From: a bacterium
Lineage (GTDB): Bacteria; UBA10199; JAIBAG01
Assembly (NCBI GenBank): GCA_019695305.1
Contig: JAIBAG010000011.1
Span: forward strand, 1-64,000
Length of the DNA stretch: 64,000 bases
Direction: 5' to 3'
Below the pieces are notes generated by a model that was not told the DNA's origin, did not search any database, and saw only the letters and a list, made by a program, of their open reading frames with translations. The position numbers and the translations under genes are program-made. This document shows, piece by piece, positions 1-64,000 of the stretch. Position 1 is the stretch's first letter; each line of letters starts with the position of its first letter.

Positions 1-70
1 GGCCCCTAGCCTTTAAAATCGCGATCGTTTCTCGTTCAATTAAAGTAAATTGATAGTAGTTTTTACCCAT
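1..70 (-). CDS. IS30-family transposase, N-terminal start, cut by the window edge
   Basis: Reading the minus strand from an ATG at 70-68, an open frame of 23 codons runs off the left edge with no stop. It begins MGKNYYQFTLIERETI, which matches the N-terminus of IS30-family DDE transposases (the 'LTLEERETI' helix-turn-helix entry). These enzymes cut and join IS ends. The stretch just upstream (about 71-125) includes GCAAGTGCACCACTT on the minus strand and could hold the IS terminal inverted repeat; the other end lies outside the window. The call rests on a short stretch of similarity recalled from the family, and whether the gene is intact cannot be seen. Confidence 0.55.
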   Translation of the reverse strand, partial: MGKNYYQFTLIERETIAILKARG

Positions 71-140
71 ATCCACTCAGAATACTCATCTATTCTAAGT
101 GGTGCACTTGCTTATTGAACCCAGGAAGTCCAAAAATAAG

Positions 141-185
141 ATTAATGAGTCGGATTTTGAGACTCTGTGAGACTGGCAGCGGGGT
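141..185. repeat. Short GAGTC/GAGAC-type repeat relic
   Basis: The text GAGTCGGATTTTGAGAC followed by TGTGAGACTGGC recurs in similar form at 2072-2137, where GAGTCC and GAGAC motifs occur several times, and a trace (GTGAGACTGGCACCGGGG) is at 3296-3313. No function is recognised. It marks the same patchwork of repeated fragments as the REP copies. Confidence 0.4.
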
Positions 186-195
186 TAAAGAGCAG

Positions 196-363
196 CACTT
201 GGGTAGCAAATGGTTCGCCTCATATCTAAAAAGATTCTTAATACAACCATGAATGGAGAAGAAGATCAGAAAGATCCTAAAATGAGCCAAGCACAAGACT
301 TAGGAAGCAGATGGTTTAACGTGCATCTCAAAAAATTAAGGGAAAACCTGATGAAAAAGTAAA
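196..363 (+). pseudogene. RAYT (REP-associated tyrosine transposase) C-terminal tail, chimeric relic
   Basis: Two pieces of RAYT C-terminus are joined. Positions about 196-237 encode LGSKWFASYLKRF, and 239-363 encode the tail from NTTMNGEEDQKDPKM to ENLMKK and a stop. From 239 to the following REP copy the DNA is almost identical to 5047-5217, with one G/A difference noticed near the stop. Catalytic regions are absent, so this cannot be an active transposase. It sits directly before REP copy 394-411, the same order as the other tails in this region. Confidence 0.75.
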
Positions 364-393
364 ATTATTTTATTATTTATCAGTGGCTTCCGC

Positions 394-411
394 GCGTGCC
401 TGGCACCGGGG
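394..411 (+). repeat. REP-like palindromic repeat, copy 1
   Basis: GCGTGCCTGGCACCGGGG with the core palindrome GTGCC-T-GGCAC. It follows a RAYT tail by about 30 bases. Confidence 0.8.
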
Positions 412-414
412 TTC

Positions 415-521
415 TTTACAGATTATTAATGATCAGTTCGAAACTCCCTTTCGGGCAATAAAAAACCCCTTGATTTCTCAAGGGGTTAATCGATGCGTCC
501 CTTACTCGAGGATTTTAGAAC
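415..521. repeat. 107-bp direct repeat, left copy, carrying a minus-strand terminator
   Basis: The segment matches 1756-1862 with two mismatches seen (504 versus 1845, 517 versus 1858). The two copies bracket the hydrolase gene at 733-1704. Each contains a 10-bp stem with a 4-base loop (464-487 here) that, on the minus strand, is followed by a run of T: a good intrinsic terminator for minus-strand transcription. The right part contains GTTCGAAA-like text reminiscent of a tRNA T-arm, but no tRNA can be folded from it. Confidence 0.8.
464..487 (-). terminator. Intrinsic terminator on the minus strand inside the left direct repeat
   Basis: AACCCCTTGA pairs perfectly with TCAAGGGGTT around a TTTC loop; on the minus strand the stem is followed by TTTTTATTG. 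No gene reading into it from the right on the minus strand is visible, so it is probably carried along with the repeat. Confidence 0.6.
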
Positions 522-532
522 TGAGTGCTTGG

Positions 533-551
533 CCCTGAGCCTGTCGAAGGG
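533..551. repeat. Widespread short palindrome CCCTGAGCCTGTCGAAGGG
   Basis: This imperfect palindrome is the REP-like motif scattered through many proteobacterial genomes. One copy was noticed here, just after the left direct repeat. Confidence 0.6.
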
Positions 552-732
552 TTTGGCGATAGCGGCTTAAACAATCTACTGAATCAACTAAAACAAATAA
601 TAAAGGTTTTTTAGACTCTATTTTAAATGAGCGTTTCAATTGTTGTGAAAAGCTAAATAATTGATATTGGTATGTAAATTGACCTTTGACTTTTTTTATT
701 TTAAAAAAGCTCTCTAAGAAAAGGAGATAATT

Positions 733-1704
733 ATGAGTAGAATTTCAAACGAAAGAATGTCCAAAGCTATGAAACAGTTGGAATCTATTTCCAAAGAGGA
801 TCACGAAAAAGTTATGGCTCTGGCTAATATTGTTAAGCCCTTAAGAAGCGTTCTTCACAAAACTCCTGATGATTACGACATGAAAGGCTGGGAAGACATT
901 TATTTCCAGTCCGATGACGGAATCCCCTTAGAAGGCTGGTATATCAGCGCAACAGGCGGAGAAAGTGATAAATTAATTATTTTCAATCATGCTCTACCTA
1001 TGTGTCGTGCTGGTTTTCCTGGTCACCTTGGAGAGCCTTGGAGTCAGTTCGATGCCGTCGAAATCGACTTTGTGATTCAAATGAAACATTTTGCTGATGC
1101 TGGTTATAATGTTCTGGCTTATGACATTAGAAACCACGGAAATAGTGGCGCTGCCAATGGTGGGCTCTCTGGTATCGGCCAATGGGAGTGGAGAGACTGC
1201 GTCGGTGTAAAAAAATATGTCGATTCGCACCCACGATTATCAAAAATGAAAGTGGGTCTATATAGTCAATGTATGGGCGGCAACTCTCAATATGAGGCTA
1301 TTTCACGAAAACCTGATCTCTTTGAAAATGTCTCTTGTATGTGCAGTCCAATGGTTGTTTCAATGTCAGCTATTTATTCGGCGTTTTCAGAGCTATACGG
1401 AGTGAGTCAGTATCAAGAATTAATTGATTTAGAGTTATTGAAAATGGGAGCCTTTGTCGCTGATGAAATGACACCTCATAAAGCGGCTCCAAATGTAAAA
1501 ATGCCAGTTCTAATGGTACAAGTTTACGATGATGAGTGGACAAGAAATCCCGAAGATGCCCAAAAGACTTTTGATCTACTTGGAAGCGAAGAAAAAGAAT
1601 TGTTATGGATAAGAGACACGACAAAAAGATTTAAAGATGGATACAATTATTTTGGAAGACACCCAGAAAAGATTCTTCCGTTTTTCGATAAATATATGAA
1701 GTGA
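733..1704 (+). CDS. Alpha/beta hydrolase with a cysteine nucleophile (dienelactone-hydrolase-like)
   Basis: This is a 323-residue soluble alpha/beta hydrolase. The strand before the oxyanion turn is LIIFNHALP (81-89), YDIRNHGNSG is at 130-139, and the nucleophile elbow reads SQCMGG (178-183), so the nucleophile would be Cys180 where most relatives have Ser. This is the GxCxGG form of dienelactone hydrolases. A likely acid lies in VYDDEWT (about 244-250) and the likely His in FGRHPEK near residue 312. The start has a strong Shine-Dalgarno (AAAAGGAG) 6-7 bases upstream. The substrate is unknown. The gene stands alone between two 107-bp direct repeats in a repeat-rich zone, which suggests it may have arrived as a unit. 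Confidence 0.8.
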   Translation: MSRISNERMSKAMKQLESISKEDHEKVMALANIVKPLRSVLHKTPDDYDMKGWEDIYFQSDDGIPLEGWYISATGGESDKLIIFNHALPMCRAGFPGHLGEPWSQFDAVEIDFVIQMKHFADAGYNVLAYDIRNHGNSGAANGGLSGIGQWEWRDCVGVKKYVDSHPRLSKMKVGLYSQCMGGNSQYEAISRKPDLFENVSCMCSPMVVSMSAIYSAFSELYGVSQYQELIDLELLKMGAFVADEMTPHKAAPNVKMPVLMVQVYDDEWTRNPEDAQKTFDLLGSEEKELLWIRDTTKRFKDGYNYFGRHPEKILPFFDKYMK

Positions 1705-1755
1705 GTATGAGCTGACACAAGCTCAACTTCAATATTGATTCAGCTACCATGTATT

Positions 1756-1862
1756 TTTACAGATTATTAATGATCAGTTCGAAACTCCCTTTCGGGCAAT
1801 AAAAAACCCCTTGATTTCTCAAGGGGTTAATCGATGCGTCCCTTGCTCGAGGATTTTCGAAC
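1756..1862. repeat. 107-bp direct repeat, right copy
   Basis: Partner of 415-521. It carries the same minus-strand terminator stem (1805-1828), here placed about 100 bases after the hydrolase stop codon. In the plus direction the stem is preceded rather than followed by the A/T run, so it is not an obvious terminator for the hydrolase gene. Confidence 0.8.
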
Positions 1863-2177
1863 CGAATGTTTGAGATTAGCAGCTTAAACTTACAGACCGC
1901 TTCACAGCATACCATTCGATAAAGTCCTGATGTTTTGCAAAAAATTGGTAACATTATAAAATGATTTTAAATTAGCTAACCAATTGTATTTAATTGGTTA
2001 TTTAAGATATTTTATCTTTTAACAACCTCGGTGCCAGGCACGCGCAAAACCCCATGATAATCAAATGGATTAGAGTCCGAAAATGAGACTCTTGAGTCCG
2101 ATTTTGAGACTGTTACGGCACTATTGTGAGACTCTCCAATTTTATTTATCAATCATTTCAACAATTTAGACTTCCAC
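1863..2177. other. Intergenic repeat debris
   Basis: No gene is seen. The stretch holds an inverted REP copy (2027-2044) and a cluster of GAGTCC/GAGAC motifs (2072-2137) like those at 141-185. Confidence 0.5.
2027..2044 (-). repeat. REP-like repeat, inverted copy
   Basis: CTCGGTGCCAGGCACGCGC is the reverse complement of the REP unit with one change. It is the only well-preserved copy in inverse orientation in the cluster. Confidence 0.7.
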
Positions 2178-2195
2178 GCGTGCCTGGCACCGGGG
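2178..2195 (+). repeat. REP-like repeat copy
   Basis: GCGTGCCTGGCACCGGGG followed by CTATAA. No clear RAYT tail precedes this copy. Confidence 0.8.
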
Positions 2196-2269
2196 CTATA
2201 AACCTGTTTCATGAGTGGGAATTTGTCAAGAATTGAGAGTCAACTTCAGCAACAATACCTACCCCAATA

Positions 2270-2346
2270 GAGCAAGGAAAAACCTGATGGAAAAATAAAG
2301 TTAGTTTGTTTTTTACGATGGGTTCTACGCGTGCCTGGCACCGGGG
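2270..2346 (+). repeat. Degraded RAYT tail plus REP copy (REP at 2329-2346)
   Basis: The text AGCAAGGAAAAACCTGATGG followed by AAAAATAAA is a decayed form of the RAYT tail end (ENLMKK-stop), followed 30 bases on by an intact REP unit at 2329-2346. The REP supplies the stop codon and last residues of the minus-strand gene to its right. Confidence 0.65.
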
Positions 2347-2645
2347 CTACTGAGTGTATCAAGAACAGATTGAATGGTATCAAAAGGTTCGTCTTTATCT
2401 GTTAGCTGAATACAATTTACATCTTCCCATTTATAGGGCAATTTTAAAACGGTGCTCTTTTTAATATCGATAATAAAATCTTTACGATCACACATAAACT
2501 TCACAAGTTCATTGTTACATTGAAACACCACAATAAAACTTCCAAAGGCACTTTTATGATACTCATGAGCCGCTAAATCCCACTTAGACGCGTGATTCTT
2601 TTTGAGAAAGTTATAGAGCTTTTCAATTTGGGTGTCTTTATGCAT
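2325..2645 (-). CDS. Hypothetical protein whose 3' end is replaced by a REP copy
   Basis: The 106-residue frame begins MHKDTQIEKLYNFLKK and shows no signal peptide or membrane segment. It is rich in charged residues (KFMCDRKDFIIDIKK). Its last residues, SPGARHA and the stop TAG, are read from the reverse strand of the REP unit at 2329-2346, so the original C-terminus was probably lost or altered when the repeat arrived. No family was recognised. No convincing Shine-Dalgarno precedes the ATG at 2645. It may be a functional shortened protein or a decaying gene. Confidence 0.5.
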   Translation of the reverse strand: MHKDTQIEKLYNFLKKNHASKWDLAAHEYHKSAFGSFIVVFQCNNELVKFMCDRKDFIIDIKKSTVLKLPYKWEDVNCIQLTDKDEPFDTIQSVLDTLSSPGARHA

Positions 2646-2710
2646 AGGGAAAAATTTTAGATAAAGGGGGCTAAAAAAGAAAGTCTTTATTTATGCCTAA
2701 CCCAGCATTT

Positions 2711-2729
2711 CCCGGCGCCAGGCACAGGT
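2711..2729 (-). repeat. Degenerate inverted REP copy
   Basis: CCCGGCGCCAGGCACAGGT resembles the reverse complement of the REP unit with several changes. Confidence 0.5.
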
Positions 2730-2746
2730 ATATTCTCAGTTTAGTG

Positions 2747-2867
2747 AATACCATCATGAATGGAGAAGAAGATCAGAAAGATACAAACTGAGCCAAGAAC
2801 AACATATGGGAAGCAGATGATTTGTCGCATATTTAAAAAAATAAGGGAAAACCTGATGAAAAAATAA
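2747..2867 (+). pseudogene. RAYT C-terminal tail relic
   Basis: The DNA parallels 5050-5170 but carries substitutions, an in-frame stop (GATACAAACTGA where the intact copy has GATCCTAAAATGA) and small length changes. It ends with the same AACCTGATGAAAAAATAA and is followed by REP copy 2899-2916. It is older than the 239-363 copy, judging by the number of changes. Confidence 0.7.
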
Positions 2868-2898
2868 AATTAGTTTGTTGTTTTACGAGGGCTTCGAC

Positions 2899-2916
2899 GC
2901 GTGCCTGGCACCGGGG
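2899..2916 (+). repeat. REP-like repeat copy joined to the dinD-like fragment
   Basis: GCGTGCCTGGCACCGGGG. The GTG at 2901 inside it is the only upstream start codon for the fragment that follows. Confidence 0.8.
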
Positions 2917-3296
2917 TTCAAGAGTTGACCCCGTTAACTTGGACTTTGTCCAATAAGTTAACAGCGTCCCTCATTCTTCTTGGAGTTACCCCCTCCGAAT
3001 ATAAAAATCTAAAGGGATTACAGCGAGAAAATCTGCGCGATCACATGACTGATTTGGAACTTATTTTTACTACGTTAGGCGAAGCCTCAACAACAGCCAT
3101 TGCTCGCACCGATGATGCGGTGGGTTTTGAACAAAATAAATCAGCTGCAGTTCGAGGTGGACGTGTTGCCGGCAACGCCAGAAAAGAGTTGGAAACCCAA
3201 ACGGGTAAAAATGTGGTAACAAAACAGAATTACCTGGGGTTGAAAGCAAAACCGGTTTTATTAAAGGAAGCTTTAAAGAAGAAAACTAAAAAGTAG
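2901..3296 (+). pseudogene. DinD-like (DNA-damage-inducible protein D / BRO-type) C-terminal fragment
   Basis: The 131-residue frame starts at a GTG inside a REP copy, giving the repeat-derived MPGTGV. From about residue 35 it reads EYKNLKGLQRENLRDHMTDLE, then AIARTDDAVGFEQNK and GGRVAGNARKELE. This is the conserved C-terminal region of the DinD-like proteins that carry an N-terminal BRO domain. A full gene would be roughly twice as long, and the N-terminal domain is missing. The gene was therefore cut at the REP. Expression from the repeat's GTG is possible but there is no Shine-Dalgarno. Family assignment is from recognition of the motif string. Confidence 0.65.
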
Positions 3297-3302
3297 TGAG
3301 AC

Positions 3303-3313
3303 TGGCACCGGGG
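3303..3313 (+). repeat. Partial REP copy
   Basis: TGGCACCGGGG right after the stop of the dinD-like fragment; a further decayed copy (GCGCGTTAGGCACCAGGAC) lies at about 3331-3350. The fragment is thus bracketed by REP sequence on both sides. Confidence 0.55.
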
Positions 3314-3544
3314 CTATTTAAAACGGTTATATGCGCGTTAGGCACCAGGACTAAGGACCATGTACCTCAATCTGGCAGTTTTACCCCCCAGTTTTAAAGC
3401 CCTCATCTTTTCACTTACATACAAACTACCTGAAATTATTAGCCTTATTATTCGTGGTAACTGGCCTTTGTTTTGCAAAATAAACAGCTGACAAGGGCTA
3501 GTTTTATACCAACAACCTTAGAAACTAAAAGAAAGCGATTTTTT

Positions 3545-4198
3545 ATGAAAAATTTTATCCACTCATTAATAATGGCCACATTTATTTTTGGTATGTCCAA
3601 TCAATCCATGGCTGGCTCGCAAAATGAAACTCCAAAAATGATCAAAACCCAAGGTTTTAGAACAACAGTCCCGGCAATTAATGGGGCTGAGCTAAGTCTT
3701 TATACCAACAATAAAAAGGTAAGTTGTGAGTGCGCCTATGCTATTGAAAGAACTTTTGAATGTGTAGTGGATGGTAGCAAATTTAATGATTTTAATAATA
3801 CCTTTGGTTCAGATGTTATTAGTGGGAATCAAAATGAAAGCTTTAACAGCGCAGCAGAAGGTGGCTTTTCTTCTGTTACACTTGAATACAAAAAAGATGC
3901 AACATGGTTTGCAGTTCCTTGGGCAGGCCCTTTTTTGTATGAATATGGTCCTCAAAAACTGGAACATTTTACAATCGCTGGTTCGTGCAGCGATATTGGC
4001 TTAAGAGTTGATAACCAAGCCACTGGTTCCACTTGCGAATCGTGTCATACATCATGTGTTGCAAACAGCCCCGATAAAAAAGCTTATCAAAATGCCATGC
4101 AAGACTGCATAGCGCGTTACACTCAATTTTGTAATGCAGGCACCATTAAAATAAATACTGAATTTCAGGACAAAGTAAATAGTTGCTCGGAAGAATAA
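3545..4198 (+). CDS. Small secreted cysteine-rich protein with one CxxCH motif
   Basis: The frame is open from 3473, but the ATG at 3545 gives a standard signal peptide (MKNFIHSLIMATFIFGMSNQ, cleavage after SMA-G), so this start is chosen; the product is 217 residues. The mature protein has about ten cysteines, including CECAY, CESCHTSC and two near the C-terminus. CESCH fits the haem c attachment pattern CxxCH, but no other cytochrome feature was found, and paired cysteines in a secreted protein more simply suggest disulfides. No family was recognised. It stands alone between decayed repeats. Confidence 0.65.
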   Translation: MKNFIHSLIMATFIFGMSNQSMAGSQNETPKMIKTQGFRTTVPAINGAELSLYTNNKKVSCECAYAIERTFECVVDGSKFNDFNNTFGSDVISGNQNESFNSAAEGGFSSVTLEYKKDATWFAVPWAGPFLYEYGPQKLEHFTIAGSCSDIGLRVDNQATGSTCESCHTSCVANSPDKKAYQNAMQDCIARYTQFCNAGTIKINTEFQDKVNSCSEE

Positions 4199-4204
4199 AC
4201 GTGT

Positions 4205-4256
4205 GACAAGCAGGTACTACGCGTGCCCAAACCTGCTTGGCAGAGGGGCTATTTTT
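4205..4256 (+). repeat. Degenerate REP copy with an insertion
   Basis: GCGTGCC, then about ten extra bases (CAAACCTGCT), then TGGCAGAGGGG: a REP unit apparently interrupted. Confidence 0.4.
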
Positions 4257-4278
4257 TTATCTGCGCCAACACGTATGG

Positions 4279-4380
4279 TTAAACAATAACAGATTCAAAT
4301 AAAGGGTTAGTTTTGTCCCAGGTTTGAGCTTCTTCTAAGGTAGGTTTACGCAGCTCTCCTGTGGTAATCCATTGTGTTAC
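4279..4380 (-). pseudogene. Gene relic, C-terminal 33 codons only
   Basis: On the minus strand 4380-4282 reads VTQWITTGELRKPTLEEA, continuing QTWDKTNPLFESVIV, and ends with TAA at 4281-4279. An in-frame stop lies directly upstream. The composition looks like real protein, but the rest of the gene is absent. No family was recognised. Confidence 0.35.
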
Positions 4381-4469
4381 CTAAGCATTAAGGGTCAACT
4401 CTTGAAACTTGAAAATCAATGGGCCTAGTAGCGAGGTAAACCTGTCCGCTGTCACGACCTGACCCCAAT

Positions 4470-4676
4470 AATTACACGCCACACACCAGCTACCTGGCTT
4501 TGTCTACCAACCCCCAAAAACGAATGAAAATTTATACGGAGTATGTGACCACAACCGCTCCCCATGAAGCCGATGAAAAAGACCCAAAGATGAGTAATGA
4601 ATTGGGAATAGGAAGCGATGCTTTCCTCGCCAAACTCAACAAAATCAAAAACAAAATGAAGCGAAAATTGAAGTAA
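4470..4676 (+). pseudogene. Second RAYT C-terminal relic, diverged family member
   Basis: The frame encodes TPHTSYLALSTNPQKRM, a middle part with TEYVTTTAPHEADEKDPKM, and ends KMKRKLK-stop. It aligns with TPHTCYLGLSRDPEKRK and DQKDPKM of the copy at 4722-5170 but is clearly a different, diverged sequence. It precedes REP copy 4704-4721 by about 27 bases, showing that the tail-then-REP order holds even for an unrelated-looking tail. Confidence 0.7.
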
Positions 4677-4703
4677 AACTATTTAGTTTTCATGTGGTTC
4701 CAC

Positions 4704-4721
4704 GCGTGCCTGGCACCGGGG
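4704..4721 (+). repeat. REP-like repeat copy
   Basis: GCGTGCCTGGCACCGGGG between the diverged RAYT tail and the longer RAYT fragment. Confidence 0.8.
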
Positions 4722-5170
4722 TTTTTACCCTTTCAAAAACAATAATGCTTATTAACTGGAAGTTTGCCCGTAAAATGAACAAGCTTAAAAAAAGAAGAGG
4801 TCACTTTTGGCTAGACCGGTATAAATGTATTCCCGTTGAAAGCGATGAGTATTGTTTAGCACTGATGCGTTATATTAATCGCAACCCACTAAGAGCAAAA
4901 ATGATTACTGAATGTGGCGAGTGGAAATGGAGTGGGTATCATTATTATGCAAACGGAGAACCCAATGATCTCATTACTCCACATACTTGCTACTTGGGTT
5001 TGTCGCGTGATCCCGAAAAAAGAAAAAAGGAATATACCAGCTTCGTTAATACAACCATGAATGGAGAAGAAGATCAGAAAGATCCTAAAATGAGCCAAGC
5101 ACAAGACTTAGGAAGCAGATGGTTTAACGTGCATCTCAAAAAATTAAGGGAAAACCTGATGAAAAAATAA
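4722..5170 (+). pseudogene. RAYT (Y1/REP-associated tyrosine transposase), N-terminally truncated
   Basis: An open frame of about 150 codons carries the conserved RAYT C-terminal half: RRGHFWLDRYKC, then ESDEYCLALMRYINRNPLRA and WKWSGYHYY. RAYTs are single-strand-DNA HUH endonucleases with a catalytic Tyr that move REP hairpins. The N-terminal part with the HUH histidines is missing because the frame begins at the REP copy 4704-4721, so this copy cannot catalyse transposition. The catalytic Tyr position is also not evident (the INWKFARKMN segment has Phe). It ends ENLMKK and is followed by two REP copies. It appears to be the parent of the shorter tails at 239-363, 2747-2867 and 5688-5722. 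Confidence 0.85.
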
Positions 5171-5201
5171 AATTATTTTATTATTTATCAGTGGCTTCCG
5201 C

Positions 5202-5245
5202 GCGTGCCTGGCACCGGAGCTATCCGCGCGTGCCTGGCACCGGGG
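5202..5245 (+). repeat. Two tandem REP-like copies (5202-5219 and 5228-5245)
   Basis: GCGTGCCTGGCACCGGAG then GCGTGCCTGGCACCGGGG, eight bases apart, after the RAYT fragment. The second ends three bases before the 3' end of the minus-strand membrane-protein gene. Confidence 0.8.
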
Positions 5246-5248
5246 CTA

Positions 5249-5608
5249 TCATTGCTCTTGAATTAATCTAGTAATCTTTTTACTCAAAAAAGAAATCGCT
5301 ACTATCCCGAGAAAAAAAGAAATCACAAACAGCGGCAAAGTAAGAGCTACAACTCCAATATCACCGGGATCGTCACAAACGTAGCCAAACATGAGGATTT
5401 GGCAGTCTATATTTAAACGTGCGGAAGCAACACAAGAGCCAAAATTAATAAGAAAATAAATTAAGAGAGAAAATTTTAAAAAGTTTTTAGAAATTACCTT
5501 ATGCAAAAGCCATATACAAATTACAGCCAAGAGTGGACCAATAAATCCAAATAAGTAGTAGTGGATAAAATCGTTATACCAATAGCTTTGGCAAAGAAAT
5601 TGAGTCAT
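5249..5608 (-). CDS. Small integral membrane protein, function unknown
   Basis: The 119-residue product has about three hydrophobic helices: FGFIGPLLAVICIWLL (about 21-36), FSLLIYFLINFGSCVA and ALTLPLFVISFFLGIVAI. Between the second and third lies a loop with Cys pairs (NIDCQ, GYVCDD). It ends in a charged tail. No family was recognised. Its stop codon lies three bases from a REP copy, so the natural C-terminus may have been changed. It is AT-rich like the genes to its right. Confidence 0.6.
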   Translation of the reverse strand: MTQFLCQSYWYNDFIHYYLFGFIGPLLAVICIWLLHKVISKNFLKFSLLIYFLINFGSCVASARLNIDCQILMFGYVCDDPGDIGVVALTLPLFVISFFLGIVAISFLSKKITRLIQEQ

Positions 5609-5687
5609 TAGGTTTTATAGTAACACGCTATTTATTCAATTAAAATCATTTAGTTTTCCAAGCTTCAAAAGCTACCCTCGTTACCCT

Positions 5688-5722
5688 TCAAAAAATTAAG
5701 GGAAAACCTGATGAAAAAATAA
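5688..5722 (+). pseudogene. RAYT 3'-end relic (last 11 codons)
   Basis: The last codons of the RAYT tail (KKLRENLMKK-stop) followed by the same AATTATTTTATTATTTATC spacer as at 5170-5190 and then REP copy 5754-5771. It is the shortest visible tail-plus-REP unit. Confidence 0.7.
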
Positions 5723-5753
5723 AATTATTTTATTATTTATCAGTGGTTTCCGC

Positions 5754-5822
5754 GCGTGCCTGGCACCGGGGCTATATCAGTGGCTTCCGCGCGTGCCTGG
5801 CACCGGAGCTATGGCACCGGAG
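5754..5822 (+). repeat. REP-like copies at 5754-5771 and 5791-5808 plus a partial at 5812-5822
   Basis: Two full units and a partial TGGCACCGGAG. The spacer between the first two repeats the end of the tail spacer (ATCAGTGGCTTCC), showing local duplication. The partial copy ends 11 bases before the stop codon of the defence-cassette gene at 5834. Confidence 0.8.
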
Positions 5823-5833
5823 CTAGTTACTTT

Positions 5834-6424
5834 TTATTCAGAATATACGTGAGTTCTTCTAGGCCATTGCATATTATATCCATGAAATCTTTTATTGATC
5901 TTATATAAATATGAGAAATTTTTTTCTAAAAAATTTAGATTAAATTCATCAGGAATAACTTCTAACCAATTACTAATAGAATTAATAAATTGTCCTAACT
6001 CATAATATATAATCTTTTGATCACATTTTCCGTCTAAAATTTCACTAGCAATTAGATTTAAAATTTGGGCCATTCTGTCAGTAGCACCTTGATCAATAGG
6101 ACCTTCTGCAAATAAAGAAGAAAAAGGAAGTTCATGTATATCCATCCCCTCAGCATGCATAAAATGGCCATGTGAAGCTCCGCTTGACTCGGAACTTCCT
6201 TGAAATATTTTTTTCCATTCTTCTATGTCTTCTTTTTTCAACGAAGAGTAGAATAAATCGATTAGCTTTAAGCTGTTCTCCAATTTTCTTTGACCTTGTG
6301 CAGTAACATAAGTCTTATAGGCAATTATTGCTCCAATTATCAACAAGCTCGTTTTAAGCCAATCTTGTTCTATCAAAGATTTTAAATTAGAAAAAAAATT
6401 AATAAAAAAATGACACATAATCAT
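5834..6424 (-). CDS. Single-pass membrane-anchored protein, possible companion of the Shedu nuclease
   Basis: The 196-residue product has an N-terminal hydrophobic helix (LKTSLLIIGAIIAYKTYVTA, about 23-42) followed by a mainly helical, charged cytoplasmic-looking domain (QRKLENSLKLIDLFY, then EWKKIFQGS). A His/Met-rich stretch, SHGHFMHAEGMDIHELP, lies in the middle. The layout of one N-terminal helix plus a helical domain is common among unknown proteins of defence islands, but no family was recognised. It starts 41 bases after the nuclease gene on the same strand and is likely co-transcribed. Codon use is AT-rich. No strong Shine-Dalgarno is seen; Met3 at 6418 is an alternative start. Confidence 0.6.
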   Translation of the reverse strand: MIMCHFFINFFSNLKSLIEQDWLKTSLLIIGAIIAYKTYVTAQGQRKLENSLKLIDLFYSSLKKEDIEEWKKIFQGSSESSGASHGHFMHAEGMDIHELPFSSLFAEGPIDQGATDRMAQILNLIASEILDGKCDQKIIYYELGQFINSISNWLEVIPDEFNLNFLEKNFSYLYKINKRFHGYNMQWPRRTHVYSE

Positions 6425-6465
6425 CTTAACAAACTGAAGATGTCTTCGCCGATCAAATTAAAATG

Positions 6466-7851
6466 TTATTCAGAATTAATATTCTTTATATAGTCATCCG
6501 CAATTTGCAAAATTTCATCAAAAGTAAGAATTTCAATATTTTGTAAGCTATTTCTTAACTTTGTAAAATCCCGTTGTAATACACTCACCCGTTTTTTATC
6601 CAAGTCTCTTGAGGCCAGTTTAGCATGTGATGATATTATAATAATTCCACGTGGATGATACAGATTTTCTTCTTCGGTTGATTGAGTAATTTTTGAATTA
6701 TCTTCTGGATTTTGGAAACGACGCTGAACAATAGCATCCATGTAGTTCATAGTTTGGATTATCGACCTGCTTAGTTCCGAAGAAAAACTGAAATTTTTAT
6801 GAGATTCATCCCAACATACTGCATTTTTTAAATGTGTTTTAATTTCTATAATATCCAAACCATTATAGTGATTAATCCCTATAAAATCCGGATATTTTTT
6901 ATCACTATGAATATTTACCAACTCTATTTTTGGATAAATTTTTTTATAAGAAAACACTAAATAAAGCAGATATCGTTCAAAATATTTCTGCCATATATTT
7001 TCTAATTGTTTAATTTCATTTGGGGTATCTGATATCTCTGCAATTATTTTTCTCGCCTTTTTGGATTTTATATCATTTTTCCCCAGCGCTAATATTTTTC
7101 GCCCCAAACGAATAATATCTCTCAATTTTTCTTTAATAAAATATTCATCAAGGGACTTAAGAAATTCTTTCGGAAAAACTTCATCTCTTATCATTTTTTC
7201 GGCAAGCCTAGACAAGTTTTGAATATCATTTTCATCTATATATTTCTCATAATCCTTTCTTCTTTTTTTAGTCTTTAAATTAAAGCGCTCAATTAGAAAA
7301 GAAAAATCACCCTTATCTGTAGTCGTAACCTCTTTAGGAATGTTATTTGTATATCTTACTTTTAATTTATTAATTAAATATGTCTCTAGCCTATTCTTGC
7401 TTGACTTGCCTTTAAAATAAACTTCTTTACTGTCATTAATAAGATTAAGGATAATTTCTTCTTGTATAACTAAAAATCCTCTTTTTGCATAACGTCTTAT
7501 TTCAGATCCTATTTTAGTAATTTTTATTTTATGAAAAATTTCATCATTTATACTCAAAACTCTTTTGATATAATCAAAATATTTAAAGTCATAATTGATT
7601 CCTCGCTTTGCATATATCAGTTTTAATAGATCTATTTCTGAATCAATCTCAAAAGTTGGCCTATTATTTCTTTTTTCATATTTATTATCTGCCCTATTAA
7701 AGAAAATAATATTTAATATATACTTATTATTTTCTTTAATAAGAAGATCACCTGCGGGGCAAGAAATTCTATCCGATTTAAAAACTATGCTTGGCCAGCT
7801 TAGCCCTTCAAAAAATTTCCATATCTCATCTGATTGGCCTGGCATAGTCAT
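6466..7851 (-). CDS. sduA: Shedu-type antiphage nuclease (SduA, DUF4263 domain)
   Basis: The 461-residue protein has a C-terminal PD-(D/E)XK nuclease domain of the Shedu/DUF4263 type. KYFERYLLYL (289-298) leads in, KYPDF gives Asp322, IIEIKTHL gives Glu336 and Lys338, and SIIQTMNYMD gives Gln366. PRGIIIISSH (400-409) follows as the next core strand. Residues 1-280 form a large N-terminal region without recognised domains, typical for Shedu proteins, where it varies and is thought to sense infection or control the nuclease. Shedu proteins protect bacteria from phages through a nuclease activity. It lies in the middle of a three-gene minus-strand run, 18 bases after the 145-residue gene. Its strongly AT-rich sequence differs from the chromosomal genes to the right, suggesting transfer. 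The exact Shedu subtype is not determined. Confidence 0.8.
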   Translation of the reverse strand: MTMPGQSDEIWKFFEGLSWPSIVFKSDRISCPAGDLLIKENNKYILNIIFFNRADNKYEKRNNRPTFEIDSEIDLLKLIYAKRGINYDFKYFDYIKRVLSINDEIFHKIKITKIGSEIRRYAKRGFLVIQEEIILNLINDSKEVYFKGKSSKNRLETYLINKLKVRYTNNIPKEVTTTDKGDFSFLIERFNLKTKKRRKDYEKYIDENDIQNLSRLAEKMIRDEVFPKEFLKSLDEYFIKEKLRDIIRLGRKILALGKNDIKSKKARKIIAEISDTPNEIKQLENIWQKYFERYLLYLVFSYKKIYPKIELVNIHSDKKYPDFIGINHYNGLDIIEIKTHLKNAVCWDESHKNFSFSSELSRSIIQTMNYMDAIVQRRFQNPEDNSKITQSTEEENLYHPRGIIIISSHAKLASRDLDKKRVSVLQRDFTKLRNSLQNIEILTFDEILQIADDYIKNINSE

Positions 7852-7869
7852 TCATCTTTATTAAAAAAA

Positions 7870-8307
7870 TTATTTATTACGTACATTAAGTTCGTTTAAA
7901 ATTTCTTTTTTAACTTCCTTTATTAACATGAGTACTTCATTTTCGTCTTGATATTCTTTATTACTTCGCCAATTTTCTTCCCCTCCACCGGACATAATAA
8001 TGCCTCTTACAATTTTCAAATCTTTCCACTGATCAATTTGATACGAATACCTACCATTATACTTAAAAAGACCATGGTCGATATAGTTTCGTCTTTTATG
8101 AATCGTGGCAATAGCTAATTCTTTTAAATGATTAATCGCATCAAATTCTCTTTTATAATCATGAATAAATATGCGTGCAATACATTCACCAGCTCCTCCA
8201 GAAGAAAGAACACATTCTAATAAATTTTCTTTAACCCATTTATGGATAGTTGCAATATATCCATCCCTCTCAAGGGCATCTATTTCTTGAAAATTATCAT
8301 CAGTCAT
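7870..8307 (-). CDS. Hypothetical protein, first gene of the Shedu cassette
   Basis: The 145-residue soluble protein starts MTDDNFQEIDALERDGY and has a good Shine-Dalgarno (AAGGA) eight bases upstream. It contains SSGGAGECIARIF and IIMSGGGEENW, and the segment ATIHKRRNYIDHGLF. The C-terminus is a charged helix (MLIKEVKKEILNELN). No family was recognised. It is followed after 18 bases by the nuclease gene, so the two are probably one transcript. It could be a regulator, sensor or inhibitor of the nuclease, but that is only inferred from position. Confidence 0.6.
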   Translation of the reverse strand: MTDDNFQEIDALERDGYIATIHKWVKENLLECVLSSGGAGECIARIFIHDYKREFDAINHLKELAIATIHKRRNYIDHGLFKYNGRYSYQIDQWKDLKIVRGIIMSGGGEENWRSNKEYQDENEVLMLIKEVKKEILNELNVRNK

Positions 8308-8350
8308 TTTTATTTATCCTTGGAAACAATCTATTCAAACTCCCAAAACC

Positions 8351-8578
8351 TCATCCCCCACAAACCTTACAAGCCACACCCCCACGCCGATAAGCTTCAC
8401 TCCGCGAAATAACAATACAATTCCGTGTGCATTTTTGTCCCCAATGGCAACTGAGTTTATGCACTTTTCCATTACTCACATTAAAATAAACCTGTGTATC
8501 GGTTTGCGCGGGAATTGCCGTAAAAAACGTGGCTAATAAAACCCAAACAAATATAATTTTGCGAGCATGGTTTAGCAT
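8351..8578 (-). CDS. Small secreted cysteine-rich protein
   Basis: The ATG at 8578 is preferred over the in-frame GTG at 8590 because AGGGG lies five bases before it. The 75-residue product has a signal peptide (MLNHARKIIFVWVLLATFFT) and a mature domain VYFNVSNGKVHKLSC...CTRNC...GVACKVCGG. The pattern of a short beta segment, HKLSC and a terminal CKVC resembles small zinc-binding domains found fused to nucleases and in secreted proteins. The function is unknown. It is 44 bases beyond the cassette start and on the same strand, but has its own good ribosome site. Confidence 0.6.
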   Translation of the reverse strand: MLNHARKIIFVWVLLATFFTAIPAQTDTQVYFNVSNGKVHKLSCHWGQKCTRNCIVISRSEAYRRGGVACKVCGG

Positions 8579-8769
8579 GTTGCCCCTCACCCCAAAGCTC
8601 TAACCTGCCCTCCAAAAATATCAATGTAAAATTAGTAGAAATCTCTTTTATTTTTAAGCAGTTGGATAATTTTTTATCCTAGAGGATTATACTTACTCAA
8701 AGGGGCTTGAATGGCACTTATACCAACATATCCATTTACATTTTTACTGTAATTTCAAATAACTACTTT

Positions 8770-9783
8770 ATGCATTTAAAAGCTATTCCCTTATACCGGG
8801 GTTCTCACCCGCAGCCCATTACAAATTTATTTTGCATGCTTGGCAACGTAAAGGAAACACGGCTTACAGCATGCCTGGCTTATCTTATTGCTTTGTACCC
8901 TAAACACATTGGCAAACTGTTTACACCACCTCAAGAAACCATTCAAAAAATTAGTGTAGAAATTAAAGAAAACGAAACCGATCGATACGACATTGTAATA
9001 GAAACCAATTTTTCTCTTATTATTTTAGAAGCTAAACTTGGCCTTAACCAATTGAGCCAACAAATTACGCGTTACATTAAAAATTTAAAAAGTAAGAAAA
9101 AAATTATTTTATACCTTTTAGATAGCGGCTCACACGGCGCTAATACTTGGATTAGACATCTCCCTAAAAAAACAAAGCAACTGTCAATACTGTGGAGCGA
9201 TGTACATGCTTATCTTGTAGATTTTTTAAAAACAAAAACTGCAAAACAAAACACCATTGGCTGGGCTTTAGCACAAGAATTTTTAAAACATTTGGAGGCA
9301 AACGCTATGACAGCACAAAATACAAAAGAAGTTTACGTAAGAGATATTAGTGGAGAATCTATTTCGATGCTTTTTAAAGATAGAATCTACCGTTGCCAAC
9401 CCCAATTTTATGCCTCGGCCTTGGGTAACCGTTACTTTGCCCCTTACTTTACAACCAATGCCCCTCAAGATTTTTCTAAAAATTCGTTAATTAGAATTGA
9501 AAAAGGTATTTCATGGATGTTTCCCATTAAAGAAATGCAAAAAATTAGAACAAAAGATGTTAAAAGCTTTTTAAAAGAACAAAAACATCCACATTATAAT
9601 GAGGTTGGTAAAAAAGCCGTAAAAGGTCACGCCTACGAAGATATTCTTGTGTTTATATTAGGAGAACCTTTTTTAGTGTTCCCTACACCCATTCCAAAAA
9701 ATAAGCTTAAAATTAAAGGCGCTATGGGATCACGTACTTTTACTTTTGAAACGCTCTTTGGTGCCGCTAGACGCGGGGAATAG
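8770..9783 (+). CDS. PD-(D/E)XK nuclease superfamily-like protein
   Basis: The frame is open from a TTG at 8707, but MHLKAIPLYRGSHPQ from the ATG at 8770 looks like the true N-terminus; this gives 337 residues. A nuclease-like core is visible: RYDIVIETN with Asp74, then SLIILEAKLGL with Glu87 and Lys89, and QLSQQITRY with glutamines on the next helix. These are the D...ExK and Q positions of the PD-(D/E)XK fold. The C-terminal half (VYVRDISGESISMLF onwards) is a separate unknown domain. It is divergently arranged to the Shedu cassette. Such proteins often belong to restriction or other defence systems, but no partner gene is visible here. Confidence 0.6.
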   Translation: MHLKAIPLYRGSHPQPITNLFCMLGNVKETRLTACLAYLIALYPKHIGKLFTPPQETIQKISVEIKENETDRYDIVIETNFSLIILEAKLGLNQLSQQITRYIKNLKSKKKIILYLLDSGSHGANTWIRHLPKKTKQLSILWSDVHAYLVDFLKTKTAKQNTIGWALAQEFLKHLEANAMTAQNTKEVYVRDISGESISMLFKDRIYRCQPQFYASALGNRYFAPYFTTNAPQDFSKNSLIRIEKGISWMFPIKEMQKIRTKDVKSFLKEQKHPHYNEVGKKAVKGHAYEDILVFILGEPFLVFPTPIPKNKLKIKGAMGSRTFTFETLFGAARRGE

Positions 9784-9932
9784 GAGAGCATTATTATTTG
9801 CACGCTTCAAGAGTTGCCCTGTTCACTATATTATTGGAATGGGTATTTTAAATTTAATTGGAATTTGGGTGTGGACAATAGTGCTGTATATTCTGCTGCA
9901 AGCTGTAGAGGTGGAATAATATTTAAAGTTTC

Positions 9933-11864
9933 TTATCTTACCCGTAAAGCAACACCGCACCCGGTTTGCCATTGGGTAGGGTCCATAAAATTAAAACCGG
10001 CACTGCATTCAACACTTAGGGCTTTGTAGTTTGTGCCAAATGTAATTTCGTCCATAACCATAAAACGCGCTGCATCGGCAATATCAATAGAAATTGAAGG
10101 CCCATTTAATAAATAAAAGCCACCTGCATCATGAAATGCATGCGAATAATAACCGCCTTTTATATCAAAACCTAAATCTAAGGGAGATTTATCATCTTTA
10201 GCAGGATTATACTGATGAAACGATAAATCCACTCCAGTACTCAACATACCTTCTACTTTATGATTTAATTTTGGACCACTGCTATAAAGCCTATAGGCCA
10301 TTTTTAAATCTAACAAAGGTCTATCTAGCTTTGTATCGTAAGAACCGCCCACGTAAAACATTCCTTCATGCTTGGTACTTTGGCCCTCTACCTCTTCCTC
10401 TTGAGAAGCACTGGTATCAATATCCAAAACACTTTTTAAGTGCTTTGCCAAACTAGCATCGGTAGTACTTCTAATAATTTCTAATAAAGCAGATTCAACG
10501 TAGTTTTTTGCCCCTTGTGCAATTTGGGGATCAGCCATCAATTCTTCTAAAAACAAAACCCAGGTAGCATCGGCCTCACCTTTTAAAAAACTTTCGCTCA
10601 CCATGGTACAAAAATTGCCAACAACTGTGTAAAAATTATTATAGCCGCTCTCATCCTGATTATTTTGAGCACTCGCTTTAACCCACTTTTTTAAAACATC
10701 TCTTACTTGGGGATTACTAGAGGTAAGAGCTGGCTTAAAGGATAAAGGATTTAAATTTTTCCATCGGTTATCTACCGCTGGCGCCTCAACACGGGCTAAA
10801 GCCAAAATAACTTCTTCTGAAAATATCCCCCTTACGCGAGAGGTATTATCCAAAATTTTTTCCGCTGCTTTTTCCTGCCACACCGGAGGAAGCTGCGGAA
10901 AAATTTGCACTAATAATTGAGTTTTTGCCTCAACATCATCGTAGTCTAAAAATTGTAGTAACAAAAATAAATGAATGGGTTTTAAAGGATCGGTTTTAAT
11001 GGTTTCTAGGGAATACTTTGAGGGAACATCATTGTAATCTAAATTACACACGTCCATCAGACGCGTAAGCACAGCGGCATCTTCTTCTAAATTGCATCCC
11101 TCCATCCATTGTTCTAAAGCCGGCATCAACTTTTCGGGTGTAAAAAGTCCATTTATTAAATCTGTAGCAATGCTCTTACTTAAAAGAAAATCGTTTAGAA
11201 TTGAATCAAGAATATTTAAATAGTTATCGTCTCCTCCTGTTGTATAATAATGGTTTTCGGCTACATATTCTTGCTCGGTAAAACAAGCATAGGGAATGTC
11301 TTGTTTTAATACTTTTAACTTTTCTTTTTCTTCTTCTGTTAACGGTACTTCACCGGCATATATTTCTCTGTGATGCAAATCTCGGTAAAGAGCTAAATTG
11401 GGCTCTCTATCACAATGAAAATGATAAGCCCCATAAGCCAAACTACTGGTTGATTCCGATGCAAATCTTAAGGTGTCTGGGTTTTTAAAATCGTCTATGG
11501 CATGATTAAGCTCGTGATCAACCGTATCAAGAGCTCCACCCATAAGTAAGGTGTCGTAAGGCAAATGAATGGTGTTTTCTTGTGGTGAATAATACGCATG
11601 CGCCGATTGCGGGTTATAAATACGGCCGTCGTTAATAACATCACTAGCTTCTAAACTAAATTTGAGGGGCCTTTCTTTGCCTACACCGGTAAATAATTTT
11701 TTAAACTGGGCGGGGTCATGAACTTGAAAGCGCGCTAAACACACGGCAATGGTGGCCAGGAGATTGTAATTAGCCTGGTCATCTTTATCTTCTACATGCA
11801 CCACCTGATCACCCACGGTAAGGGTGTCGTGCTCCACGTCTATTTTATACGGCTTCACTTCCAT
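9933..11864 (-). CDS. Metallopeptidase-like protein (HELNH) with a beta-rich C-terminus
   Basis: The 643-residue product has no signal peptide. VDHELNHAIDD (116-126) fits the HExxH zinc-binding motif (His117, Glu118, His121); a third ligand could not be assigned. Residues about 130-500 are helical, including FLLLQFLDYDDVEAKTQLL, and look repeat-like. The last 140 residues (from FYVGGSYDTKL) alternate like beta strands and end GVALRVR, resembling a beta-barrel or beta-sandwich. A zinc peptidase site joined to such a C-terminus without a secretion signal is unusual. The neighbour to its left is convergent, and the SDR gene to its right is divergent. The function is unknown. Confidence 0.6.
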   Translation of the reverse strand: MEVKPYKIDVEHDTLTVGDQVVHVEDKDDQANYNLLATIAVCLARFQVHDPAQFKKLFTGVGKERPLKFSLEASDVINDGRIYNPQSAHAYYSPQENTIHLPYDTLLMGGALDTVDHELNHAIDDFKNPDTLRFASESTSSLAYGAYHFHCDREPNLALYRDLHHREIYAGEVPLTEEEKEKLKVLKQDIPYACFTEQEYVAENHYYTTGGDDNYLNILDSILNDFLLSKSIATDLINGLFTPEKLMPALEQWMEGCNLEEDAAVLTRLMDVCNLDYNDVPSKYSLETIKTDPLKPIHLFLLLQFLDYDDVEAKTQLLVQIFPQLPPVWQEKAAEKILDNTSRVRGIFSEEVILALARVEAPAVDNRWKNLNPLSFKPALTSSNPQVRDVLKKWVKASAQNNQDESGYNNFYTVVGNFCTMVSESFLKGEADATWVLFLEELMADPQIAQGAKNYVESALLEIIRSTTDASLAKHLKSVLDIDTSASQEEEVEGQSTKHEGMFYVGGSYDTKLDRPLLDLKMAYRLYSSGPKLNHKVEGMLSTGVDLSFHQYNPAKDDKSPLDLGFDIKGGYYSHAFHDAGGFYLLNGPSISIDIADAARFMVMDEITFGTNYKALSVECSAGFNFMDPTQWQTGCGVALRVR

Positions 11865-11984
11865 GACTTATATTATCGTCTAAAGAGGATCAAAAGTTGT
11901 GAAAGAGATAGTTTAATTTAATAATAATATCAATATGTTATGAAAATTCTGGCCTGTTTTTGGTTTATCCTATAAAAACCCCCT

Positions 11985-12758
11985 ATGTCTAAAACCATTA
12001 TCATCACGGGGGCGTCCACCGGCATTGGGCGCGATATGGCGCTGCAATATGCACAGCAGGGTTATCATGTGGGGCTTATTGCACGCAGGCTCGATTTGCT
12101 GGAAAACCTACGCGACGATATTAAAACTGTTTCTCCTGGCTCTAAGGTAGTGCTGGCCAATTGCGATGTGGCCGATTTTACTCAGGCCCAGCAAATTGTG
12201 CGACAAATGATTACCGAGCTGGATAATAGAATTGATATTTTTATTGCCAACGCCGGCATTGGCATTCCTACTCCCGCTTTTAAAAATAATTGGGCCGAAA
12301 TTAAACGCACGCTCGATATAAATGTTTATGGCGCTATTGCTACAATAGAAGCCGCTAAAGAAGTGATGCTGGCACAAAAAAGCGGACATTTGGTGGGCAT
12401 TACCTCGGTTGCGGCCATGCGTGGATTACCCGGCAGCTCGGCTTACTGTACCAGTAAAATTGCCCTGTCCACGTATCTGGAATCAATCCGGATTGATCTT
12501 AAACCTTATGGCATTTCTGTTACCGCCATTCATCCTGGGTTTATTGATACACCCATGACTAAAAAGAATAAATTTCACATGCCGTTTTTACTCACAAGCC
12601 CCGAAAGCGCTCAAAAAATTATTAAAGCCATTAGCCGCGGTAAAAAACGCTACTATTTCCCCTGGCCCATGGCCCTTCTTTATAAAATGGTGCGCATTTT
12701 ACCCGACTGCTGGAGCGATTTCTTTTTAGGCTTGGCCGCGCCTAAGATTAAAAGATAA
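11985..12758 (+). CDS. Short-chain dehydrogenase/reductase (SDR)
   Basis: The 257-residue classical SDR has the cofactor motif TGASTGIG (8-15), NAG (89-91) and the catalytic triad Ser141, Tyr154 and Lys158 (YCTSK). ARR after the second strand favours NADP(H). The C-terminal region contains AAPKIKR and a hydrophobic stretch near 220-240, as in SDRs acting on lipids or sterol-like ketones. It opens a plus-strand run with a START/SRPBCC-like secreted protein, a small secreted protein and a MaoC-like protein, suggesting lipid metabolism. The substrate is not known. Confidence 0.9.
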   Translation: MSKTIIITGASTGIGRDMALQYAQQGYHVGLIARRLDLLENLRDDIKTVSPGSKVVLANCDVADFTQAQQIVRQMITELDNRIDIFIANAGIGIPTPAFKNNWAEIKRTLDINVYGAIATIEAAKEVMLAQKSGHLVGITSVAAMRGLPGSSAYCTSKIALSTYLESIRIDLKPYGISVTAIHPGFIDTPMTKKNKFHMPFLLTSPESAQKIIKAISRGKKRYYFPWPMALLYKMVRILPDCWSDFFLGLAAPKIKR

Positions 12759-12794
12759 TCTTGCCAAAATTGTCTCATTTGCTACAAAACCTTC

Positions 12795-13520
12795 ATGTTT
12801 AAAAAGTCCCTCTTTTTAGTTCTTTTATTCACCCTCTTTAACGTCCCGGCTCATGCCTACAACACATTTCATCCAGAAGCCGATGCCGATTTAGAAAAAG
12901 ATGGAGTTTGGGTACGCACCTTTTTTAAAAAGGAAGAAACTGCCGCTCTTACGGTGTTTAGAGCCTACATCCCTTACACCCCCGATAAAGCCTGGGAAGT
13001 ACTCACCGATACCAACACCTGGAAAAGCCGCCACAACGATTTTAAAGACGCCTTTACCCTTACCAAAAGCGAAGCCGAACTCGTGGCCGCTAAAAACCCG
13101 GTCAATGTAAAAGATTTTTATTCTCTGGTGGGAACCCCCGTGCATCCTTCGCACTTAAACCGCCAAAAAGGCGGCAACTGGACTAGCTATGTTTTTCAGC
13201 GCTTTAATTTTCCGTGGCCTTTAACCGACCGTTGGGCCGTAGTAGAAATAAGAAACGACGAAACCAATGCCGGTAAAGGTGAATATAAATACGAATACAA
13301 AACCCGCGGCGGCAATTTTAAATGGCTTAAAGGGTATTGGGCTTTAATGCCCCACCCCACTAAAAAAGGATGGACCGAGTTTAGAGGCGAGTATAAATCG
13401 GACCCCGGAATTGACGTGCCCCATTTTTTGGCTAAATCGGTGGTTAAATCGTCCATTAAAAATAATGTAAAGGAAGACAGTGCGGAGTTAGCAAAACGCT
13501 ACGGACCGCCTGCCCAGTAA
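12795..13520 (+). CDS. Secreted SRPBCC/START-like lipid-binding protein
   Basis: A signal peptide (MFKKSLFLVLLFTLFNVPAHA, 1-21) is followed by a single SRPBCC/START-type domain of about 200 residues. Recognisable pieces are TVFRAYIPYTPDKAWEVLTD at the start, FNFPWPLTDRWAVVE in the middle, and GYWALMPHPTKKGWTEF towards the end. START-like domains bind lipids or other hydrophobic ligands in a deep pocket. The gene lies 36 bases after the SDR and three bases before the next gene, so they are probably one operon acting on the same periplasmic or envelope substrate. Confidence 0.75.
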   Translation: MFKKSLFLVLLFTLFNVPAHAYNTFHPEADADLEKDGVWVRTFFKKEETAALTVFRAYIPYTPDKAWEVLTDTNTWKSRHNDFKDAFTLTKSEAELVAAKNPVNVKDFYSLVGTPVHPSHLNRQKGGNWTSYVFQRFNFPWPLTDRWAVVEIRNDETNAGKGEYKYEYKTRGGNFKWLKGYWALMPHPTKKGWTEFRGEYKSDPGIDVPHFLAKSVVKSSIKNNVKEDSAELAKRYGPPAQ

Positions 13521-13523
13521 ATT

Positions 13524-13910
13524 ATGAAAAAATATTTTTTAATGGTTATTGTTTTGGCCCTACCGGCTCTTGCGTTTGCGCAAACCGGCCGTTTTCAAAA
13601 TAAAGTACGGCTCGACCGCGAGTTAGAAAAAATAGATGCCGTTGTTGATAACATCCCCATTTTTAGAGAACGCCTTCCTATACAGCACACTCTTTTAGGC
13701 CCCCTTCATGCCGAAGATGCTTTTACCAAAAGCAAAGACGCCATTTTACGCTCGTTGCGCGTTGATGCTTACAAGGTAAATGCCAATGCCATCTCCGAAT
13801 TTAAATGCAAAAAAATAGCTAAATCTATTTTACAAGCCTGCCAAGGATTTGCCGTGCATGTAGACGAAAACACTTTAAAGGCCTATTTGGATGAAACATC
13901 CGGTCAATGA
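13524..13910 (+). CDS. Small secreted protein, function unknown
   Basis: The 128-residue product has a signal peptide (MKKYFLMVIVLALPALAFAQ) and a mainly helical mature part with two cysteines (SEFKCKKIAK and ILQACQGF), which may form a disulfide. No family was recognised. It starts three bases after the START-like gene and its last 20 bases overlap the start of the MaoC-like gene, showing tight translational coupling. Confidence 0.65.
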   Translation: MKKYFLMVIVLALPALAFAQTGRFQNKVRLDRELEKIDAVVDNIPIFRERLPIQHTLLGPLHAEDAFTKSKDAILRSLRVDAYKVNANAISEFKCKKIAKSILQACQGFAVHVDENTLKAYLDETSGQ

Positions 13911-14811
13911 ACTAATTGATTCTGCGTTTTACCCGTTTGAATTTTATAAACAGGCTCTTCCACGTATTTTTTTTCCACAAAATATCCGTTTACTGCAAAA
14001 ACAGGTTATCGCAAAAAATCTTTTTGTACTTACCGCCGATAACCAAAAAAAATGGTTTGAACTATTTGATGCCAAAAATATGCAGGCCGATATTCCTTTT
14101 ACCTTTTACTGGCCACATTGTGTGTTGGCATTTTTGCAAACCATAAAAGCTTTGGGGGCACACTATAAAAATATTTTACACTTAAAATGCAGCATTAACT
14201 TTTTGGCACGCAACCCCAAAAGCATGCAATTGGGCGCCTTACATGGCATTAAAACTTCGTTTAACTCTATTATCCCCTTAAGCAGTAGTAAGGCCGTTTT
14301 TACCGGAAACACCTTAGTGCTGGGTCCTTACAAAAAACGTGTGGCCCAATTAACCGATACTATTTTGGTTAAAAATATTTCTACCAGCGACATGAAAAAA
14401 ATAGGCTTGTCGCCCTTGTGTAAAAAACCAAAAAACCTAGATGATTATTTAACCAAACGCACACCCACGTTTACGCAAAATAAAATGAATTATCGCGAGC
14501 ACACTTTGTTTTTTCCTATGGATATGGGCCTTAAGTTTGGTGATATTTCCGGCGATTTAAACCCTATTCATTTAACCACCTTTTCGGCACGGCTTTTTGG
14601 TTATAAAAAACCGTTTATTCAGGGTTTGTGCACAGCCAATGCCGTTATCAAAAAGTTTTTTGTGGATGAATCGGAAGATCTTAAAAAAATGGATATAACT
14701 TTTGTAAAACCCATTTTTTTAGGGGAAAAAGTTTTTTTACGTTTTAATAAAAAAAATTACGAAATAGTGGGAAAAAACGATGAGCTGCTCGCGTTTGGGG
14801 AACGGGGATAA
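13891..14811 (+). CDS. MaoC-like hot-dog dehydratase
   Basis: The 306-residue protein carries a C-terminal hot-dog domain with FGDISGDLNPIHL (about 212-224) and KPFIQGLCTANAVIKKFF, the MaoC/R-hydratase signature in which Asp and His act on an acyl thioester. The N-terminal half has weak double-hot-dog character (PFTFYWPHCVLAFLQT). Proteins of this layout hydrate or dehydrate enoyl/hydroxyacyl-CoA or ACP. It ends the SDR-START operon, which fits a reductase-dehydratase pair on an acyl chain. The C-terminus is short, ending in FGERG. Confidence 0.75.
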   Translation: MKHPVNELIDSAFYPFEFYKQALPRIFFPQNIRLLQKQVIAKNLFVLTADNQKKWFELFDAKNMQADIPFTFYWPHCVLAFLQTIKALGAHYKNILHLKCSINFLARNPKSMQLGALHGIKTSFNSIIPLSSSKAVFTGNTLVLGPYKKRVAQLTDTILVKNISTSDMKKIGLSPLCKKPKNLDDYLTKRTPTFTQNKMNYREHTLFFPMDMGLKFGDISGDLNPIHLTTFSARLFGYKKPFIQGLCTANAVIKKFFVDESEDLKKMDITFVKPIFLGEKVFLRFNKKNYEIVGKNDELLAFGERG

Positions 14812-14830
14812 CGCCCCCGCCATTCTGGCT

Positions 14831-14851
14831 CCCCCTCTTAGTAAGAGGGGG
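14831..14851. terminator. Palindromic GC hairpin between convergent genes
   Basis: CCCCCTCTTA and TAAGAGGGGG form a 10-bp dyad with almost no loop. It belongs to a CTCCCCCTCTTAGTAAGAGG type of repeat seen in many genomes and may stop transcription of both the MaoC-like gene and the phosphohexomutase gene. There is no clear T run. Confidence 0.5.
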
Positions 14852-14860
14852 TAGGGGGAG

Positions 14861-16279
14861 TTACTCTCCATTCACAACCTGGCGACCCACACCCAGCAAC
14901 GCTTGCACATTCTCTTTTTTATTCGTCTCGGCATAAATACGAATAAGAGGTTCTGTGCCGGATGAACGCAACAACAACCACGAACCGTCTTCTAAAATAA
15001 ATTTATAACCATCGGCCAAATTCACATCTTTCACTTTAAGCCCACAAATTGACTGGGGTTTAAAAGAGGCCAGGCGGCTTCTTACTCCATCCATTTGTTC
15101 GGCTTTACCGTGCCAATCGTAACGGTCGTAATAATAAGTTCCAGCTACTTTTTGCAAATCGTTTACAAGCTCGGTAAGCTTTTTCTTGCGCACAGCCATC
15201 ATGTTTAAAAGCATCAGTCCATTTAATACACCGTCACGTTCGTGAACATGGTCTCTAAAACTAATTCCACCCGATTCTTCACCACCAATCAGCGCATTTT
15301 TTTGGGCCAAAATTTTACAGATATGTTTAAAGCCAACAGGAGTTTCTATACAATTAATGCCGTATTTTTCGCACAAACGATTAATCATCTGCGAGGTAGA
15401 AAGTGATTTTACTACATCACCCTTTAACTTTTTATCCTCTACATAATGCTGGAGCAAAAGAGCAAAAATTTGGTGTGAATTGACGAAATTTCCGTTTTCA
15501 TCCACCGCTCCAATACGGTCGGCATCGCCATCGGTGGCAAGCGCCAACGCAAACTTTTCTTTTTTCATGCGACTGAGAAGTTCGCTTAAGTTTTTATCGA
15601 TAGGTTCGGGATTAACACCCACTGTACCCAGAACTTCATCACCATTCATCTCTTGCGACTGCTCGCCAATCACACAACCTACATAACCGGCCCCCGCACC
15701 ATGCATGGCATCGTATAAAATTTTATAAGGAGAAGCAGCGATGGCTTTTAAATCAAGAAGCGATTTAATTTGATTAACGTATTCTTTTTTAGGATCAAAA
15801 AAAGTAATTTGCTTAGAAGACATGGCCACAGCAAAGGGAGTTTTTTCAATCTGACGGCCAGCTTTTTCATTCACCGCTAATTGCGCTTCTATAAAATTGG
15901 TATATTCGGGAGAGGCCGACCCACCAAAATCTTCCTTAAATTTAATTCCATTCCAGTTCCAGGGATTATGGGAAGCCGTAATCATAATACCGCAAAAGGC
16001 GTCAGATACTTTGGTCATCCACGACACACAGGGAGTGGGACAATAATGACTGGATAAATTCACCGTAAATCCATTACCGGCAAGTACTGAAGCCACCAGC
16101 TCGGCCGATTCGCGCGATTTATTGCGGCGATCAAAACCGACAATCACTTTCTTTTGATTGGGAAACTTGGCAATACGCCAATCGCAAAAGGCCTGAATTA
16201 CCTTCTCGATATTGGCAGGGATAAAATCGTCGTCAATAACAGCTCTCCAGCCGTCGGTTCCAAACTTAATAGGGGGCAT
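14861..16279 (-). CDS. Phosphohexomutase (phosphoglucomutase/phosphomannomutase)
   Basis: The 472-residue enzyme has all four alpha-D-phosphohexomutase loops: TASHNPWNWNG with the phospho-Ser103, DGDADR (250-255) for Mg2+, GEESGG (333-338) for the sugar, and RSSGTEPLIR near residue 445 for the phosphate. It interconverts sugar 1- and 6-phosphates for glycogen, LPS or exopolysaccharide supply. The TASHNPWNWNGIKFK form and length fit the bacterial phosphoglucomutase/phosphomannomutase group, but the preferred sugar cannot be read from the sequence. A 110-base spacer with a hairpin separates it from the small secreted-protein gene upstream. Confidence 0.9.
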   Translation of the reverse strand: MPPIKFGTDGWRAVIDDDFIPANIEKVIQAFCDWRIAKFPNQKKVIVGFDRRNKSRESAELVASVLAGNGFTVNLSSHYCPTPCVSWMTKVSDAFCGIMITASHNPWNWNGIKFKEDFGGSASPEYTNFIEAQLAVNEKAGRQIEKTPFAVAMSSKQITFFDPKKEYVNQIKSLLDLKAIAASPYKILYDAMHGAGAGYVGCVIGEQSQEMNGDEVLGTVGVNPEPIDKNLSELLSRMKKEKFALALATDGDADRIGAVDENGNFVNSHQIFALLLQHYVEDKKLKGDVVKSLSTSQMINRLCEKYGINCIETPVGFKHICKILAQKNALIGGEESGGISFRDHVHERDGVLNGLMLLNMMAVRKKKLTELVNDLQKVAGTYYYDRYDWHGKAEQMDGVRSRLASFKPQSICGLKVKDVNLADGYKFILEDGSWLLLRSSGTEPLIRIYAETNKKENVQALLGVGRQVVNGE

Positions 16280-16340
16280 AATGTCTCCTTAACAAAAGCT
16301 ACTCATAAAAAAAATTGAAGGGCTATTCAAGGATGAAATT

Positions 16341-16360
16341 CTTGGGGGCAAGCCCCCGAG
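16341..16360 (-). terminator. Stem-loop between the small secreted-protein gene and the phosphohexomutase gene
   Basis: CTTGGGGGC and GCCCCCGAG pair around AA. It lies downstream of the minus-strand gene 16390-16782 and may end its transcript. The following minus-strand bases (AAGAATTTC) lack a strong T run, so confidence is moderate. Confidence 0.45.
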
Positions 16361-16389
16361 TTTCTTAGGTATCAAACTTTTAAGAAATA

Positions 16390-16782
16390 TTATTGGATGC
16401 GTTCTTTTCTTAAAATAGTAGTTTTCATTTCTTTGCCGTTAGGACGTTTGATATATACTTTTTTACCTTCATCCTTAATCCAGATTTTGTCATGAATAAC
16501 AAAATCGGTAGGGTCTTTGTTAAAAATACCATCCCAGTATCGTGTCACATACAGCATATCACCCTTTTTAAAGGTAAATATATATGCCGAAGGCGAATAA
16601 TTATCGCGGGTTTCAATCTGATACTGATTCACACGAGTTATGGTAGTGCCATTAGGAGTTTTATCCTGAATATATTCAATATTGAGAAGAGTGGCTTCTT
16701 GGTAAGAAGCCGCTTTTACCGTAAGGGGAAGCAATAAAATGAAGATGACAAATAAATATTTCATCCCTCTTAATTGATACAA
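16390..16782 (-). CDS. Small secreted protein, paralogue of 21715-22110
   Basis: A signal peptide (MKYLFVIFILLLPLTVKA from the ATG at 16764) precedes a domain of about 105 residues: NIEYIQDKTPNGTTITRV, then RDNYSPSAY, FTFKKGDMLYVTRYWDG and KRPNGKEMKTT. About four in five residues of the mature domain match the paralogue at 21715-22110. The TTG at 16782 has a better-spaced AAGGA than the ATG at 16764, whose AGAGGG directly touches it, so the start is uncertain. The beta-rich pattern suggests a small soluble beta domain. The function is unknown. Confidence 0.7.
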   Translation of the reverse strand: MYQLRGMKYLFVIFILLLPLTVKAASYQEATLLNIEYIQDKTPNGTTITRVNQYQIETRDNYSPSAYIFTFKKGDMLYVTRYWDGIFNKDPTDFVIHDKIWIKDEGKKVYIKRPNGKEMKTTILRKERIQ

Positions 16783-16832
16783 TAAGTCCTTTTGTTCAAA
16801 TTAAGAGAAAATCATTTTAAAACTTAAAATTA

Positions 16833-16857
16833 CAAAGGGGCCTATAAGGCCCCTTGT
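16833..16857. terminator. Bidirectional intrinsic terminator
   Basis: AAGGGGCC and GGCCCCTT pair around TATAA, with A/T-rich flanks on both sides (CTTGTAAAAATT on the plus strand; CTTTGTAATTTT on the minus strand). It lies 22 bases beyond the stop of the minus-strand lipoprotein gene. Confidence 0.7.
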
Positions 16858-16879
16858 AAAAATTATTTGTCAGGCTCCA

Positions 16880-18775
16880 TTATTGAACAACCCTATACTG
16901 AAGACTCACTATTTTTTGAGCCCTATTGACGGTAAGATTAATAGAGTGGGATGTTTTGAGCTCTTGAAAAGCTTTTAGTACATTTTTCATCTCTTTAAGC
17001 GGAATACCGTTGGCATGCGTGATTACATCGTTATTGGAGAGTCCCAAAGCCTCCAACTCGGGACGAATACGATCTATCTTGTAACCAAGCGTTCCATCAC
17101 TAAGCCTATATTTTAAAACATGGGCCAATTTATTAAATTGGCCAGGGTTTTTAATGTAATAGCGAGGTAAATCATTATCTACAGTATAATTATTATTATC
17201 GGTCTCATGAACCAGATCATTCACGTTTGGAGGCGGAGGGGGCATCTGTCCGCAGGGCATACTTTCTAAAACATAAGCCGCACCACCGTATCCGATAGTG
17301 CCTGATGTTGTTAAAGCCATACATCCGCTACTCACTACTGTATGACATATATCTCCATCTCTAACTATGCCGCCACTTACCGAAAAACCACAAGCAGGGC
17401 CTAACAATTCACCATTTACTTCAAGCACGTTCATGTCGGATGAAGCAAGAAAATAGCTAGCTTCACGAGTTGATGAAGGAAAGCCGTTTTGTGTAATATT
17501 AAAAACAAAAATTCCGGATGGAACAGACGTATATGTATTTAGCGAATTATCTAGTGATGGATCAATGTAAGGAGCCCCTACTATCAGCAAGGTGTCACCA
17601 TTCATATCTGTCATGGTAGCCATGCCCTGACTCAGTCCAGTTGTATTTAAACTACCAGGCAAATACTGGGGAACATCTGTTTGTAAACTGCCAGTTTCAG
17701 TAAGAGTCTCACCATCCACATATTTAATCCGAGCTCCAATGGGATTTGAAATAAGAAACCTATCATCACTACCTCTGCTAGCAGCAGATATGCGAAAAGC
17801 AAAATCAGTACTACCAGAAATACTGGCCGAGGGCTGATAGGGGTTATTTATGTCACGCGGTAATAATGGTAATTCAAAAAACTGAACCGATTCATCGTGT
17901 GCCCCAATAGTTAAGGCCAGGTAATGATTATTAGCAGCCATCTGATACCCACAAAAACCGTTCAAATTACCGCGTTGACAAGGATCAAGGGTAATGTCAG
18001 CGCTACTCAAAAAATCCAGAGTGCCACTAAAAGGGAGACCTGATGAAAAAAGTACTGATGGTAATCCCATACTAGATGATACAACTAAATCATCATTACC
18101 ATCTTGATTAAGATCGTGGAGTAAAAGGCTTTCTGCAGTAAAAGTATTAGTATCCTCACCATTTATTACCAAATCGGCATTGGAACAATCGAGTGTGCCT
18201 CCGCTAATTGCCTGATCGGCTAAAACCTGTGCATTGTAGCAACATGTTTGTCCACTTGAATTGTTATGATAACCGCTAGCAACACAGGTTAGGTTGCCAA
18301 GTTGCATCATATTACTTACTCCAATTTCAGCATTTAAATCGCTATCAATAGATTTAAACAAAGCATCATTGGCAGCAACATCGGATTGGTTTAAATCAAA
18401 AAAAAGAGCTTCAATTTTATCGTTATTATTAGGATTTTGAGATGACCAAGCAACACCATGAGGAGTAACTCGGGTGAAATAACCTGCAAAGTCTGTATGA
18501 TCTCTAAAAACAACTGTTGGCTCTTTGCATTTCAAAATTATCCCATCACAGTTATTATCTAAGTCATCCGTACAAATATCCGGTTCGCCAGGGCCCCAAA
18601 TTTGGTCGTTGGTATCATCACAATCACCACTATCGATAGTAAATCCATCACCATCGTGATCAACCATTGGGTCTAAACCGGCGTTAGGATCCTTGCCGCT
18701 GTTTTTTCCATCAGCACATGCTACCGCAATAGTGCACGCTAAAAATAACACCACAAAACGCCATGATTTATTCAT
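16880..18775 (-). CDS. Lipoprotein with Cys/Asp metal-binding motif and C-terminal PDZ-like domain
   Basis: The 631-residue protein has a lipobox-like N-terminus (FLACTIAVAC, Cys20). The metal-binding motif of myxobacterial-type secreted proteins follows: DHDGDGF (39-45), GDCDD (50-54) and CTDDLDNNCDG (68-78). Residues about 90-535 look like a beta-propeller or FG-GAP-like region (LLHDLNQDGNDDLVVSSSMG). The last 94 residues, with GTLGYKIDRIRPELEALGL and NNDVITHANGIPL, resemble the PDZ-like domain of type II secretion protein GspC. It is probably anchored to the outer membrane. It lies upstream of a bidirectional terminator and downstream of the metalloprotease gene. Confidence 0.65.
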   Translation of the reverse strand: MNKSWRFVVLFLACTIAVACADGKNSGKDPNAGLDPMVDHDGDGFTIDSGDCDDTNDQIWGPGEPDICTDDLDNNCDGIILKCKEPTVVFRDHTDFAGYFTRVTPHGVAWSSQNPNNNDKIEALFFDLNQSDVAANDALFKSIDSDLNAEIGVSNMMQLGNLTCVASGYHNNSSGQTCCYNAQVLADQAISGGTLDCSNADLVINGEDTNTFTAESLLLHDLNQDGNDDLVVSSSMGLPSVLFSSGLPFSGTLDFLSSADITLDPCQRGNLNGFCGYQMAANNHYLALTIGAHDESVQFFELPLLPRDINNPYQPSASISGSTDFAFRISAASRGSDDRFLISNPIGARIKYVDGETLTETGSLQTDVPQYLPGSLNTTGLSQGMATMTDMNGDTLLIVGAPYIDPSLDNSLNTYTSVPSGIFVFNITQNGFPSSTREASYFLASSDMNVLEVNGELLGPACGFSVSGGIVRDGDICHTVVSSGCMALTTSGTIGYGGAAYVLESMPCGQMPPPPPNVNDLVHETDNNNYTVDNDLPRYYIKNPGQFNKLAHVLKYRLSDGTLGYKIDRIRPELEALGLSNNDVITHANGIPLKEMKNVLKAFQELKTSHSINLTVNRAQKIVSLQYRVVQ

Positions 18776-18901
18776 GATTTTTATCCTTGATAATACGAAA
18801 TAGCTGCGACCCTTGTTTCTTACTTATTCAAAAGAATAATACAAAGCCAATCAATAAATAGGGCTTTATTCAAAAAATGCTCTCAAACTGTTATCGCACT
18901 T

Positions 18902-20746
18902 TTACTGGCTAACAGTAATGATGCTCCCCATTTTCACATTATTATTGGGGTTTGGATCGGTATAAACAATCGTATCTGCCGATGTTGTATAAGGCGGTAA
19001 CAGGGCAACACTTCCCATGACATAAACATTACCCAAAGGAACCGCTAACGAGATACTATTGCTACTGTTAAAAGTATAACTGGCCCCAGGCGCCAGATTC
19101 AGCTTAAGACTATACCCTCCAAATCCAACATCATCGTTACCAATACTGGCAGCTGTGTCTTTTGAAAGCCACAGTTGAAAAGCTATTGTTCCCGAATAAG
19201 CATCCGGACCATTATTTTTAATCACAAAACTTCTATTAACCACATCACCATATTTAACGGCCATGGGGGTTGCGGTTAAACTCGTTACTTCAATATCGGT
19301 GGTGGCAGAAAAATGTTCGTCGGCGGGCACATAAAGATGCTCATCATCTAACATAAAATTTAAATCGAGCCTGTCTTCATTTCCATCCAAAAAGGGCAAC
19401 ATGATATCTTGATAAGCCGATAACCAGTAAAGATAGGTTTCATCGTTATAAGTCACTGCTACCATATATTTATCATAAAATTTATAACCGTATGTATTTT
19501 CACCAACAAGCCCGTTGGGAATTTCATAATCTCCGTTCGCATCGCTTGCACCTTCGGCATATAAATCGGTTTCGTACAGAGTGCGCCAGTAGTGAGGGCT
19601 ACGATATACACTTACCTGGGCATTGTTTACAGGAGAACCATTTGCATCAGTTACATGCACATTTATTGAATCTGGCTCCCAGCTTAAAAACCATTCGTAA
19701 GCATGCGGATGAGGAATTTTAGCCTCACACGCCTTAATAATTTCTTGAGTAATAGGTTCCCAGTTTGCCCCATAGGTATTACTTACTCCCATATAACCTT
19801 TAGATTGCATAGCCCAGAGAGCTCCCGGGTATACCTCGTTACTCGTAATTTGGGACACATACATATCAACACCACCAAAAATATGACCTATTTCGTGAGT
19901 TAAAACTATTGCAGTAGAACTTGCATCAGTAAAACTAACACTTTTAATCATGATACCCCCATTGCCCGCATGCGGAGAACCGGCGTAGCGTGTATCAAAA
20001 TTAATGGTAATATCTTCATCTTCAGGGGTTTCAGAGGGTAATGTTGTATGAGGCTCGGGCATACTTTTAAACTGTACATCGATAATTTGAAAATTAAAAA
20101 CATAGGGCAAAAGTTCTCCGTTATTATAATTTTTTTCTACATTTTCCAGCTGCTCAAAAATATTATTGATAATATCATCCTCAGTAAAGCCCTGTGATAC
20201 AGCAAAATCACGTGTGGCCGCTTCTACAATAACCAATACTTTTGGTGTTACTTCGTAAGCAGAAGTAGAAGGAGTAGGTGTTTCCACGTTACCATTGGGA
20301 GTGGGATCGATGCAGTCGGGAATACCATCGTTATCGGCATCCACATCAGCCACACCACAGCCGCAAACTCCAGGAGATGTTTTTTGGGGATCGTTGTCGC
20401 AGGCCTCCCGGCATGAATAAACCCCATCATGATCGGCATCCACATCAGCCACACCACAGCCGCAAACTCCAGGAGATGTTTTTTGGGGATCGTTGTCGCA
20501 TGTTTCACGGCACGCAAAAACACTATCATGATCGGCATCAATATCGGCCACCCCACAACCACAAACACCAGGGGAGTTTTTTTTAGGATCGTTGTCGCAG
20601 GTCTCTTTACAATCGGGATAACCGTCTCTATCGGTATCGGGGCTCGACCATGTACATTTTATAGGCTTACTGCGGGCCGCCTGTGCCAAGTTGCTTACGC
20701 CAAAAAATGAAATCAGAAAAAAAATTATTAAATAATACCGAACCAT
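18902..20746 (-). CDS. Secreted metalloprotease with thrombospondin-type-3 repeats and a CARDB-like domain
   Basis: The 614-residue protein has a signal peptide (1-23) and an Asp-rich calcium-binding array of three 33-residue repeats (about 49-145), each with CDNDP, SPGVCGCGVAD and DADxD. After a Thr/Pro linker comes a peptidase domain with THEIGHIFGGVD: His284, Glu285, His288 and Asp294 fit HExxHxxGxxD. The C-terminal 120 residues (TSLTATPMAVKYGDVVNRSF) look like a CARDB-type adhesion domain. A secreted or surface Ca-dependent protease is likely. It is the second gene in a minus-strand series with the lipoprotein at 16880-18775, 126 bases apart. Confidence 0.75.
   Translation of the reverse strand: MVRYYLIIFFLISFFGVSNLAQAARSKPIKCTWSSPDTDRDGYPDCKETCDNDPKKNSPGVCGCGVADIDADHDSVFACRETCDNDPQKTSPGVCGCGVADVDADHDGVYSCREACDNDPQKTSPGVCGCGVADVDADNDGIPDCIDPTPNGNVETPTPSTSAYEVTPKVLVIVEAATRDFAVSQGFTEDDIINNIFEQLENVEKNYNNGELLPYVFNFQIIDVQFKSMPEPHTTLPSETPEDEDITINFDTRYAGSPHAGNGGIMIKSVSFTDASSTAIVLTHEIGHIFGGVDMYVSQITSNEVYPGALWAMQSKGYMGVSNTYGANWEPITQEIIKACEAKIPHPHAYEWFLSWEPDSINVHVTDANGSPVNNAQVSVYRSPHYWRTLYETDLYAEGASDANGDYEIPNGLVGENTYGYKFYDKYMVAVTYNDETYLYWLSAYQDIMLPFLDGNEDRLDLNFMLDDEHLYVPADEHFSATTDIEVTSLTATPMAVKYGDVVNRSFVIKNNGPDAYSGTIAFQLWLSKDTAASIGNDDVGFGGYSLKLNLAPGASYTFNSSNSISLAVPLGNVYVMGSVALLPPYTTSADTIVYTDPNPNNNVKMGSIITVSQ
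20305..20610. repeat. 99-bp tandem repeats coding for the TSP3 modules
   Basis: Three near-identical coding units repeat every 99 bases (for example GCCGCAAACTCCAGGAGATG at about 20362 and 20461). They encode the 33-residue Asp/Cys modules of the metalloprotease. The two inner units are more alike at DNA level than the outer one, which points to recent unequal exchange. Confidence 0.75.
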
Positions 20747-20926
20747 ATTTCCCCCTTGTCTGTCATTCTACAATCCCGCTCTTTGGGATTAGGGGTAATA
20801 ATGGCAAGTGGCGTGCCAATTTTAGTTTTTTATAATTATATGAAAAGTAATGTTTTTGATAAGTGGCTTCTGATGCTGTTGGGCTATTTTGACACAAGTG
20901 AACAATTTTGACCCACAAACAAATCG

Positions 20927-21718
20927 CTACCTCGTCCAATTGTTCAGCGTATTCCACATCAATCCTGTAACATCATCCCATGGTAAATTGTTGTGATCGT
21001 AACCCTCAAGAACAAGCAGTTTTTTAGGCCCATTGTACGACTCGTATAATTTTTTCCCCAAATCAAAAGGTATAATTGAATCTTGAGAACCATGAACTAT
21101 TAAAAGAGGAACGGATATTTTTTTGAGACGTTCAAGGCTTTGGTAAGTATCCGGAAGTAACAGCCTAACAGGAAGCCACGGATAGTGATAATGAGCAGCA
21201 TCAATAAGCGAACTAAAAGGTGATACTAAAATGAGATGTTGTGGCAACAGAGCCTCGGCTACTCCACAAGCAACCCCTGTTCCAATAGATTCACCCAAAT
21301 AAGTAAATGGCAATTGTGGATAGCGCTCTTTTAACGCCCTAACATCTTCAATGGCCGACTTAATAAGGGTATCTTCACTTGGCTTACCTACTCTTTGTCC
21401 ATAAGCAGGATATTCATGCAAATATACCACCGTATTGTCATCCATAAAGCCCATAGCCATGTAAAAGCGATCGGCAGCCGTACCAGCATTACCATGAAAA
21501 ATAATGATCAATTTTTTTGGATTTATGGGAATTCTTAAATACCCTCGGGTGTCCCAAGCCTTAAAACCACGACTTTGAATAAATTGTTGAACATTGGCCT
21601 TGGTTATTTGTGGGAAATAAATGAGACGTCGTAACAAGGGAGCTAATATCATCAATAACATACCTATCAGAATAATACCGACACCAATTTTTGGTAACCA
21701 AGAAAACCTCCAGTTCAT
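20927..21718 (-). CDS. Membrane-anchored alpha/beta hydrolase
   Basis: The 263-residue protein has an N-terminal membrane helix (IGVGIILIGMLLMILAPLL, about 11-29) and an alpha/beta hydrolase domain of the Bem46/YfhR-like type. IIIFHGNAGT (71-80) forms the oxyanion region, LGESIGTG (141-148) contains Ser144, VHGSQDSIIPF gives the Asp and EGYDHNNL the His. The active site probably faces one side of the membrane as an esterase or lipase; the substrate is unknown. Its ATG overlaps the TGA of the upstream paralogue gene (ATGA at 21718-21715), so the two are translationally coupled. Confidence 0.8.
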   Translation of the reverse strand: MNWRFSWLPKIGVGIILIGMLLMILAPLLRRLIYFPQITKANVQQFIQSRGFKAWDTRGYLRIPINPKKLIIIFHGNAGTAADRFYMAMGFMDDNTVVYLHEYPAYGQRVGKPSEDTLIKSAIEDVRALKERYPQLPFTYLGESIGTGVACGVAEALLPQHLILVSPFSSLIDAAHYHYPWLPVRLLLPDTYQSLERLKKISVPLLIVHGSQDSIIPFDLGKKLYESYNGPKKLLVLEGYDHNNLPWDDVTGLMWNTLNNWTR

Positions 21719-22110
21719 TTAAGCTTTTCCTTACGCATGACCGTGGTTTTCATTTCTTTGCCGTTGGGTCGTTTGATGTAAATCTTTTTACCGCTTTCCC
21801 TCACCCAAATTTTATCGTTAATCACAAATTCGGTGGGATCTTTTTTAAAAATGCCGTCCCAGTAACGGGTCACATACAGAACATCTCCCTTTTTAAACGT
21901 AAAAAAATAAGCCGAAGGTGAATAGTTATCGCGCGTTTCAATCTGATACTCATTCACACGTGTGATGGTAGTGCCATTGGGGGTTTTATCCTGAACATAT
22001 TCTATATTCATCAACAAAGCCTCTTCATATCGTGATCTATCACCGGCCTGCCCGGTAAATGCCACCAACATCAACAACATAAAAAAAAATTGTTTCATTA
22101 CTATCTTCAT
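21715..22110 (-). CDS. Small secreted protein, paralogue of 16390-16782
   Basis: The 131-residue product has a signal peptide (MKQFFFMLLMLVAFTGQAG from Met5) and the same mature domain as the copy at 16390, with conserved QDKTPNGTTITRVN, YQIETRDNYSPSAY and YIKRPNGKEMKTT. The duplicated genes flank the lipoprotein, protease and hydrolase genes. Its stop overlaps the start of the hydrolase gene. The function is unknown, but high conservation of the two copies suggests both are used. Confidence 0.7.
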   Translation of the reverse strand: MKIVMKQFFFMLLMLVAFTGQAGDRSRYEEALLMNIEYVQDKTPNGTTITRVNEYQIETRDNYSPSAYFFTFKKGDVLYVTRYWDGIFKKDPTEFVINDKIWVRESGKKIYIKRPNGKEMKTTVMRKEKLK

Positions 22111-22175
22111 TTGAAAAATCTATAAAAAGCGGTTAGAGTTTTCAACTTAATAGAAAATTATTTTCAGTTAATTTC

Positions 22176-22706
22176 ATGAACAGTCTTATCAAATTCATTT
22201 TTCTGTTTATTTTCATAACCCTAGTTCCTGTATGGGTTCTAGCCAAATCGATGGAGCAAACCTTTTACGAAAGCGCTCCCGATTGCCTATCCCCCACACA
22301 ATGGTCCAAAAATCCTCCTGCAACCGAATTAGTATTGGCAGCCAAAGCCACTTTCACCAAAGTACAAGATGGCCACACTCTGACATGGGAACAAAGTTCG
22401 TGTTCACAAGACTGGTTCATGACAATCAATTTTTCCTTCGACTTTAATGGCAAGATTAAAGTGTATACAATAACCCTGACACTTCCTCCTGGAACCAGCC
22501 CTCATGGTTTAAAGCTGATAAAAACAGAGCACTACGATGCCAATGGTAAAAAACTGGATACAATCGATAAAATTTTGGATTTAAAAACAGGGGCCGAAAT
22601 AAGGGACGATGAAAAACAAAAATACCCCCATCCAGGCATTTCATTTTTCAACCCGCCTTTCTTTAAAACAGTAGAGGATTTACCGTTTAAAAATTTGCTG
22701 CATTAA
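22176..22706 (+). CDS. Secreted protein, function unknown
   Basis: The 176-residue protein has a signal peptide (MNSLIKFIFLFIFITLVPVWVLA) and three or so cysteines (SAPDCLS, SSCSQDWF). The mature part is beta-rich (IKVYTITLTLPPG). It lies alone, divergent from the hydrolase gene pair. No family was recognised. Confidence 0.6.
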   Translation: MNSLIKFIFLFIFITLVPVWVLAKSMEQTFYESAPDCLSPTQWSKNPPATELVLAAKATFTKVQDGHTLTWEQSSCSQDWFMTINFSFDFNGKIKVYTITLTLPPGTSPHGLKLIKTEHYDANGKKLDTIDKILDLKTGAEIRDDEKQKYPHPGISFFNPPFFKTVEDLPFKNLLH

Positions 22707-22729
22707 CGCACGCGTTATTTAAAATTGGC

Positions 22730-22910
22730 TTAGGGCTGCGGCTCATGCAATGAGAGACCTAACAACTTCATTTCGACGAGGATTTCTTTGTATAAAACAT
22801 CAATAACATCACGGTGTGCTGAGATTGAAAAAAGATAGGTGTCTAATATTTTAGCCAGCACTCCCTAACGAGCCACAAACTGTATTTTTCTTACTTCATT
22901 ATGATCATAA
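22730..22910 (-). pseudogene. Gene relic with an internal stop
   Basis: On the minus strand the text reads HNEVRKIQFVAR, a stop (TAG at 22867-22865), then in the same frame GVLAKILDTYLFSISAHRD and VLYKEILVEMKLLGL to a stop at 22732-22730. Protein-like composition on both sides of a single stop suggests a decayed gene. No family was recognised. Confidence 0.3.
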
Positions 22911-22930
22911 CTCGTACTTAAGAGTGCCCG

Positions 22931-23185
22931 CTATTTTTTGCCGGTTATCAGCATTTTAGCCCCCACAGCAAGACCGCCTATGGTAACAGCCAAAAGAATA
23001 ACAAAAACCCGGCCTACCACCACATAAGTGGCCAAACTTGCAATGGCACCAATAATACCAACAACCATTCCGGCCAAACCCATTTTTCGGTTTAAATCGG
23101 CAGCGCCCGGTGCCTGTGGGTTATGAAGTGCTTCCTGGTTTTTTTTAAGATTTTTCTGAAATTCTTCTTTAAAATTTTCAAGCAC
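22931..23185 (-). CDS. Small two-helix membrane protein (GTG start)
   Basis: The frame extends further upstream, but GTG at 23185 has AAAAGGAG six bases before it, so this start is chosen, giving 84 residues: VLENFKEEFQKNLKKN with a charged amphipathic N-terminus, then two hydrophobic helices (LAGMVVGIIGAIASLATYVVV, GRVFVILLAVTIGGLAVGAKM). This resembles small inner-membrane proteins of unknown function. The relic at 22730-22910 lies downstream. Confidence 0.6.
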   Translation of the reverse strand: MLENFKEEFQKNLKKNQEALHNPQAPGAADLNRKMGLAGMVVGIIGAIASLATYVVVGRVFVILLAVTIGGLAVGAKMLITGKK

Positions 23186-23338
23186 AAAAACTCCTTTTCT
23201 TAAAATAGAATAGAGATATTTAAATATGTTGGTACTTATAACCAAAGATCATCATATTGTAATCAGTATTCAAAAACTCTATTGTGAAAGAGTGAGGTTT
23301 GCATCACGGGAATACCAACAATAGGCCTGGAAAATAAA

Positions 23339-25045
23339 TTAGAACTCAAAGAAAAGAGTTGTTTTAGCAGCAATGGCCGGTTCGGCGTTATCGAAAAGAA
23401 CAGGATCGATGATACCAGCGGCGTTGGTGGCCACGTCATCGTTTTTAATATCAAACACGCCACCCGGTAAAAAGAAACCTACCGTGGTTTTCCAATGCAT
23501 AAATTCAAAAAATTTGGCTTCTACCGAAGCATCAATTTCAAACCCATACCATTGCGAACGATTCACAATGTGCGACAAACCCGGTGTTCCGGCAATTTCG
23601 GCAAAGTCTAAATCGATCACACGCGAAGGTGCTAGCGCGGTAATTCCTTTAATGCCCACTTTAAAATCTTCGGCCCAAGGAACGCCGCTGGTAATATCAA
23701 ACTGGTGTTTGTATTCCAGGGTAAAGTAAATGGCATTGTTAATGTAATTGGGGGTTACAGGTTTACGACCCAGCTCGGTTTCACCACCCACACGAATACC
23801 AGGAGAGGTACCCATGGGCACATCAAACATCATAAGAGCAATATCGTAATCGGGTCTAAAACCAAATTGGGTAATCCGTTGCGATAACGGTGAAGAATCG
23901 CCCTGAGAAAAACCGGCCTGAAAATTAATTTCGCCACCAAAAGGATATTTAGCCTGAGCTTCCAACGCGGCCATAAAAACCGAAATATCGTTTTGAGTTC
24001 CTGTTTGCGGTAAGGTGATGGGATTTTCCAGAGGGTTTTGTAAAGCAGGATCATCTAACTGAATGGCATCAATAGCAATACCTGGCGCCATTTTGCCGCC
24101 AATATAAACAGCTTCAAGCCCTACACTATAATATTTGGCAAATTTAGCCTTGGTATACCCGTCGATGATATATAAAAAGGTATCACCATCTATACCACTG
24201 GCCACTTCATTGCCGTTGGCATCTAATGCCGTGGTGGTAGTGGCTCCATCGTTACCATCTCTAAATCTAAAAGCCGTAAATGTTCCTAATTCAAAATTTT
24301 CACGTTGGTACAAAAGAATAATGCCGGTTTGCATGGCATCGTTCCAGTTACTGCCCACACCCGTATCAAGCCCTCCCACCGACGGATCACGCGTGGCTTC
24401 AAAAGCAAAATCGAACACACCACCAAAGGTTAACTGACCACCTAAAAGAGGTAGACCTGCTAAATACAGCACGCGATCGTAAACATCTCCAAAATCACCT
24501 TCCATGCCTTCGCCATCGTTGGTTAAAATACCCAAACCAAAATGAGACGCTTGACGACCAATACGCAACTTACCTCCAGAGGTAAGAACATCCACATAAA
24601 CCTGACGTACGTTAATGTTACCGCCTGACGAACCGGTGTTTGAACCGGCTGTTCCGCCAACCACGCCAAAGGGGCCGTTAGCAGCCGGCAACGCCAATGT
24701 ACCAGTAATAGGATTTGAAATAGAAATCGAATTCACATCGCTCTGGCCAAAAAGCAAATTATCGAGCATGTCAATTTCGCCGTGAAATGAGATGTGATCG
24801 TTTAATTTTAAAGTAGGCTGTAAACGGAAACGCTGTTGAGCAAAAGCGATAGTACCAAAACGATCGTTATCATTAAAGCGTGAATCGCCGGTAATAACAC
24901 CGGGATTAGGACGTTGCAAATCTAAATCGTGTGTATATTCAAAACGCAAACGATAATAGCCGTGTGCCGAAAAATCGATAGCGTGCGCTAAAGAGCTCAT
25001 TCCCAAAGCGGCTATTAAACCTGCATAAAAAGCTATTTTTTTCAA
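23339..25045 (-). CDS. Outer-membrane beta-barrel, porin-like
   Basis: The chosen TTG start at 25045 follows GAGGTAGG and gives a clean signal peptide (MKKIAFYAGLIAALGMSSLAHA). The 568-residue product is built of alternating strands: HGYYRLRFEYTHDL, then AQQRFRLQPTLKL and HGEIDMLDNLLFG, through to TTLFFEF. A terminal Phe preceded by an aromatic alternation is the outer-membrane assembly signal. The pattern of an N-terminal barrel with early Gly/Tyr strands fits porins or alginate-export-like proteins. It is expected to let small substrates through the outer membrane; the substrate is unknown. Confidence 0.7.
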   Translation of the reverse strand: MKKIAFYAGLIAALGMSSLAHAIDFSAHGYYRLRFEYTHDLDLQRPNPGVITGDSRFNDNDRFGTIAFAQQRFRLQPTLKLNDHISFHGEIDMLDNLLFGQSDVNSISISNPITGTLALPAANGPFGVVGGTAGSNTGSSGGNINVRQVYVDVLTSGGKLRIGRQASHFGLGILTNDGEGMEGDFGDVYDRVLYLAGLPLLGGQLTFGGVFDFAFEATRDPSVGGLDTGVGSNWNDAMQTGIILLYQRENFELGTFTAFRFRDGNDGATTTTALDANGNEVASGIDGDTFLYIIDGYTKAKFAKYYSVGLEAVYIGGKMAPGIAIDAIQLDDPALQNPLENPITLPQTGTQNDISVFMAALEAQAKYPFGGEINFQAGFSQGDSSPLSQRITQFGFRPDYDIALMMFDVPMGTSPGIRVGGETELGRKPVTPNYINNAIYFTLEYKHQFDITSGVPWAEDFKVGIKGITALAPSRVIDLDFAEIAGTPGLSHIVNRSQWYGFEIDASVEAKFFEFMHWKTTVGFFLPGGVFDIKNDDVATNAAGIIDPVLFDNAEPAIAAKTTLFFEF

Positions 25046-25271
25046 ACCTACCTCGTAGTGTGGATGGACAACAAAACTATTGATATTTCTTGCAAAATTG
25101 GCCAAAAACAAAGCTTAGAAATATTGGTTGCAATCTAGCATACAGGCAAACCTGCTTCAACACGAAAATCCAGATTCCTGGCGTTTTTGGCGTACTGCAT
25201 CAATAAAGTTGGAATCGTGCTCACGTGTATCGGTTGCCCTCAATAAAAGTTGCGTATTTTTTTAAATAAAA
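25046..25271. other. Intergenic region between the porin-like and RNase J genes
   Basis: A divergent promoter region for both genes. A motif resembling the REP core is not present, and no other gene or clear operator was seen. Confidence 0.4.
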
Positions 25272-26933
25272 ATGAAAGAATTTATTAAAATAACCCCTTT
25301 AGGTGGTGTTGGCGAAGTTGGAGCTTTAAACTGCATGGTTTATGAAACCGAAGATGAGGCCATTGTGGTGGATTGCGGTAGCATGTTCCCCGATCAAGAC
25401 ACTTTAGGCGTGGATATGATTATTCCCGACTTTACCTACCTTAAAAAAATCGAACATAAGCTTAAAGGCCTGGTTTTAACCCATGGGCACGAAGACCATA
25501 TCGGCTCTACCGCTTTTTTACTGAAAGAAATGGATATTCCCGTCTATGGGGCGCCCTTTACGCTGGAGCTAATCAAAAACAAATTAGAAGAATTACCGCC
25601 CCCCTCTACCCCCAAACTCCATCTTTTTAAACCGGGTGAGACTGTTAAGGTGGGTTCGTTTGAAATTGATACTATTTTTGTAAATCACAGCATTATCGAT
25701 GCCTCGGCCTTGGTGATTACCACCCCCTATGGGCCCATTGTGCATTTAACAGATTGGAAGATTGATGAGACCCCTTATGACGGCCCGGTGATTGATCTTA
25801 AAAAATTTGCCAAAGTAGCCAAAAAAGGGGTTTTGGCCCTTCTCTGTGACTCGACAAATGCCACCAGCCGTGGCTCCACATTATCTGAAACCCAGGTAGT
25901 TAATCGGGTAAAAAAGATTATTGCGGCGCATAAAGGACGCGTACTTGTCACCCTCTTTTCCTCTAACATTCAACGAGTGCAAGGACTTGCCGATATCGCT
26001 AAAAAAACTGGACGTACTCTGGCGCTTTTAGGACGCAGCATGAAGGAAAACACCGAAATTGCCCGCATGCTGGGGCAGCTGTCGTTTGAGGGGATTAAGG
26101 TAGTGGATATTGAAGATACCGACCAGTTGCCCGATGATGAAGTGATGGTTCTAGTAACAGGCACGCAGGGCGAACATCGCTCGGCCCTCTCGCGTATTGC
26201 TCATAATAATTTTAAACCGTTTAAAATTAAAGAAGGCGATTTGGTTCTTTTTTCGTCCAAAATGATACCCGGAAACGAAAAAAATATTTCAACCGTCATC
26301 AACAACCTGTGCAAACAAAAAGCCAAGGTTTTATATGAATCGGCCTACGATATTCATACCTCGGGGCATGCCCACCAGGACGAATTAAAACGCATTTACA
26401 AAATTTTAAAACCGCAATATTACCTGCCCATCCACGGCGACTACCGGCATTTGGTTAAACACGGCGAGCTGGCGGTGGATTGGGGCCATAAAAAAGAGAA
26501 GGTGATTATCACCGAAAATGGCAACCCCATTGTGTTTAACAAAAAAGGTTTTGAACGGGCCGAAAAAGAAACAACAGGCCGTGTTTTTGTGGATGGCACC
26601 GGCGTGGGGGATGTAGCTAGCCTCGTTTTACGCGACAGATTTCATCTGTCGGATACAGGGGTGGTGGTATGCATCCTGTCGATCGACCGCCAGAACGGAA
26701 ATATCTTAAACGGCCCGGATTTGATTGCACGTGGCGTAATTGAAGAAAGTGAACAAGAAACACTGTTTAACGATGCTAAAAAAGAAGTACTCAGTGTGGT
26801 TGAAAGTTTTAACACCGAAACCCGCACCGATATGGCCGAAATGCAGGAAGAAGTGCGGGTTACGTTACGACGTTTTTTTAACCGGAATATTGGGCGCAAA
26901 CCCATGGTGATTCCGGTGATACAAGAAGTGTAA
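25272..26933 (+). CDS. rnj: Ribonuclease J
   Basis: The 553-residue protein starts MKEFIKITPLGGVGEVG and carries the metallo-beta-lactamase site THGHEDHIG (His71, His73, Asp75, His76), followed by the beta-CASP domain with CDSTNATSRGSTLSE and HTSGHA. RNase J is a two-metal endo- and 5'-exoribonuclease that matures and decays mRNA and rRNA, common where RNase E is absent or secondary. It is complete, with a short C-terminal tail. It stands alone; ychF follows after about 90 bases and a small inverted repeat. Confidence 0.92.
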   Translation: MKEFIKITPLGGVGEVGALNCMVYETEDEAIVVDCGSMFPDQDTLGVDMIIPDFTYLKKIEHKLKGLVLTHGHEDHIGSTAFLLKEMDIPVYGAPFTLELIKNKLEELPPPSTPKLHLFKPGETVKVGSFEIDTIFVNHSIIDASALVITTPYGPIVHLTDWKIDETPYDGPVIDLKKFAKVAKKGVLALLCDSTNATSRGSTLSETQVVNRVKKIIAAHKGRVLVTLFSSNIQRVQGLADIAKKTGRTLALLGRSMKENTEIARMLGQLSFEGIKVVDIEDTDQLPDDEVMVLVTGTQGEHRSALSRIAHNNFKPFKIKEGDLVLFSSKMIPGNEKNISTVINNLCKQKAKVLYESAYDIHTSGHAHQDELKRIYKILKPQYYLPIHGDYRHLVKHGELAVDWGHKKEKVIITENGNPIVFNKKGFERAEKETTGRVFVDGTGVGDVASLVLRDRFHLSDTGVVVCILSIDRQNGNILNGPDLIARGVIEESEQETLFNDAKKEVLSVVESFNTETRTDMAEMQEEVRVTLRRFFNRNIGRKPMVIPVIQEV

Positions 26934-26940
26934 AAACAGT

Positions 26941-27017
26941 GAATGGTGGATAGTGAATGGTGAATGGTAAAAGAAGAAATTCTTTCTATCCACTATCCAC
27001 CATCAACCATCCACTTC
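26941..27017. repeat. Inverted repeat of the GTGGATAGTG type between rnj and ychF
   Basis: GGTGGATAGTG at 26945-26955 pairs with CACTATCCACC at 26991-27001 around an A-rich loop. The same family (ACCATTCACCATCCAC) occurs at 54565-54597. It may be a terminator for rnj or a minor mobile repeat. No T run follows. Confidence 0.55.
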
Positions 27018-27023
27018 TTTAAA

Positions 27024-28118
27024 ATGGGATTTAATTGTGGAATTGTAGGTTTACCGAATGTGGGAAAGTCGACTATCTTTAACGCACTCACCAATGCAGG
27101 CGCACAAGCGGCCAACTATCCATTTTGCACCATTGAGCCCAATGTGGGTGTTGTTCCTTTAAATGATGTAAGACTAAAGAAGATTGCCGCTATTTTTAAA
27201 CCCGAAAAAATCATCCCTACCTCTGTTGAATTTGTAGACATTGCAGGCTTGGTAGCCGGCGCCAGCAAAGGCGAAGGCTTGGGCAATAAATTTTTGGGCC
27301 ATATTAAAAGTGTAGATGCCATTGCCCATGTAGTGCGCTGTTTTGAAAATGCCGATGTAGTGCATGTGCATGGCGGGGTCGATCCTGTACGCGATATTGA
27401 AGTGATTAATACCGAGCTTATTTTGGCCGACATGCAAACCGTAAGCGGGCGCTTAGACCGTAATCAAAAATTGGTGAAGGGCAATAATAAAGAAGCCATT
27501 GCCGTGCAGCCGGTTTTGGAAAAATTAAGTAAAGGCTTAAACGAAGGCAAATCGGCTCGGGCGTTAGGTTTAACGCTAGAGGAAAAGAAACTGGTGGCTG
27601 ATCTTTTTCTCATCACCATCAAACCCGTTCTCTACGTATGTAATGTAGACGAAGCCGATATGACCACCGAAAATGACGCCGTTAAAAAAGTACGCGAATT
27701 TGCCAAAACTGAAGGGGCCGATGTGGTCACCATTTGCGGCACCATTGAAGCCGAAATTTCGCAAATGAACGAAGAAGAAAAAGCTACGTTCTTAAAAGAT
27801 TATGGACTTACCGAATCGGGCCTCGATCGCTTGGCACACGCCGGTTATCATCTGCTCCATCTCATCACCTATTTTACTGCTGGTCCCAAAGAAGTACGTG
27901 CCTGGACCATTCCCAATGGCTTTTTAGCCCCCCAAGCCGCCGGGATAATTCACAGTGATTTTGAACGCGGTTTTATTAAAGCCGATTGTTATGCCTTTGA
28001 TGATCTTATAACACACGGCTCGGAAGAAGCCCTTAAAGCAAAAGGTTTACTGCGCTCGGAAGGCAAGGAATACCTTGTAAAAGACGGCGATATGATGAAT
28101 TTTAGGTTTAATGTGTAA
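27024..28118 (+). CDS. ychF: Redox-responsive/ribosome-associated GTPase YchF
   Basis: Translation from the ATG at 27024 gives the standard N-terminus MGFNCGIVGLPNVGKSTIF (the frame is open upstream from 26964). The 364-residue product has G1 GLPNVGKS (9-16), the DIAGLV G3 loop, and NVDEADMT, the atypical G4 region that lets YchF bind ATP. It ends with the TGS domain and NFRFNV, as in other YchF proteins. YchF is an Obg-family nucleotide-hydrolysing protein linked to ribosomes and stress. The family is complete in length. Confidence 0.93.
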   Translation: MGFNCGIVGLPNVGKSTIFNALTNAGAQAANYPFCTIEPNVGVVPLNDVRLKKIAAIFKPEKIIPTSVEFVDIAGLVAGASKGEGLGNKFLGHIKSVDAIAHVVRCFENADVVHVHGGVDPVRDIEVINTELILADMQTVSGRLDRNQKLVKGNNKEAIAVQPVLEKLSKGLNEGKSARALGLTLEEKKLVADLFLITIKPVLYVCNVDEADMTTENDAVKKVREFAKTEGADVVTICGTIEAEISQMNEEEKATFLKDYGLTESGLDRLAHAGYHLLHLITYFTAGPKEVRAWTIPNGFLAPQAAGIIHSDFERGFIKADCYAFDDLITHGSEEALKAKGLLRSEGKEYLVKDGDMMNFRFNV

Positions 28119-28142
28119 GCTCTACAAAATTCAAAAACCAAC

Positions 28143-29507
28143 TTAACTTGCAACTTTAATTTTACCCAGCTCCAAAAGTTTTTGACTATTTCCCGCAACA
28201 ACTTCTTTAAATTTTTTTGAAATTTCAGGATGGTTTTCTACCTGCTCCCAAAAAAACTGGGCTGCTTTTAAAGCTTCTTTCCATACTTTAATTTCCAAAG
28301 ACTTTGGCGGATCCGGTGTAAAATCCCTGTTTATCAATTGATTGTTCAGAGGCGCGTACGACATAGGGAGCATATCATAAACCGGAGCGAGTCCGGCTAA
28401 CTTCTCCCCTTCACATAAAAAAGAAATATTGCCGGCATGCATATCGTTGTTGCCAATAAGCTTGCCAAAAACTTCAAGCCAAATAATTTCATCATATAAA
28501 CTAGCATCCATTATTTTTTGGCTTAACAAAGCTTGTGCCGTAGCCATCCAAGTTGAATGCAAACAACCATGCTCCATAGCCAGCGCCTTGAGTGAAATTA
28601 ACCCCAAACGTCCTCCGGAATAATTTTCGTAAGGCATGCGGTCAAAACGCTCTACTTCCAGAAAAACACGCCCTCCTCCTCTTATTAAACAAGATTGTAG
28701 CGGATTCTTTCCAATCTTTTTTAAAACTTGATGGGCTATATGTTCACAAATAAGAAGATCGGCCACACGCAGACCTACTGATTCATCAACGGGGGGAGAA
28801 AACTTCACCATCACCGGCATAAGCTGACTACTGGTTTTACGAATAGAAAGAAATTTGGCCTGCTCACCACCGGCCGAAGATCCGGGATTGCCTTGTGATA
28901 AAACTTTATCGGCCACAGCAGGATAATGGGTGTTGCGGTTATTTTCATCGACAATATCCGTTCTTTCAACTTGATGTTGAAGATGCAAGTTATAAGCCTC
29001 ATCGCCAATAATGAAGTTACCAATCAAGTCCCAACCATAACGACAAAAATAAGTAAGACAATGGTCATCGGTCCACAGGGAAATATCCGTTGGAAATTCA
29101 GAATGAAATTTAGGAACCAATCTTCCTAAAAAACCAGAAGGACAGGCATCCAATAAAAAGTAAGGAAGATTTTTATACACCCGACTCTTAAATAAATTTC
29201 CGTGAGACTCCAGATAAAAACCTTGAGGGGCAAGAGGGTGAAGAGTAGCCTCAACACTTTGATTTCCTTCTTTATCCACAACAAATAAAGGAACAGATAA
29301 TATCTCTCCATAATTCCAAGTCCCTTTACGATAAATGGCATAAAGCGTGTTGATACCTTTCCCTATACGCAAAATATCTTTTGAATTCTGTGCCAGAAGC
29401 TTAGAAAAAGTAGGCTGACTAATATTTAAAACAGCACACAAATCTTTTGCTTTTGAAGGACCTGTTTTTGATAGGTATTTGACTAGTTTTTCAAATAATT
29501 CCTGCAT
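28143..29507 (-). CDS. yjjJ: HipA-like kinase of the YjjJ/HipH type
   Basis: The 454-residue protein starts with a winged-helix DNA-binding region (KAKDLCAVLNISQPTFSKLL, about 18-37), then a HipA-like kinase domain: GGEQAKFLSIRKTS as the phosphate-binding loop, NNDMHAGN (353-360) with catalytic Asp355, and YDMLP (377-381) with Asp378. This arrangement, one protein with its own DNA-binding region and no separate HipB, is that of E. coli YjjJ (HipH). HipA-type kinases phosphorylate tRNA synthetases or other targets and can arrest growth. A perfect 12-bp palindrome at 29558-29569 lies upstream. No antitoxin gene is seen next to it. Confidence 0.85.
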   Translation of the reverse strand: MQELFEKLVKYLSKTGPSKAKDLCAVLNISQPTFSKLLAQNSKDILRIGKGINTLYAIYRKGTWNYGEILSVPLFVVDKEGNQSVEATLHPLAPQGFYLESHGNLFKSRVYKNLPYFLLDACPSGFLGRLVPKFHSEFPTDISLWTDDHCLTYFCRYGWDLIGNFIIGDEAYNLHLQHQVERTDIVDENNRNTHYPAVADKVLSQGNPGSSAGGEQAKFLSIRKTSSQLMPVMVKFSPPVDESVGLRVADLLICEHIAHQVLKKIGKNPLQSCLIRGGGRVFLEVERFDRMPYENYSGGRLGLISLKALAMEHGCLHSTWMATAQALLSQKIMDASLYDEIIWLEVFGKLIGNNDMHAGNISFLCEGEKLAGLAPVYDMLPMSYAPLNNQLINRDFTPDPPKSLEIKVWKEALKAAQFFWEQVENHPEISKKFKEVVAGNSQKLLELGKIKVAS

Positions 29508-29557
29508 ACCAATAGAATAGATAATAGAATATAAAAAAACAATATATATTATATAGT

Positions 29558-29569
29558 TAAACTAGTTTA
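29558..29569. promoter_or_regulatory. Palindrome upstream of the HipA-like gene
   Basis: TAAACTAGTTTA is a perfect 12-bp palindrome in an AT-rich intergenic region about 50 bases before the HipA-like start. It could be an operator for the protein's own DNA-binding region, but this is inference and the AT bias makes chance palindromes more likely. Confidence 0.35.
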
Positions 29570-29600
29570 TTGTATTATTTAGAATAGTATTAGTAATAAA

Positions 29601-29804
29601 GTGACAAATAGACATCAAAAAAAATTATTTATTAGTATTTTCATATACTTAGACTTTTTTTGTTTGGGTGGAATAACTTACTTCTCAGCTACTCCTATGG
29701 CCTCTATGAAGCAACTTTTTAAAGCTTTGGACGATAATATCTGTGCTGGGCAAGCAAACTATAAAAAAACTATTTTAAAATTATTTTCAACGAGGGCAAT
29801 ATGA
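29601..29804 (+). CDS. Possible small membrane or secreted protein
   Basis: A GTG-initiated frame of 67 residues contains a hydrophobic segment (LFISIFIYLDFFCLGGITYF) and overlaps the next gene by four bases (ATGA). No Shine-Dalgarno is evident. It may be real, coupled to the following gene, or chance in AT-rich DNA. Confidence 0.35.
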   Translation: MTNRHQKKLFISIFIYLDFFCLGGITYFSATPMASMKQLFKALDDNICAGQANYKKTILKLFSTRAI

Positions 29805-30772
29805 AATCTGATAATATCAACACCTTTACCATCAACAACACTACTTATCACCATATTGATAACAATAATGGTCAATTTAGCAATGGTGATGCTGAATTTA
29901 ATCAAGATAGAAATGGTGACTATAAAATTTCAGGAAAGCTTTTTATTGATGATGGAGATGGAGTTTTTAATCCCAAAGCAGATAAAAAAATGTCTCGCTC
30001 TGAAGTAGATCAATTTGTAAAAGATATTTTTGCTACTATCCCTAATAAACAATACTCCTCATTATGGTTTGGCTATATTGCCGATTATTTGGATGATCGC
30101 TCTCAGGTTTTAGCTTTAGCTAAAGAAATACTAGCACAAGGCAACAATCCCAATCCTGTCGACCAAGAACAATTAGCGAACCTTTTAGACACGATTCATT
30201 TTCATGACGATTTAGGCTTTGGACTGGGTTATGCGGGCATTAGTTCACGGAAAGATAATGCTTATTACATAGACAACGATCCAGAATTAAAACAAGTTGC
30301 TTCCGTCATCTATCTTAGCTATGCCCGCCATCAAATCAATTTGGCAGCAGAACATTTAGAAAGTGACGGTTTCTCCGTAGCCGTCGATAACCTCATTAAG
30401 AAAGCAGAAGAATATGCAATAAAAGCGGGACAACCAGATTTAGTAAAAGCTGAAGTCATTCACCATGAAGCTCTTAAAGCCGCCTATACTAAAGCCTATC
30501 AACAGCTTGTTTCCCAAGGTTTTGATTTACTTAAATCAGACCACGATCAAAGAGCCGCTTATAACTATAGACAAAGTAAGAAGCTTGAAACCCCCCGAGA
30601 ACTGGAAAGAGCCGAGGTTCAAGATGTCATCAATGATTATTTAGGGGCTGTTAAAAGATATGCTGAGTTGGCGGGACTTCCAGAGGGAGACCTCACTCAT
30701 GTTCTCGCTCAGGCGCAAGCACATGTTGTTGCCTATAAAGAGGCTGTTGTACCCAAAGAAGCTCTTTACTAG
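29801..30772 (+). CDS. Protein with EF-hand-like N-terminus, function unknown
   Basis: The 323-residue product has no signal peptide. The start has GAGGG five bases upstream. Residues about 18-55 contain DNNNGQFSNGDAEFNQDRNGDY and DDGDGVFNP, an Asp/Asn-rich string like EF-hand or dockerin calcium loops. The rest is helical, for example HEALKAAYTKAYQQLVSQGF. No family was recognised. Together with 34386-34835, another Asp-loop protein without a signal, it may belong to a lineage-specific group. It is convergent with uvrA, only 11 bases apart. Confidence 0.55.
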   Translation: MKSDNINTFTINNTTYHHIDNNNGQFSNGDAEFNQDRNGDYKISGKLFIDDGDGVFNPKADKKMSRSEVDQFVKDIFATIPNKQYSSLWFGYIADYLDDRSQVLALAKEILAQGNNPNPVDQEQLANLLDTIHFHDDLGFGLGYAGISSRKDNAYYIDNDPELKQVASVIYLSYARHQINLAAEHLESDGFSVAVDNLIKKAEEYAIKAGQPDLVKAEVIHHEALKAAYTKAYQQLVSQGFDLLKSDHDQRAAYNYRQSKKLETPRELERAEVQDVINDYLGAVKRYAELAGLPEGDLTHVLAQAQAHVVAYKEAVVPKEALY

Positions 30773-30783
30773 AGATAAGAGGT

Positions 30784-33618
30784 TTATCGACACAGAGTTT
30801 TCTTGAGATATTTGCCCGTATAGGATGCTTTGATACGAGAAACTTCTTCGGGCGTGCCGGTAGCGATAATTTGCCCACCACCCGTGCCCCCTTCCGGGCC
30901 AAGGTCGATCAAGTGATCGCAGCTTTTAATCACATCGAGATTGTGCTCGATCACAATTACCGTATTTCCACCATCGACTAACTCATTGAGTACTTCAAGC
31001 AGCTTGGCAATATCTTCAAAATGAAGCCCGGTTGTAGGTTCATCTAAAATATAAATAGTTTTACCCGTCGACCGTTTGGACAATTCTTTGGCTAGTTTAA
31101 TACGTTGTGCTTCCCCACCGGATAGGGTTGTGGCCGCTTGGCCTAGCTCGATGTAATCAAGCCCCACACGTTTGAGTGTTTCCAGTTTGCTGGCTATCGA
31201 CGGGATATTTTTTAAAAAATCATAAGCCTCACCCACCGTCATATCCAAAATATCCGAAATACTTTTCCCTTTATAAGTAATTTCTAAAGTTTCGCGATTA
31301 TAACGCTTGCCCTGACAGGCCTCACATTCCACATACACATCCGGCAAAAAGTGCATTTCAATGCGGATAATCCCGTCGCCTTCGCAAGCCTCGCAACGCC
31401 CGCCTTTAACATTAAAAGAATAACGCCCGGGCTTGTAACCACGTGCTTTCGATTCGGGAAGTTCGCTGAAAAGATCACGGATGGGAGAAAAGAGTTGTGT
31501 GTAGGTTGCCGGATTGGAGCGCGGTGTACGGCCAATAGGCGATTGATCGATGTTGATCACTTTATCGATAAATTCCAAACCTTCCACTTTATCGTGCGGG
31601 CCGGCCACCACGCGCGAACCAAACAGATGCTGGGCTAAAACAGGATAGAGCGTATCATTAACCAGCGAAGATTTTCCCGAGCCCGAAACACCAGTAATAC
31701 CGGTAAGAGTTCCCAAAGGAAAACTAACCGAAACCTCTTTTAAATTATGACAACGCGCCCCTCTTAACACCAATTGACGCAGGCTGGATGGACGACGTTT
31801 GGACGGAACAGGAATACATTTTTTACCGGAGAGATATTTGCCCGTTTCCGATTTGCTATTTTTCATCAGCTCGCTAGGCGTACCCTGCGCCACAATATAC
31901 CCACCCTGCACACCAGCACCGGGGCCCATGTCGATAATATAATCCGATTCGCGCATGGTATCTTCGTCGTGTTCCACAACGAGAACGGTATTACCCAAAT
32001 CACGCAGTTTTTTGAGTGTGGCGAGCAAGCGATCATTATCGCGCTGATGAAGGCCGATAGACGGCTCATCTAAAATATAGAGCACACCCACCAAGGCCGA
32101 CCCAATTTGCGTGGCCAAACGGATGCGTTGAGCTTCACCACCCGAGAGTGTGGCCGAAGTACGTTCGAGTGTAAGATAATCTAAACCCACGTCTACAAGA
32201 AAACCCAAACGTTCATCAATTTCTTTTAAAATTCTCTTCGCAATGGTTTCTTCTTTTTTTGTAAATTTAATATTTTTAAAAAACACCAAGGCTTCACGCG
32301 TGGATAATAGTGTCACATCGTAAATTGATTTACCCGCCACTTTAATACTTAAAACCTCGGGCTTTAAGCGGCTACCATTGCACGCCGCACAGGGCTGGAT
32401 GTTCATGTACTTTTCCAGCTCTTCACGCATCCAGTCCGAATCACTCTCACGATAACGACGAGAAAGACTGGGAATCACCCCTTCAAAAGGCGCTTCGTAA
32501 AAACGTTTTCCTTCGCCACGGTCTACCGCAAAGCGAATATCCTCAGCACCCGACCCATGCAGAATAATATTCTGCAAATGCTTGGATAATTTTTTAAACG
32601 GTGTGGCTAAATCAAATTTGTAATGTTTGGCCAGTGAATCGAGCAGATTGTGATAGTAAAGAGACGTTTTACCCGACCACGGAGCAATCGCTCCTTCGCG
32701 GAGCGATAAATTAGGATTAGGAATAATCTGTTCTTCATCAAAAAAGTTTTTAGTACCAATGCCATCACACGTGGCACAAGCCCCTTGCGGGCTGTTAAAC
32801 GAAAACGTACGTGGTTCAATGGGCGGGTAACTTACACCACAGGTAATACAGGCATTTTTGGAGCTAAATAAAATTTCTTCTTTGGTATCGAGCCGCTCTA
32901 CTTTTAACAAACTTTCGCCATGCTTGAGTGCTGTTTCAATAGAATCGGCAAGACGCGTAGCAATATCCTTTTTTACAACAAGGCGATCGATAAAAAGATC
33001 GATGGAATGTTTTTTATTTTTATCCAGTTTGATGTCATCTTCCAACTCATGCACCTGGCCATCAATTTTAACGCGCGCAAAACCATCTTTTTTGAGCTGC
33101 GCTAATTCCTTTTGGTATTCGCCTTTGCGTTCTTTCACAACAGGCGCCAAAAGATGAATTTTTGTTCCGTCGGGCCACGAGAGGATCTGGTCCACCATCT
33201 GCGTTACCGTTTGCGCGGCAATAGGATTACCACATTGATGACAATAGGCTTTACCAACACGCGCAAAAAGCAAACGTAAATAATCGTAAATTTCGGTAAC
33301 AGTGCCCACGGTAGAGCGCGGGTTATGCGAACCTGCTTTTTGTTCAATAGAAATAGCCGGAGATAAACCTTCAATCACATCTACATCGGGTTTTCCCATT
33401 TGATCGAGAAATTGCCGAGCATAGGCCGAGAGCGATTCTACATAACGGCGCTGGCCTTCGGCATAAATGGTATCAAAGGCAAGCGAGCTTTTGCCCGAGC
33501 CTGAAAGTCCGGTGATGATGACGAGTTGATTGCGCGGTATTTTAACGTCGATATTTTTAAGATTATGCTGACGCGCCCCTTTAACCAGGATGTGTTGCGG
33601 TTCCATAGGGGAATGCAA
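30784..33618 (-). CDS. uvrA: Excinuclease ABC subunit A
   Basis: The 944-residue protein has two ABC ATPase modules: Walker A GLSGSGKS (37-44) and GVSGSGKS in the second half, with [14 protein letters not shown] and [14 protein letters not shown] signatures. Zinc modules are CITCGV...CATCDG and CEACEGDG...[10 protein letters not shown]. UvrA searches for bulky DNA damage with UvrB in nucleotide excision repair. It has normal length and no anomalies. It is likely SOS-regulated in many bacteria, but no GAAC-N4-GTTC box was noticed upstream here. Confidence 0.96.
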
Positions 33619-33635
33619 TTAGTCTATTTTTTTAT

Positions 33636-34235
33636 TTATGGAAAGGGTTTTGGTGGACGCGTTCTGTACGCTACATCAATAGCAAGCCCTGATACCCATG
33701 TCGGAACATCTGAATTATCAAACAAGTAAAATTGATCAAAACCATTCTGACGCCATTCGACATAAGGCCCGATTTTTACGCGCATATGTGGTATTTTTTT
33801 AGGATCTATATAGGCTTGCAACGAAACAAGAGAACTTACACCCAAAGAACCGGGAAAAAGCTTTAAATTGGTCCCAGCCGAAAAATCGATACCTGCAGAA
33901 TTTGTTATGGGAAAAACGAAGTCAGAAAAATGTCCGATATTAGTTACAGGATTTTTTTGTATGGCACAAATACCTCTTGTTACTTTAATACTTTGCCCAA
34001 ACTGCATGTGCTCTCTAAAAAGACGAGGCCACACCATAAAATCTAGCTTGGCCGCAACACCAGTATCCACACAATAATCACCAGTATCAGAAATACCTTG
34101 CCTTACAATACCACCCACACTCAATACCGGCGCACATTGTTTAGGTTTAAAATCAGGCAAAACCTGCACTTCGTTAGTTGCATTGGAAATTTTATCAGCA
34201 AGTGTTGTCATTGTTTTTATTATCGACAACAGCAT
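33636..34235 (-). CDS. Hypothetical beta-rich protein
   Basis: The 199-residue product lacks a signal peptide from either start (34235 or Met9 at 34211). The sequence alternates in strands (AKLDFMVWPRLFREHMQFG, PHMRVKIGPYVEWRQNGF) and resembles the C-terminal part of the 643-residue protein at 9933-11864 in composition. No family was recognised. It starts 17 bases from uvrA's upstream end and is divergent from 34386, with a strong palindrome between. Confidence 0.5.
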   Translation of the reverse strand: MLLSIIKTMTTLADKISNATNEVQVLPDFKPKQCAPVLSVGGIVRQGISDTGDYCVDTGVAAKLDFMVWPRLFREHMQFGQSIKVTRGICAIQKNPVTNIGHFSDFVFPITNSAGIDFSAGTNLKLFPGSLGVSSLVSLQAYIDPKKIPHMRVKIGPYVEWRQNGFDQFYLFDNSDVPTWVSGLAIDVAYRTRPPKPFP

Positions 34236-34264
34236 ACAAAAGTAGCGTAAATACCTGTAAAATA

Positions 34265-34301
34265 TGCAAAAACTGATAACAACTTGTTATCAGTTTTTGC
34301 A
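34265..34301. promoter_or_regulatory. 37-base palindrome between divergent genes
   Basis: Two perfect 18-base arms (34265-34282 and 34284-34301) around one central C: TGCAAAAACTGATAACAA and its reverse complement. It lies 30 bases upstream of the minus-strand gene and 85 bases upstream of the plus-strand gene. It could be a large operator or a hairpin in one of the two leaders. Confidence 0.55.
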
Positions 34302-34385
34302 ACCCCCCGCATTATTGAGCGCATCTTTACTTAAAAAATAACCGATAACTTATGTGATGATTTTAAACCTTAAGAAGGAGCTTTT

Positions 34386-34835
34386 ATGTCAGGTTATGAT
34401 TTTACTTTGCCGGAAGGCGCAGATTTAGCAAAGGCTGTAGTAGAAGCTTTTTCGGATAATGCCGGATTAACCAAGGATGAACTTATCGATTTAGGCCTTC
34501 GCGATAAAAGAGCTGATATTTTAATTGATGTTTTTCATAACGGAGAAAAACCTGGCGTTATTACTAATGAAGAAAAAGGAGATTTAGACAAAATCTTTGG
34601 CCGGGAATTTGTAGGGGGACTTGCATCAATGGTCAATGTTCAAGATTCTGCCACCAGTTCGTATGGTAGCAATAGCTATTCAGGCTCTCAATATGATTTT
34701 AGCCAGATGCGAAAAGTAGGCATTGAACAATGCCAAAAATCTTGGGCTGGCGTGTACAGTCGTTTTGGAGGGTGCGCTGGCAATTTTCACGCTGTTAGCG
34801 ATGAGAAATATCAATTTGATGTTTATTATTATTAA
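34386..34835 (+). CDS. Hypothetical protein with EF-hand-like loops
   Basis: The 149-residue protein has AAGGAG six bases before its ATG. It contains SDNAGLTKDELIDLGL and KPGVITNEEKGDLDKIFG, spaced like weak EF-hand loops, then a Ser/Tyr-rich stretch (SSYGSNSYSGSQYDFSQM) and a C-terminal region with two cysteines. No signal peptide. It is followed after three bases by 34839-35432 and is likely an operon with it. Confidence 0.55.
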   Translation: MSGYDFTLPEGADLAKAVVEAFSDNAGLTKDELIDLGLRDKRADILIDVFHNGEKPGVITNEEKGDLDKIFGREFVGGLASMVNVQDSATSSYGSNSYSGSQYDFSQMRKVGIEQCQKSWAGVYSRFGGCAGNFHAVSDEKYQFDVYYY

Positions 34836-34838
34836 AAC

Positions 34839-35432
34839 ATGCACGCACCTGAAATAAAAGCGGATAGTTTTGAATCAAGAATGGATCAATTACAAACAGC
34901 ATTAGAATCAGCATTAGTAGATACAGGGATCACAAGAACAATGCATGACCCGGACAAATCAAACTATAGTGCCGCCACTGATTATATACTGCAACTAACA
35001 GATGCTTCTTACCTGCCAGAATTTACAAATACGGCTAATTTAGCCCAGTGGAAAAAGGTTGCAGAGCTTTACGTGAGACGCGATCTAGCAGGCTATTTCA
35101 AAAGTAATTATGATACAGATACTCATAACAAAATGTCTGACGCTTTACTTAAGTTAACGCAAAGATTTTTTAAATTTTTTCCTAATGAGAGTACATCTCT
35201 ATTATTGGGGTGTTTTTATAACGAAAGTTTAGATAACGCCAAAAAAGCACTCTATCTTGACTACCTTGTAGATCTCACAAAAAATCCTGATTTTGATAAA
35301 GAGAAATTTAAGGAAAATTTAACAACTATCTTGGATATCGTTCGCCCAAATTATCAAACTCAATATAGTGATTCCGTTGAAAGTGTATTAAAAGAATTAG
35401 AGCAGAGATTTGTCGAATTATACCCTGATTAG
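34839..35432 (+). CDS. Hypothetical helical protein
   Basis: The 197-residue soluble protein is mainly helical (SFESRMDQLQTALESALVD, then FKENLTTILDIVRPNY and VLKELEQRFVELY). No family was recognised. It starts three bases after the EF-hand-like gene and is probably co-translated with it. It converges on the following minus-strand gene with four bases between. Confidence 0.5.
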   Translation: MHAPEIKADSFESRMDQLQTALESALVDTGITRTMHDPDKSNYSAATDYILQLTDASYLPEFTNTANLAQWKKVAELYVRRDLAGYFKSNYDTDTHNKMSDALLKLTQRFFKFFPNESTSLLLGCFYNESLDNAKKALYLDYLVDLTKNPDFDKEKFKENLTTILDIVRPNYQTQYSDSVESVLKELEQRFVELYPD

Positions 35433-35436
35433 AAAA

Positions 35437-35928
35437 CTACTCATTCACCGAAACCACTTTTAACTCGGGGCAGAGGGCTTTTAAGAAATAACGCCCGTCT
35501 TTTTCAAAGGTAAACGAAAGTTCGGTAAGTACCTTACCTACCGGGCGGTTGGTTTGATCTTCTTCTACAAGCTCACCATTTTGATTAATGTTAAAACGCA
35601 CCATCAGCAATAAACTGCCCTGACGCAAATCGAGCCTGCCACCGCCTATATTGCCGCTTACAAATTTGTGCGGCGATACGTAGGTAGAAAGCGAACCGTT
35701 GTAATTGGAATAAGCTTGATGAAGCAGCGCAATATTGGGACGCAATGACGCAGAATTTTTAATGGTAGTGCATGTAGAAAAAGTATTCATGTCGCGCCCC
35801 ATGCGCTGGCTGTAATTGAAATCAACAACAAGCGTATAATCCTTGGCTAGGTTAAAAGCGCGTGGTGCTTCTTTTTTTAAATCGGTATTGTGTGATTGGA
35901 GGGTGAGCCCCAGTTGTAAGCCTTGCAT
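35437..35928 (-). CDS. Hypothetical beta-rich protein
   Basis: The 163-residue product begins MQGLQLGLTLQSHNTDL and shows alternating strands (DYTLVVDFNYSQRMG, GSLLLMVRFNINQNGEL, ELSFTFEKDGRYFLKAL). No signal peptide is seen. The composition resembles a beta-sandwich. No family was recognised. A terminator-like hairpin (36054-36081) lies about 130 bases upstream in its leader on the same strand. Confidence 0.5.
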   Translation of the reverse strand: MQGLQLGLTLQSHNTDLKKEAPRAFNLAKDYTLVVDFNYSQRMGRDMNTFSTCTTIKNSASLRPNIALLHQAYSNYNGSLSTYVSPHKFVSGNIGGGRLDLRQGSLLLMVRFNINQNGELVEEDQTNRPVGKVLTELSFTFEKDGRYFLKALCPELKVVSVNE

Positions 35929-36053
35929 AATTTTTTAAACTTCCCCTAACCTCTTGACGGCACTTTCATCCCACCCTTAAGTAAAAAGTGTAACAATTGG
36001 GGTGTTTTTGTACAATGTTTTTTAAGCCGCCAACTCATTATTTTAGAAGAAAA

Positions 36054-36081
36054 CGGGTGGCCCCCGGGTAAGGGCCACCCG
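36054..36081 (-). terminator. Strong stem-loop, terminator-like on the minus strand
   Basis: CGGGTGGCCC pairs perfectly with GGGCCACCCG around eight bases; the minus-strand product ends in TTTTCTTC. No minus-strand gene precedes it within the gap, so it may end a small RNA or attenuate the gene at 35437-35928. Confidence 0.5.
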
Positions 36082-36443
36082 CTTGGTCCAAAAACCTATC
36101 CAAAAACCACTCCTTCAAAACAAGGACACAACGGTTTTGGGACAAATTAGAGACCAATTGACCTAGGTTTAGACCAGTGCTGGTCTTTTAATGGGTATGG
36201 AGGGAGTTTTTAAAGATCAAAAAATTCTATTGTTAGATGAAAGCAAGGGGGGTGCCATTTAGTACAAACACACACATGAAACCTAACCCTATAATAAGTT
36301 ATTGTTATTACATTTATTTTTAATGCACCCCAAAATAGACCCTCTGTTTATTTTCAAACATGCGTCACAAAATCTGGGTCAAATCGATACAAAGATCAAC
36401 GTGACTAGGATAAAAATGTCAGAAAAATAAATCTCCCTTCTCC

Positions 36444-36476
36444 AAGCCTCCGTTCCCCCTGCCCTGGAGGCTTTTT
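36444..36476 (+). promoter_or_regulatory. Terminator-like hairpin that masks the Shine-Dalgarno of the VWA gene
   Basis: AAGCCTCC (36444-36451) pairs fully with GGAGGCTT (36466-36473), followed by TTT and the ATG at 36477. The 3' arm is the ribosome-binding site (GGAGG, seven bases from ATG). The hairpin therefore could end transcription or block translation until opened. Confidence 0.6.
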
Positions 36477-38156
36477 ATGAAAAAATACAATTCTACTTCT
36501 TTATTTATGGCAACCCTTTTTGCTGTGATTGTTATGGGCTATGCGCTGATGTACTGCGCTCAAAAACCAAGCCCCCGCCAAGACGAAACACCCGTTTCGT
36601 TTGAAGATACAATAGAGGGAAACCCTTATCCTGCAGCACCCCCTCATGCATACGAGATGAAAAACATGCAGGTTGGTGGATCGCTGGGCATTACAGGATA
36701 TATCCAAACACCCCCTCGCTTTAACCCCAATTTTAATACTGAAACATACGACAAAATTACCGACAATGGCTTTTTAGCTCCTAGTGCCCATCCCCTCTCC
36801 ACGTTCTCAATCGATGTAGACACCGCCTCTTACTCCAATTTTAGACGCTTTATTCAAGACGGCACCCTCCCGCCGGTAGATGCGGTGCGCATTGAAGAAA
36901 TGATCAATTACTTTAGTTATAGCTATCCCGAACCTAGCGGAAAGGACCCCTTTGGTGTGCATACCGAAATGACGCAAGCCCCCTGGGATAACACGCACGC
37001 TTTACTGAAGGTAGGCCTTAAGGCACGCGACACCGAACAGAAAAACCGCAAAACTGCGAACCTGGTATTTTTAGTGGATGTATCGGGCTCCATGCAAGAT
37101 GCCAATAAATTACCCCTCTTAAAACAGGGGCTAAAAATGATGGTTCAAAATTTAAACGCAGGCGACCGCGTGGCCATTGCCGTGTATGCTGGGGCTTCGG
37201 GTTTAGCGCTGGATTCCACCAGCAATAAAAAGAAAATTTTAGAAGCGATTGATAACCTAGAAGCCGGCGGTTCCACCAACGGTGCCCAAGGTATTGAACT
37301 AGCCTATCAGGTGGCTAAAAGAAATTTTATAGCAAACGGCATTAACCGCGTGGTGCTGGCTACTGATGGCGATTTTAATGTGGGAGTTACCAGCACGGGC
37401 GAGCTGGAACGCCTGATTACCGAAAAAGCCAAAACCGGCGTGTTTTTAAGTGTGCTGGGTTTTGGTGGTGGTAATTATAAAGATGCTACCTTGGAAAAGT
37501 TGGCCGATAAGGGCAATGGAAACTATGCCTATATCGATACGCTCTCGGAGGCTAGAAAAGTGCTGGTGGAAGAAATGGGGTCAACTCTTGAAACTGTAGC
37601 CAAGGACGTAAAAATCCAGATTGAATTTAACCCGCAAAAAGTAGCCGCGTATCGTTTAATTGGCTACGAAAACCGCCTCTTAAAAGATGAGGATTTTAAC
37701 AACGATAAAATTGACGCGGGTGAAATGGGTGCAGGGCATACGGTAACAGCGCTTTATGAAATTGTGCCCGTAGGTGTAAAAATCGAGCTCCCCGGCGTGG
37801 ACCCGTTAAAATATTCTCAGGTAGAACAAAAAACCGACACTGTCGGCGAATGGGCGACATTAAAGGTGCGTTATAAAGAACCTAAAGCCTCTACGAGCCA
37901 ACTCTTAAGCCAAACGGTAGAAGGCACTCCGTCCGATTTTAGTATCGCTTCGGCCGATCTCCACTTTGCCGCCAGTGTGGCAGGTCTTGGGATGCTAGTG
38001 CGCGATTCCGAATTTAAAGGGTCCACGACATATGACAAGGTTATGAACTGGGCTAACTTGGGTTTGGGTGAAGATGCTAACGGTTATCGCCACGAGTTTG
38101 TAAGCCTGGTGGCTAAAACCCGGGATTTGGCTAAGGATAAAATTGCTTATCGCTAA
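36477..38156 (+). CDS. YfbK-like von Willebrand factor type A protein
   Basis: The 559-residue protein has an N-terminal membrane segment (LFAVIVMGYALMYCAQ; a lipoprotein site at Cys27 is possible but has Tyr at -1). A conserved N-terminal region (LSTFSIDVDTASYSNFRRF, 107-125) typical of YfbK precedes the VWA domain with FLVDVSGSM (MIDAS residues Asp201, Ser203, Ser205) and TDGDFNVG. The C-terminal region ends in the DUF3520-type part (YRHEFVSLVAKTRDL). VWA domains bind protein partners through a metal ion; the partners of YfbK-like proteins are not well known. The ribosome site lies in a hairpin. Confidence 0.85.
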   Translation: MKKYNSTSLFMATLFAVIVMGYALMYCAQKPSPRQDETPVSFEDTIEGNPYPAAPPHAYEMKNMQVGGSLGITGYIQTPPRFNPNFNTETYDKITDNGFLAPSAHPLSTFSIDVDTASYSNFRRFIQDGTLPPVDAVRIEEMINYFSYSYPEPSGKDPFGVHTEMTQAPWDNTHALLKVGLKARDTEQKNRKTANLVFLVDVSGSMQDANKLPLLKQGLKMMVQNLNAGDRVAIAVYAGASGLALDSTSNKKKILEAIDNLEAGGSTNGAQGIELAYQVAKRNFIANGINRVVLATDGDFNVGVTSTGELERLITEKAKTGVFLSVLGFGGGNYKDATLEKLADKGNGNYAYIDTLSEARKVLVEEMGSTLETVAKDVKIQIEFNPQKVAAYRLIGYENRLLKDEDFNNDKIDAGEMGAGHTVTALYEIVPVGVKIELPGVDPLKYSQVEQKTDTVGEWATLKVRYKEPKASTSQLLSQTVEGTPSDFSIASADLHFAASVAGLGMLVRDSEFKGSTTYDKVMNWANLGLGEDANGYRHEFVSLVAKTRDLAKDKIAYR

Positions 38157-38164
38157 TCGTGTAT

Positions 38165-38213
38165 CGCAGATCGCGTCAGACTCATATAATTTGTTTGCGA
38201 TGAGCGATCTGCG
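38165..38213. repeat. Inverted repeat CGCAGATCGC/GCGATCTGCG
   Basis: Perfect 10-bp arms at 38165-38174 and 38204-38213 just after the VWA stop codon, upstream of the lexA promoter. It may stop VWA transcription or be a small repeat; no T run follows. Confidence 0.5.
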
Positions 38214-38242
38214 AAAAGCGATCCGCCACCTTCTCTTTTTTC

Positions 38243-38271
38243 TTGACTTGTGAACGATCGTTCACGCATGC
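38243..38271 (+). promoter_or_regulatory. lexA promoter with overlapping LexA operator
   Basis: TTGACT (38243-38248) is a good -35 box. The perfect 16-bp palindrome GTGAACGATCGTTCAC (38250-38265) fills the spacer, and a weak -10 (GCATGC or near) follows at about 38266-38271. The core GAAC-GATC-GTTC fits the LexA box pattern of Gram-positives and some other phyla. It would let LexA repress its own gene. Confidence 0.75.
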
Positions 38272-38290
38272 TCAGAGCATGAGACTCAAC

Positions 38291-38863
38291 ATGCAAACCG
38301 AAGAAATTCGTTCGTGCCTGTGGCGTTTTTTCCGTCGCGAAGGCCGACTTCCCTCTTACTCCGAAATCTGCCGTTTATTTGGATTTGCTTCCAAAAACGC
38401 GGCCTCCCGCCTAGTGGATCGCTTGGTAGAAGAAGGGATGATTGAAAAAACCGAAATGGGCAAGCTTATACCCAAACAACTGTCCGTTCCGCTGCGCGTG
38501 TTGGGTACGGTTGCTGCCGGTATCCCGCACGATGCCGAAGAACAGCATTTTGATACGCTCTCGCTGGATAACTTTTTGGTAGATGATCCTTTTGAAACTT
38601 TTTTACTCCGCGTCACTGGTGATTCCATGATTGATGAAGGCATTAAACCCGGCGATTTGGTGGTGATTGATCGCAAACGCAAGGCGCATCATGGCGATGT
38701 GGTATTGGCGCAAATTGATGGCGCGTGGACGCTGAAATATTTTGAAAAAAATGGTAACGAAGTACGCTTAGTAGCCGCTAATACCAAATATGCACCCTTG
38801 TATCCCAAAGAAGAACTTATTTTAGGCGGTGTGGTAAATGGGGTTGTAAGAAAATATAACTAA
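38291..38863 (+). CDS. lexA: LexA repressor
   Basis: The ATG at 38291 (MQTEEIRSCLWRFFRREGR) is preferred; upstream starts would read through the operator and promoter, though Met at 38279 is possible. The 190-residue protein has the winged-helix region (PSYSEICRLFGFASKNAAS), the cleavage bond Ala76-Gly77 (VAAGIPHD), Ser112 (TGDSMI) and Lys149 (WTLKYFE). It represses SOS genes and cuts itself with RecA filament after DNA damage. The operator in front shows autoregulation. It directly abuts the convergent gene at 38864. Confidence 0.93.
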   Translation: MQTEEIRSCLWRFFRREGRLPSYSEICRLFGFASKNAASRLVDRLVEEGMIEKTEMGKLIPKQLSVPLRVLGTVAAGIPHDAEEQHFDTLSLDNFLVDDPFETFLLRVTGDSMIDEGIKPGDLVVIDRKRKAHHGDVVLAQIDGAWTLKYFEKNGNEVRLVAANTKYAPLYPKEELILGGVVNGVVRKYN

Positions 38864-39916
38864 TTATTTATTAGGCCAATGCGGGGGCAAAGTTTTGCCT
38901 TCGGCAGAGGTATAATGCGGCTTCCCCCCCTTGGGAATTAACGGCGAAAAAGGAGCATGATCGGAATACATTTTGCCTGCAGCAAATTCTACGCGGCCGT
39001 CTTTACGAATAATTAAATTTTCACTATCACAACCCTCGGCACCCCGCTTAAAAGATGATTCTACCTTATTGGGCCAATGCACTTTTACACCCATTAATTC
39101 ATCCTCATCTATTAAAAATTCAATCATGCCTTTTAATTGTTGATCGTAGGGTTGGCAACTTCCTTTTAAATTAGCAAAGTAAGAGCGCGCTAAAGTTTCC
39201 AAGGCAAAAAAAGCTGTGTAAAAATTATAGGCCCTAGCAATAATTTTTTTTAGATCAATAATTTTAATGCGGTCGGTAAGACGACCCGGATTTTGAGGGT
39301 CCAAAATTTTTTTGTGCATGAGATGCAGTTCATCATCTTCTAGAGCATAATCGGAATGAGTAATAGAATTACGCAACGTACTAAAATAAAACTCATCAAA
39401 AATATTTCCAACCTCGGGGATATCAGCCTTTTGGGCCAAACGTTTTATTTCGGTAATCTTATTAAACGAACTAGCTTTGAGTGTTGGCGGCTTAAAATTT
39501 TTCCCCTTTTTGTACTCGGGTACTTTTACCAGTTTTTTTTCAAATTCAGGGAAAGGATACAAGGTATAACTCATCCCTAAACGCACGCGTAAAATATTGG
39601 CCAGCACATGGTAGGGAGCATTCATTTCGGTAAGATGAATGTAAGAAAGTAGATGCAGGCGCAAATGTGTTTTATCGGGATCTTTAAACATGGTTTTAGG
39701 AAGTGTGAGCCTATTTAATCCCATTAAATCTTCCAGCATGTCACGTGCTTCAAATAACGGATCGGCGCCCGTTCGTTCTACCTGCCCTAAACGCAACAAA
39801 GCAAAAGCATAATGCGCCAAATCCACATTTTTAATGTTAAAAAGTTGAACTAAAATCTTAAAATAACGATCATAGTCATCGTCATCGGAAATGGTATTGT
39901 CGTTTTTAGGAGACAC
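38864..39916 (-). CDS. Hypothetical protein
   Basis: A 350-residue soluble, mostly helical protein with an acidic N-terminus (NDNTISDDDDYDRYF) and TLRNSITHSDYALEDDELHLM (about 181-201). RNSITHSDY recalls the HEPN-like RNxxxH motif, but here the spacing is RNSITH (R-N-S-I-T-H), which does fit RxxxxH-type patterns; other HEPN features were not verified. A start by GTG is used. It ends one base before the lexA stop, so the two genes are tightly convergent. No family was firmly recognised. Confidence 0.55.
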   Translation of the reverse strand: MSPKNDNTISDDDDYDRYFKILVQLFNIKNVDLAHYAFALLRLGQVERTGADPLFEARDMLEDLMGLNRLTLPKTMFKDPDKTHLRLHLLSYIHLTEMNAPYHVLANILRVRLGMSYTLYPFPEFEKKLVKVPEYKKGKNFKPPTLKASSFNKITEIKRLAQKADIPEVGNIFDEFYFSTLRNSITHSDYALEDDELHLMHKKILDPQNPGRLTDRIKIIDLKKIIARAYNFYTAFFALETLARSYFANLKGSCQPYDQQLKGMIEFLIDEDELMGVKVHWPNKVESSFKRGAEGCDSENLIIRKDGRVEFAAGKMYSDHAPFSPLIPKGGKPHYTSAEGKTLPPHWPNK

Positions 39917-40039
39917 GATTTTTCCATTTTAACACTATTCATGATGTTGGCAACTTCTCGTTTATAGTAAGATTTTTTTAAAAAAATGATCGCCCCAAAC
40001 TGATATGCCATGTTATGATATATGACTTAAGGGGTTAGC

Positions 40040-41611
40040 ATGCGTAAACGATTTGTTCGTCTTTCCATCGAAATTTTACTCGCCATTGGGCTTATCTCAC
40101 TTGTTTGGCATCCCATTTTATACAGTCTCATTGTTTTACTTCCTATTATTGGTCTTGGTGTTTACGATATGTTTCAGAAAAAGCATACCGTTCTGCGTAA
40201 TTTTCCGGTGATTGGCCATTTTAGATATTTGCTCGAAGAAATCCGTCCCGAAATTCAGCAATACTTTATTGAGTCAAACGCCAGCGGCCGGCCGTTTAGC
40301 CGCGAAATGAGATCGGTAGTTTATCAACGTGCTAAAAAAGTAAATGATACAGTTTCCTTTGGTACTCAGTTTAACGTTTACGAAGAAGGTTACGAATGGA
40401 TTAACCATTCCATTTCGCCAAAACCCGTTCATAAAGATGCGCGTATTTCAATTGGAAGCCAACAGTGCAAACAACTGTATGCGGCCTCCATACTGAATAT
40501 ATCGGGCATGAGTTACGGTTCTTTATCTAAAAATGCCATCATTGCTCTTAACAGAGGAGCCAAAAGCGGTGGTTTTTACCACAACACCGGTGAAGGCGGA
40601 CTTTCATCCTATCATTTAGAAAACGATGCCGACTTGGTGTGGCAAATTGGAACGGGTTACTTTGGATGCCGCAACAACGACGGCAGTTTTAATATTGAAA
40701 ATTTTGCCCAAAAAGCCTGCCTAAATCCGGTAAAAATGATTGAAATAAAATTATCACAGGGCGCCAAACCCGGACACGGTGGCATTTTGCCAGCAGCTAA
40801 GCTTACTCCCGAAATTGCCACCATACGCGGCGTACCAATGGGACAAGATGTCATTAGCCCTCCCAAACACAGCGCCTTTACAACCCCTATTGAGTTGCTC
40901 AATTTTGTCAAACTCCTGCGTGATCACTCGGGAGGAAAACCTGTTGGATTTAAATTGTGCGTGGGTAAAAGGCGTGAATTTTTATCTCTTGTAAAAGCCA
41001 TGCTACAAACAGAAATTGTACCCGACTTTATTACCGTTGACGGCGGCGAAGGTGGTACGGGGGCCGCTCCTCTATCCTATGCTAACTCTATTGGAACTCC
41101 ATTAAATGACGGGCTTAGCTTTGTGCATGATGTGTTAACAGGAACCAATTTACGCCCGCATATCCGTATTATTGCCAGTGGCAAAGTCATTACCGGCTTT
41201 GATATTGCCACTAAACTGGCCTTGGGCGCCGATATTGTCAATTCTGCCCGCGGGATGATGTTTGCCCTGGGTTGCATTCAGGCCTTGCGGTGTAACACCA
41301 ATCAATGCCCAACGGGTGTAGCCACACAAGATCCAGAACTTACAAAAGGTTTGGATATTTTAGATAAAAGTGAACACATCACCAATTACCACCGGGCCAC
41401 TGTAAAAGAATTTTTTGAAATTTTAGGAACAGCAGGATTTGAACATCCCAGCGAATTATCGCGACAAGACATCATGCGCCGCATAAGCGCCACCGAAGTG
41501 ATGAGCTATGAGCATATCTACCCTTCCCTTGAACCCGGAAGTCTTCTGGAAAATAAAATACCTGTTTCTATGGAACTGGACTGGAAATTTTCTAAAGCCG
41601 AAAAATTTTAG
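40040..41611 (+). CDS. Glutamate-synthase-like FMN protein, membrane-anchored
   Basis: The 523-residue protein has a hydrophobic N-terminus (IEILLAIGLISLVWHPILYSL, about 8-35) and the FMN-binding central domain of glutamate synthase: HNTGEGGLSSYHL, KPGHGGILPAAKL and TVDGGEGGTGAAPL. CIQALRCNTNQCPTGVATQ gives the C-x5-C-x4-C [3Fe-4S] site. No amidotransferase domain and no GltD partner gene are visible, so it does not make glutamate by the classical complex alone. The substrate of these stand-alone proteins is not established. The ribosome site AAGGGG lies seven bases upstream. Confidence 0.85.
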   Translation: MRKRFVRLSIEILLAIGLISLVWHPILYSLIVLLPIIGLGVYDMFQKKHTVLRNFPVIGHFRYLLEEIRPEIQQYFIESNASGRPFSREMRSVVYQRAKKVNDTVSFGTQFNVYEEGYEWINHSISPKPVHKDARISIGSQQCKQLYAASILNISGMSYGSLSKNAIIALNRGAKSGGFYHNTGEGGLSSYHLENDADLVWQIGTGYFGCRNNDGSFNIENFAQKACLNPVKMIEIKLSQGAKPGHGGILPAAKLTPEIATIRGVPMGQDVISPPKHSAFTTPIELLNFVKLLRDHSGGKPVGFKLCVGKRREFLSLVKAMLQTEIVPDFITVDGGEGGTGAAPLSYANSIGTPLNDGLSFVHDVLTGTNLRPHIRIIASGKVITGFDIATKLALGADIVNSARGMMFALGCIQALRCNTNQCPTGVATQDPELTKGLDILDKSEHITNYHRATVKEFFEILGTAGFEHPSELSRQDIMRRISATEVMSYEHIYPSLEPGSLLENKIPVSMELDWKFSKAEKF

Positions 41612-41626
41612 CCAAATTAATTTCAA

Positions 41627-42430
41627 TTACATGTCTAAATCGCCTATGGGGTTGGCCTGAGCTTTAGTGTAACCAGCGGGGATTTCAAACTGAGTAGATG
41701 GAATGCTTTGCTTTTGAATAGAAGTAATTTGTGTTTCTGCTGTAGTTTTGCCGTTTTCAAAAGCAAGCGTTTTAACCGGAAAACCTTGGTACGATTCGTT
41801 TGAAACAAGACCTGGGCCAACAAAATCGGTAAAGCCTCCCAAATTCATGTCTTTTAAAAAGTCTTTCATGAACTTTACATAATCAGCAATTACAGCCGTT
41901 TCACTAACACCCACACCACTTGTACCCACATCAATAGTCCAAATTTCATTTACTTTAATCCCGTTTCTAGAGCCTTCATAAACATCGGCTGTCCAGTTAC
42001 CTAAAACTTCCTTACGGCCGGCCTTGGTATAGGTCATTTTGGGTGGCGCCTGGTTGGGAAGTGGAATATTATTTTCGGCCATGGCTTTTTCCATTTGAGC
42101 CCGCTCTGCTACAGACATTTTGGCCATTTTATCCTGCATCATCTTCATGGCCTCGTTCATTTTGGCAGTCATAGCCGTCATGGTATTTTTATCAAGCTCC
42201 ACATAGGTTTTATCGGCATTGTTTAAAATCCATAACACGCCCTTATCTTTTCTAAAAATAACAACGGTATCCCCGTTTGTTTCGGCACGCATTCCCACAT
42301 TATCTAAATAAATACGCGACTCGATACCTTTGGAGCCCACTGTACTTTCGGTACTGGCCAGCATCACTCCGGCCAAGGCATTGGTACAAAATAAAAAAGT
42401 AAGAAAAAAATAAAAAAGGCGCATGGCCAT
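41627..42430 (-). CDS. Secreted DUF4412-like protein
   Basis: The 267-residue product has a signal peptide (MRLFYFFLTFLFCTNALAG from Met3) and a DUF4412-like pattern: SRIYLDNVGMRAETNG, KDKGVLWILNNADKTYVELD, a Met/Lys-rich helix (TAKMNEAMKMMQDKMAKMS), and GNWTADVYEGSRNG. DUF4412 proteins are exported with an unknown role. It lies convergent to the glutamate-synthase-like gene, with 15 bases between. Confidence 0.65.
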   Translation of the reverse strand: MAMRLFYFFLTFLFCTNALAGVMLASTESTVGSKGIESRIYLDNVGMRAETNGDTVVIFRKDKGVLWILNNADKTYVELDKNTMTAMTAKMNEAMKMMQDKMAKMSVAERAQMEKAMAENNIPLPNQAPPKMTYTKAGRKEVLGNWTADVYEGSRNGIKVNEIWTIDVGTSGVGVSETAVIADYVKFMKDFLKDMNLGGFTDFVGPGLVSNESYQGFPVKTLAFENGKTTAETQITSIQKQSIPSTQFEIPAGYTKAQANPIGDLDM

Positions 42431-42471
42431 GTTGATATTCCAAAATACGCGAAAGTCAAGAGGGAGATAAG

Positions 42472-45400
42472 CTACTGAGGCCTGCTTTCGAGACTTAAAT
42501 TTGAAACAGAAGCTTGGTTTTGTTCGTCGTAAGCCCTACCGCTAATGGCTATACGGCTAAAACGTAAGCCATCGGCATTAACAACTACTGCACCGCTTAA
42601 ATTCAGTTTATTACGATGTGGACCGTGGTCGTTTACCTGAAGCGATAAACCATTTACCACAAGCGTATTGCTACGCTCAAGCACTCCATCCTCAAACTGC
42701 AGGTTACCGGTAGCATTGGTAAAACGAACTTCCGAGTAGCCGGCACCCGTGGGTGTAGTCACATAAAAAACACCATGGCCATCTTGTAAATTAATAGCAG
42801 TTTGGTCGAGAACTAACTTTTCAATAAAAAGAGGAAGGCTTCCATGATTAGCTCCTATAGCCAAATCGCCCGAAGTAATTTGTTGAGTATTATCAAAATG
42901 CGACGTGAATTCCGATTCGCCATGGTTGCTTGAAATATGCATTCCCACTTCGCCTGCCACATGAAGCAACAAAGGCGCTTGCCCCATAGGCTCAAAATGA
43001 AAGTGATTGCCGGTAAATACCAAATGTCCGGCACCCGAAAAATCAACCCGGTTTAATACAAGTTTAGGATTTAATTTTTGCATCACGGGCGTTGCCGCCA
43101 GGCGCAGGGTGATGGGTTTTTGCATGTGCCAATCAAACTCACCTTCAATATCCATACTGGGCACCATCTCGGCCGACTCCTCCAGCCGTACAAAGGCATG
43201 ATTAAGGCTTGAATTTTCAAACTCCATATCGGGCGTAAAAGTGGCGCGCGGAAAATATAAACTGGGAGAACTTACTTCCCAGGTTCCTTTCTTAAAAATT
43301 GTAAATACCATGGGGGATTTACGGTGTTCAGCAAAACCATCCCCAAATTCATCGTTTGCATCTCCATACACATTCTCTAGAGAAATTTCGGCTTTTAAAT
43401 GAACAGGTGAATTTTCCATTTCTAGATGAGCTTCTTTGTTTCCTTTGGAAAAATCTAATGATCCACGTGCTAAATTAAAATCGAAATCGGTTACAAGCGT
43501 AGTATTTTCACCTGTGTCACACTCGGATTTTATAATTTGAAGCGTATTAATTTTTATATCACGCGCCTCGCTAATATTAACATGCCCGCCTTTGGCGCTG
43601 CCCATAATACTGGCTCTTCTAAAGGTAAAACCATCAATGCTGATAGTAGATTCATTATCGGTTCCGGTGAGAGTTAACGTTCCATGATCACCATCCTCCA
43701 GAATGATGTCAAAAGCGGGTGTATTATCGTTACCTAAGGGGGCACTCATATGCAGCTTACCTATAGTTGCCATTTTTAGCTCAATACTGCCATCGGCTAA
43801 AGAAATTTTACCGGTAATAGAATTATTGGCATCCATCGCATCGTGTGGACTGTTGCCATGAGCACATCCAAATTCAAAAAAGGCACCACCGTACTTAAAA
43901 CGCGCACCTTCATCTAATTGTAACGAATTAATATTGATAACCGCATGCCCCCAATTAAGAGGCGATTCTTTTTTATCTTCCTCACTATTACGATTTGTTA
44001 GAGGGTTTCCCATGGCTACTAAGGCCATAAAGAAAAATTGCAGCCAGCCCTTAGTACTGTCGTTTAAAAAATCGGGGTCTAGTTTAGATTCTTCCAACAA
44101 ATGTGCCACCACGCTATCGGGAAGAGGCAGCATTTTAAACAGTAACCGGGTAATTTTTAAATCGCTCTCTTTGGTTTGATACATATTAATTGGCCGTCTT
44201 CCATCCGATGGATCTACCAAATCGAGTCTAAAGCTTCCGGTATCGTGATCAAAATAAATACCACGCACGGCTTTAACAGCTCCAAATAAAAGAGGGCGGG
44301 TAAAATAAAAATGAAATTGCATCAATTTACCGTTATGAACTCTAATATCTAAAACTGGTTCGCAACCGGCAGGTACTGTAAGAGCGCCAAGTCTTTTGCG
44401 CGTAAACGAAAAACCAGTCAGTGTAAATGAGCCATCACGAATATGTTGCGATACATCAAGCATCATACGGGCTTTTTCTTCATCTAAACCGTAGTCCGAT
44501 AAAAACACATCCCAATCGTTTAAACTTTGCTCAGCTTCACGAACAATATAAGGAGACGCAGGCTGAACTTCTAATGGGTCTGTATTATCTTCGGGCTCCA
44601 AAATGTCTTCTTGTTCTTCGGGTGTTTCTGTATAACCCGCAGGACTTGCCTTTACATCCATTTCAATTTTTATTTTACCCTCCTCCTGCCATAAACGGTT
44701 AAGCGACAAACTCATGTTGTTGATAGACGTATAGCCGGCATGTGAACTACCTTCCAAAATGTCACCATGCATGGGTGGTTCAAGCACGCCTTCAAAGCGG
44801 GCTTTCAGTGTAAAATCATCTTGCATGGCCACCCAAGCTGGGAAAAATGGCAAATTGCTATTGGGCGATAACAAATTCCCCTTTAAAACAAGAGGTCCAC
44901 GGAGTTCTTTTTTTGTTAAATCAAAAATGGGAGAACCCACTACTCGTCCGTTAAACACAAAACTTTTTGTATTTCCATTTGACTGCAAAGAAAAATTAAT
45001 ATTGCGGAGAGGTAAATTAAGATTTTTAAATTGTAGAGTTTGATGCTTGATATCGTAGACCACGGTTCCTTGATAACGAATGGTTTCGTCAAACAGGAGA
45101 GAATTTTTGGATTCAATTTTAAAAACACCATGAATAGTGGTGGTTACATCATCTTTTTCTTTTTTGGAATGCCCCGTCACTTCTTCCAAAGTTACCCAAA
45201 CATCTTTTAAAATTTCAAGCCGCATCCCTTTTAGCGTAAAATCAATATCTTGTTCGGATAAATTTACAGAAGCGCTAGCCAAGCGTGGTATAGTTTCATC
45301 ACGCCCTTGGCTTAAGGCCTGAACCGTTAAACGAGATTCATCACCGTTTACGGCAAAAACTCCACCCCCGGTAATAAAATGAGGACTTTTCCCATACAAA

Positions 45401-46719
45401 CTAAGACTACCCTCAAAGGTAAAAAGAATTTTTGAAAAAATACTACCGGCATCCCAAGCATTATTTTCTAAGACAATATTTTTCCAGTATAGCTGTCCAT
45501 AAGTATCAAACGGAAAATCGAGCGGAACTTCATCAAAATAGAATTCACACCACCCGCCAAAATTTATTTGATCGTCACTCATCAGGCGTGTATCGATATG
45601 ACCATTAATGATTTTGCCATTCCAGTTTATAGCAATAGGGACCGATGCCTCAATTTCAACACTCCCACACGATGAGGTTAAAAGCTTAAATCGCCCGTCT
45701 TCGGTTGCTAGCCGTGAAATAAGACTAGAAGAGTCTACGTTAACATCAGCCTTCACATGACGACTCCACAAGCCTATGCGGTAACAAGAAGGAAGAAGTT
45801 GGTTAATTAAGCCTTGTCCACCACCTAGACTCCCTTCGCGGTAAGCATCTTCCCAAAAATCTACATCTGTAGTGGTATCGGATAATCCTGCTTTAGCAAT
45901 TTGACCCAAAACTCCATGGCCCTTTAAAAACATGGAAAGATCTAGAGAAAGAGTTTGAGGAAAATAAGACCCAAAAAGGGGATTAATATTGGGTTTAATG
46001 ATAAGTTTTATGCGTCCATCCACCACCACAAGCGATTCAAGCTGTAATAGACGTGTGAATCGTTTAGTTAAATCTTGAAAAAGTAATAACGAATCATGTG
46101 GAATAAAATTATTACCAAAAATAGCTTCCAATACGTCGGCGCTATCAACTGACACGTATGTATTTTCAAAAGTAACCAATGTAGTTTTTGTAGCCGATTG
46201 TAAATGCCCGCCTGTAATTTGGGCATGTAAACACACCCGTGACTTTTGATCGTACTCCACCGATACCAAACCGCCCGCATATGGAATATCGGCTCGTTCG
46301 GGACCATCGGGCACCATTTCGGCATACACTTCGGCCTCATCTACCCCCAAACGCACGGGGTAATCGTTAGGGTTGTAGGGCTGGGTAGAAGGCAATATTT
46401 GATAGGAAGGGGTTAATGAACTTAATTGCCAGCTCCCCTCCCATTGTGAAAAATTGATACCGTCATCAAGAGTTGGATAGTGAGCTTTAATCTCATCTTC
46501 ATTTTGAACAAGCCACCAACCTAAAAATTGTTCTACACGCGGGGGAGTAACGTACATGTCGTGAAAAGTGGAAAGCCAAGAACTAGAAAAGTCTTCGTAG
46601 GTAACACCCGCCACTCTAAAAGGCGAATTCTGATTAAGCGGATGTTCGTAATCGGCTAGCTGTAACGGTGTGTTGGGCGTTGGATCGGTTAAAACCCAGT
46701 CCCCTGTTCGTTCTACCAT
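42472..46719 (-). CDS. Giant beta-rich protein (1,415 residues), function unknown
   Basis: One continuous frame with a strong ribosome site (GGGAGGA, five bases from ATG). There is no signal peptide: it starts MVERTGDWVLTDPTPN. Most of it is alternating short strands rich in Gly, Asp and aromatic residues (GHLVFTGNHFHFEPMGQA, FSLQSNGNTKSFVFNG), like AsmA/TamB-type or intermembrane transport repeats, but no such family was firmly recognised. One acidic, proline-containing linker (ETPEEQEDILEPEDNTDP) sits near its centre. A partial protein at the right edge (63217-64000) has similar composition. How it would reach the envelope without a signal is unclear. Confidence 0.6.
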   Translation of the reverse strand: MVERTGDWVLTDPTPNTPLQLADYEHPLNQNSPFRVAGVTYEDFSSSWLSTFHDMYVTPPRVEQFLGWWLVQNEDEIKAHYPTLDDGINFSQWEGSWQLSSLTPSYQILPSTQPYNPNDYPVRLGVDEAEVYAEMVPDGPERADIPYAGGLVSVEYDQKSRVCLHAQITGGHLQSATKTTLVTFENTYVSVDSADVLEAIFGNNFIPHDSLLLFQDLTKRFTRLLQLESLVVVDGRIKLIIKPNINPLFGSYFPQTLSLDLSMFLKGHGVLGQIAKAGLSDTTTDVDFWEDAYREGSLGGGQGLINQLLPSCYRIGLWSRHVKADVNVDSSSLISRLATEDGRFKLLTSSCGSVEIEASVPIAINWNGKIINGHIDTRLMSDDQINFGGWCEFYFDEVPLDFPFDTYGQLYWKNIVLENNAWDAGSIFSKILFTFEGSLSLYGKSPHFITGGGVFAVNGDESRLTVQALSQGRDETIPRLASASVNLSEQDIDFTLKGMRLEILKDVWVTLEEVTGHSKKEKDDVTTTIHGVFKIESKNSLLFDETIRYQGTVVYDIKHQTLQFKNLNLPLRNINFSLQSNGNTKSFVFNGRVVGSPIFDLTKKELRGPLVLKGNLLSPNSNLPFFPAWVAMQDDFTLKARFEGVLEPPMHGDILEGSSHAGYTSINNMSLSLNRLWQEEGKIKIEMDVKASPAGYTETPEEQEDILEPEDNTDPLEVQPASPYIVREAEQSLNDWDVFLSDYGLDEEKARMMLDVSQHIRDGSFTLTGFSFTRKRLGALTVPAGCEPVLDIRVHNGKLMQFHFYFTRPLLFGAVKAVRGIYFDHDTGSFRLDLVDPSDGRRPINMYQTKESDLKITRLLFKMLPLPDSVVAHLLEESKLDPDFLNDSTKGWLQFFFMALVAMGNPLTNRNSEEDKKESPLNWGHAVININSLQLDEGARFKYGGAFFEFGCAHGNSPHDAMDANNSITGKISLADGSIELKMATIGKLHMSAPLGNDNTPAFDIILEDGDHGTLTLTGTDNESTISIDGFTFRRASIMGSAKGGHVNISEARDIKINTLQIIKSECDTGENTTLVTDFDFNLARGSLDFSKGNKEAHLEMENSPVHLKAEISLENVYGDANDEFGDGFAEHRKSPMVFTIFKKGTWEVSSPSLYFPRATFTPDMEFENSSLNHAFVRLEESAEMVPSMDIEGEFDWHMQKPITLRLAATPVMQKLNPKLVLNRVDFSGAGHLVFTGNHFHFEPMGQAPLLLHVAGEVGMHISSNHGESEFTSHFDNTQQITSGDLAIGANHGSLPLFIEKLVLDQTAINLQDGHGVFYVTTPTGAGYSEVRFTNATGNLQFEDGVLERSNTLVVNGLSLQVNDHGPHRNKLNLSGAVVVNADGLRFSRIAISGRAYDEQNQASVSNLSLESRPQ

Positions 46720-47043
46720 TGGATCCTCCCTCCATGGTTAAAAGCGCACATTGGTTCACAGTCTGAAACAGTTTCTATTTTCTTGGATAGGAATTGACGT
46801 AGTGGATTGTCTGATGAGATTTGTGGATAAGTCAATATCTAGTTGATTTTTATAAGTTTTTTATACGGTGCGTCATGCGTCAAGACGCGGAAATCATAGG
46901 ATTTTACCTCATTCAAAAAAAATTAAACTTTTTAAAAAGAAAAAAACACCGTTTTTGGTTTCGTGCTTTCTGTCTAGTAAACCTTATGATATGAATCATG
47001 AAATTGTATTTTTCACTATTTTAAAAACTAAAGGGAGGCTTTT
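46720..47043. other. Intergenic region, promoter side of the giant gene and DoxX gene
   Basis: 324 bases between divergent genes. A small hairpin GCGTCAAGACGC (46873-46884) is present. A strong GGGAGG precedes doxX. No gene, operator or terminator was identified. Confidence 0.4.
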
Positions 47044-47472
47044 ATGAAAGGAATTCGCGAACAATTAGCGCCGCTGGCTTTAACCATTTTACGTGCTTAT
47101 ACCGGCATTGTAATGGCCGTTCATGGTTATCAAAAATTTCAAAATTTGGACGCTACCATTGGCGTGTTTACACAGTTAGGAATGCCCATGCCCGATAAAT
47201 TAGTATGGCTTGCCATAGCCGGCGAATTTTTGGGTGGCCTTGGTTTAATTGTTGGTCTTCTTACTCCGCTGGCAGCCTTTGGTGTTTTTGCCACCATGTT
47301 TGTGGCGGTATCGCAGGTACACTTTAAAAACGGCTTACTCTCTTCGAACAACGGTTACGAATACCCTATGACACTCATGTGGATTGCCTTCTTTTTTATC
47401 ATGAACGGTGCGGGGAAATACAGCTTAGACGCCTTGTTCTGTAAAAAGAAACAAAGCGGAATTGAAATATAA
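47044..47472 (+). CDS. DoxX family membrane protein
   Basis: The 142-residue protein has four hydrophobic helices and the DoxX pattern: RAYTGIVMAVHGYQKF, then WLAIAGEFLGGLGLIVGLLT and MFVAVSQVHFKNG. DoxX-like proteins sit in the inner membrane and are linked to redox or sulfur stress. A strong Shine-Dalgarno (AGGGAGG) precedes the ATG. It is convergent to a TetR gene with a long inverted repeat between. Confidence 0.85.
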   Translation: MKGIREQLAPLALTILRAYTGIVMAVHGYQKFQNLDATIGVFTQLGMPMPDKLVWLAIAGEFLGGLGLIVGLLTPLAAFGVFATMFVAVSQVHFKNGLLSSNNGYEYPMTLMWIAFFFIMNGAGKYSLDALFCKKKQSGIEI

Positions 47473-47526
47473 AACAAAAAAGTTTTAGTACTGCGTTATT
47501 TAACTTGTTATTTTTGATGCTGTACA

Positions 47527-47588
47527 AGTGTTTGTAATCAAATTAATTTTATTAGATTTACTTTAATGAATTAATTTGAACAAACACT
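47527..47588. terminator. Inverted repeat between convergent doxX and tetR genes
   Basis: AGTGTTTGT and CAAATTAATT (47527-47548) pair with AATTAATTTG and ACAAACACT (47569-47588), with small bulges. The right arm overlaps the TetR stop codon. It may end both transcripts. Confidence 0.5.
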
Positions 47589-48204
47589 AGTGAAAGTTTT
47601 CGGGTAAGCTCAGAGTTTTTTCGGCGAGCGCTTCCAACAACACTTCGGGTTGGTGGATAGAATAGCTAAATTGATCGATTAAAGCTTCAATGACAGGTTC
47701 CATTTCGGGCGTTTCGCCGCGCACCCACGAAACCAGAGTTTCCTTTACCGATCCCAAAAAGCAACGGGCCGTTACAAGAGGCTTTAAGGGACGATAAATC
47801 CCATTTTGAACACCCGCTTCAAGCCAACTTGCTATCCGCTTTACTACTTCATCTTCAAATTGTTTAATTTGTGCCTGAAACTCTTCATCTATTGTGTGTG
47901 AAGCAAATAAAAGCAGTTGAATCAACAAGGCATCGCGGGTTAAAGCGGCCACCACAGGGCTTGCTTTTTCACGTTTTGTACCTTCTCCTTCAAACGCTTT
48001 TAATCCCGTTATAACATCCGTAAAAAGTCGGTTTAACAGTAAGGCCAAAACATCTTTTTTACTCTTAAAATACAAATAAAACGTGCCACGAGCTACACCA
48101 GCTTCGTCTATAATTTGCGATACCGATGTTTTATCGTAACCTTCGCGATGAAACACTTGGATGGCGGCGTTTAAAATAAGTTGTTCGCGTTTTTTGCGGT
48201 TCAT
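47587..48204 (-). CDS. TetR family transcriptional regulator
   Basis: The 205-residue protein has the TetR N-terminal helix-turn-helix: NAAIQVFHREGYDKTSVSQ then EAGVARGTFYLYFKSKKDV (about 13-50). The C-terminal ligand domain is helical, ending LEALAEKTLSLPENFH. Its target could be itself or nearby genes; no clear operator was found in 48205-48467. It is likely a repressor released by a small molecule. Confidence 0.92.
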   Translation of the reverse strand: MNRKKREQLILNAAIQVFHREGYDKTSVSQIIDEAGVARGTFYLYFKSKKDVLALLLNRLFTDVITGLKAFEGEGTKREKASPVVAALTRDALLIQLLLFASHTIDEEFQAQIKQFEDEVVKRIASWLEAGVQNGIYRPLKPLVTARCFLGSVKETLVSWVRGETPEMEPVIEALIDQFSYSIHQPEVLLEALAEKTLSLPENFH

Positions 48205-48467
48205 GTTTAAAACTTAACAAGGGCTTGCTTAAATAAATTCACTCCACCTGCAAATGCCTTTATTTAACCCAATCCCTTGCCAGTGAGCTGACATGGGTAC
48301 TAGGGAGGATGACCAAAAATGTCAACACTTTCGTAATAAAAAAATGAGGGTAAAAAAAATATTTTTTACCCTTGCCTCTAGCCCCTATCCTCGCTAAGCG
48401 AGAGAAGCCTCTTATGGGAAAATTAATTTCCATAAAAGGCTAAAAAATTACATCATTTTAAGGTTTT
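48205..48467. other. Divergent intergenic region with a hairpin
   Basis: Between tetR and the metallopeptidase gene. AGGGTAAAAAA/TTTTTTACCCT (48347-48357/48362-48372) is a perfect 11-bp stem with a 4-base loop. No operator or gene seen. Confidence 0.45.
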
Positions 48468-49478
48468 ATGGCCACAGTAACCAAATTAAGCCCCTTAACT
48501 AACGACGAGTTATTAAATCTCCGTTTTTGTGAGCTCGATTTAAGCCTAGAACCCTTAGCCCCGGCTATTAACCAATTAGGAGAAGAGCTTAGCCTTAAGC
48601 AAATTAACTTTATCCCCTCCTGCTTTTTGGCAGACGAATGGTTTGTGCCCACCGATGCCACTAATATTGGAATTCCTTTTTATTTGGTGCATCCGCGTCT
48701 TATCAAACTCGAAGAAGACATGATGGCTGATGTAGAAGGCGGCACTTTGGATGAATGTATGCGTATTTTACGACACGAGGCAGGCCACGCCATAGCCCAT
48801 GCCTATGGGCTTACCAAAACAAAGGCTTATCAAAAAGTTTTTGGCAAACCGTCTGAAGAAACTCCCGATTCATACCGTCCCCGCTTTTACAGCAAAAATT
48901 ATGTGCGTAATTTGGATAATTTTTATGCCCAATGCGACCCCGACGAAGACTTTGCCGAAACCTTTGCTGTATGGCTTAATCCCTCTTCAAACTACAAAAA
49001 ACATTATTCGCGCTGGGGCGCCTTAAAAAAACTGGAATGTGTTGAAAGTTTAATGGCAGGCATTACCGGTACACCACCGCTAACCACGCGCACCGAGTAT
49101 AATTACTCGATTCAAAAACTAAAAACGCGTCTTAAAAATCATTACATTAAAAAGAGACGCGACTATGCCGAAGATTATCCCGATTTTTTTGATCAAGATT
49201 TAAAAAAGATTTTTACAGCCGACAAAAAAGAAGGAAGCAAAAAGGCCTCTGTATTCATTAGCCGCCACAAAAAAGAAATGATGACCAAAGTATCACTTTG
49301 GTCGGGTGAAAAAAAATATAGTCTCGATCAACTCATTCACAATCTGCAGGCTCGTGCTAATACTTTGGGGTTACTCGTTTACAAAACGGAAACCGAAACA
49401 CTTATTGATCTTGTTTCTCTCTTAACATCCATGGCAGTTAGCCGAAGACTAACCGGTAAATTAAAGCAAAGAGTGTAA
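48468..49478 (+). CDS. Putative zinc metallopeptidase
   Basis: The 336-residue protein has no signal peptide. LRHEAGHAIAHAYGL (101-115) is the HExxH site (His103, Glu104, His107), and DFAETFAVWL (161-170) supplies Glu164 as a plausible third ligand, as in gluzincins. The N-terminal region is acidic and helical, the C-terminal part is basic (HYIKKRRDYAEDYPDFFDQ). The family of 'putative zinc-binding metallopeptidases' fits. The substrate is unknown. The next gene starts six bases after its stop and is probably co-transcribed. Confidence 0.75.
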   Translation: MATVTKLSPLTNDELLNLRFCELDLSLEPLAPAINQLGEELSLKQINFIPSCFLADEWFVPTDATNIGIPFYLVHPRLIKLEEDMMADVEGGTLDECMRILRHEAGHAIAHAYGLTKTKAYQKVFGKPSEETPDSYRPRFYSKNYVRNLDNFYAQCDPDEDFAETFAVWLNPSSNYKKHYSRWGALKKLECVESLMAGITGTPPLTTRTEYNYSIQKLKTRLKNHYIKKRRDYAEDYPDFFDQDLKKIFTADKKEGSKKASVFISRHKKEMMTKVSLWSGEKKYSLDQLIHNLQARANTLGLLVYKTETETLIDLVSLLTSMAVSRRLTGKLKQRV

Positions 49479-49484
49479 TTTTTT

Positions 49485-49862
49485 ATGAAAAAAATAATGA
49501 TCGCCCTATTTTTATTAATTCCCTTTTATGCTCATTCGGCTTTACCGCCGCTTACTGATAAGCAATTAGACTCACTCTCTAACACAGTGGTAAAAGCCAC
49601 GGTCACAAGCAATAAAGTAGCCGGTCCAACCCAAGAAATAGGCTGCACAAAAAGAACATTATACACACTCACATTAAAAGTGAGTGACACCATAAAAGGA
49701 AAAGCACCAACCACCCAAACCATTACCTACACCGGTATAGAGCTAAAGGAAATGTGTACAGGCCCTTCTGTTGGCCTTCATTTACAGGGCGAAACGGGGA
49801 TTTTTTATTTAAAATGTGATGAAAAAGAATGTGGAATTATTGATGTTAGGGATAATCCATAA
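49485..49862 (+). CDS. Small secreted protein, function unknown
   Basis: The 125-residue product has a signal peptide (MKKIMIALFLLIPFYAHSA) and a beta-rich mature part (TLYTLTLKVSDTIKGKAPTT) with four cysteines (IGCTK, EMCTG, LKCDEKECG), likely disulfide-bonded. Nothing in it identifies a family. It follows the metallopeptidase gene by six bases. Confidence 0.6.
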   Translation: MKKIMIALFLLIPFYAHSALPPLTDKQLDSLSNTVVKATVTSNKVAGPTQEIGCTKRTLYTLTLKVSDTIKGKAPTTQTITYTGIELKEMCTGPSVGLHLQGETGIFYLKCDEKECGIIDVRDNP

Positions 49863-49938
49863 AAAAATATTTATTCTGACAGAGACATAACACGTAAAGG
49901 AAATAATCATCTGCCTCACTTTGATAAGCCTTTTTATT

Positions 49939-50274
49939 TTACTGGCAATCCCCCGATCCTTTTAAATACTTACAATTCACCCAACCCGTTATTTTGTTAT
50001 AGGTCACCCTACACCATCCGCTGCCGCACTCTTTGGGTTTGGGACTAGCTGGGTCGTCTGGACATTCTAAATTGTTACTATTGGCTACTCCCTTGGCATG
50101 CGGCGGAATAGTTCCTACAATTTTATAACTTATTCCTGCTCCCTCGCGGATATTAAGAACATCGTTATCCGCCACACCTTTTACCTCCCAGCAATCCGGC
50201 CCGTCGGCCGTGGCATGGGCATAAACCGGGACAAACAATATACTCACCACCATTCCCAAAATATTTTTTCTCAT
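49939..50274 (-). CDS. Secreted SH3b-domain protein
   Basis: The ATG at 50274 gives a signal peptide (MRKNILGMVVSILFVPVYAHA); the frame is open upstream. The mature part is one bacterial SH3 domain: VLNIREGAGISYKIVGTIP, then WCRVTYNKITGWVNCKYL, with extra cysteines (CGSGWC). Bacterial SH3 domains bind peptidoglycan or proteins in the envelope. It follows an amidase gene on the same strand by 24 bases, suggesting cell-wall work. Confidence 0.75.
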   Translation of the reverse strand: MRKNILGMVVSILFVPVYAHATADGPDCWEVKGVADNDVLNIREGAGISYKIVGTIPPHAKGVANSNNLECPDDPASPKPKECGSGWCRVTYNKITGWVNCKYLKGSGDCQ

Positions 50275-50297
50275 AATAGCAGTGTTTCCTGTTTTTT

Positions 50298-51137
50298 TTA
50301 AAATTGCAACCCCTTCACCACGTCCATCCCATACTTTCCGGGACATAAGGTTTTATCGTTTTTTGCATCAATCTGCTGATGGCCTTTAATAGCCGTCACA
50401 TGTAAATTTTCCCTTAATACCTTTACCACCAAACCCAGGCTCCTTTTTTGTTCCAATGTTAAATCTTTAATGTCATGATTTCCCAATAGCGCAATACCAA
50501 TAGAACTTTGATTGGCACTTTTAGCCTGCCATACACGCTCGCTTAAATAGTTAAGCTTAATTACCGTTCCGTTTTGTAAAATAAGATAATGATACGAAAT
50601 ATACGGAGCCCCTTTATTATCTAAATACCCCGAATGAACATGCAGCTTGTAAATTTGGGGCACACTATCACTCACTGTGTGGTGAATAACAAGATGATGA
50701 ATACCGGCCATAGGCCTAAAACCCCAATAACGTCCGGCAACAGGTGTTAATTGATGCAAAACTAAATCGTGACGACCCAAAAATGAAATGTGATTAATAA
50801 CAAGAAGCTTATTCATTTTATCGTCTATGGTTTGGTCCATACTCTTCATTCGCTTTTCTAAAATAGGATAAATACGAGAATAAAGACGGTTTAAACGTTC
50901 TTCAATTTCTGGTGGAGTATGATTAAAATTTCCTTTCAGGTTTATTAATTCTGTTTTAATCTCCAACCACTCGGGCATGAAGGGTTTTAATTTTTCCTCC
51001 ACTCCCGAAAATTGAATAAGGTCTTCTACCTCCTCAATGCGGGCGCTAATAATGGGGGCAGAACCCGGTATTTCCTGCGCCCACACAGAAAAAGCCGGTA
51101 TTATAAAAAGTAAAAATATATATTGCTTGAATTTCAT
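50298..51137 (-). CDS. N-acetylmuramoyl-L-alanine amidase, amidase_2/PGRP type
   Basis: The 279-residue protein has a signal peptide (MKFKQYIFLLFIIPAFSVWA), a helical N-terminal region and a C-terminal amidase_2 domain with IHHTVSDS (zinc His), YISYHYLILQNGT, SIGIALLGNHD, KGHQQIDAKN (His) and TLCPGKYG (Cys). This is the zinc triad His-His-Cys of peptidoglycan amidases, which cut the bond between MurNAc and L-Ala. It is probably periplasmic. An operon with the SH3b gene behind it is likely. Confidence 0.85.
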   Translation of the reverse strand: MKFKQYIFLLFIIPAFSVWAQEIPGSAPIISARIEEVEDLIQFSGVEEKLKPFMPEWLEIKTELINLKGNFNHTPPEIEERLNRLYSRIYPILEKRMKSMDQTIDDKMNKLLVINHISFLGRHDLVLHQLTPVAGRYWGFRPMAGIHHLVIHHTVSDSVPQIYKLHVHSGYLDNKGAPYISYHYLILQNGTVIKLNYLSERVWQAKSANQSSIGIALLGNHDIKDLTLEQKRSLGLVVKVLRENLHVTAIKGHQQIDAKNDKTLCPGKYGMDVVKGLQF

Positions 51138-51157
51138 TTTACACCCACAATAACCCG

Positions 51158-52183
51158 ATGTCCGATAAACCCCACATAGCCATTGTATTATCCGACCCAG
51201 GCGCTGTTCAGGCTGTTTTACCTGTTTATCAGCATCTTAACAATCTCGATCGCTTTAACTTTACCTTTTTTCTATCAGGCTGGGCCCGCGAGCACACCTC
51301 ACAAATTGACTCGCCCATTGTATCATTAGGTTTGCGTTTAAAACCCATAGAGGTTATTGAAAAACTTGAAAACCTAAAACCGGCACTTTTATTAACAGGC
51401 ACCAGCAGTCATTACGAGTTTGAACAAGTATTTCGCAATACGGCTTCTAACCTTAATATTCCAAGCCTTGTTGTGATAGACCAGTGGAGTAATCTAGACC
51501 GCCGTTTTACCAATGCCTCGCGCGAGCTTTTTGAAATGACCGATTATATTTGTGTGATGGACGAAGCCACCCACAAAAGTTTTACCCGCGAAGGGTTTAA
51601 CCCCAAGCGCATTATTATTACTGGACAACCCTATTTTGAAAAGCTGGCAAGCCTTAAAAAGCAAACTTCTGCATCCAATGGTGTGTTATTTTTATCGCAG
51701 CCTGTAGAATACTTATTTGTAAATACCGGCATTCCCTTTCCCGAACGTCATCCTTTTTTGGATATTCTGGAAAGTCTTAAAAAAGTTTTTCCAACCGACA
51801 GTATTTATTTTAAACAACATCCCTTAGAAAAATGCGATGACGATTTTTTAAATGAACTGAAAGAAATTAAAGTACTAGAGGCCGAACGCGCGGTGTACAG
51901 TGTTTGGGGTTTGGCCAATACTGTAGTGGGTTATAATTCTACCTCGTTATTGGATGCCTTGGCTGTGGGCAAAAAAGTGGTGAGCATTGAACTTGTACCC
52001 TATGGTAAAAGTTTGGAACGTGCCTTCGATTTATTTGGTATTACTCGTATACCAATATCTAATAAAGAATTGTTGGAAAAAACTCTTGAAAATACGCCGC
52101 CGCCGCATGAGCATCCCTTTCAATCTCATATTGGCGCCACCCTACGCATTGCCGATTTAGCCATTAAAATGATTGAAAATTAG
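51158..52183 (+). CDS. GT-B-like glycosyltransferase or epimerase-like protein
   Basis: The 341-residue protein has a two-domain Rossmann-like layout: HIAIVLSDPGAVQAVLPVYQ at the N-terminus, then RIIITGQPYFEKLASLKK and the C-terminal VVGYNSTSLLDALAVGKKV. These patterns recall GT-B glycosyltransferases and UDP-GlcNAc 2-epimerases, in which the C-terminal Ser/Thr-rich loop binds the nucleotide sugar. No specific family was firmly matched. It overlaps the convergent hydrolase gene by four bases. Confidence 0.55.
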   Translation: MSDKPHIAIVLSDPGAVQAVLPVYQHLNNLDRFNFTFFLSGWAREHTSQIDSPIVSLGLRLKPIEVIEKLENLKPALLLTGTSSHYEFEQVFRNTASNLNIPSLVVIDQWSNLDRRFTNASRELFEMTDYICVMDEATHKSFTREGFNPKRIIITGQPYFEKLASLKKQTSASNGVLFLSQPVEYLFVNTGIPFPERHPFLDILESLKKVFPTDSIYFKQHPLEKCDDDFLNELKEIKVLEAERAVYSVWGLANTVVGYNSTSLLDALAVGKKVVSIELVPYGKSLERAFDLFGITRIPISNKELLEKTLENTPPPHEHPFQSHIGATLRIADLAIKMIEN

Positions 52184-53043
52184 AGTAAAAAATTTTTAAT
52201 TGCATTCGCAAATTCCTGCGGTTTTTCGTGATGAATCATGTGCCCACAGTTTTGAAACGTAATTTTTTGAGAATTTTTTGGAAAATATGACAGGCGCCTT
52301 TCCACTTCTTTTAAAACATCTTCAGGATTCCCCAACCATTTCCCCATTTCAGTATCTTGGGCCACAGCAAGCAAACAAGAAGCGGTGATTTTTTGCCAGA
52401 ACGGAATAATATTATGCATCTGAAACAAATAAGGATTTTTGCCCTTATGCTTAGGGTCGGCGGCAATCTGATAACCCGCGCGCACCTTTTTGCTCATATG
52501 ACGCGCCAAAAAAAGAGCGTATTCGTGCTTTAATTTAGGATTGGCCTTTACAAAGCGTTCGGCAATTTCTTTGATGGTTTTGTACGCTTTAAAAGGATGA
52601 ATTTCTTCTTCCAGCCATGTGCGCATGCGCTCTGGACCTAACTCTCCGGGCATGTCCATAATGCCGTATGCTTCGGAATTAATAAAATGACGAATCCTTT
52701 CCGGAAAAGTACCCGCATAAATAGACACCATATTCCCACCCATAGAGTGGCCGACGATATCGACGGGTTCATTAGGAGAAAAGTGATTTAAGAGCGCATG
52801 CACGTCGCCAATATATTCGTAGAAAAAATACCCCAGCTTATTTTTGGTATGTTGCGAATGGCCAAACCCACGCAAATCGGGTGCTATGCAGTAAAAATCT
52901 TTCTCTAAATGCTCGCATAAAAAATTGAAAGTGGATCCCATTTCCATCCAGCCATGGATTAAGAATAATTTCGGCTTTTTGGGAGAACCCCAGGTGGCAA
53001 TGCGATGCTTAAGGCCATTGAGTTTTATGTTAATGTGTTTCAT
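52180..53043 (-). CDS. Alpha/beta hydrolase
   Basis: The start is at 53043 (MKHINIKLNGLKHR), overlapping the previous stop as ATGA. The 287-residue enzyme has HGWMEMG near the oxyanion region, PDLRGFGHSQ, and VGHSMGGNMVS with the nucleophile Ser; the C-terminal HMIHHEKP gives the His. It belongs to the broad family that includes haloalkane dehalogenase-like and lipase-like enzymes; the substrate is not known. It is the last gene of a four-gene minus-strand operon. Confidence 0.85.
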   Translation of the reverse strand: MKHINIKLNGLKHRIATWGSPKKPKLFLIHGWMEMGSTFNFLCEHLEKDFYCIAPDLRGFGHSQHTKNKLGYFFYEYIGDVHALLNHFSPNEPVDIVGHSMGGNMVSIYAGTFPERIRHFINSEAYGIMDMPGELGPERMRTWLEEEIHPFKAYKTIKEIAERFVKANPKLKHEYALFLARHMSKKVRAGYQIAADPKHKGKNPYLFQMHNIIPFWQKITASCLLAVAQDTEMGKWLGNPEDVLKEVERRLSYFPKNSQKITFQNCGHMIHHEKPQEFANAIKNFLL

Positions 53044-53348
53044 TTTTGAGAGCCTGGCCACATATTTTCAATTTCTTGAGCCTGTAATGACTCAGTAAAT
53101 CTTTCCCATAAAATACCATTCACGTCTTTTTCGGCATCAAATGCTTTTGCCTCATCATCTTCCCAGCCCACATGTCGGAGGGTACCAGGATTTTCAGCTT
53201 TCCGGATAGAAAAATTAAGAGTGTTGGTACGCCAAAGTGCATATTCATTCTCAATAACAACAGTTGGTTCACACTCTAAACGCTTAGAATAATCTTGAAC
53301 GGATATTTCAATATCTTTGACCGAAAGAGCAATATGAAATTTTTTCAT
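53040..53348 (-). CDS. Vicinal oxygen chelate (glyoxalase-like) protein
   Basis: The 102-residue single VOC module begins MKKFHIALSVKDIEISVQDYSKRL, the usual opening with the metal-binding His, and contains NTLNFSIRKAEN and LRHVGWED. Proteins of this size form dimers that bind a metal and small acyl or toxin substrates. It overlaps both its neighbours by ATGA junctions, so it is translated with exodeoxyribonuclease III and the hydrolase. Confidence 0.7.
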   Translation of the reverse strand: MKKFHIALSVKDIEISVQDYSKRLECEPTVVIENEYALWRTNTLNFSIRKAENPGTLRHVGWEDDEAKAFDAEKDVNGILWERFTESLQAQEIENMWPGSQK

Positions 53349-54115
53349 GTCTTTAACTCAATCCCCACCGGACAATGATCCGACCCCATCACATTAGCAC
53401 GAATACAGGCACTTTTAACACAAGCTTGCATGTTTCCCGACACGCAAAAGTAATCAATACGCCACCCTACGTTCCGGGATCTCGCCTGCATCCTATAACT
53501 CCACCAGGTGTAATTTTTAGGTTCCTTATTGAACATGCGAAACGTATCTACAAAATTAGCCGCTAAAATATTATCAAAACCTGCACGCTCCTCATCGGTA
53601 AATCCGGCATTAAAACGATTGGTTTTGGGATTAGCCAAATCAATTTCGGTATGAGCCACATTGAGATCGCCGCAAAAAATAACAGGCTTTTTCTTTTCCA
53701 GATTTTTTACAAAGTTAAGAAAAGCGATGTCCCACTGAACACGGTACTTTAAACGGGCTAGCTCCTCCTGTGAATTGGGCGTGTAAACATTCACAAGATA
53801 ATAATCTTTAAATTCCAGCGTCAGCACACGCCCTTCCTGATCGTGCTCGGCAATACCCATGTCGTAAATAACATTAAGAGGATCAACGCGTGTAAAAATA
53901 GCAGTACCCGAATATCCCTTACGCGCCTTGGAACTATTCCAGAAAGCGGCATAACTGTTTAAATGAGGCGCTTCTTTGGGCAAATCAATCTGACTTTGCT
54001 CGGCTTTGGTTTCTTGCAAACAAAGGATATCAGGATTTTCATCCCTTACATAATCGTTAAAACCCTTGCCGCAAATAGCACGGATACCGTTGACGTTCCA
54101 AGAGATGAGCTTCAT
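53345..54115 (-). CDS. xth: Exodeoxyribonuclease III
   Basis: The ATG at 54115 gives MKLISWNVNGIRA; a TTG two codons earlier is less likely. The 256-residue protein has LCLQETKAE (metal-binding Glu), FCGDLNVAHTEIDL, TWWSYRMQARSRNVGWRIDY and SDHCPVG with the catalytic Asp-His. It cuts abasic sites and removes 3' blocks in base excision repair. It is in an operon with the RF-like, VOC and hydrolase genes. The length is typical. Confidence 0.93.
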   Translation of the reverse strand: MKLISWNVNGIRAICGKGFNDYVRDENPDILCLQETKAEQSQIDLPKEAPHLNSYAAFWNSSKARKGYSGTAIFTRVDPLNVIYDMGIAEHDQEGRVLTLEFKDYYLVNVYTPNSQEELARLKYRVQWDIAFLNFVKNLEKKKPVIFCGDLNVAHTEIDLANPKTNRFNAGFTDEERAGFDNILAANFVDTFRMFNKEPKNYTWWSYRMQARSRNVGWRIDYFCVSGNMQACVKSACIRANVMGSDHCPVGIELKT

Positions 54116-54133
54116 GGGCAAAAATCTAGTGAA

Positions 54134-54553
54134 TTAATAATCGGATGTAAACGATTTACTGCGGTTATTTTTCTTAGCAGACTGATGTTTTTTGCCAGCC
54201 AGCATCTTTTCCTTAGCTCTTTTACTTCTTTTTCGCTTTTGCCGGCGGATTTTTTCGCGTTCGGCCACAATTTTTGCTTTTTTGCCCAAAACAATGGCTT
54301 CTAAACGCTCCACCAAGAGCCTTCGGGCCAAAAAACGGTTAAGAGCTTGAGAACGCGACTCGGCACATTTGATACGAATGCCCGAAGAAGGATGAAAAAG
54401 GCTTACCGCCACCGATGTTTTGTTGATTTTTTGACCGCCAGGCCCTCCACTGCGCACAAAATCCTCTTCAAAATCAGATTCATGCAGATTAAGCACTACC
54501 ATCCGGCGTTTTAAATCATCTAACTTGGCCTGTGATACCCCAAAATCGGTCAT
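54134..54553 (-). CDS. Stand-alone GGQ-domain peptide-release-factor-like protein
   Basis: The 139-residue protein has a GGQ motif (SGGPGGQKINKT, about 35-46), AESRSQALNRFLARRLLVE, and a basic C-terminal tail (REKIRRQKRKRSKRAKEK). It lacks the codon-recognition domain of RF1/RF2. Such GGQ-only proteins (ArfB/MTRFR type) rescue stalled ribosomes by hydrolysing peptidyl-tRNA. The basic tail would bind the ribosome channel. It is the first gene of the minus-strand operon with xth. Confidence 0.8.
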   Translation of the reverse strand: MTDFGVSQAKLDDLKRRMVVLNLHESDFEEDFVRSGGPGGQKINKTSVAVSLFHPSSGIRIKCAESRSQALNRFLARRLLVERLEAIVLGKKAKIVAEREKIRRQKRKRSKRAKEKMLAGKKHQSAKKNNRSKSFTSDY

Positions 54554-54564
54554 AAAAGTCTTCT

Positions 54565-54597
54565 ACACCATTCACCATCCACTATCCACCATCCACT
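54565..54597. repeat. GTGGATAGTG-type repeat, second locus
   Basis: ACCATTCACCATCCACTATC and following bases match the family at 26941-27017 in inverse orientation. It sits between the divergent GGQ and FPD-repeat genes. It may be a small mobile repeat. Confidence 0.5.
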
Positions 54598-54651
54598 TTT
54601 ATTTAAAAAAGAATAATTGGTGTCGGATAATGTTTTTGATAAACAAGAACA

Positions 54652-54966
54652 ATGAAAATACTTTTTACTCTCTTCTTTTTTCTTCTATCCACTGCCACTT
54701 TTGCCGCCGAATCTGTGGATAAAGGCTCTTGTTCGTATAATGGACATAAATTGTACGGAAAAATAAAAGTTGTTGATGCGTTCCCAGACATAAAAGTCCA
54801 GGTTGTTCAGGCATTCCCCGATGTTAAAGTTAAAACTGTGGATAACTTTCCGGATAAATGTGGAGAATGGCAAATGGTGCAAGATTTTCCAGACACTAAA
54901 GTGCAGTTTGTTGAATCTTTTCCCGATGTAAAAATACAATTTGTAAGTTCGTTTCCCGGATTTTAA
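54652..54966 (+). CDS. Secreted FPD-repeat protein
   Basis: A signal peptide (MKILFTLFFFLLSTATFAAE) is followed by a Cys pair (GSCSYNG and DKCGEW) and six FP(D/G) motifs at an 11-residue period: DAFPDIKVQ, QAFPDVKVK, DNFPDKCGE, QDFPDTKVQ, ESFPDVKIQ, SSFPGF. A short beta-solenoid or stacked hairpin is likely. The protein is widespread as an unnamed small exported family, but its function is unknown. No ribosome site is obvious. Confidence 0.65.
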   Translation: MKILFTLFFFLLSTATFAAESVDKGSCSYNGHKLYGKIKVVDAFPDIKVQVVQAFPDVKVKTVDNFPDKCGEWQMVQDFPDTKVQFVESFPDVKIQFVSSFPGF

Positions 54967-55094
54967 TCTTCTAAAAGAAATATTTTTTATTTTTAGAAAA
55001 AATCTCTTCCCTTTAAAAAAACTTTACGGTTACAATATTGAAAATTTCCGGTGAATGAAAACGGAACTAACCTCTAACTGGGTAAAATAAAAAC

Positions 55095-55247
55095 ATGGAT
55101 CAAACATTTTTATACTTAATCCCCGTTGTTTTAGTAGCTTGGGCCGGTGCCAGCTTTATGCTGTATAAAACGGAAATTTCTAAATCTCCCATGGGACCTA
55201 AAGTGCGTAGGCGCCGTCGTAACCGCCGTATTTTGGAATTGGAATAG
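55095..55247 (+). CDS. Small (50-residue) membrane protein with an arginine-rich tail
   Basis: This frame is short. It starts MDQTFLYLIPVVLVAWAG, with a membrane helix (about 5-24), then KTEISKSPMGPKV and RRRRRNRRILELE. The positively charged end would face the cytoplasm. A start at the ATG follows GTAAAATAAAAAC without a good ribosome site, yet the codon pattern and hydrophobic profile look real. It converges on nth (one base apart). No family was recognised. Confidence 0.45.
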   Translation: MDQTFLYLIPVVLVAWAGASFMLYKTEISKSPMGPKVRRRRRNRRILELE

Positions 55248-55248
55248 C

Positions 55249-55881
55249 TTAGTTTTTCTTCAAATAATCACAATCCTTTTGCAAAACACATACTTCGCAT
55301 TGTGGGCTACGAGCATGACAAACTTCTCGCCCGTGAGTAATTAAAAGATTAGTCACTTTTTTCCAGTTTTTAGAAGAAGTGGCAGCCATTAAATCTTGTT
55401 CTATTTTAAGTGGATCGGCATGATGAGTAAGCCCCAAGCGTTGTGATACACGAGCAACATGTGTATCCACACAAACCCCTACATTTATTTGAAAAGCTTC
55501 CGATAACACAACATTGCCAGTTTTACGTCCTACCCCGCGTAAAGTAACAAGTTCTTCCATGGTTTGCGGCACACGTCCGCCAAAATCTTTCACCAATTTC
55601 TGGGCACATTCCTTAATATTGCGTGCTTTATTTTTATAAAAACCTGAGGATCTTATCAGTTTTTCAATATCAGAAAGAGACGCTGCGGCAAGTTTTGCCG
55701 CCGTCCCAAACTTTTTAAAAAGTGCCGGTGTTAACGCATTAATTTGCTTATCGGTAGATTGGGCCGAAAGGATAGTAGCAATTAATAAATGAAACGGATC
55801 ACTATATTGAAGCGCTGTTTTGGCATGCGGGTATTCTCTTTGAAGTATTGTAAGAATTTTTTCCAATTTGGACATACCCAT
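55249..55881 (-). CDS. nth: Endonuclease III
   Basis: The 210-residue enzyme has the helix-hairpin-helix LRGVGRKTGNVVL with catalytic Lys, CVDTHVARVSQR with Asp, and the 4Fe-4S cluster CHARSPQCEVCVLQKDC (C-x6-C-x2-C-x5-C). It removes oxidised pyrimidines and cuts the strand in base excision repair. Its start overlaps the stop of the M48 gene (TAATG), so they are translationally coupled. Met3 at 55875 is an alternative start. Confidence 0.95.
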   Translation of the reverse strand: MGMSKLEKILTILQREYPHAKTALQYSDPFHLLIATILSAQSTDKQINALTPALFKKFGTAAKLAAASLSDIEKLIRSSGFYKNKARNIKECAQKLVKDFGGRVPQTMEELVTLRGVGRKTGNVVLSEAFQINVGVCVDTHVARVSQRLGLTHHADPLKIEQDLMAATSSKNWKKVTNLLITHGREVCHARSPQCEVCVLQKDCDYLKKN

Positions 55882-56822
55882 TACTTTTTGACACCTTCAA
55901 TTATTTTTTGATTGTTTTGAATATCGTGTGCCTCGGCAAGCCAGCCTTCTAAATTAGAAGCCCGTTCTCCATTTGAAGGATGCGACGAAAAGAAATTATA
56001 ATCTTTACCATCTTTACGCGAAGCTGCACGTTTCCATACGTCAATAGCCGCTTCGGGTTTATAGCCCGCTTTAGTCATGTAATAAAAACCCACTTGATCG
56101 GCTTCTCGCTCAAACTTACGTGAATAACTGGGCATAGTAAGATTAACTCCCAAGCTCACCATTTGATCAAAACCTTGCTGCCATTCACCACCTACCGTTT
56201 GCCCTACGGCCACACTGGCAATGGCACCCAAAATACCAAAGCTTTGCATGGTAGACGCACGGCGCGTGACATGGCGCTGGGTAGCGTGAGCTATTTCGTG
56301 ACCTAGTACAGCGGCCAGTTCATCATCATTAGCCGGATTAATAAGCCCCTTGTCTTTAGAAAAAAGTCCCGTAAACACGCCAATTTTTCCTCCTGGTAAA
56401 CAGTAAGCATTCACCACATCGGGTTTATCGTAAATATGGACTTCGTAAGGGAAATTAGGCTTATCGGAAACAGTAGCAATTTTTTTAACAATATTTTCAA
56501 TGCGCGTTTTAACTGCAGCATATTCGGGTGGGTCAATAGCCACCTTTTTACGCTTAAATTCCTTCATCTGCTGCTCCTGCACCATTTCACCAATTTTAAT
56601 ATCGGTATCTACAGCATATAAATTGTACCCGTTGGTTTTATAATTGGTAAGACGAACGCCTTCTTTATTTTTAATTTTTTTACGGTTTTCTTGCGATTGT
56701 TGGTTAGTAACAGATCCGTTTTGATCGGAATAACTATAACTATTTTGAGGACGGGGGCCTTCGCCGCAGGAGATAAAGCCAAAACTAACGAGAACGCTTA
56801 AGCATAAAAATTTCTTTTTCAC
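55881..56822 (-). CDS. M48-family lipoprotein metalloprotease
   Basis: The GTG at 56822 follows TTGGAGG and gives MKKKFLCLSVLVSFGFISC, a lipoprotein signal (Cys19). LGHEIAHATQRH (about 174-185) is the HExxH zinc site; KFEREADQVGFYYM gives the third Glu ligand. FSSHPSNGERASNL closes the M48 pattern. The product resembles BepA/LoiP-like periplasmic proteases that watch outer-membrane assembly. It is followed by nth with a TAATG junction, and lies behind the long inverted repeat at 56841-57003. Confidence 0.85.
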   Translation of the reverse strand: MKKKFLCLSVLVSFGFISCGEGPRPQNSYSYSDQNGSVTNQQSQENRKKIKNKEGVRLTNYKTNGYNLYAVDTDIKIGEMVQEQQMKEFKRKKVAIDPPEYAAVKTRIENIVKKIATVSDKPNFPYEVHIYDKPDVVNAYCLPGGKIGVFTGLFSKDKGLINPANDDELAAVLGHEIAHATQRHVTRRASTMQSFGILGAIASVAVGQTVGGEWQQGFDQMVSLGVNLTMPSYSRKFEREADQVGFYYMTKAGYKPEAAIDVWKRAASRKDGKDYNFFSSHPSNGERASNLEGWLAEAHDIQNNQKIIEGVKK

Positions 56823-56840
56823 GCAAACCTCCAAGGTTAT

Positions 56841-57003
56841 TAATCAAAACCTGGTTGTATTTATTTTTTTGAAAAAATGAAGCCCTACCTTAAAGCCTTC
56901 ACTCCACAAGCACAATACGCTGTCTTCACAGAAATGGTGAAGGCGTCATCTTATAAATAGGCCTCTTTTTTTCAAAAAAATAAATACAACCAGGTTTTGA
57001 TTA
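56841..57003. repeat. MITE-like element with 37-bp perfect terminal inverted repeats
   Basis: 56841-56877 and 56967-57003 are exact reverse complements (37 bases each), separated by 89 bases that contain a second inverted pair (GCCTTCAC 56895-56902 and GTGAAGGC 56937-56944). It fills the gap between the acyl-CoA dehydrogenase stop and the M48 start, both on the minus strand. It may be a non-coding mobile element or a structured terminator/leader. Confidence 0.7.
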
Positions 57004-57044
57004 CACCCAGGGTTAAAATTTTCACATTATTTTTTAAAAAGGAA

Positions 57045-58781
57045 TCAAAACTCCACATCCATAGGAATTTTAGATCCATTGATAATGGATTTGGCACGCG
57101 CACGTACTAAAGGTAAAAATTCATCTACAAAAAAGAGTGCGGTTTGAATTTTAGCCGTATACGCGGGGCCCGTTTTTTTAAGACATACCACGGCCTGACG
57201 AAGCAACACATAGGTTACCACCACATGCCCGCAAATTTCCAAAAAGGGTGTAGCTCCCAATTGTGGCGTAATACGGTCGCCTCCCATACCCCATTCGGCA
57301 AATTTCATCACAACCGAACCCAAGGTATCGTTAGCCTCTTTTAAAGCCTTGCCTGCTTTTTCAAGTTCGGGAGTTGTAGAGAGTGATGAGGCAAAAGCAG
57401 ATATTTCTTCGTAGAGTTCGCGAAACATCTCGCCATTTTTAGATGGCAATTTGCGCGCCAATAAATCGAGGGCCTGAATCCCATTGGTACCTTCGTATAA
57501 CGAGGCAATTTTTGCATCGCGCATGTATTGCTCAATGGGATATTCGCTAATATAACCATAACCGCCATACACCTGCATGGCTATTTCGGTAGCTTTAAAG
57601 CCCATATCGGACGAATAGGCTTTGTAAACAGGCGTAAGGAGATCAATGCGGTTTTGCGCCTTAGCTTTTTGGGCAGCATCATTTGAATACTTGGCTACAT
57701 CGCCCATAAAAGCCGCTTCCATGAGCATGGCACGCAAACCTTCACTGATAGCTTTCATATACATCAAATTGCGACGCACATCGGGATGATTCACAATAGT
57801 GTTGCCACCCTGAGTACGATCGCGGGCATAATTTAAGGCGTTAAGATACACGCTGGAGGCAATAGCCATCCCTTGCACGCCCACCATAATGCGGGCTTCA
57901 TTCATCATCTGAAACATATAGCTCATGCCTTTTGATTGCTCGCCAACAAGATAACCACGGCAGGTACCTTTTTCTCCAAAATTAAGTGAGCAGGTAGCGG
58001 AAGCTTTAATGCCCATTTTATGCTCTACATTCACACAGCTAACATCGTTGGGCTTATCCAAGCTACCGTCTTCATTAACCCAAATTTTTGGCACAGCAAA
58101 AAGAGAAATACCCTTGGTACCCTGAGCATCCCCCACAACACGAGCTAAAACAAGATGGATGATATTGTCCGTCATGTTTTGATCGCCGCCCGAGATAAAT
58201 ATTTTGTTACCGCGAATGAGATACGTACCATCCTCTTGAGGGGTAGCGCTGGTTTTAATATCGCCCAAACCAGAACCGGCCTGGGGTTCGGTTAAACACA
58301 TGGTCCCCGAATATTCACCAGCGTACATTTTATGACAAAACTTGCGCGCTAAGGCTTGGGTTCCAAATGTTTCTATAAGATGAGCCGAACCGCGTGTTAA
58401 ACCGGGATACATAAAAAAAGAATAATTCGCTCCCGAAAAAAATTCGCAGCAGGCTGCCGTAATAAAAAGAGGCAAACCTTGTCCGCCCCACTCAGGATTT
58501 ACATCCATTCCTATAAAACCGTTTTGAGCATAGGTATGAAAGGCCTCTTTAAAACCATCGGGCACTTTTACCATGCCATTTTCAAGCTTGGTCCCTTGCT
58601 TATCGCCCACGGGATTTAAGGGTCCTAAGGTATCTTTGGTAAATTTGAGAGCTTCAGAAAGCACCATTTTATACATATCCACCGAGTGGTCGGCATACGG
58701 CGTTAGTGCCAAAATTTTGGAAATATCCAAGAATTCAAAGAGGTTAAACTCAAGATCGTTTAAGTTAGCAAGATAGGTCAT
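57045..58781 (-). CDS. Acyl-CoA dehydrogenase
   Basis: The ATG at 58781 gives MTYLANLNDLEFNLFEF; the frame is open from 58799. The 578-residue protein has MCLTEPQAGSGLGDIK in the middle domain, and YGGYGYISEYPIEQYMRDAKI with LYEGTNGIQALDLLARK near residue 445, containing the catalytic Glu. The length and extended C-terminal domain fit the long acyl-CoA dehydrogenases of beta-oxidation (FadE-like group with extra helical tail). It oxidises acyl-CoA to enoyl-CoA with FAD. It stands apart from other beta-oxidation genes here. Confidence 0.92.
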   Translation of the reverse strand: MTYLANLNDLEFNLFEFLDISKILALTPYADHSVDMYKMVLSEALKFTKDTLGPLNPVGDKQGTKLENGMVKVPDGFKEAFHTYAQNGFIGMDVNPEWGGQGLPLFITAACCEFFSGANYSFFMYPGLTRGSAHLIETFGTQALARKFCHKMYAGEYSGTMCLTEPQAGSGLGDIKTSATPQEDGTYLIRGNKIFISGGDQNMTDNIIHLVLARVVGDAQGTKGISLFAVPKIWVNEDGSLDKPNDVSCVNVEHKMGIKASATCSLNFGEKGTCRGYLVGEQSKGMSYMFQMMNEARIMVGVQGMAIASSVYLNALNYARDRTQGGNTIVNHPDVRRNLMYMKAISEGLRAMLMEAAFMGDVAKYSNDAAQKAKAQNRIDLLTPVYKAYSSDMGFKATEIAMQVYGGYGYISEYPIEQYMRDAKIASLYEGTNGIQALDLLARKLPSKNGEMFRELYEEISAFASSLSTTPELEKAGKALKEANDTLGSVVMKFAEWGMGGDRITPQLGATPFLEICGHVVVTYVLLRQAVVCLKKTGPAYTAKIQTALFFVDEFLPLVRARAKSIINGSKIPMDVEF

Positions 58782-58841
58782 GGGCCTTTTTTTATACAAA
58801 CCTCGCTTGATTTTCCAGCATTATTATGTGAGTTTGCCGCC

Positions 58842-60035
58842 ATGAGTAATGAGGCTATTTTAGAGCTAAAAATGAACCGGAAGGGCTTTGGTTTAAAAAA
58901 CGATATTAAAGAAGACTTAAAAGACCTTTATCACAGCGATATTATTGAAGAGCTTAAAAGCGCCGGTTACAGTAAAAATTTTGGAACTATTACCATCCAT
59001 TTGGCCCGTGAATTTGGTTTTTGTTATGGAGTAGACCGTGCCGTGGAACTAGCCTACGAAACCCGTAAACGTTATCCCGATAAAAAAATTTATCTCACCA
59101 CCGAAATTATTCACAACCCTTTAGTAAACACCAATCTCATCAACATGGGTGTTAAATTTTTGTCGGGGCCTTATAAAAGTGCAGAACTGGATGATGTACA
59201 CCCAAACGACGTAGTGATTGTACCCGCTTTTGGCACAACAACATCGCTACTCTCTCAGCTTGTCGATAAAAAATGTGAACTGGTAGACACTATTTGCGCT
59301 TCGGTAATTGTAGTTTGGAAACGGGTAGAAAAATATGCCAAGGAAGGTTTTACGGCCATTGTACACGGTAAATATTTTCATGAAGAAACCGAAGCCACTA
59401 CCTCGCGTGTGGCTGCCTTTAAAGGTGGTAAATATTTGGTGGTTTTTAACGAAACCGAAGCTCAGTATGTATGCGACTACATTGTAAAAGGCGGCAATAA
59501 ACAAGAATTTTTACAAAAATTTGCCAAATGCATGTCGGATGGATTTGATCCCGATACCGATTTAAATAAAATTGGCCTAGCCAATCAAACCACCATGCTG
59601 TCTTCCGAATCTCTTAAAATTGCAGGCATGATTAAAGACACACTCGTGCAAAAATTTGGAAATGATCATTTAAAAGATCATTTTATGTCATTTGACACCA
59701 TTTGTAATGCTACACAAGACCGTCAAAATGCCATTTTGGAATTTAAAGATAAAAAACCTGATCTTATTTTAGTGATTGGTGGCTATAATAGCTCTAACAC
59801 CAATCATTTATGCGAAATTGCCGAAAAAATTGCGCCTACCTACCATATAGACAGCGCTAAATGCGTTGAATCGGCCACACTTATTAAGCACAAGCCTTTT
59901 GGGCAAAAACATCAAATTGAAAGTAAAAACTGGTTGCCTCAAGGCAATATTTCCATTGGTCTTACAGCCGGCGCTTCTACACCTAACCAAGAATTAGGAG
60001 AGACCTTAAAGAAGATTCTTACGTTTAGACTATGA
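58842..60035 (+). CDS. ispH: 4-hydroxy-3-methylbut-2-enyl diphosphate reductase, long form
   Basis: The 397-residue protein carries the three cluster cysteines Cys61 (FGFCYGVDR), Cys152 (VDTICASV) and Cys288 (DTICNATQDRQ) and the substrate residues TTEIIHNP. It is the last enzyme of the MEP pathway, making IPP and DMAPP. An N-terminal extension of about 50 residues and internal insertions place it with the long forms known from cyanobacteria, plants and some other phyla. The stop codon is inside a 25-bp perfect stem. Confidence 0.92.
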   Translation: MSNEAILELKMNRKGFGLKNDIKEDLKDLYHSDIIEELKSAGYSKNFGTITIHLAREFGFCYGVDRAVELAYETRKRYPDKKIYLTTEIIHNPLVNTNLINMGVKFLSGPYKSAELDDVHPNDVVIVPAFGTTTSLLSQLVDKKCELVDTICASVIVVWKRVEKYAKEGFTAIVHGKYFHEETEATTSRVAAFKGGKYLVVFNETEAQYVCDYIVKGGNKQEFLQKFAKCMSDGFDPDTDLNKIGLANQTTMLSSESLKIAGMIKDTLVQKFGNDHLKDHFMSFDTICNATQDRQNAILEFKDKKPDLILVIGGYNSSNTNHLCEIAEKIAPTYHIDSAKCVESATLIKHKPFGQKHQIESKNWLPQGNISIGLTAGASTPNQELGETLKKILTFRL

Positions 60036-60081
60036 CAAAACAAATGGATGCATTGTTGCATCCATTTGTTTTGTCATAGTC
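60028..60081. terminator. 25-bp perfect inverted repeat spanning the ispH stop codon
   Basis: 60028-60052 and 60057-60081 are exact reverse complements around a TTGT loop. The ispH TGA (60033-60035) lies inside the left arm. The stem is AT-rich with no T run after it. It may act as an unusual terminator, an mRNA 3'-end stabiliser, or be a repeat insertion. A smaller hairpin ATCCCGTTTTTCGGGAT follows at about 60084-60100. Confidence 0.6.
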
Positions 60082-60111
60082 TTATCCCGTTTTTCGGGAT
60101 TAGAGGGAATC

Positions 60112-60699
60112 ATGATGAAAACCATCATTACTACTTTTATTCTCTTATTTACCCTTCCTGTTTTTGCCAAAGTTGATACATCCCAGCCCGAAACAAAATG
60201 TCGTTTAAATTTTGAATTAAAAAGTTGGGCTATTTTTTATAAAAAGGGAGACGGTTCGGGTACCGTCACCTGCGACAACGGACAGCGAGTGAATGTTATT
60301 GTACAAACCCGTGGTGGTGGTCTTAGTTTTGGAAAAACAAAAATTACCGATGGCGAAGGTACCTTTACCCATGTGCACGATATTAACGAAGTACTGGGAT
60401 CGTATGCCACCAGTGAAGCTCATGCCGGCGTTGCTAAATCGGTAGACGCCCAAGCAATGACTAATGGCGATGTATCACTTTCTCTTACCGCAAAAGGAAA
60501 AGGGGTTGATATAGGGATTGCTTTTGGCTCATTTAAACTGATACAAAAAGGCAATATTGCTCAGGTATCAGGAGGAGATCCGGTTATTCAAAACACAAAC
60601 GTGACTGAGCCTAAAAAAGTAAAATCGTCCTCGGGAGTAGTAGAAAAAGATCTATCTAGCGGGCCACCTCAAAAAGACTATCATAAAGTTCAAAATTAA
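60112..60699 (+). CDS. Secreted protein, possibly DUF992-like
   Basis: The 195-residue product has a signal peptide (MMKTIITTFILLFTLPVFA), a Cys pair (KCRLNFEL and VTCDNGQ) and a Gly-rich beta pattern (VIVQTRGGGLSFGKTKITD, GKGVDIGIAFGSFKLI). The C-terminal tail is disordered, with Lys/Ser. The pattern is reminiscent of DUF992-like exported proteins, but this is uncertain. A GAGGG ribosome site lies before Met1 or Met2. Confidence 0.55.
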   Translation: MMKTIITTFILLFTLPVFAKVDTSQPETKCRLNFELKSWAIFYKKGDGSGTVTCDNGQRVNVIVQTRGGGLSFGKTKITDGEGTFTHVHDINEVLGSYATSEAHAGVAKSVDAQAMTNGDVSLSLTAKGKGVDIGIAFGSFKLIQKGNIAQVSGGDPVIQNTNVTEPKKVKSSSGVVEKDLSSGPPQKDYHKVQN

Positions 60700-60704
60700 T
60701 TTTT

Positions 60705-61472
60705 TTATTCAAACCAGCGCCGTTTTTTTACACCTTCTTGCAGCATTTTTTGCGAACTAGCCCACACTTGTTGATGAAACCGTGTTACCATCTTACTTGA
60801 TTTTGGTGGTTGTATAGGTACCCCAATATGGGTTGTAATTTTTCGTGGAAAAGGAAGTCCTCCTAAGCCCACAAAAAAGGGAAAAGGTAAATATCGATGA
60901 AAAAGCTTTTTGGAAATTTTCATGGGTTGGTCGAGAATATAAAAAATATCATCAATACCCACCGACATACATGGCACTACGGGCACTCCCGCTGCTATTG
61001 CTGTTTTAGCAAAGCCGGTACGCCCCTCCCACAATAATTTGTACTTATGCGCCGACGATCTTAACCCTTCGCGTTCCCCTCCCGGAAATACAGCCACAAT
61101 TTCACCACGTTTTAAAAGGCGCACAGCGTTTTCGGGAGTTGCATCTACCGCTCCCATATTTAAAAAAACTTCGCGTAATACAGGTAAACGCCAGGTGCGG
61201 CTATGCATTAGCATACGCACACGGCGTCCGGTTTTTAAGTAAATTTGACGTATCAGGAGTGCCATATCAAAAGGCATAAAACCGTGATTGGCAACAATCA
61301 TAAAACCTTTTTTTGGGGGGAAATTATTAAACCCAACCATGGTATAACGAAAATATTTTTCAACCATGGCAAGCGATGACGCAAAATGCTTAAGCATTTT
61401 TTCATCTGTAAAATATAGATGGTCTTCGTCTCCGTCACGATACGGATTTGTAAAAATATTTTTCTTCGACAT
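60705..61472 (-). CDS. Lysophospholipid acyltransferase family (MGAT/DGAT-like) protein
   Basis: The 255-residue protein has IVANHGFMPFDMALL, the acyltransferase His-Asp motif (here NHx5D), and FPGGEREGLRSSAHKYKL, the phosphate-binding block of the MGAT-like subgroup. RTGFAKTAIAAGVPVVPCM follows. Members transfer acyl chains to lysophospholipids or diacylglycerol, so it may make storage lipid or phospholipid. It is convergent with the gene at 60112 and follows the lipoprotein gene 61524 by about 50 bases. Confidence 0.8.
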   Translation of the reverse strand: MSKKNIFTNPYRDGDEDHLYFTDEKMLKHFASSLAMVEKYFRYTMVGFNNFPPKKGFMIVANHGFMPFDMALLIRQIYLKTGRRVRMLMHSRTWRLPVLREVFLNMGAVDATPENAVRLLKRGEIVAVFPGGEREGLRSSAHKYKLLWEGRTGFAKTAIAAGVPVVPCMSVGIDDIFYILDQPMKISKKLFHRYLPFPFFVGLGGLPFPRKITTHIGVPIQPPKSSKMVTRFHQQVWASSQKMLQEGVKKRRWFE

Positions 61473-61493
61473 GTGAAAGTCTTATAAATCACA

Positions 61494-61513
61494 TCTTGAA
61501 AGTACTTTCAAGA
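61494..61513. promoter_or_regulatory. Perfect 20-bp palindrome between two minus-strand genes
   Basis: TCTTGAAAGTACTTTCAAGA equals its reverse complement. It lies between the lipoprotein stop and the acyltransferase start (22 bases upstream). It could be an operator or a weak hairpin; no T run follows. Confidence 0.45.
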
Positions 61514-61523
61514 CTCAAGCTTT

Positions 61524-63131
61524 TTATTTAAGTTCTGGATAGTGCTTAAGATTAAGCACCCCAATCACCGGCTTTCCATTTTCGTTAAGGGCTACATAGG
61601 CTGCTAAATTGGGCGTTATAGGATGGGGATAGGGCCAAAAGCCTTCTTTTAAAATTGTGTTTTTCTGTGTGGTTGCATTATAGGCACCCAGTAAAAACTT
61701 ATCATAATCTTCAGGTGTATAGGCCTCGGTTTTATACGGTCGAATATCAAAAATAACAATGGTATGATCGGCATTCCATTGATGCTTGGCAATTTTAACA
61801 CCATTTTTCCCTAAACCCAAACTGGAAGCTTTTACCAAAACACTTTCTGTTGCGGTTTGTAAATTAAACACACAAATATTAACGTTGGAAGCAGCCTCAT
61901 TAGTACACTCATATGTAATTTTATGATCATTCCATAATTGTAAATTGGCTATGGGGCGTGTAGACGAATAAAGTTTAACAGGGCTTAACAGAAAAACTCC
62001 GGGACCAACACGGATGGAATCATCAGTCGTTAAACTTAAGTACTCCAAATTATAATCACCATTACCGTAATGGCTTATCACAATTAGGCTATCTTCATCA
62101 TTCCAAATAAAACTGCGACTTAAAACTTGACGATTGTTTTGATGAATATACACAGCACTTCCATATGCGCTGCTGGTATAACCAATAGCAATGCGCGAGT
62201 ATTGTTTACCCATAAAGGTAGTACGTGCTTCCTGTGCTACACGGTAGCCATCGGGAGAAATAGCAAACTCGGAAGTGGCAAAAGGCGTTAAGTGAATATT
62301 TTCCGTTGTTTTATCACGATTCACCCTCACCAAATCACCACTTTCATTGCTATAACCCATACAAAAAGTCATATCTTGGGCACATTTAATATTATGAAGC
62401 GGTGAATTCAGTGGAATAACACTTTCAACTACACCACCGTGAACCGGGACGCTCATTACAGCAAGCTCGTTATTATCGTTTATTCCATTAAACATGACTT
62501 GGCCCGCCGATATTCCTACTGCGGCATCCACGGTATGGATACTGGTTGAAATATCTACAGTGTAGCTTGTTTTAGCCAAGTAAGGTTTAGGCTCGTTGAG
62601 TGTTACTTTAATAGCCACTTCCTCTAGAGCTTCGGTGGCATAAGAAATTTTAACAGCCTCGCCATAATTAAGATCGGCCACACTTTTAATAAACCAGCCA
62701 TCTACCACTTGCTCGGTAGAACAATTATTTTCATCAATACAAAAGGTAAATTCCCCATCTGTACCTTGAGCCACAATTAAGTTGGTATCGGAAGACAAAT
62801 CGTTTTCCTCTACATAATTATTCACAACATCGGCATAGTCATCCTGTATTTCGTCTGCAGTGCCCATGCGAATACTGGTAGGATCTACATAACCTTTAGT
62901 AGCTTTAGCTACCGGAAGAGGAATATCCACGCCTATTAATTCGGTAGCCTGTCCCCCTTTTGATGGAACAATAGGTGCTCCCGGATATCTATTGGAATTA
63001 GGACTGCCCCCCAATCCATTACTATCGGCTCCCATACAGGCACTCACCATCAGGAAGAGCCCCAGGCTTATCAATCGCAGGTTGGATAAAAGTTTTTGCA
63101 CCAAAGGTATATACAGCAACCCCTGTGCCAA
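61524..63131 (-). CDS. Lipoprotein with a beta-propeller-like repeat region
   Basis: The frame begins at TTG 63131, but starts at 63104 or 63101 are also possible. The N-terminus has a lipobox (SLGLFLMVSACMGAD, Cys32 in the long form). The body is built of short strands with TolB/WD-like patterns (DKTTENIHLTPFATSEF, SFIWNDEDSLIVISHYGNG, LQLWNDHKITYEC). It is probably an outer-membrane-associated lipoprotein that binds a partner with its propeller. No family was recognised. Confidence 0.6.
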   Translation of the reverse strand: MAQGLLYIPLVQKLLSNLRLISLGLFLMVSACMGADSNGLGGSPNSNRYPGAPIVPSKGGQATELIGVDIPLPVAKATKGYVDPTSIRMGTADEIQDDYADVVNNYVEENDLSSDTNLIVAQGTDGEFTFCIDENNCSTEQVVDGWFIKSVADLNYGEAVKISYATEALEEVAIKVTLNEPKPYLAKTSYTVDISTSIHTVDAAVGISAGQVMFNGINDNNELAVMSVPVHGGVVESVIPLNSPLHNIKCAQDMTFCMGYSNESGDLVRVNRDKTTENIHLTPFATSEFAISPDGYRVAQEARTTFMGKQYSRIAIGYTSSAYGSAVYIHQNNRQVLSRSFIWNDEDSLIVISHYGNGDYNLEYLSLTTDDSIRVGPGVFLLSPVKLYSSTRPIANLQLWNDHKITYECTNEAASNVNICVFNLQTATESVLVKASSLGLGKNGVKIAKHQWNADHTIVIFDIRPYKTEAYTPEDYDKFLLGAYNATTQKNTILKEGFWPYPHPITPNLAAYVALNENGKPVIGVLNLKHYPELK

Positions 63132-63216
63132 TTTTTAGACATAACCAATAGTTGAAATAATTGAGTATTTTATAGATGCGTTGCGTTAAAATGAGTTTTT
63201 TCTCAATTTGAAATTT
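63132..63216. other. Short intergenic spacer
   Basis: An 85-base AT-rich spacer between two minus-strand genes. No repeat or operator was identified. Confidence 0.3.
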
Positions 63217-64000
63217 TTATGGTTTATCAGGTTGAGAAGAACCTACAGTACCAAGGCCTTGAAGGAGAGAAAGTACATCCACCTTGGCACCCTCTAAATG
63301 AAGCCCCACACGGGCTGTAGACTGAAGTAAACCTTCTACCAGGCTTTTAAAATAAGGGCTTAATGTAGTCGATAAATCCATGTTGTCGATGGTGACCTCT
63401 CCATTTTCAAGCGTGGTGTGGCCCAATTGAAGATTAAAAAGTAGATGCCCTTTGGGCCCAATACTTAAACCAAAACCATCGTTCTCGGCAGCTAGACTGC
63501 TCCAGTCGTTCATGTTGCTAAAACTGACGGTAGTTTCTTGATTAGCCAAACGCCATGGTTGCGGCGGAATAACAAGACCTGCCGTGTTTCCATTGGGCAT
63601 GGTATTTTGATAAGTGGCCTGAACACTGCCCTGCCCCGCAATAGAACCCACAAAGTTTTTTAAAGTGGGAATGATGTTGTTGGGATTAAGAGGGTCGGGC
63701 GCCATTTCAAATTGCAGATCACTAATATTAACAACCAACTCATCAATTTTTAAAAATCCTTCTACACCAGCTTTTGAAATAGGCACCACCACCGGACCCG
63801 TAAGCGTCACAGATAAAGGAGTGCCACCTGGTGTGGCTGTGATGCCACCTTCGGGACCAAAGAGGCGGATAGTGCCGTCGCCGGTTAAAGCCACATTGGT
63901 AACGGCAGGATCTAGATGGAGATTGAGCGCTTCAATACGCCTGTCGCTGGGAATGTCGAGGGCTGCGTTAATATCATCAAACTCGTATAGAAATTCCGGG
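63217..64000 (-). CDS. Beta-rich protein, 5' end beyond the right edge
   Basis: On the minus strand the frame is open from the edge to a stop at 63217: the GTG at 63894 is internal, since the upstream codons continue FLYEFDDINAALDIPSDRR and LNLHLDPAVTNV without a stop. The visible 260 residues alternate in strands (VTLTGPVVVPISKAGVEGF, NGEVTIDNMDLSTTLSPYF) much like the 1,415-residue protein at 42472, suggesting a related AsmA-like or envelope protein. No family was recognised. The N-terminus is outside the window. Confidence 0.5.
   Translation of the reverse strand, partial: PEFLYEFDDINAALDIPSDRRIEALNLHLDPAVTNVALTGDGTIRLFGPEGGITATPGGTPLSVTLTGPVVVPISKAGVEGFLKIDELVVNISDLQFEMAPDPLNPNNIIPTLKNFVGSIAGQGSVQATYQNTMPNGNTAGLVIPPQPWRLANQETTVSFSNMNDWSSLAAENDGFGLSIGPKGHLLFNLQLGHTTLENGEVTIDNMDLSTTLSPYFKSLVEGLLQSTARVGLHLEGAKVDVLSLLQGLGTVGSSQPDKP

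Follow-up and report, generated by a model that had tools for sequence, protein, structure and literature searches.

A Shedu-family nuclease gene in an AT-rich cassette

Does a Shedu-type nuclease that lies between two small genes act with them as an extended, partly membrane-anchored defense system, or does it act alone? The question is raised by three AT-rich genes in a window of 64,000 bases, which comprises bases 1-64000 of its contig in a draft bacterial genome of 2.78 Mb and 58 contigs. The first-pass annotation of this DNA had suggested that they may form an extended system. We instead favor, with a probability of about 0.72, a stand-alone single-gene type I Shedu nuclease (sduA) in a small acquired defense patch, with the 145-aa and 196-aa genes as neighbors. 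The relevant features are:

5201-5812, plus strand: REP-like repeats and duplicated RAYT 3' ends, abutting the cassette
5834-6424, minus strand: gene for a 196-aa protein, probably with a single transmembrane helix near its N terminus; a neighbor, membership of a system not supported
6466-7851, minus strand: sduA, 461 aa, Shedu-family PD-(D/E)xK nuclease by Pfam PF14082 and PADLOC SduA
6754-6756, minus strand: codon of Q366, invariant in the alignment
6838-6846, minus strand: codons of E336-I337-K338, nuclease motif; E and K invariant in the alignment
6886-6891, minus strand: codons of P321-D322, nuclease motif; residue positions checked, and in the alignment
7870-8307, minus strand: gene for a 145-aa orphan protein with a coding signature; a neighbor, membership of a system not supported
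8351-8590, minus strand: 79-aa ORF, probably exported, with a signal-like N terminus as read from the sequence; of ordinary GC (43%)

The three ORFs have the lengths and gaps first described, with 41 bases between the 196-aa gene and sduA and 18 bases between sduA and the 145-aa gene, all on the minus strand. The run is not confined to three genes, however, and also takes in the 79-aa ORF, which is read from the minus strand as well and is separated from the 145-aa gene by 43 bases on its upstream side. Spacings as short as 18 and 41 bases would allow an operon, and the companions are possibly cotranscribed with sduA. The cassette is indeed AT-rich: its three genes have 27.7-30.6% GC, compared to 39-46% for the genes at 8351-8590, 9933-11864 and 11985-12758, while two further neighbor genes are intermediate (33-35%). 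Of 3000 Markov shuffles of the cassette, 5 produced an ORF of at least 145 aa. GC at the third codon position (GC3) is low in all three genes. Because long ORFs are rare in the shuffles and GC3 is low, the 145-aa, 461-aa and 196-aa genes are probably all real coding genes.

The 461-aa protein has a Shedu nuclease domain and a divergent N-terminal region

The identification of the central gene product as a Shedu-type nuclease was borne out by a match to the Pfam family SduA_C (PF14082; E 2.2e-18, 67.4 bits against a cut-off of 27), spanning about residues 283-448, and by a PADLOC SduA match at 2.4e-14, with eight PADLOC SduA models matched in all. P321, D322, E336, K338 and Q366 are at the positions claimed for them. 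E336, K338 and Q366 do not vary across an alignment of six SduA_C domains, the window's and five from other genomes. Judged from these matches, the window contains an intact Shedu-family (SduA, DUF4263/PF14082) nuclease gene.

Relatives of the protein were found only through this C-terminal domain. One comes from a genome of the same class and is 36% identical; a Leptospira plasmid gave a further, weak match. SduA itself had no match in the viral-contig scan or the phage search. The host phylum is sparsely sampled, with 46 genomes in a single class. Above the cut-off, SduA_C was present in seven of the 385 genomes sampled, one of them the window's own, and in five of 82 from another phylum. 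The ~275 residues ahead of the nuclease domain matched no known domain. Residues 1-275 are also without a convincing relative in 384 other genomes and have no PDB match by sequence. A single-sequence structure model of the whole protein reached a pLDDT of 33.5, too low to inform on this region.

Published type I and type II Shedu are single-protein systems with a common nuclease, and type I carries diverse N-terminal regulators (PMC12409362, PMC12137116, PMC12904381). An N-terminal region without relatives, attached to a nuclease domain that has them, fits the published type I pattern. The window protein resembles the type I systems (E. coli SduA, Loeff et al. 2025; diverse-sensor Shedu, Gu et al. 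2025; cited in PMC12904381, PMC12137116 and PMC12409362) in its C-terminal SduA_C/DUF4263 PD-(D/E)xK nuclease and in the long region preceding it, and in those systems a single gene is the functional unit. It differs in that its N-terminal ~275 residues match no known domain. VcSduA, a type I-D Shedu with a GHKL ATPase (PMC12137116), likewise has its nuclease domain at the C terminus, but a Pfam search found no GHKL ATPase domain in the window protein. Among the PADLOC SduA models, PDLC00402 covers residues 258-458 and PDLC00393, with 455 positions, aligns to residues 160-448. Although the overall size fits, the first 160 residues are left uncovered by both.

By analogy with these systems, the functional unit would be sduA alone, with the C-terminal PD-(D/E)xK domain as the effector. 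The N-terminal ~275 residues are probably a regulatory or sensor region that would keep the nuclease inactive until a DNA feature associated with phage is bound; free DNA ends and intermediates of replication or recombination are the likeliest candidates. Activated SduA would then cut phage DNA. In E. coli SduA, an N-terminal clamp binds DNA ends and nicking occurs at a fixed distance from them (PMC12904381). From such studied relatives we infer autoinhibition, DNA-end sensing, oligomerization and phage protection for the window SduA. The 145-aa and 196-aa genes would be co-acquired AT-rich passengers that are not required, even if transcribed with it. Against this single-gene reading, the sensor role of the N-terminal region is assumed, the companions have too few relatives for a proper measure of co-occurrence, and the low GC, strand and short gaps common to the three genes also fit an operon of partners. 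The protein adds to the Shedu family a divergent nuclease whose N-terminal region is unclassified and whose host phylum is sparsely sampled, and it should help in charting how diverse Shedu sensors are.

Companion genes are absent from 19 other Shedu loci

The 196-aa protein belongs to no Pfam, PADLOC or NCBIfam family above cut-off, and its short match in PHROGs is confined to the transmembrane region. A search of 72,556 plasmid records yielded one relative, on plasmid pIITB6_2 of Synechococcus elongatus IITB6, with 41% identity over 80% of the length and the common core LFAEGPxDxGAxxRMA. A two-sequence profile of this family had no match in 384 other genomes, and short exact motif scans of 84,980 species genomes and of viral contigs confirmed nothing. 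The description of the window protein as a single-pass membrane protein holds in part. Its helix is weak when the protein is taken alone (Kyte-Doolittle maximum of 1.27) but clear in the Synechococcus relative (2.04). In the 11.5 kb read around that relative, the neighbors include a BrnT/BrnA toxin-antitoxin pair, a PIN-domain protein and a DUF87 protein, and Shedu is absent among the annotated genes.

The comparison took in 19 further loci of the Shedu family. Six are from plasmids; of the 13 from whole genomes, a few are on short contigs and one (L029) falls below the Pfam cut-off. Relatives of the 145-aa or 196-aa protein were present at none of the 19. The genes beside these other Shedu genes include, by sequence reading, a probable Mrr-like restriction enzyme and HsdM/HsdS/HsdR-like genes; a Gabija-like ATPase and UvrD helicase pair and a HEPN protein are also present. 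Such surroundings look like general defense islands and not like a fixed three-gene module. This co-occurrence comparison speaks against the three-gene proposal of the first-pass annotation. It is weak rather than decisive because the 196-aa protein has one relative and the 145-aa protein none that is reliable.

Several of these loci have features of their own. On two conjugative plasmids (L067 and L068), the genes immediately after Shedu encode an AAA ATPase and a helicase of the ATP-dependent/UvrD type, in a Gabija-like arrangement. Another locus (L080, 3578-5209) encodes a 543-aa SduA_C-TIR-Lcl_C fusion in which the Shedu nuclease domain is N-terminal and the TIR domain comes next. A 230-aa single-pass protein beside this fusion looked similar by eye to the 196-aa protein, but the two are unrelated by profile.

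In an extended Shedu system, SduA would be regulated by the 145-aa protein and anchored or activated at the membrane by the 196-aa protein, so that a membrane-anchored, three-gene variant with a new N-terminal sensor cuts phage DNA near its site of entry. The gene order, common strand, short gaps and shared AT-richness would fit such a system, and membrane-embedded sensors with nucleases or DNA-targeting proteins do exist in Zorya, Kiwa and SNIPE (PMC12904381). These membrane-embedded defenses offer a functional analogy only if the 196-aa protein is a partner, and we found no homology between them and it. The sole relative of the 196-aa protein has no annotated Shedu next to it, and this, with the absence of any relative from the 384 other genomes, the lack of companion homologues at the other Shedu loci and the single-protein action of published type I and II Shedu, makes the extended system unlikely. 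Nothing beyond gene order speaks positively for it. If the neighbors were partners, this would be, to our knowledge, the first multigene, membrane-linked Shedu, but the present evidence points the other way.

About equally improbable is a mixed island, in which sduA is a defense gene, the 196-aa protein is a separate small membrane effector or toxin, and the 145-aa protein regulates one of the two or serves as its antitoxin. The BrnT/BrnA pair adjoining the Synechococcus relative on its plasmid is in keeping with such an arrangement, as is a candidate second nuclease in the window: the plus-strand ORF at 8707-9783 matches PADLOC PDC-S26 at 1.3e-7, has a weak PDDEXK_4 match below cut-off, and is possibly a second defense nuclease near the Shedu gene. 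The 196-aa protein also has a likeness to the retron Ec48 effector that would suit an effector role. That match (E 0.0094, far below cut-off) is limited to the transmembrane region, and we rejected it as probably just a common transmembrane pattern. Additionally, neither small protein could be assigned to any family.

The 145-aa protein is an orphan

The first-pass annotation called the 145-residue gene unknown, and our searches agree: its product has no Pfam, PADLOC or NCBIfam family, no reliable relative across the 385 genomes searched, and none in plasmids, phages or viral contigs. Its single-sequence structure model had a pLDDT of 35.9. Its origin from a DpnII-type restriction enzyme domain, by decay or repurposing, is very unlikely, since other DpnII members and the DpnII profile fail to recognize the protein and the catalytic D, E and K are replaced at the aligned positions. 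The resemblance that raised the idea is to the DpnII enzymes of four genomes: 85-93 collinear residues align at ~30-35% identity, with scores that exceed nearly all shuffles, and hhalign gives a probability of 78.7. However, the best E-values (about 8e-4 per genome) are near chance given the number of genomes searched, six other DpnII members scored no better than shuffles, the DpnII profile did not rank the protein above shuffles, and Pfam DpnII (PF04556) had no match at E<=1. A frameshift-aware alignment to DpnII gave no frameshift signal and gained nothing. On these comparisons, we treat the protein as an orphan.

Mobile-element debris borders the cassette

The cassette was also said to abut mobile-element debris, and it does. 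Pfam identifies a Y1_Tnp/RAYT-like fragment (RAYT, REP-associated tyrosine transposase) at the left edge, and repeated RAYT 3' ends with REP-like motifs extend to base 5812. With these remnants on the left and the possible second nuclease on the right, the cassette appears to sit in a small, rearranged patch.

An 88-base segment of the 3' end and REP is repeated five times between 328 and 5775. The motif CGCGTGCCTGGCACCGG, with one mismatch allowed, has 10 copies in 393-5806 and two other matches in the whole genome, so that 10 of its 12 genome matches lie within 328-5812, at the contig end. In this interval, these REP-like motifs and the repeated RAYT 3' ends form a dense cluster, nearly all on one strand, with unrelated genes between them. 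The array looks like the product of repeated one-ended duplications of the RAYT tail. A 117-base direct repeat at 415-531 and 1756-1872, 96% identical and bearing a terminator-like palindrome, flanks an alpha/beta hydrolase gene at 733-1704.
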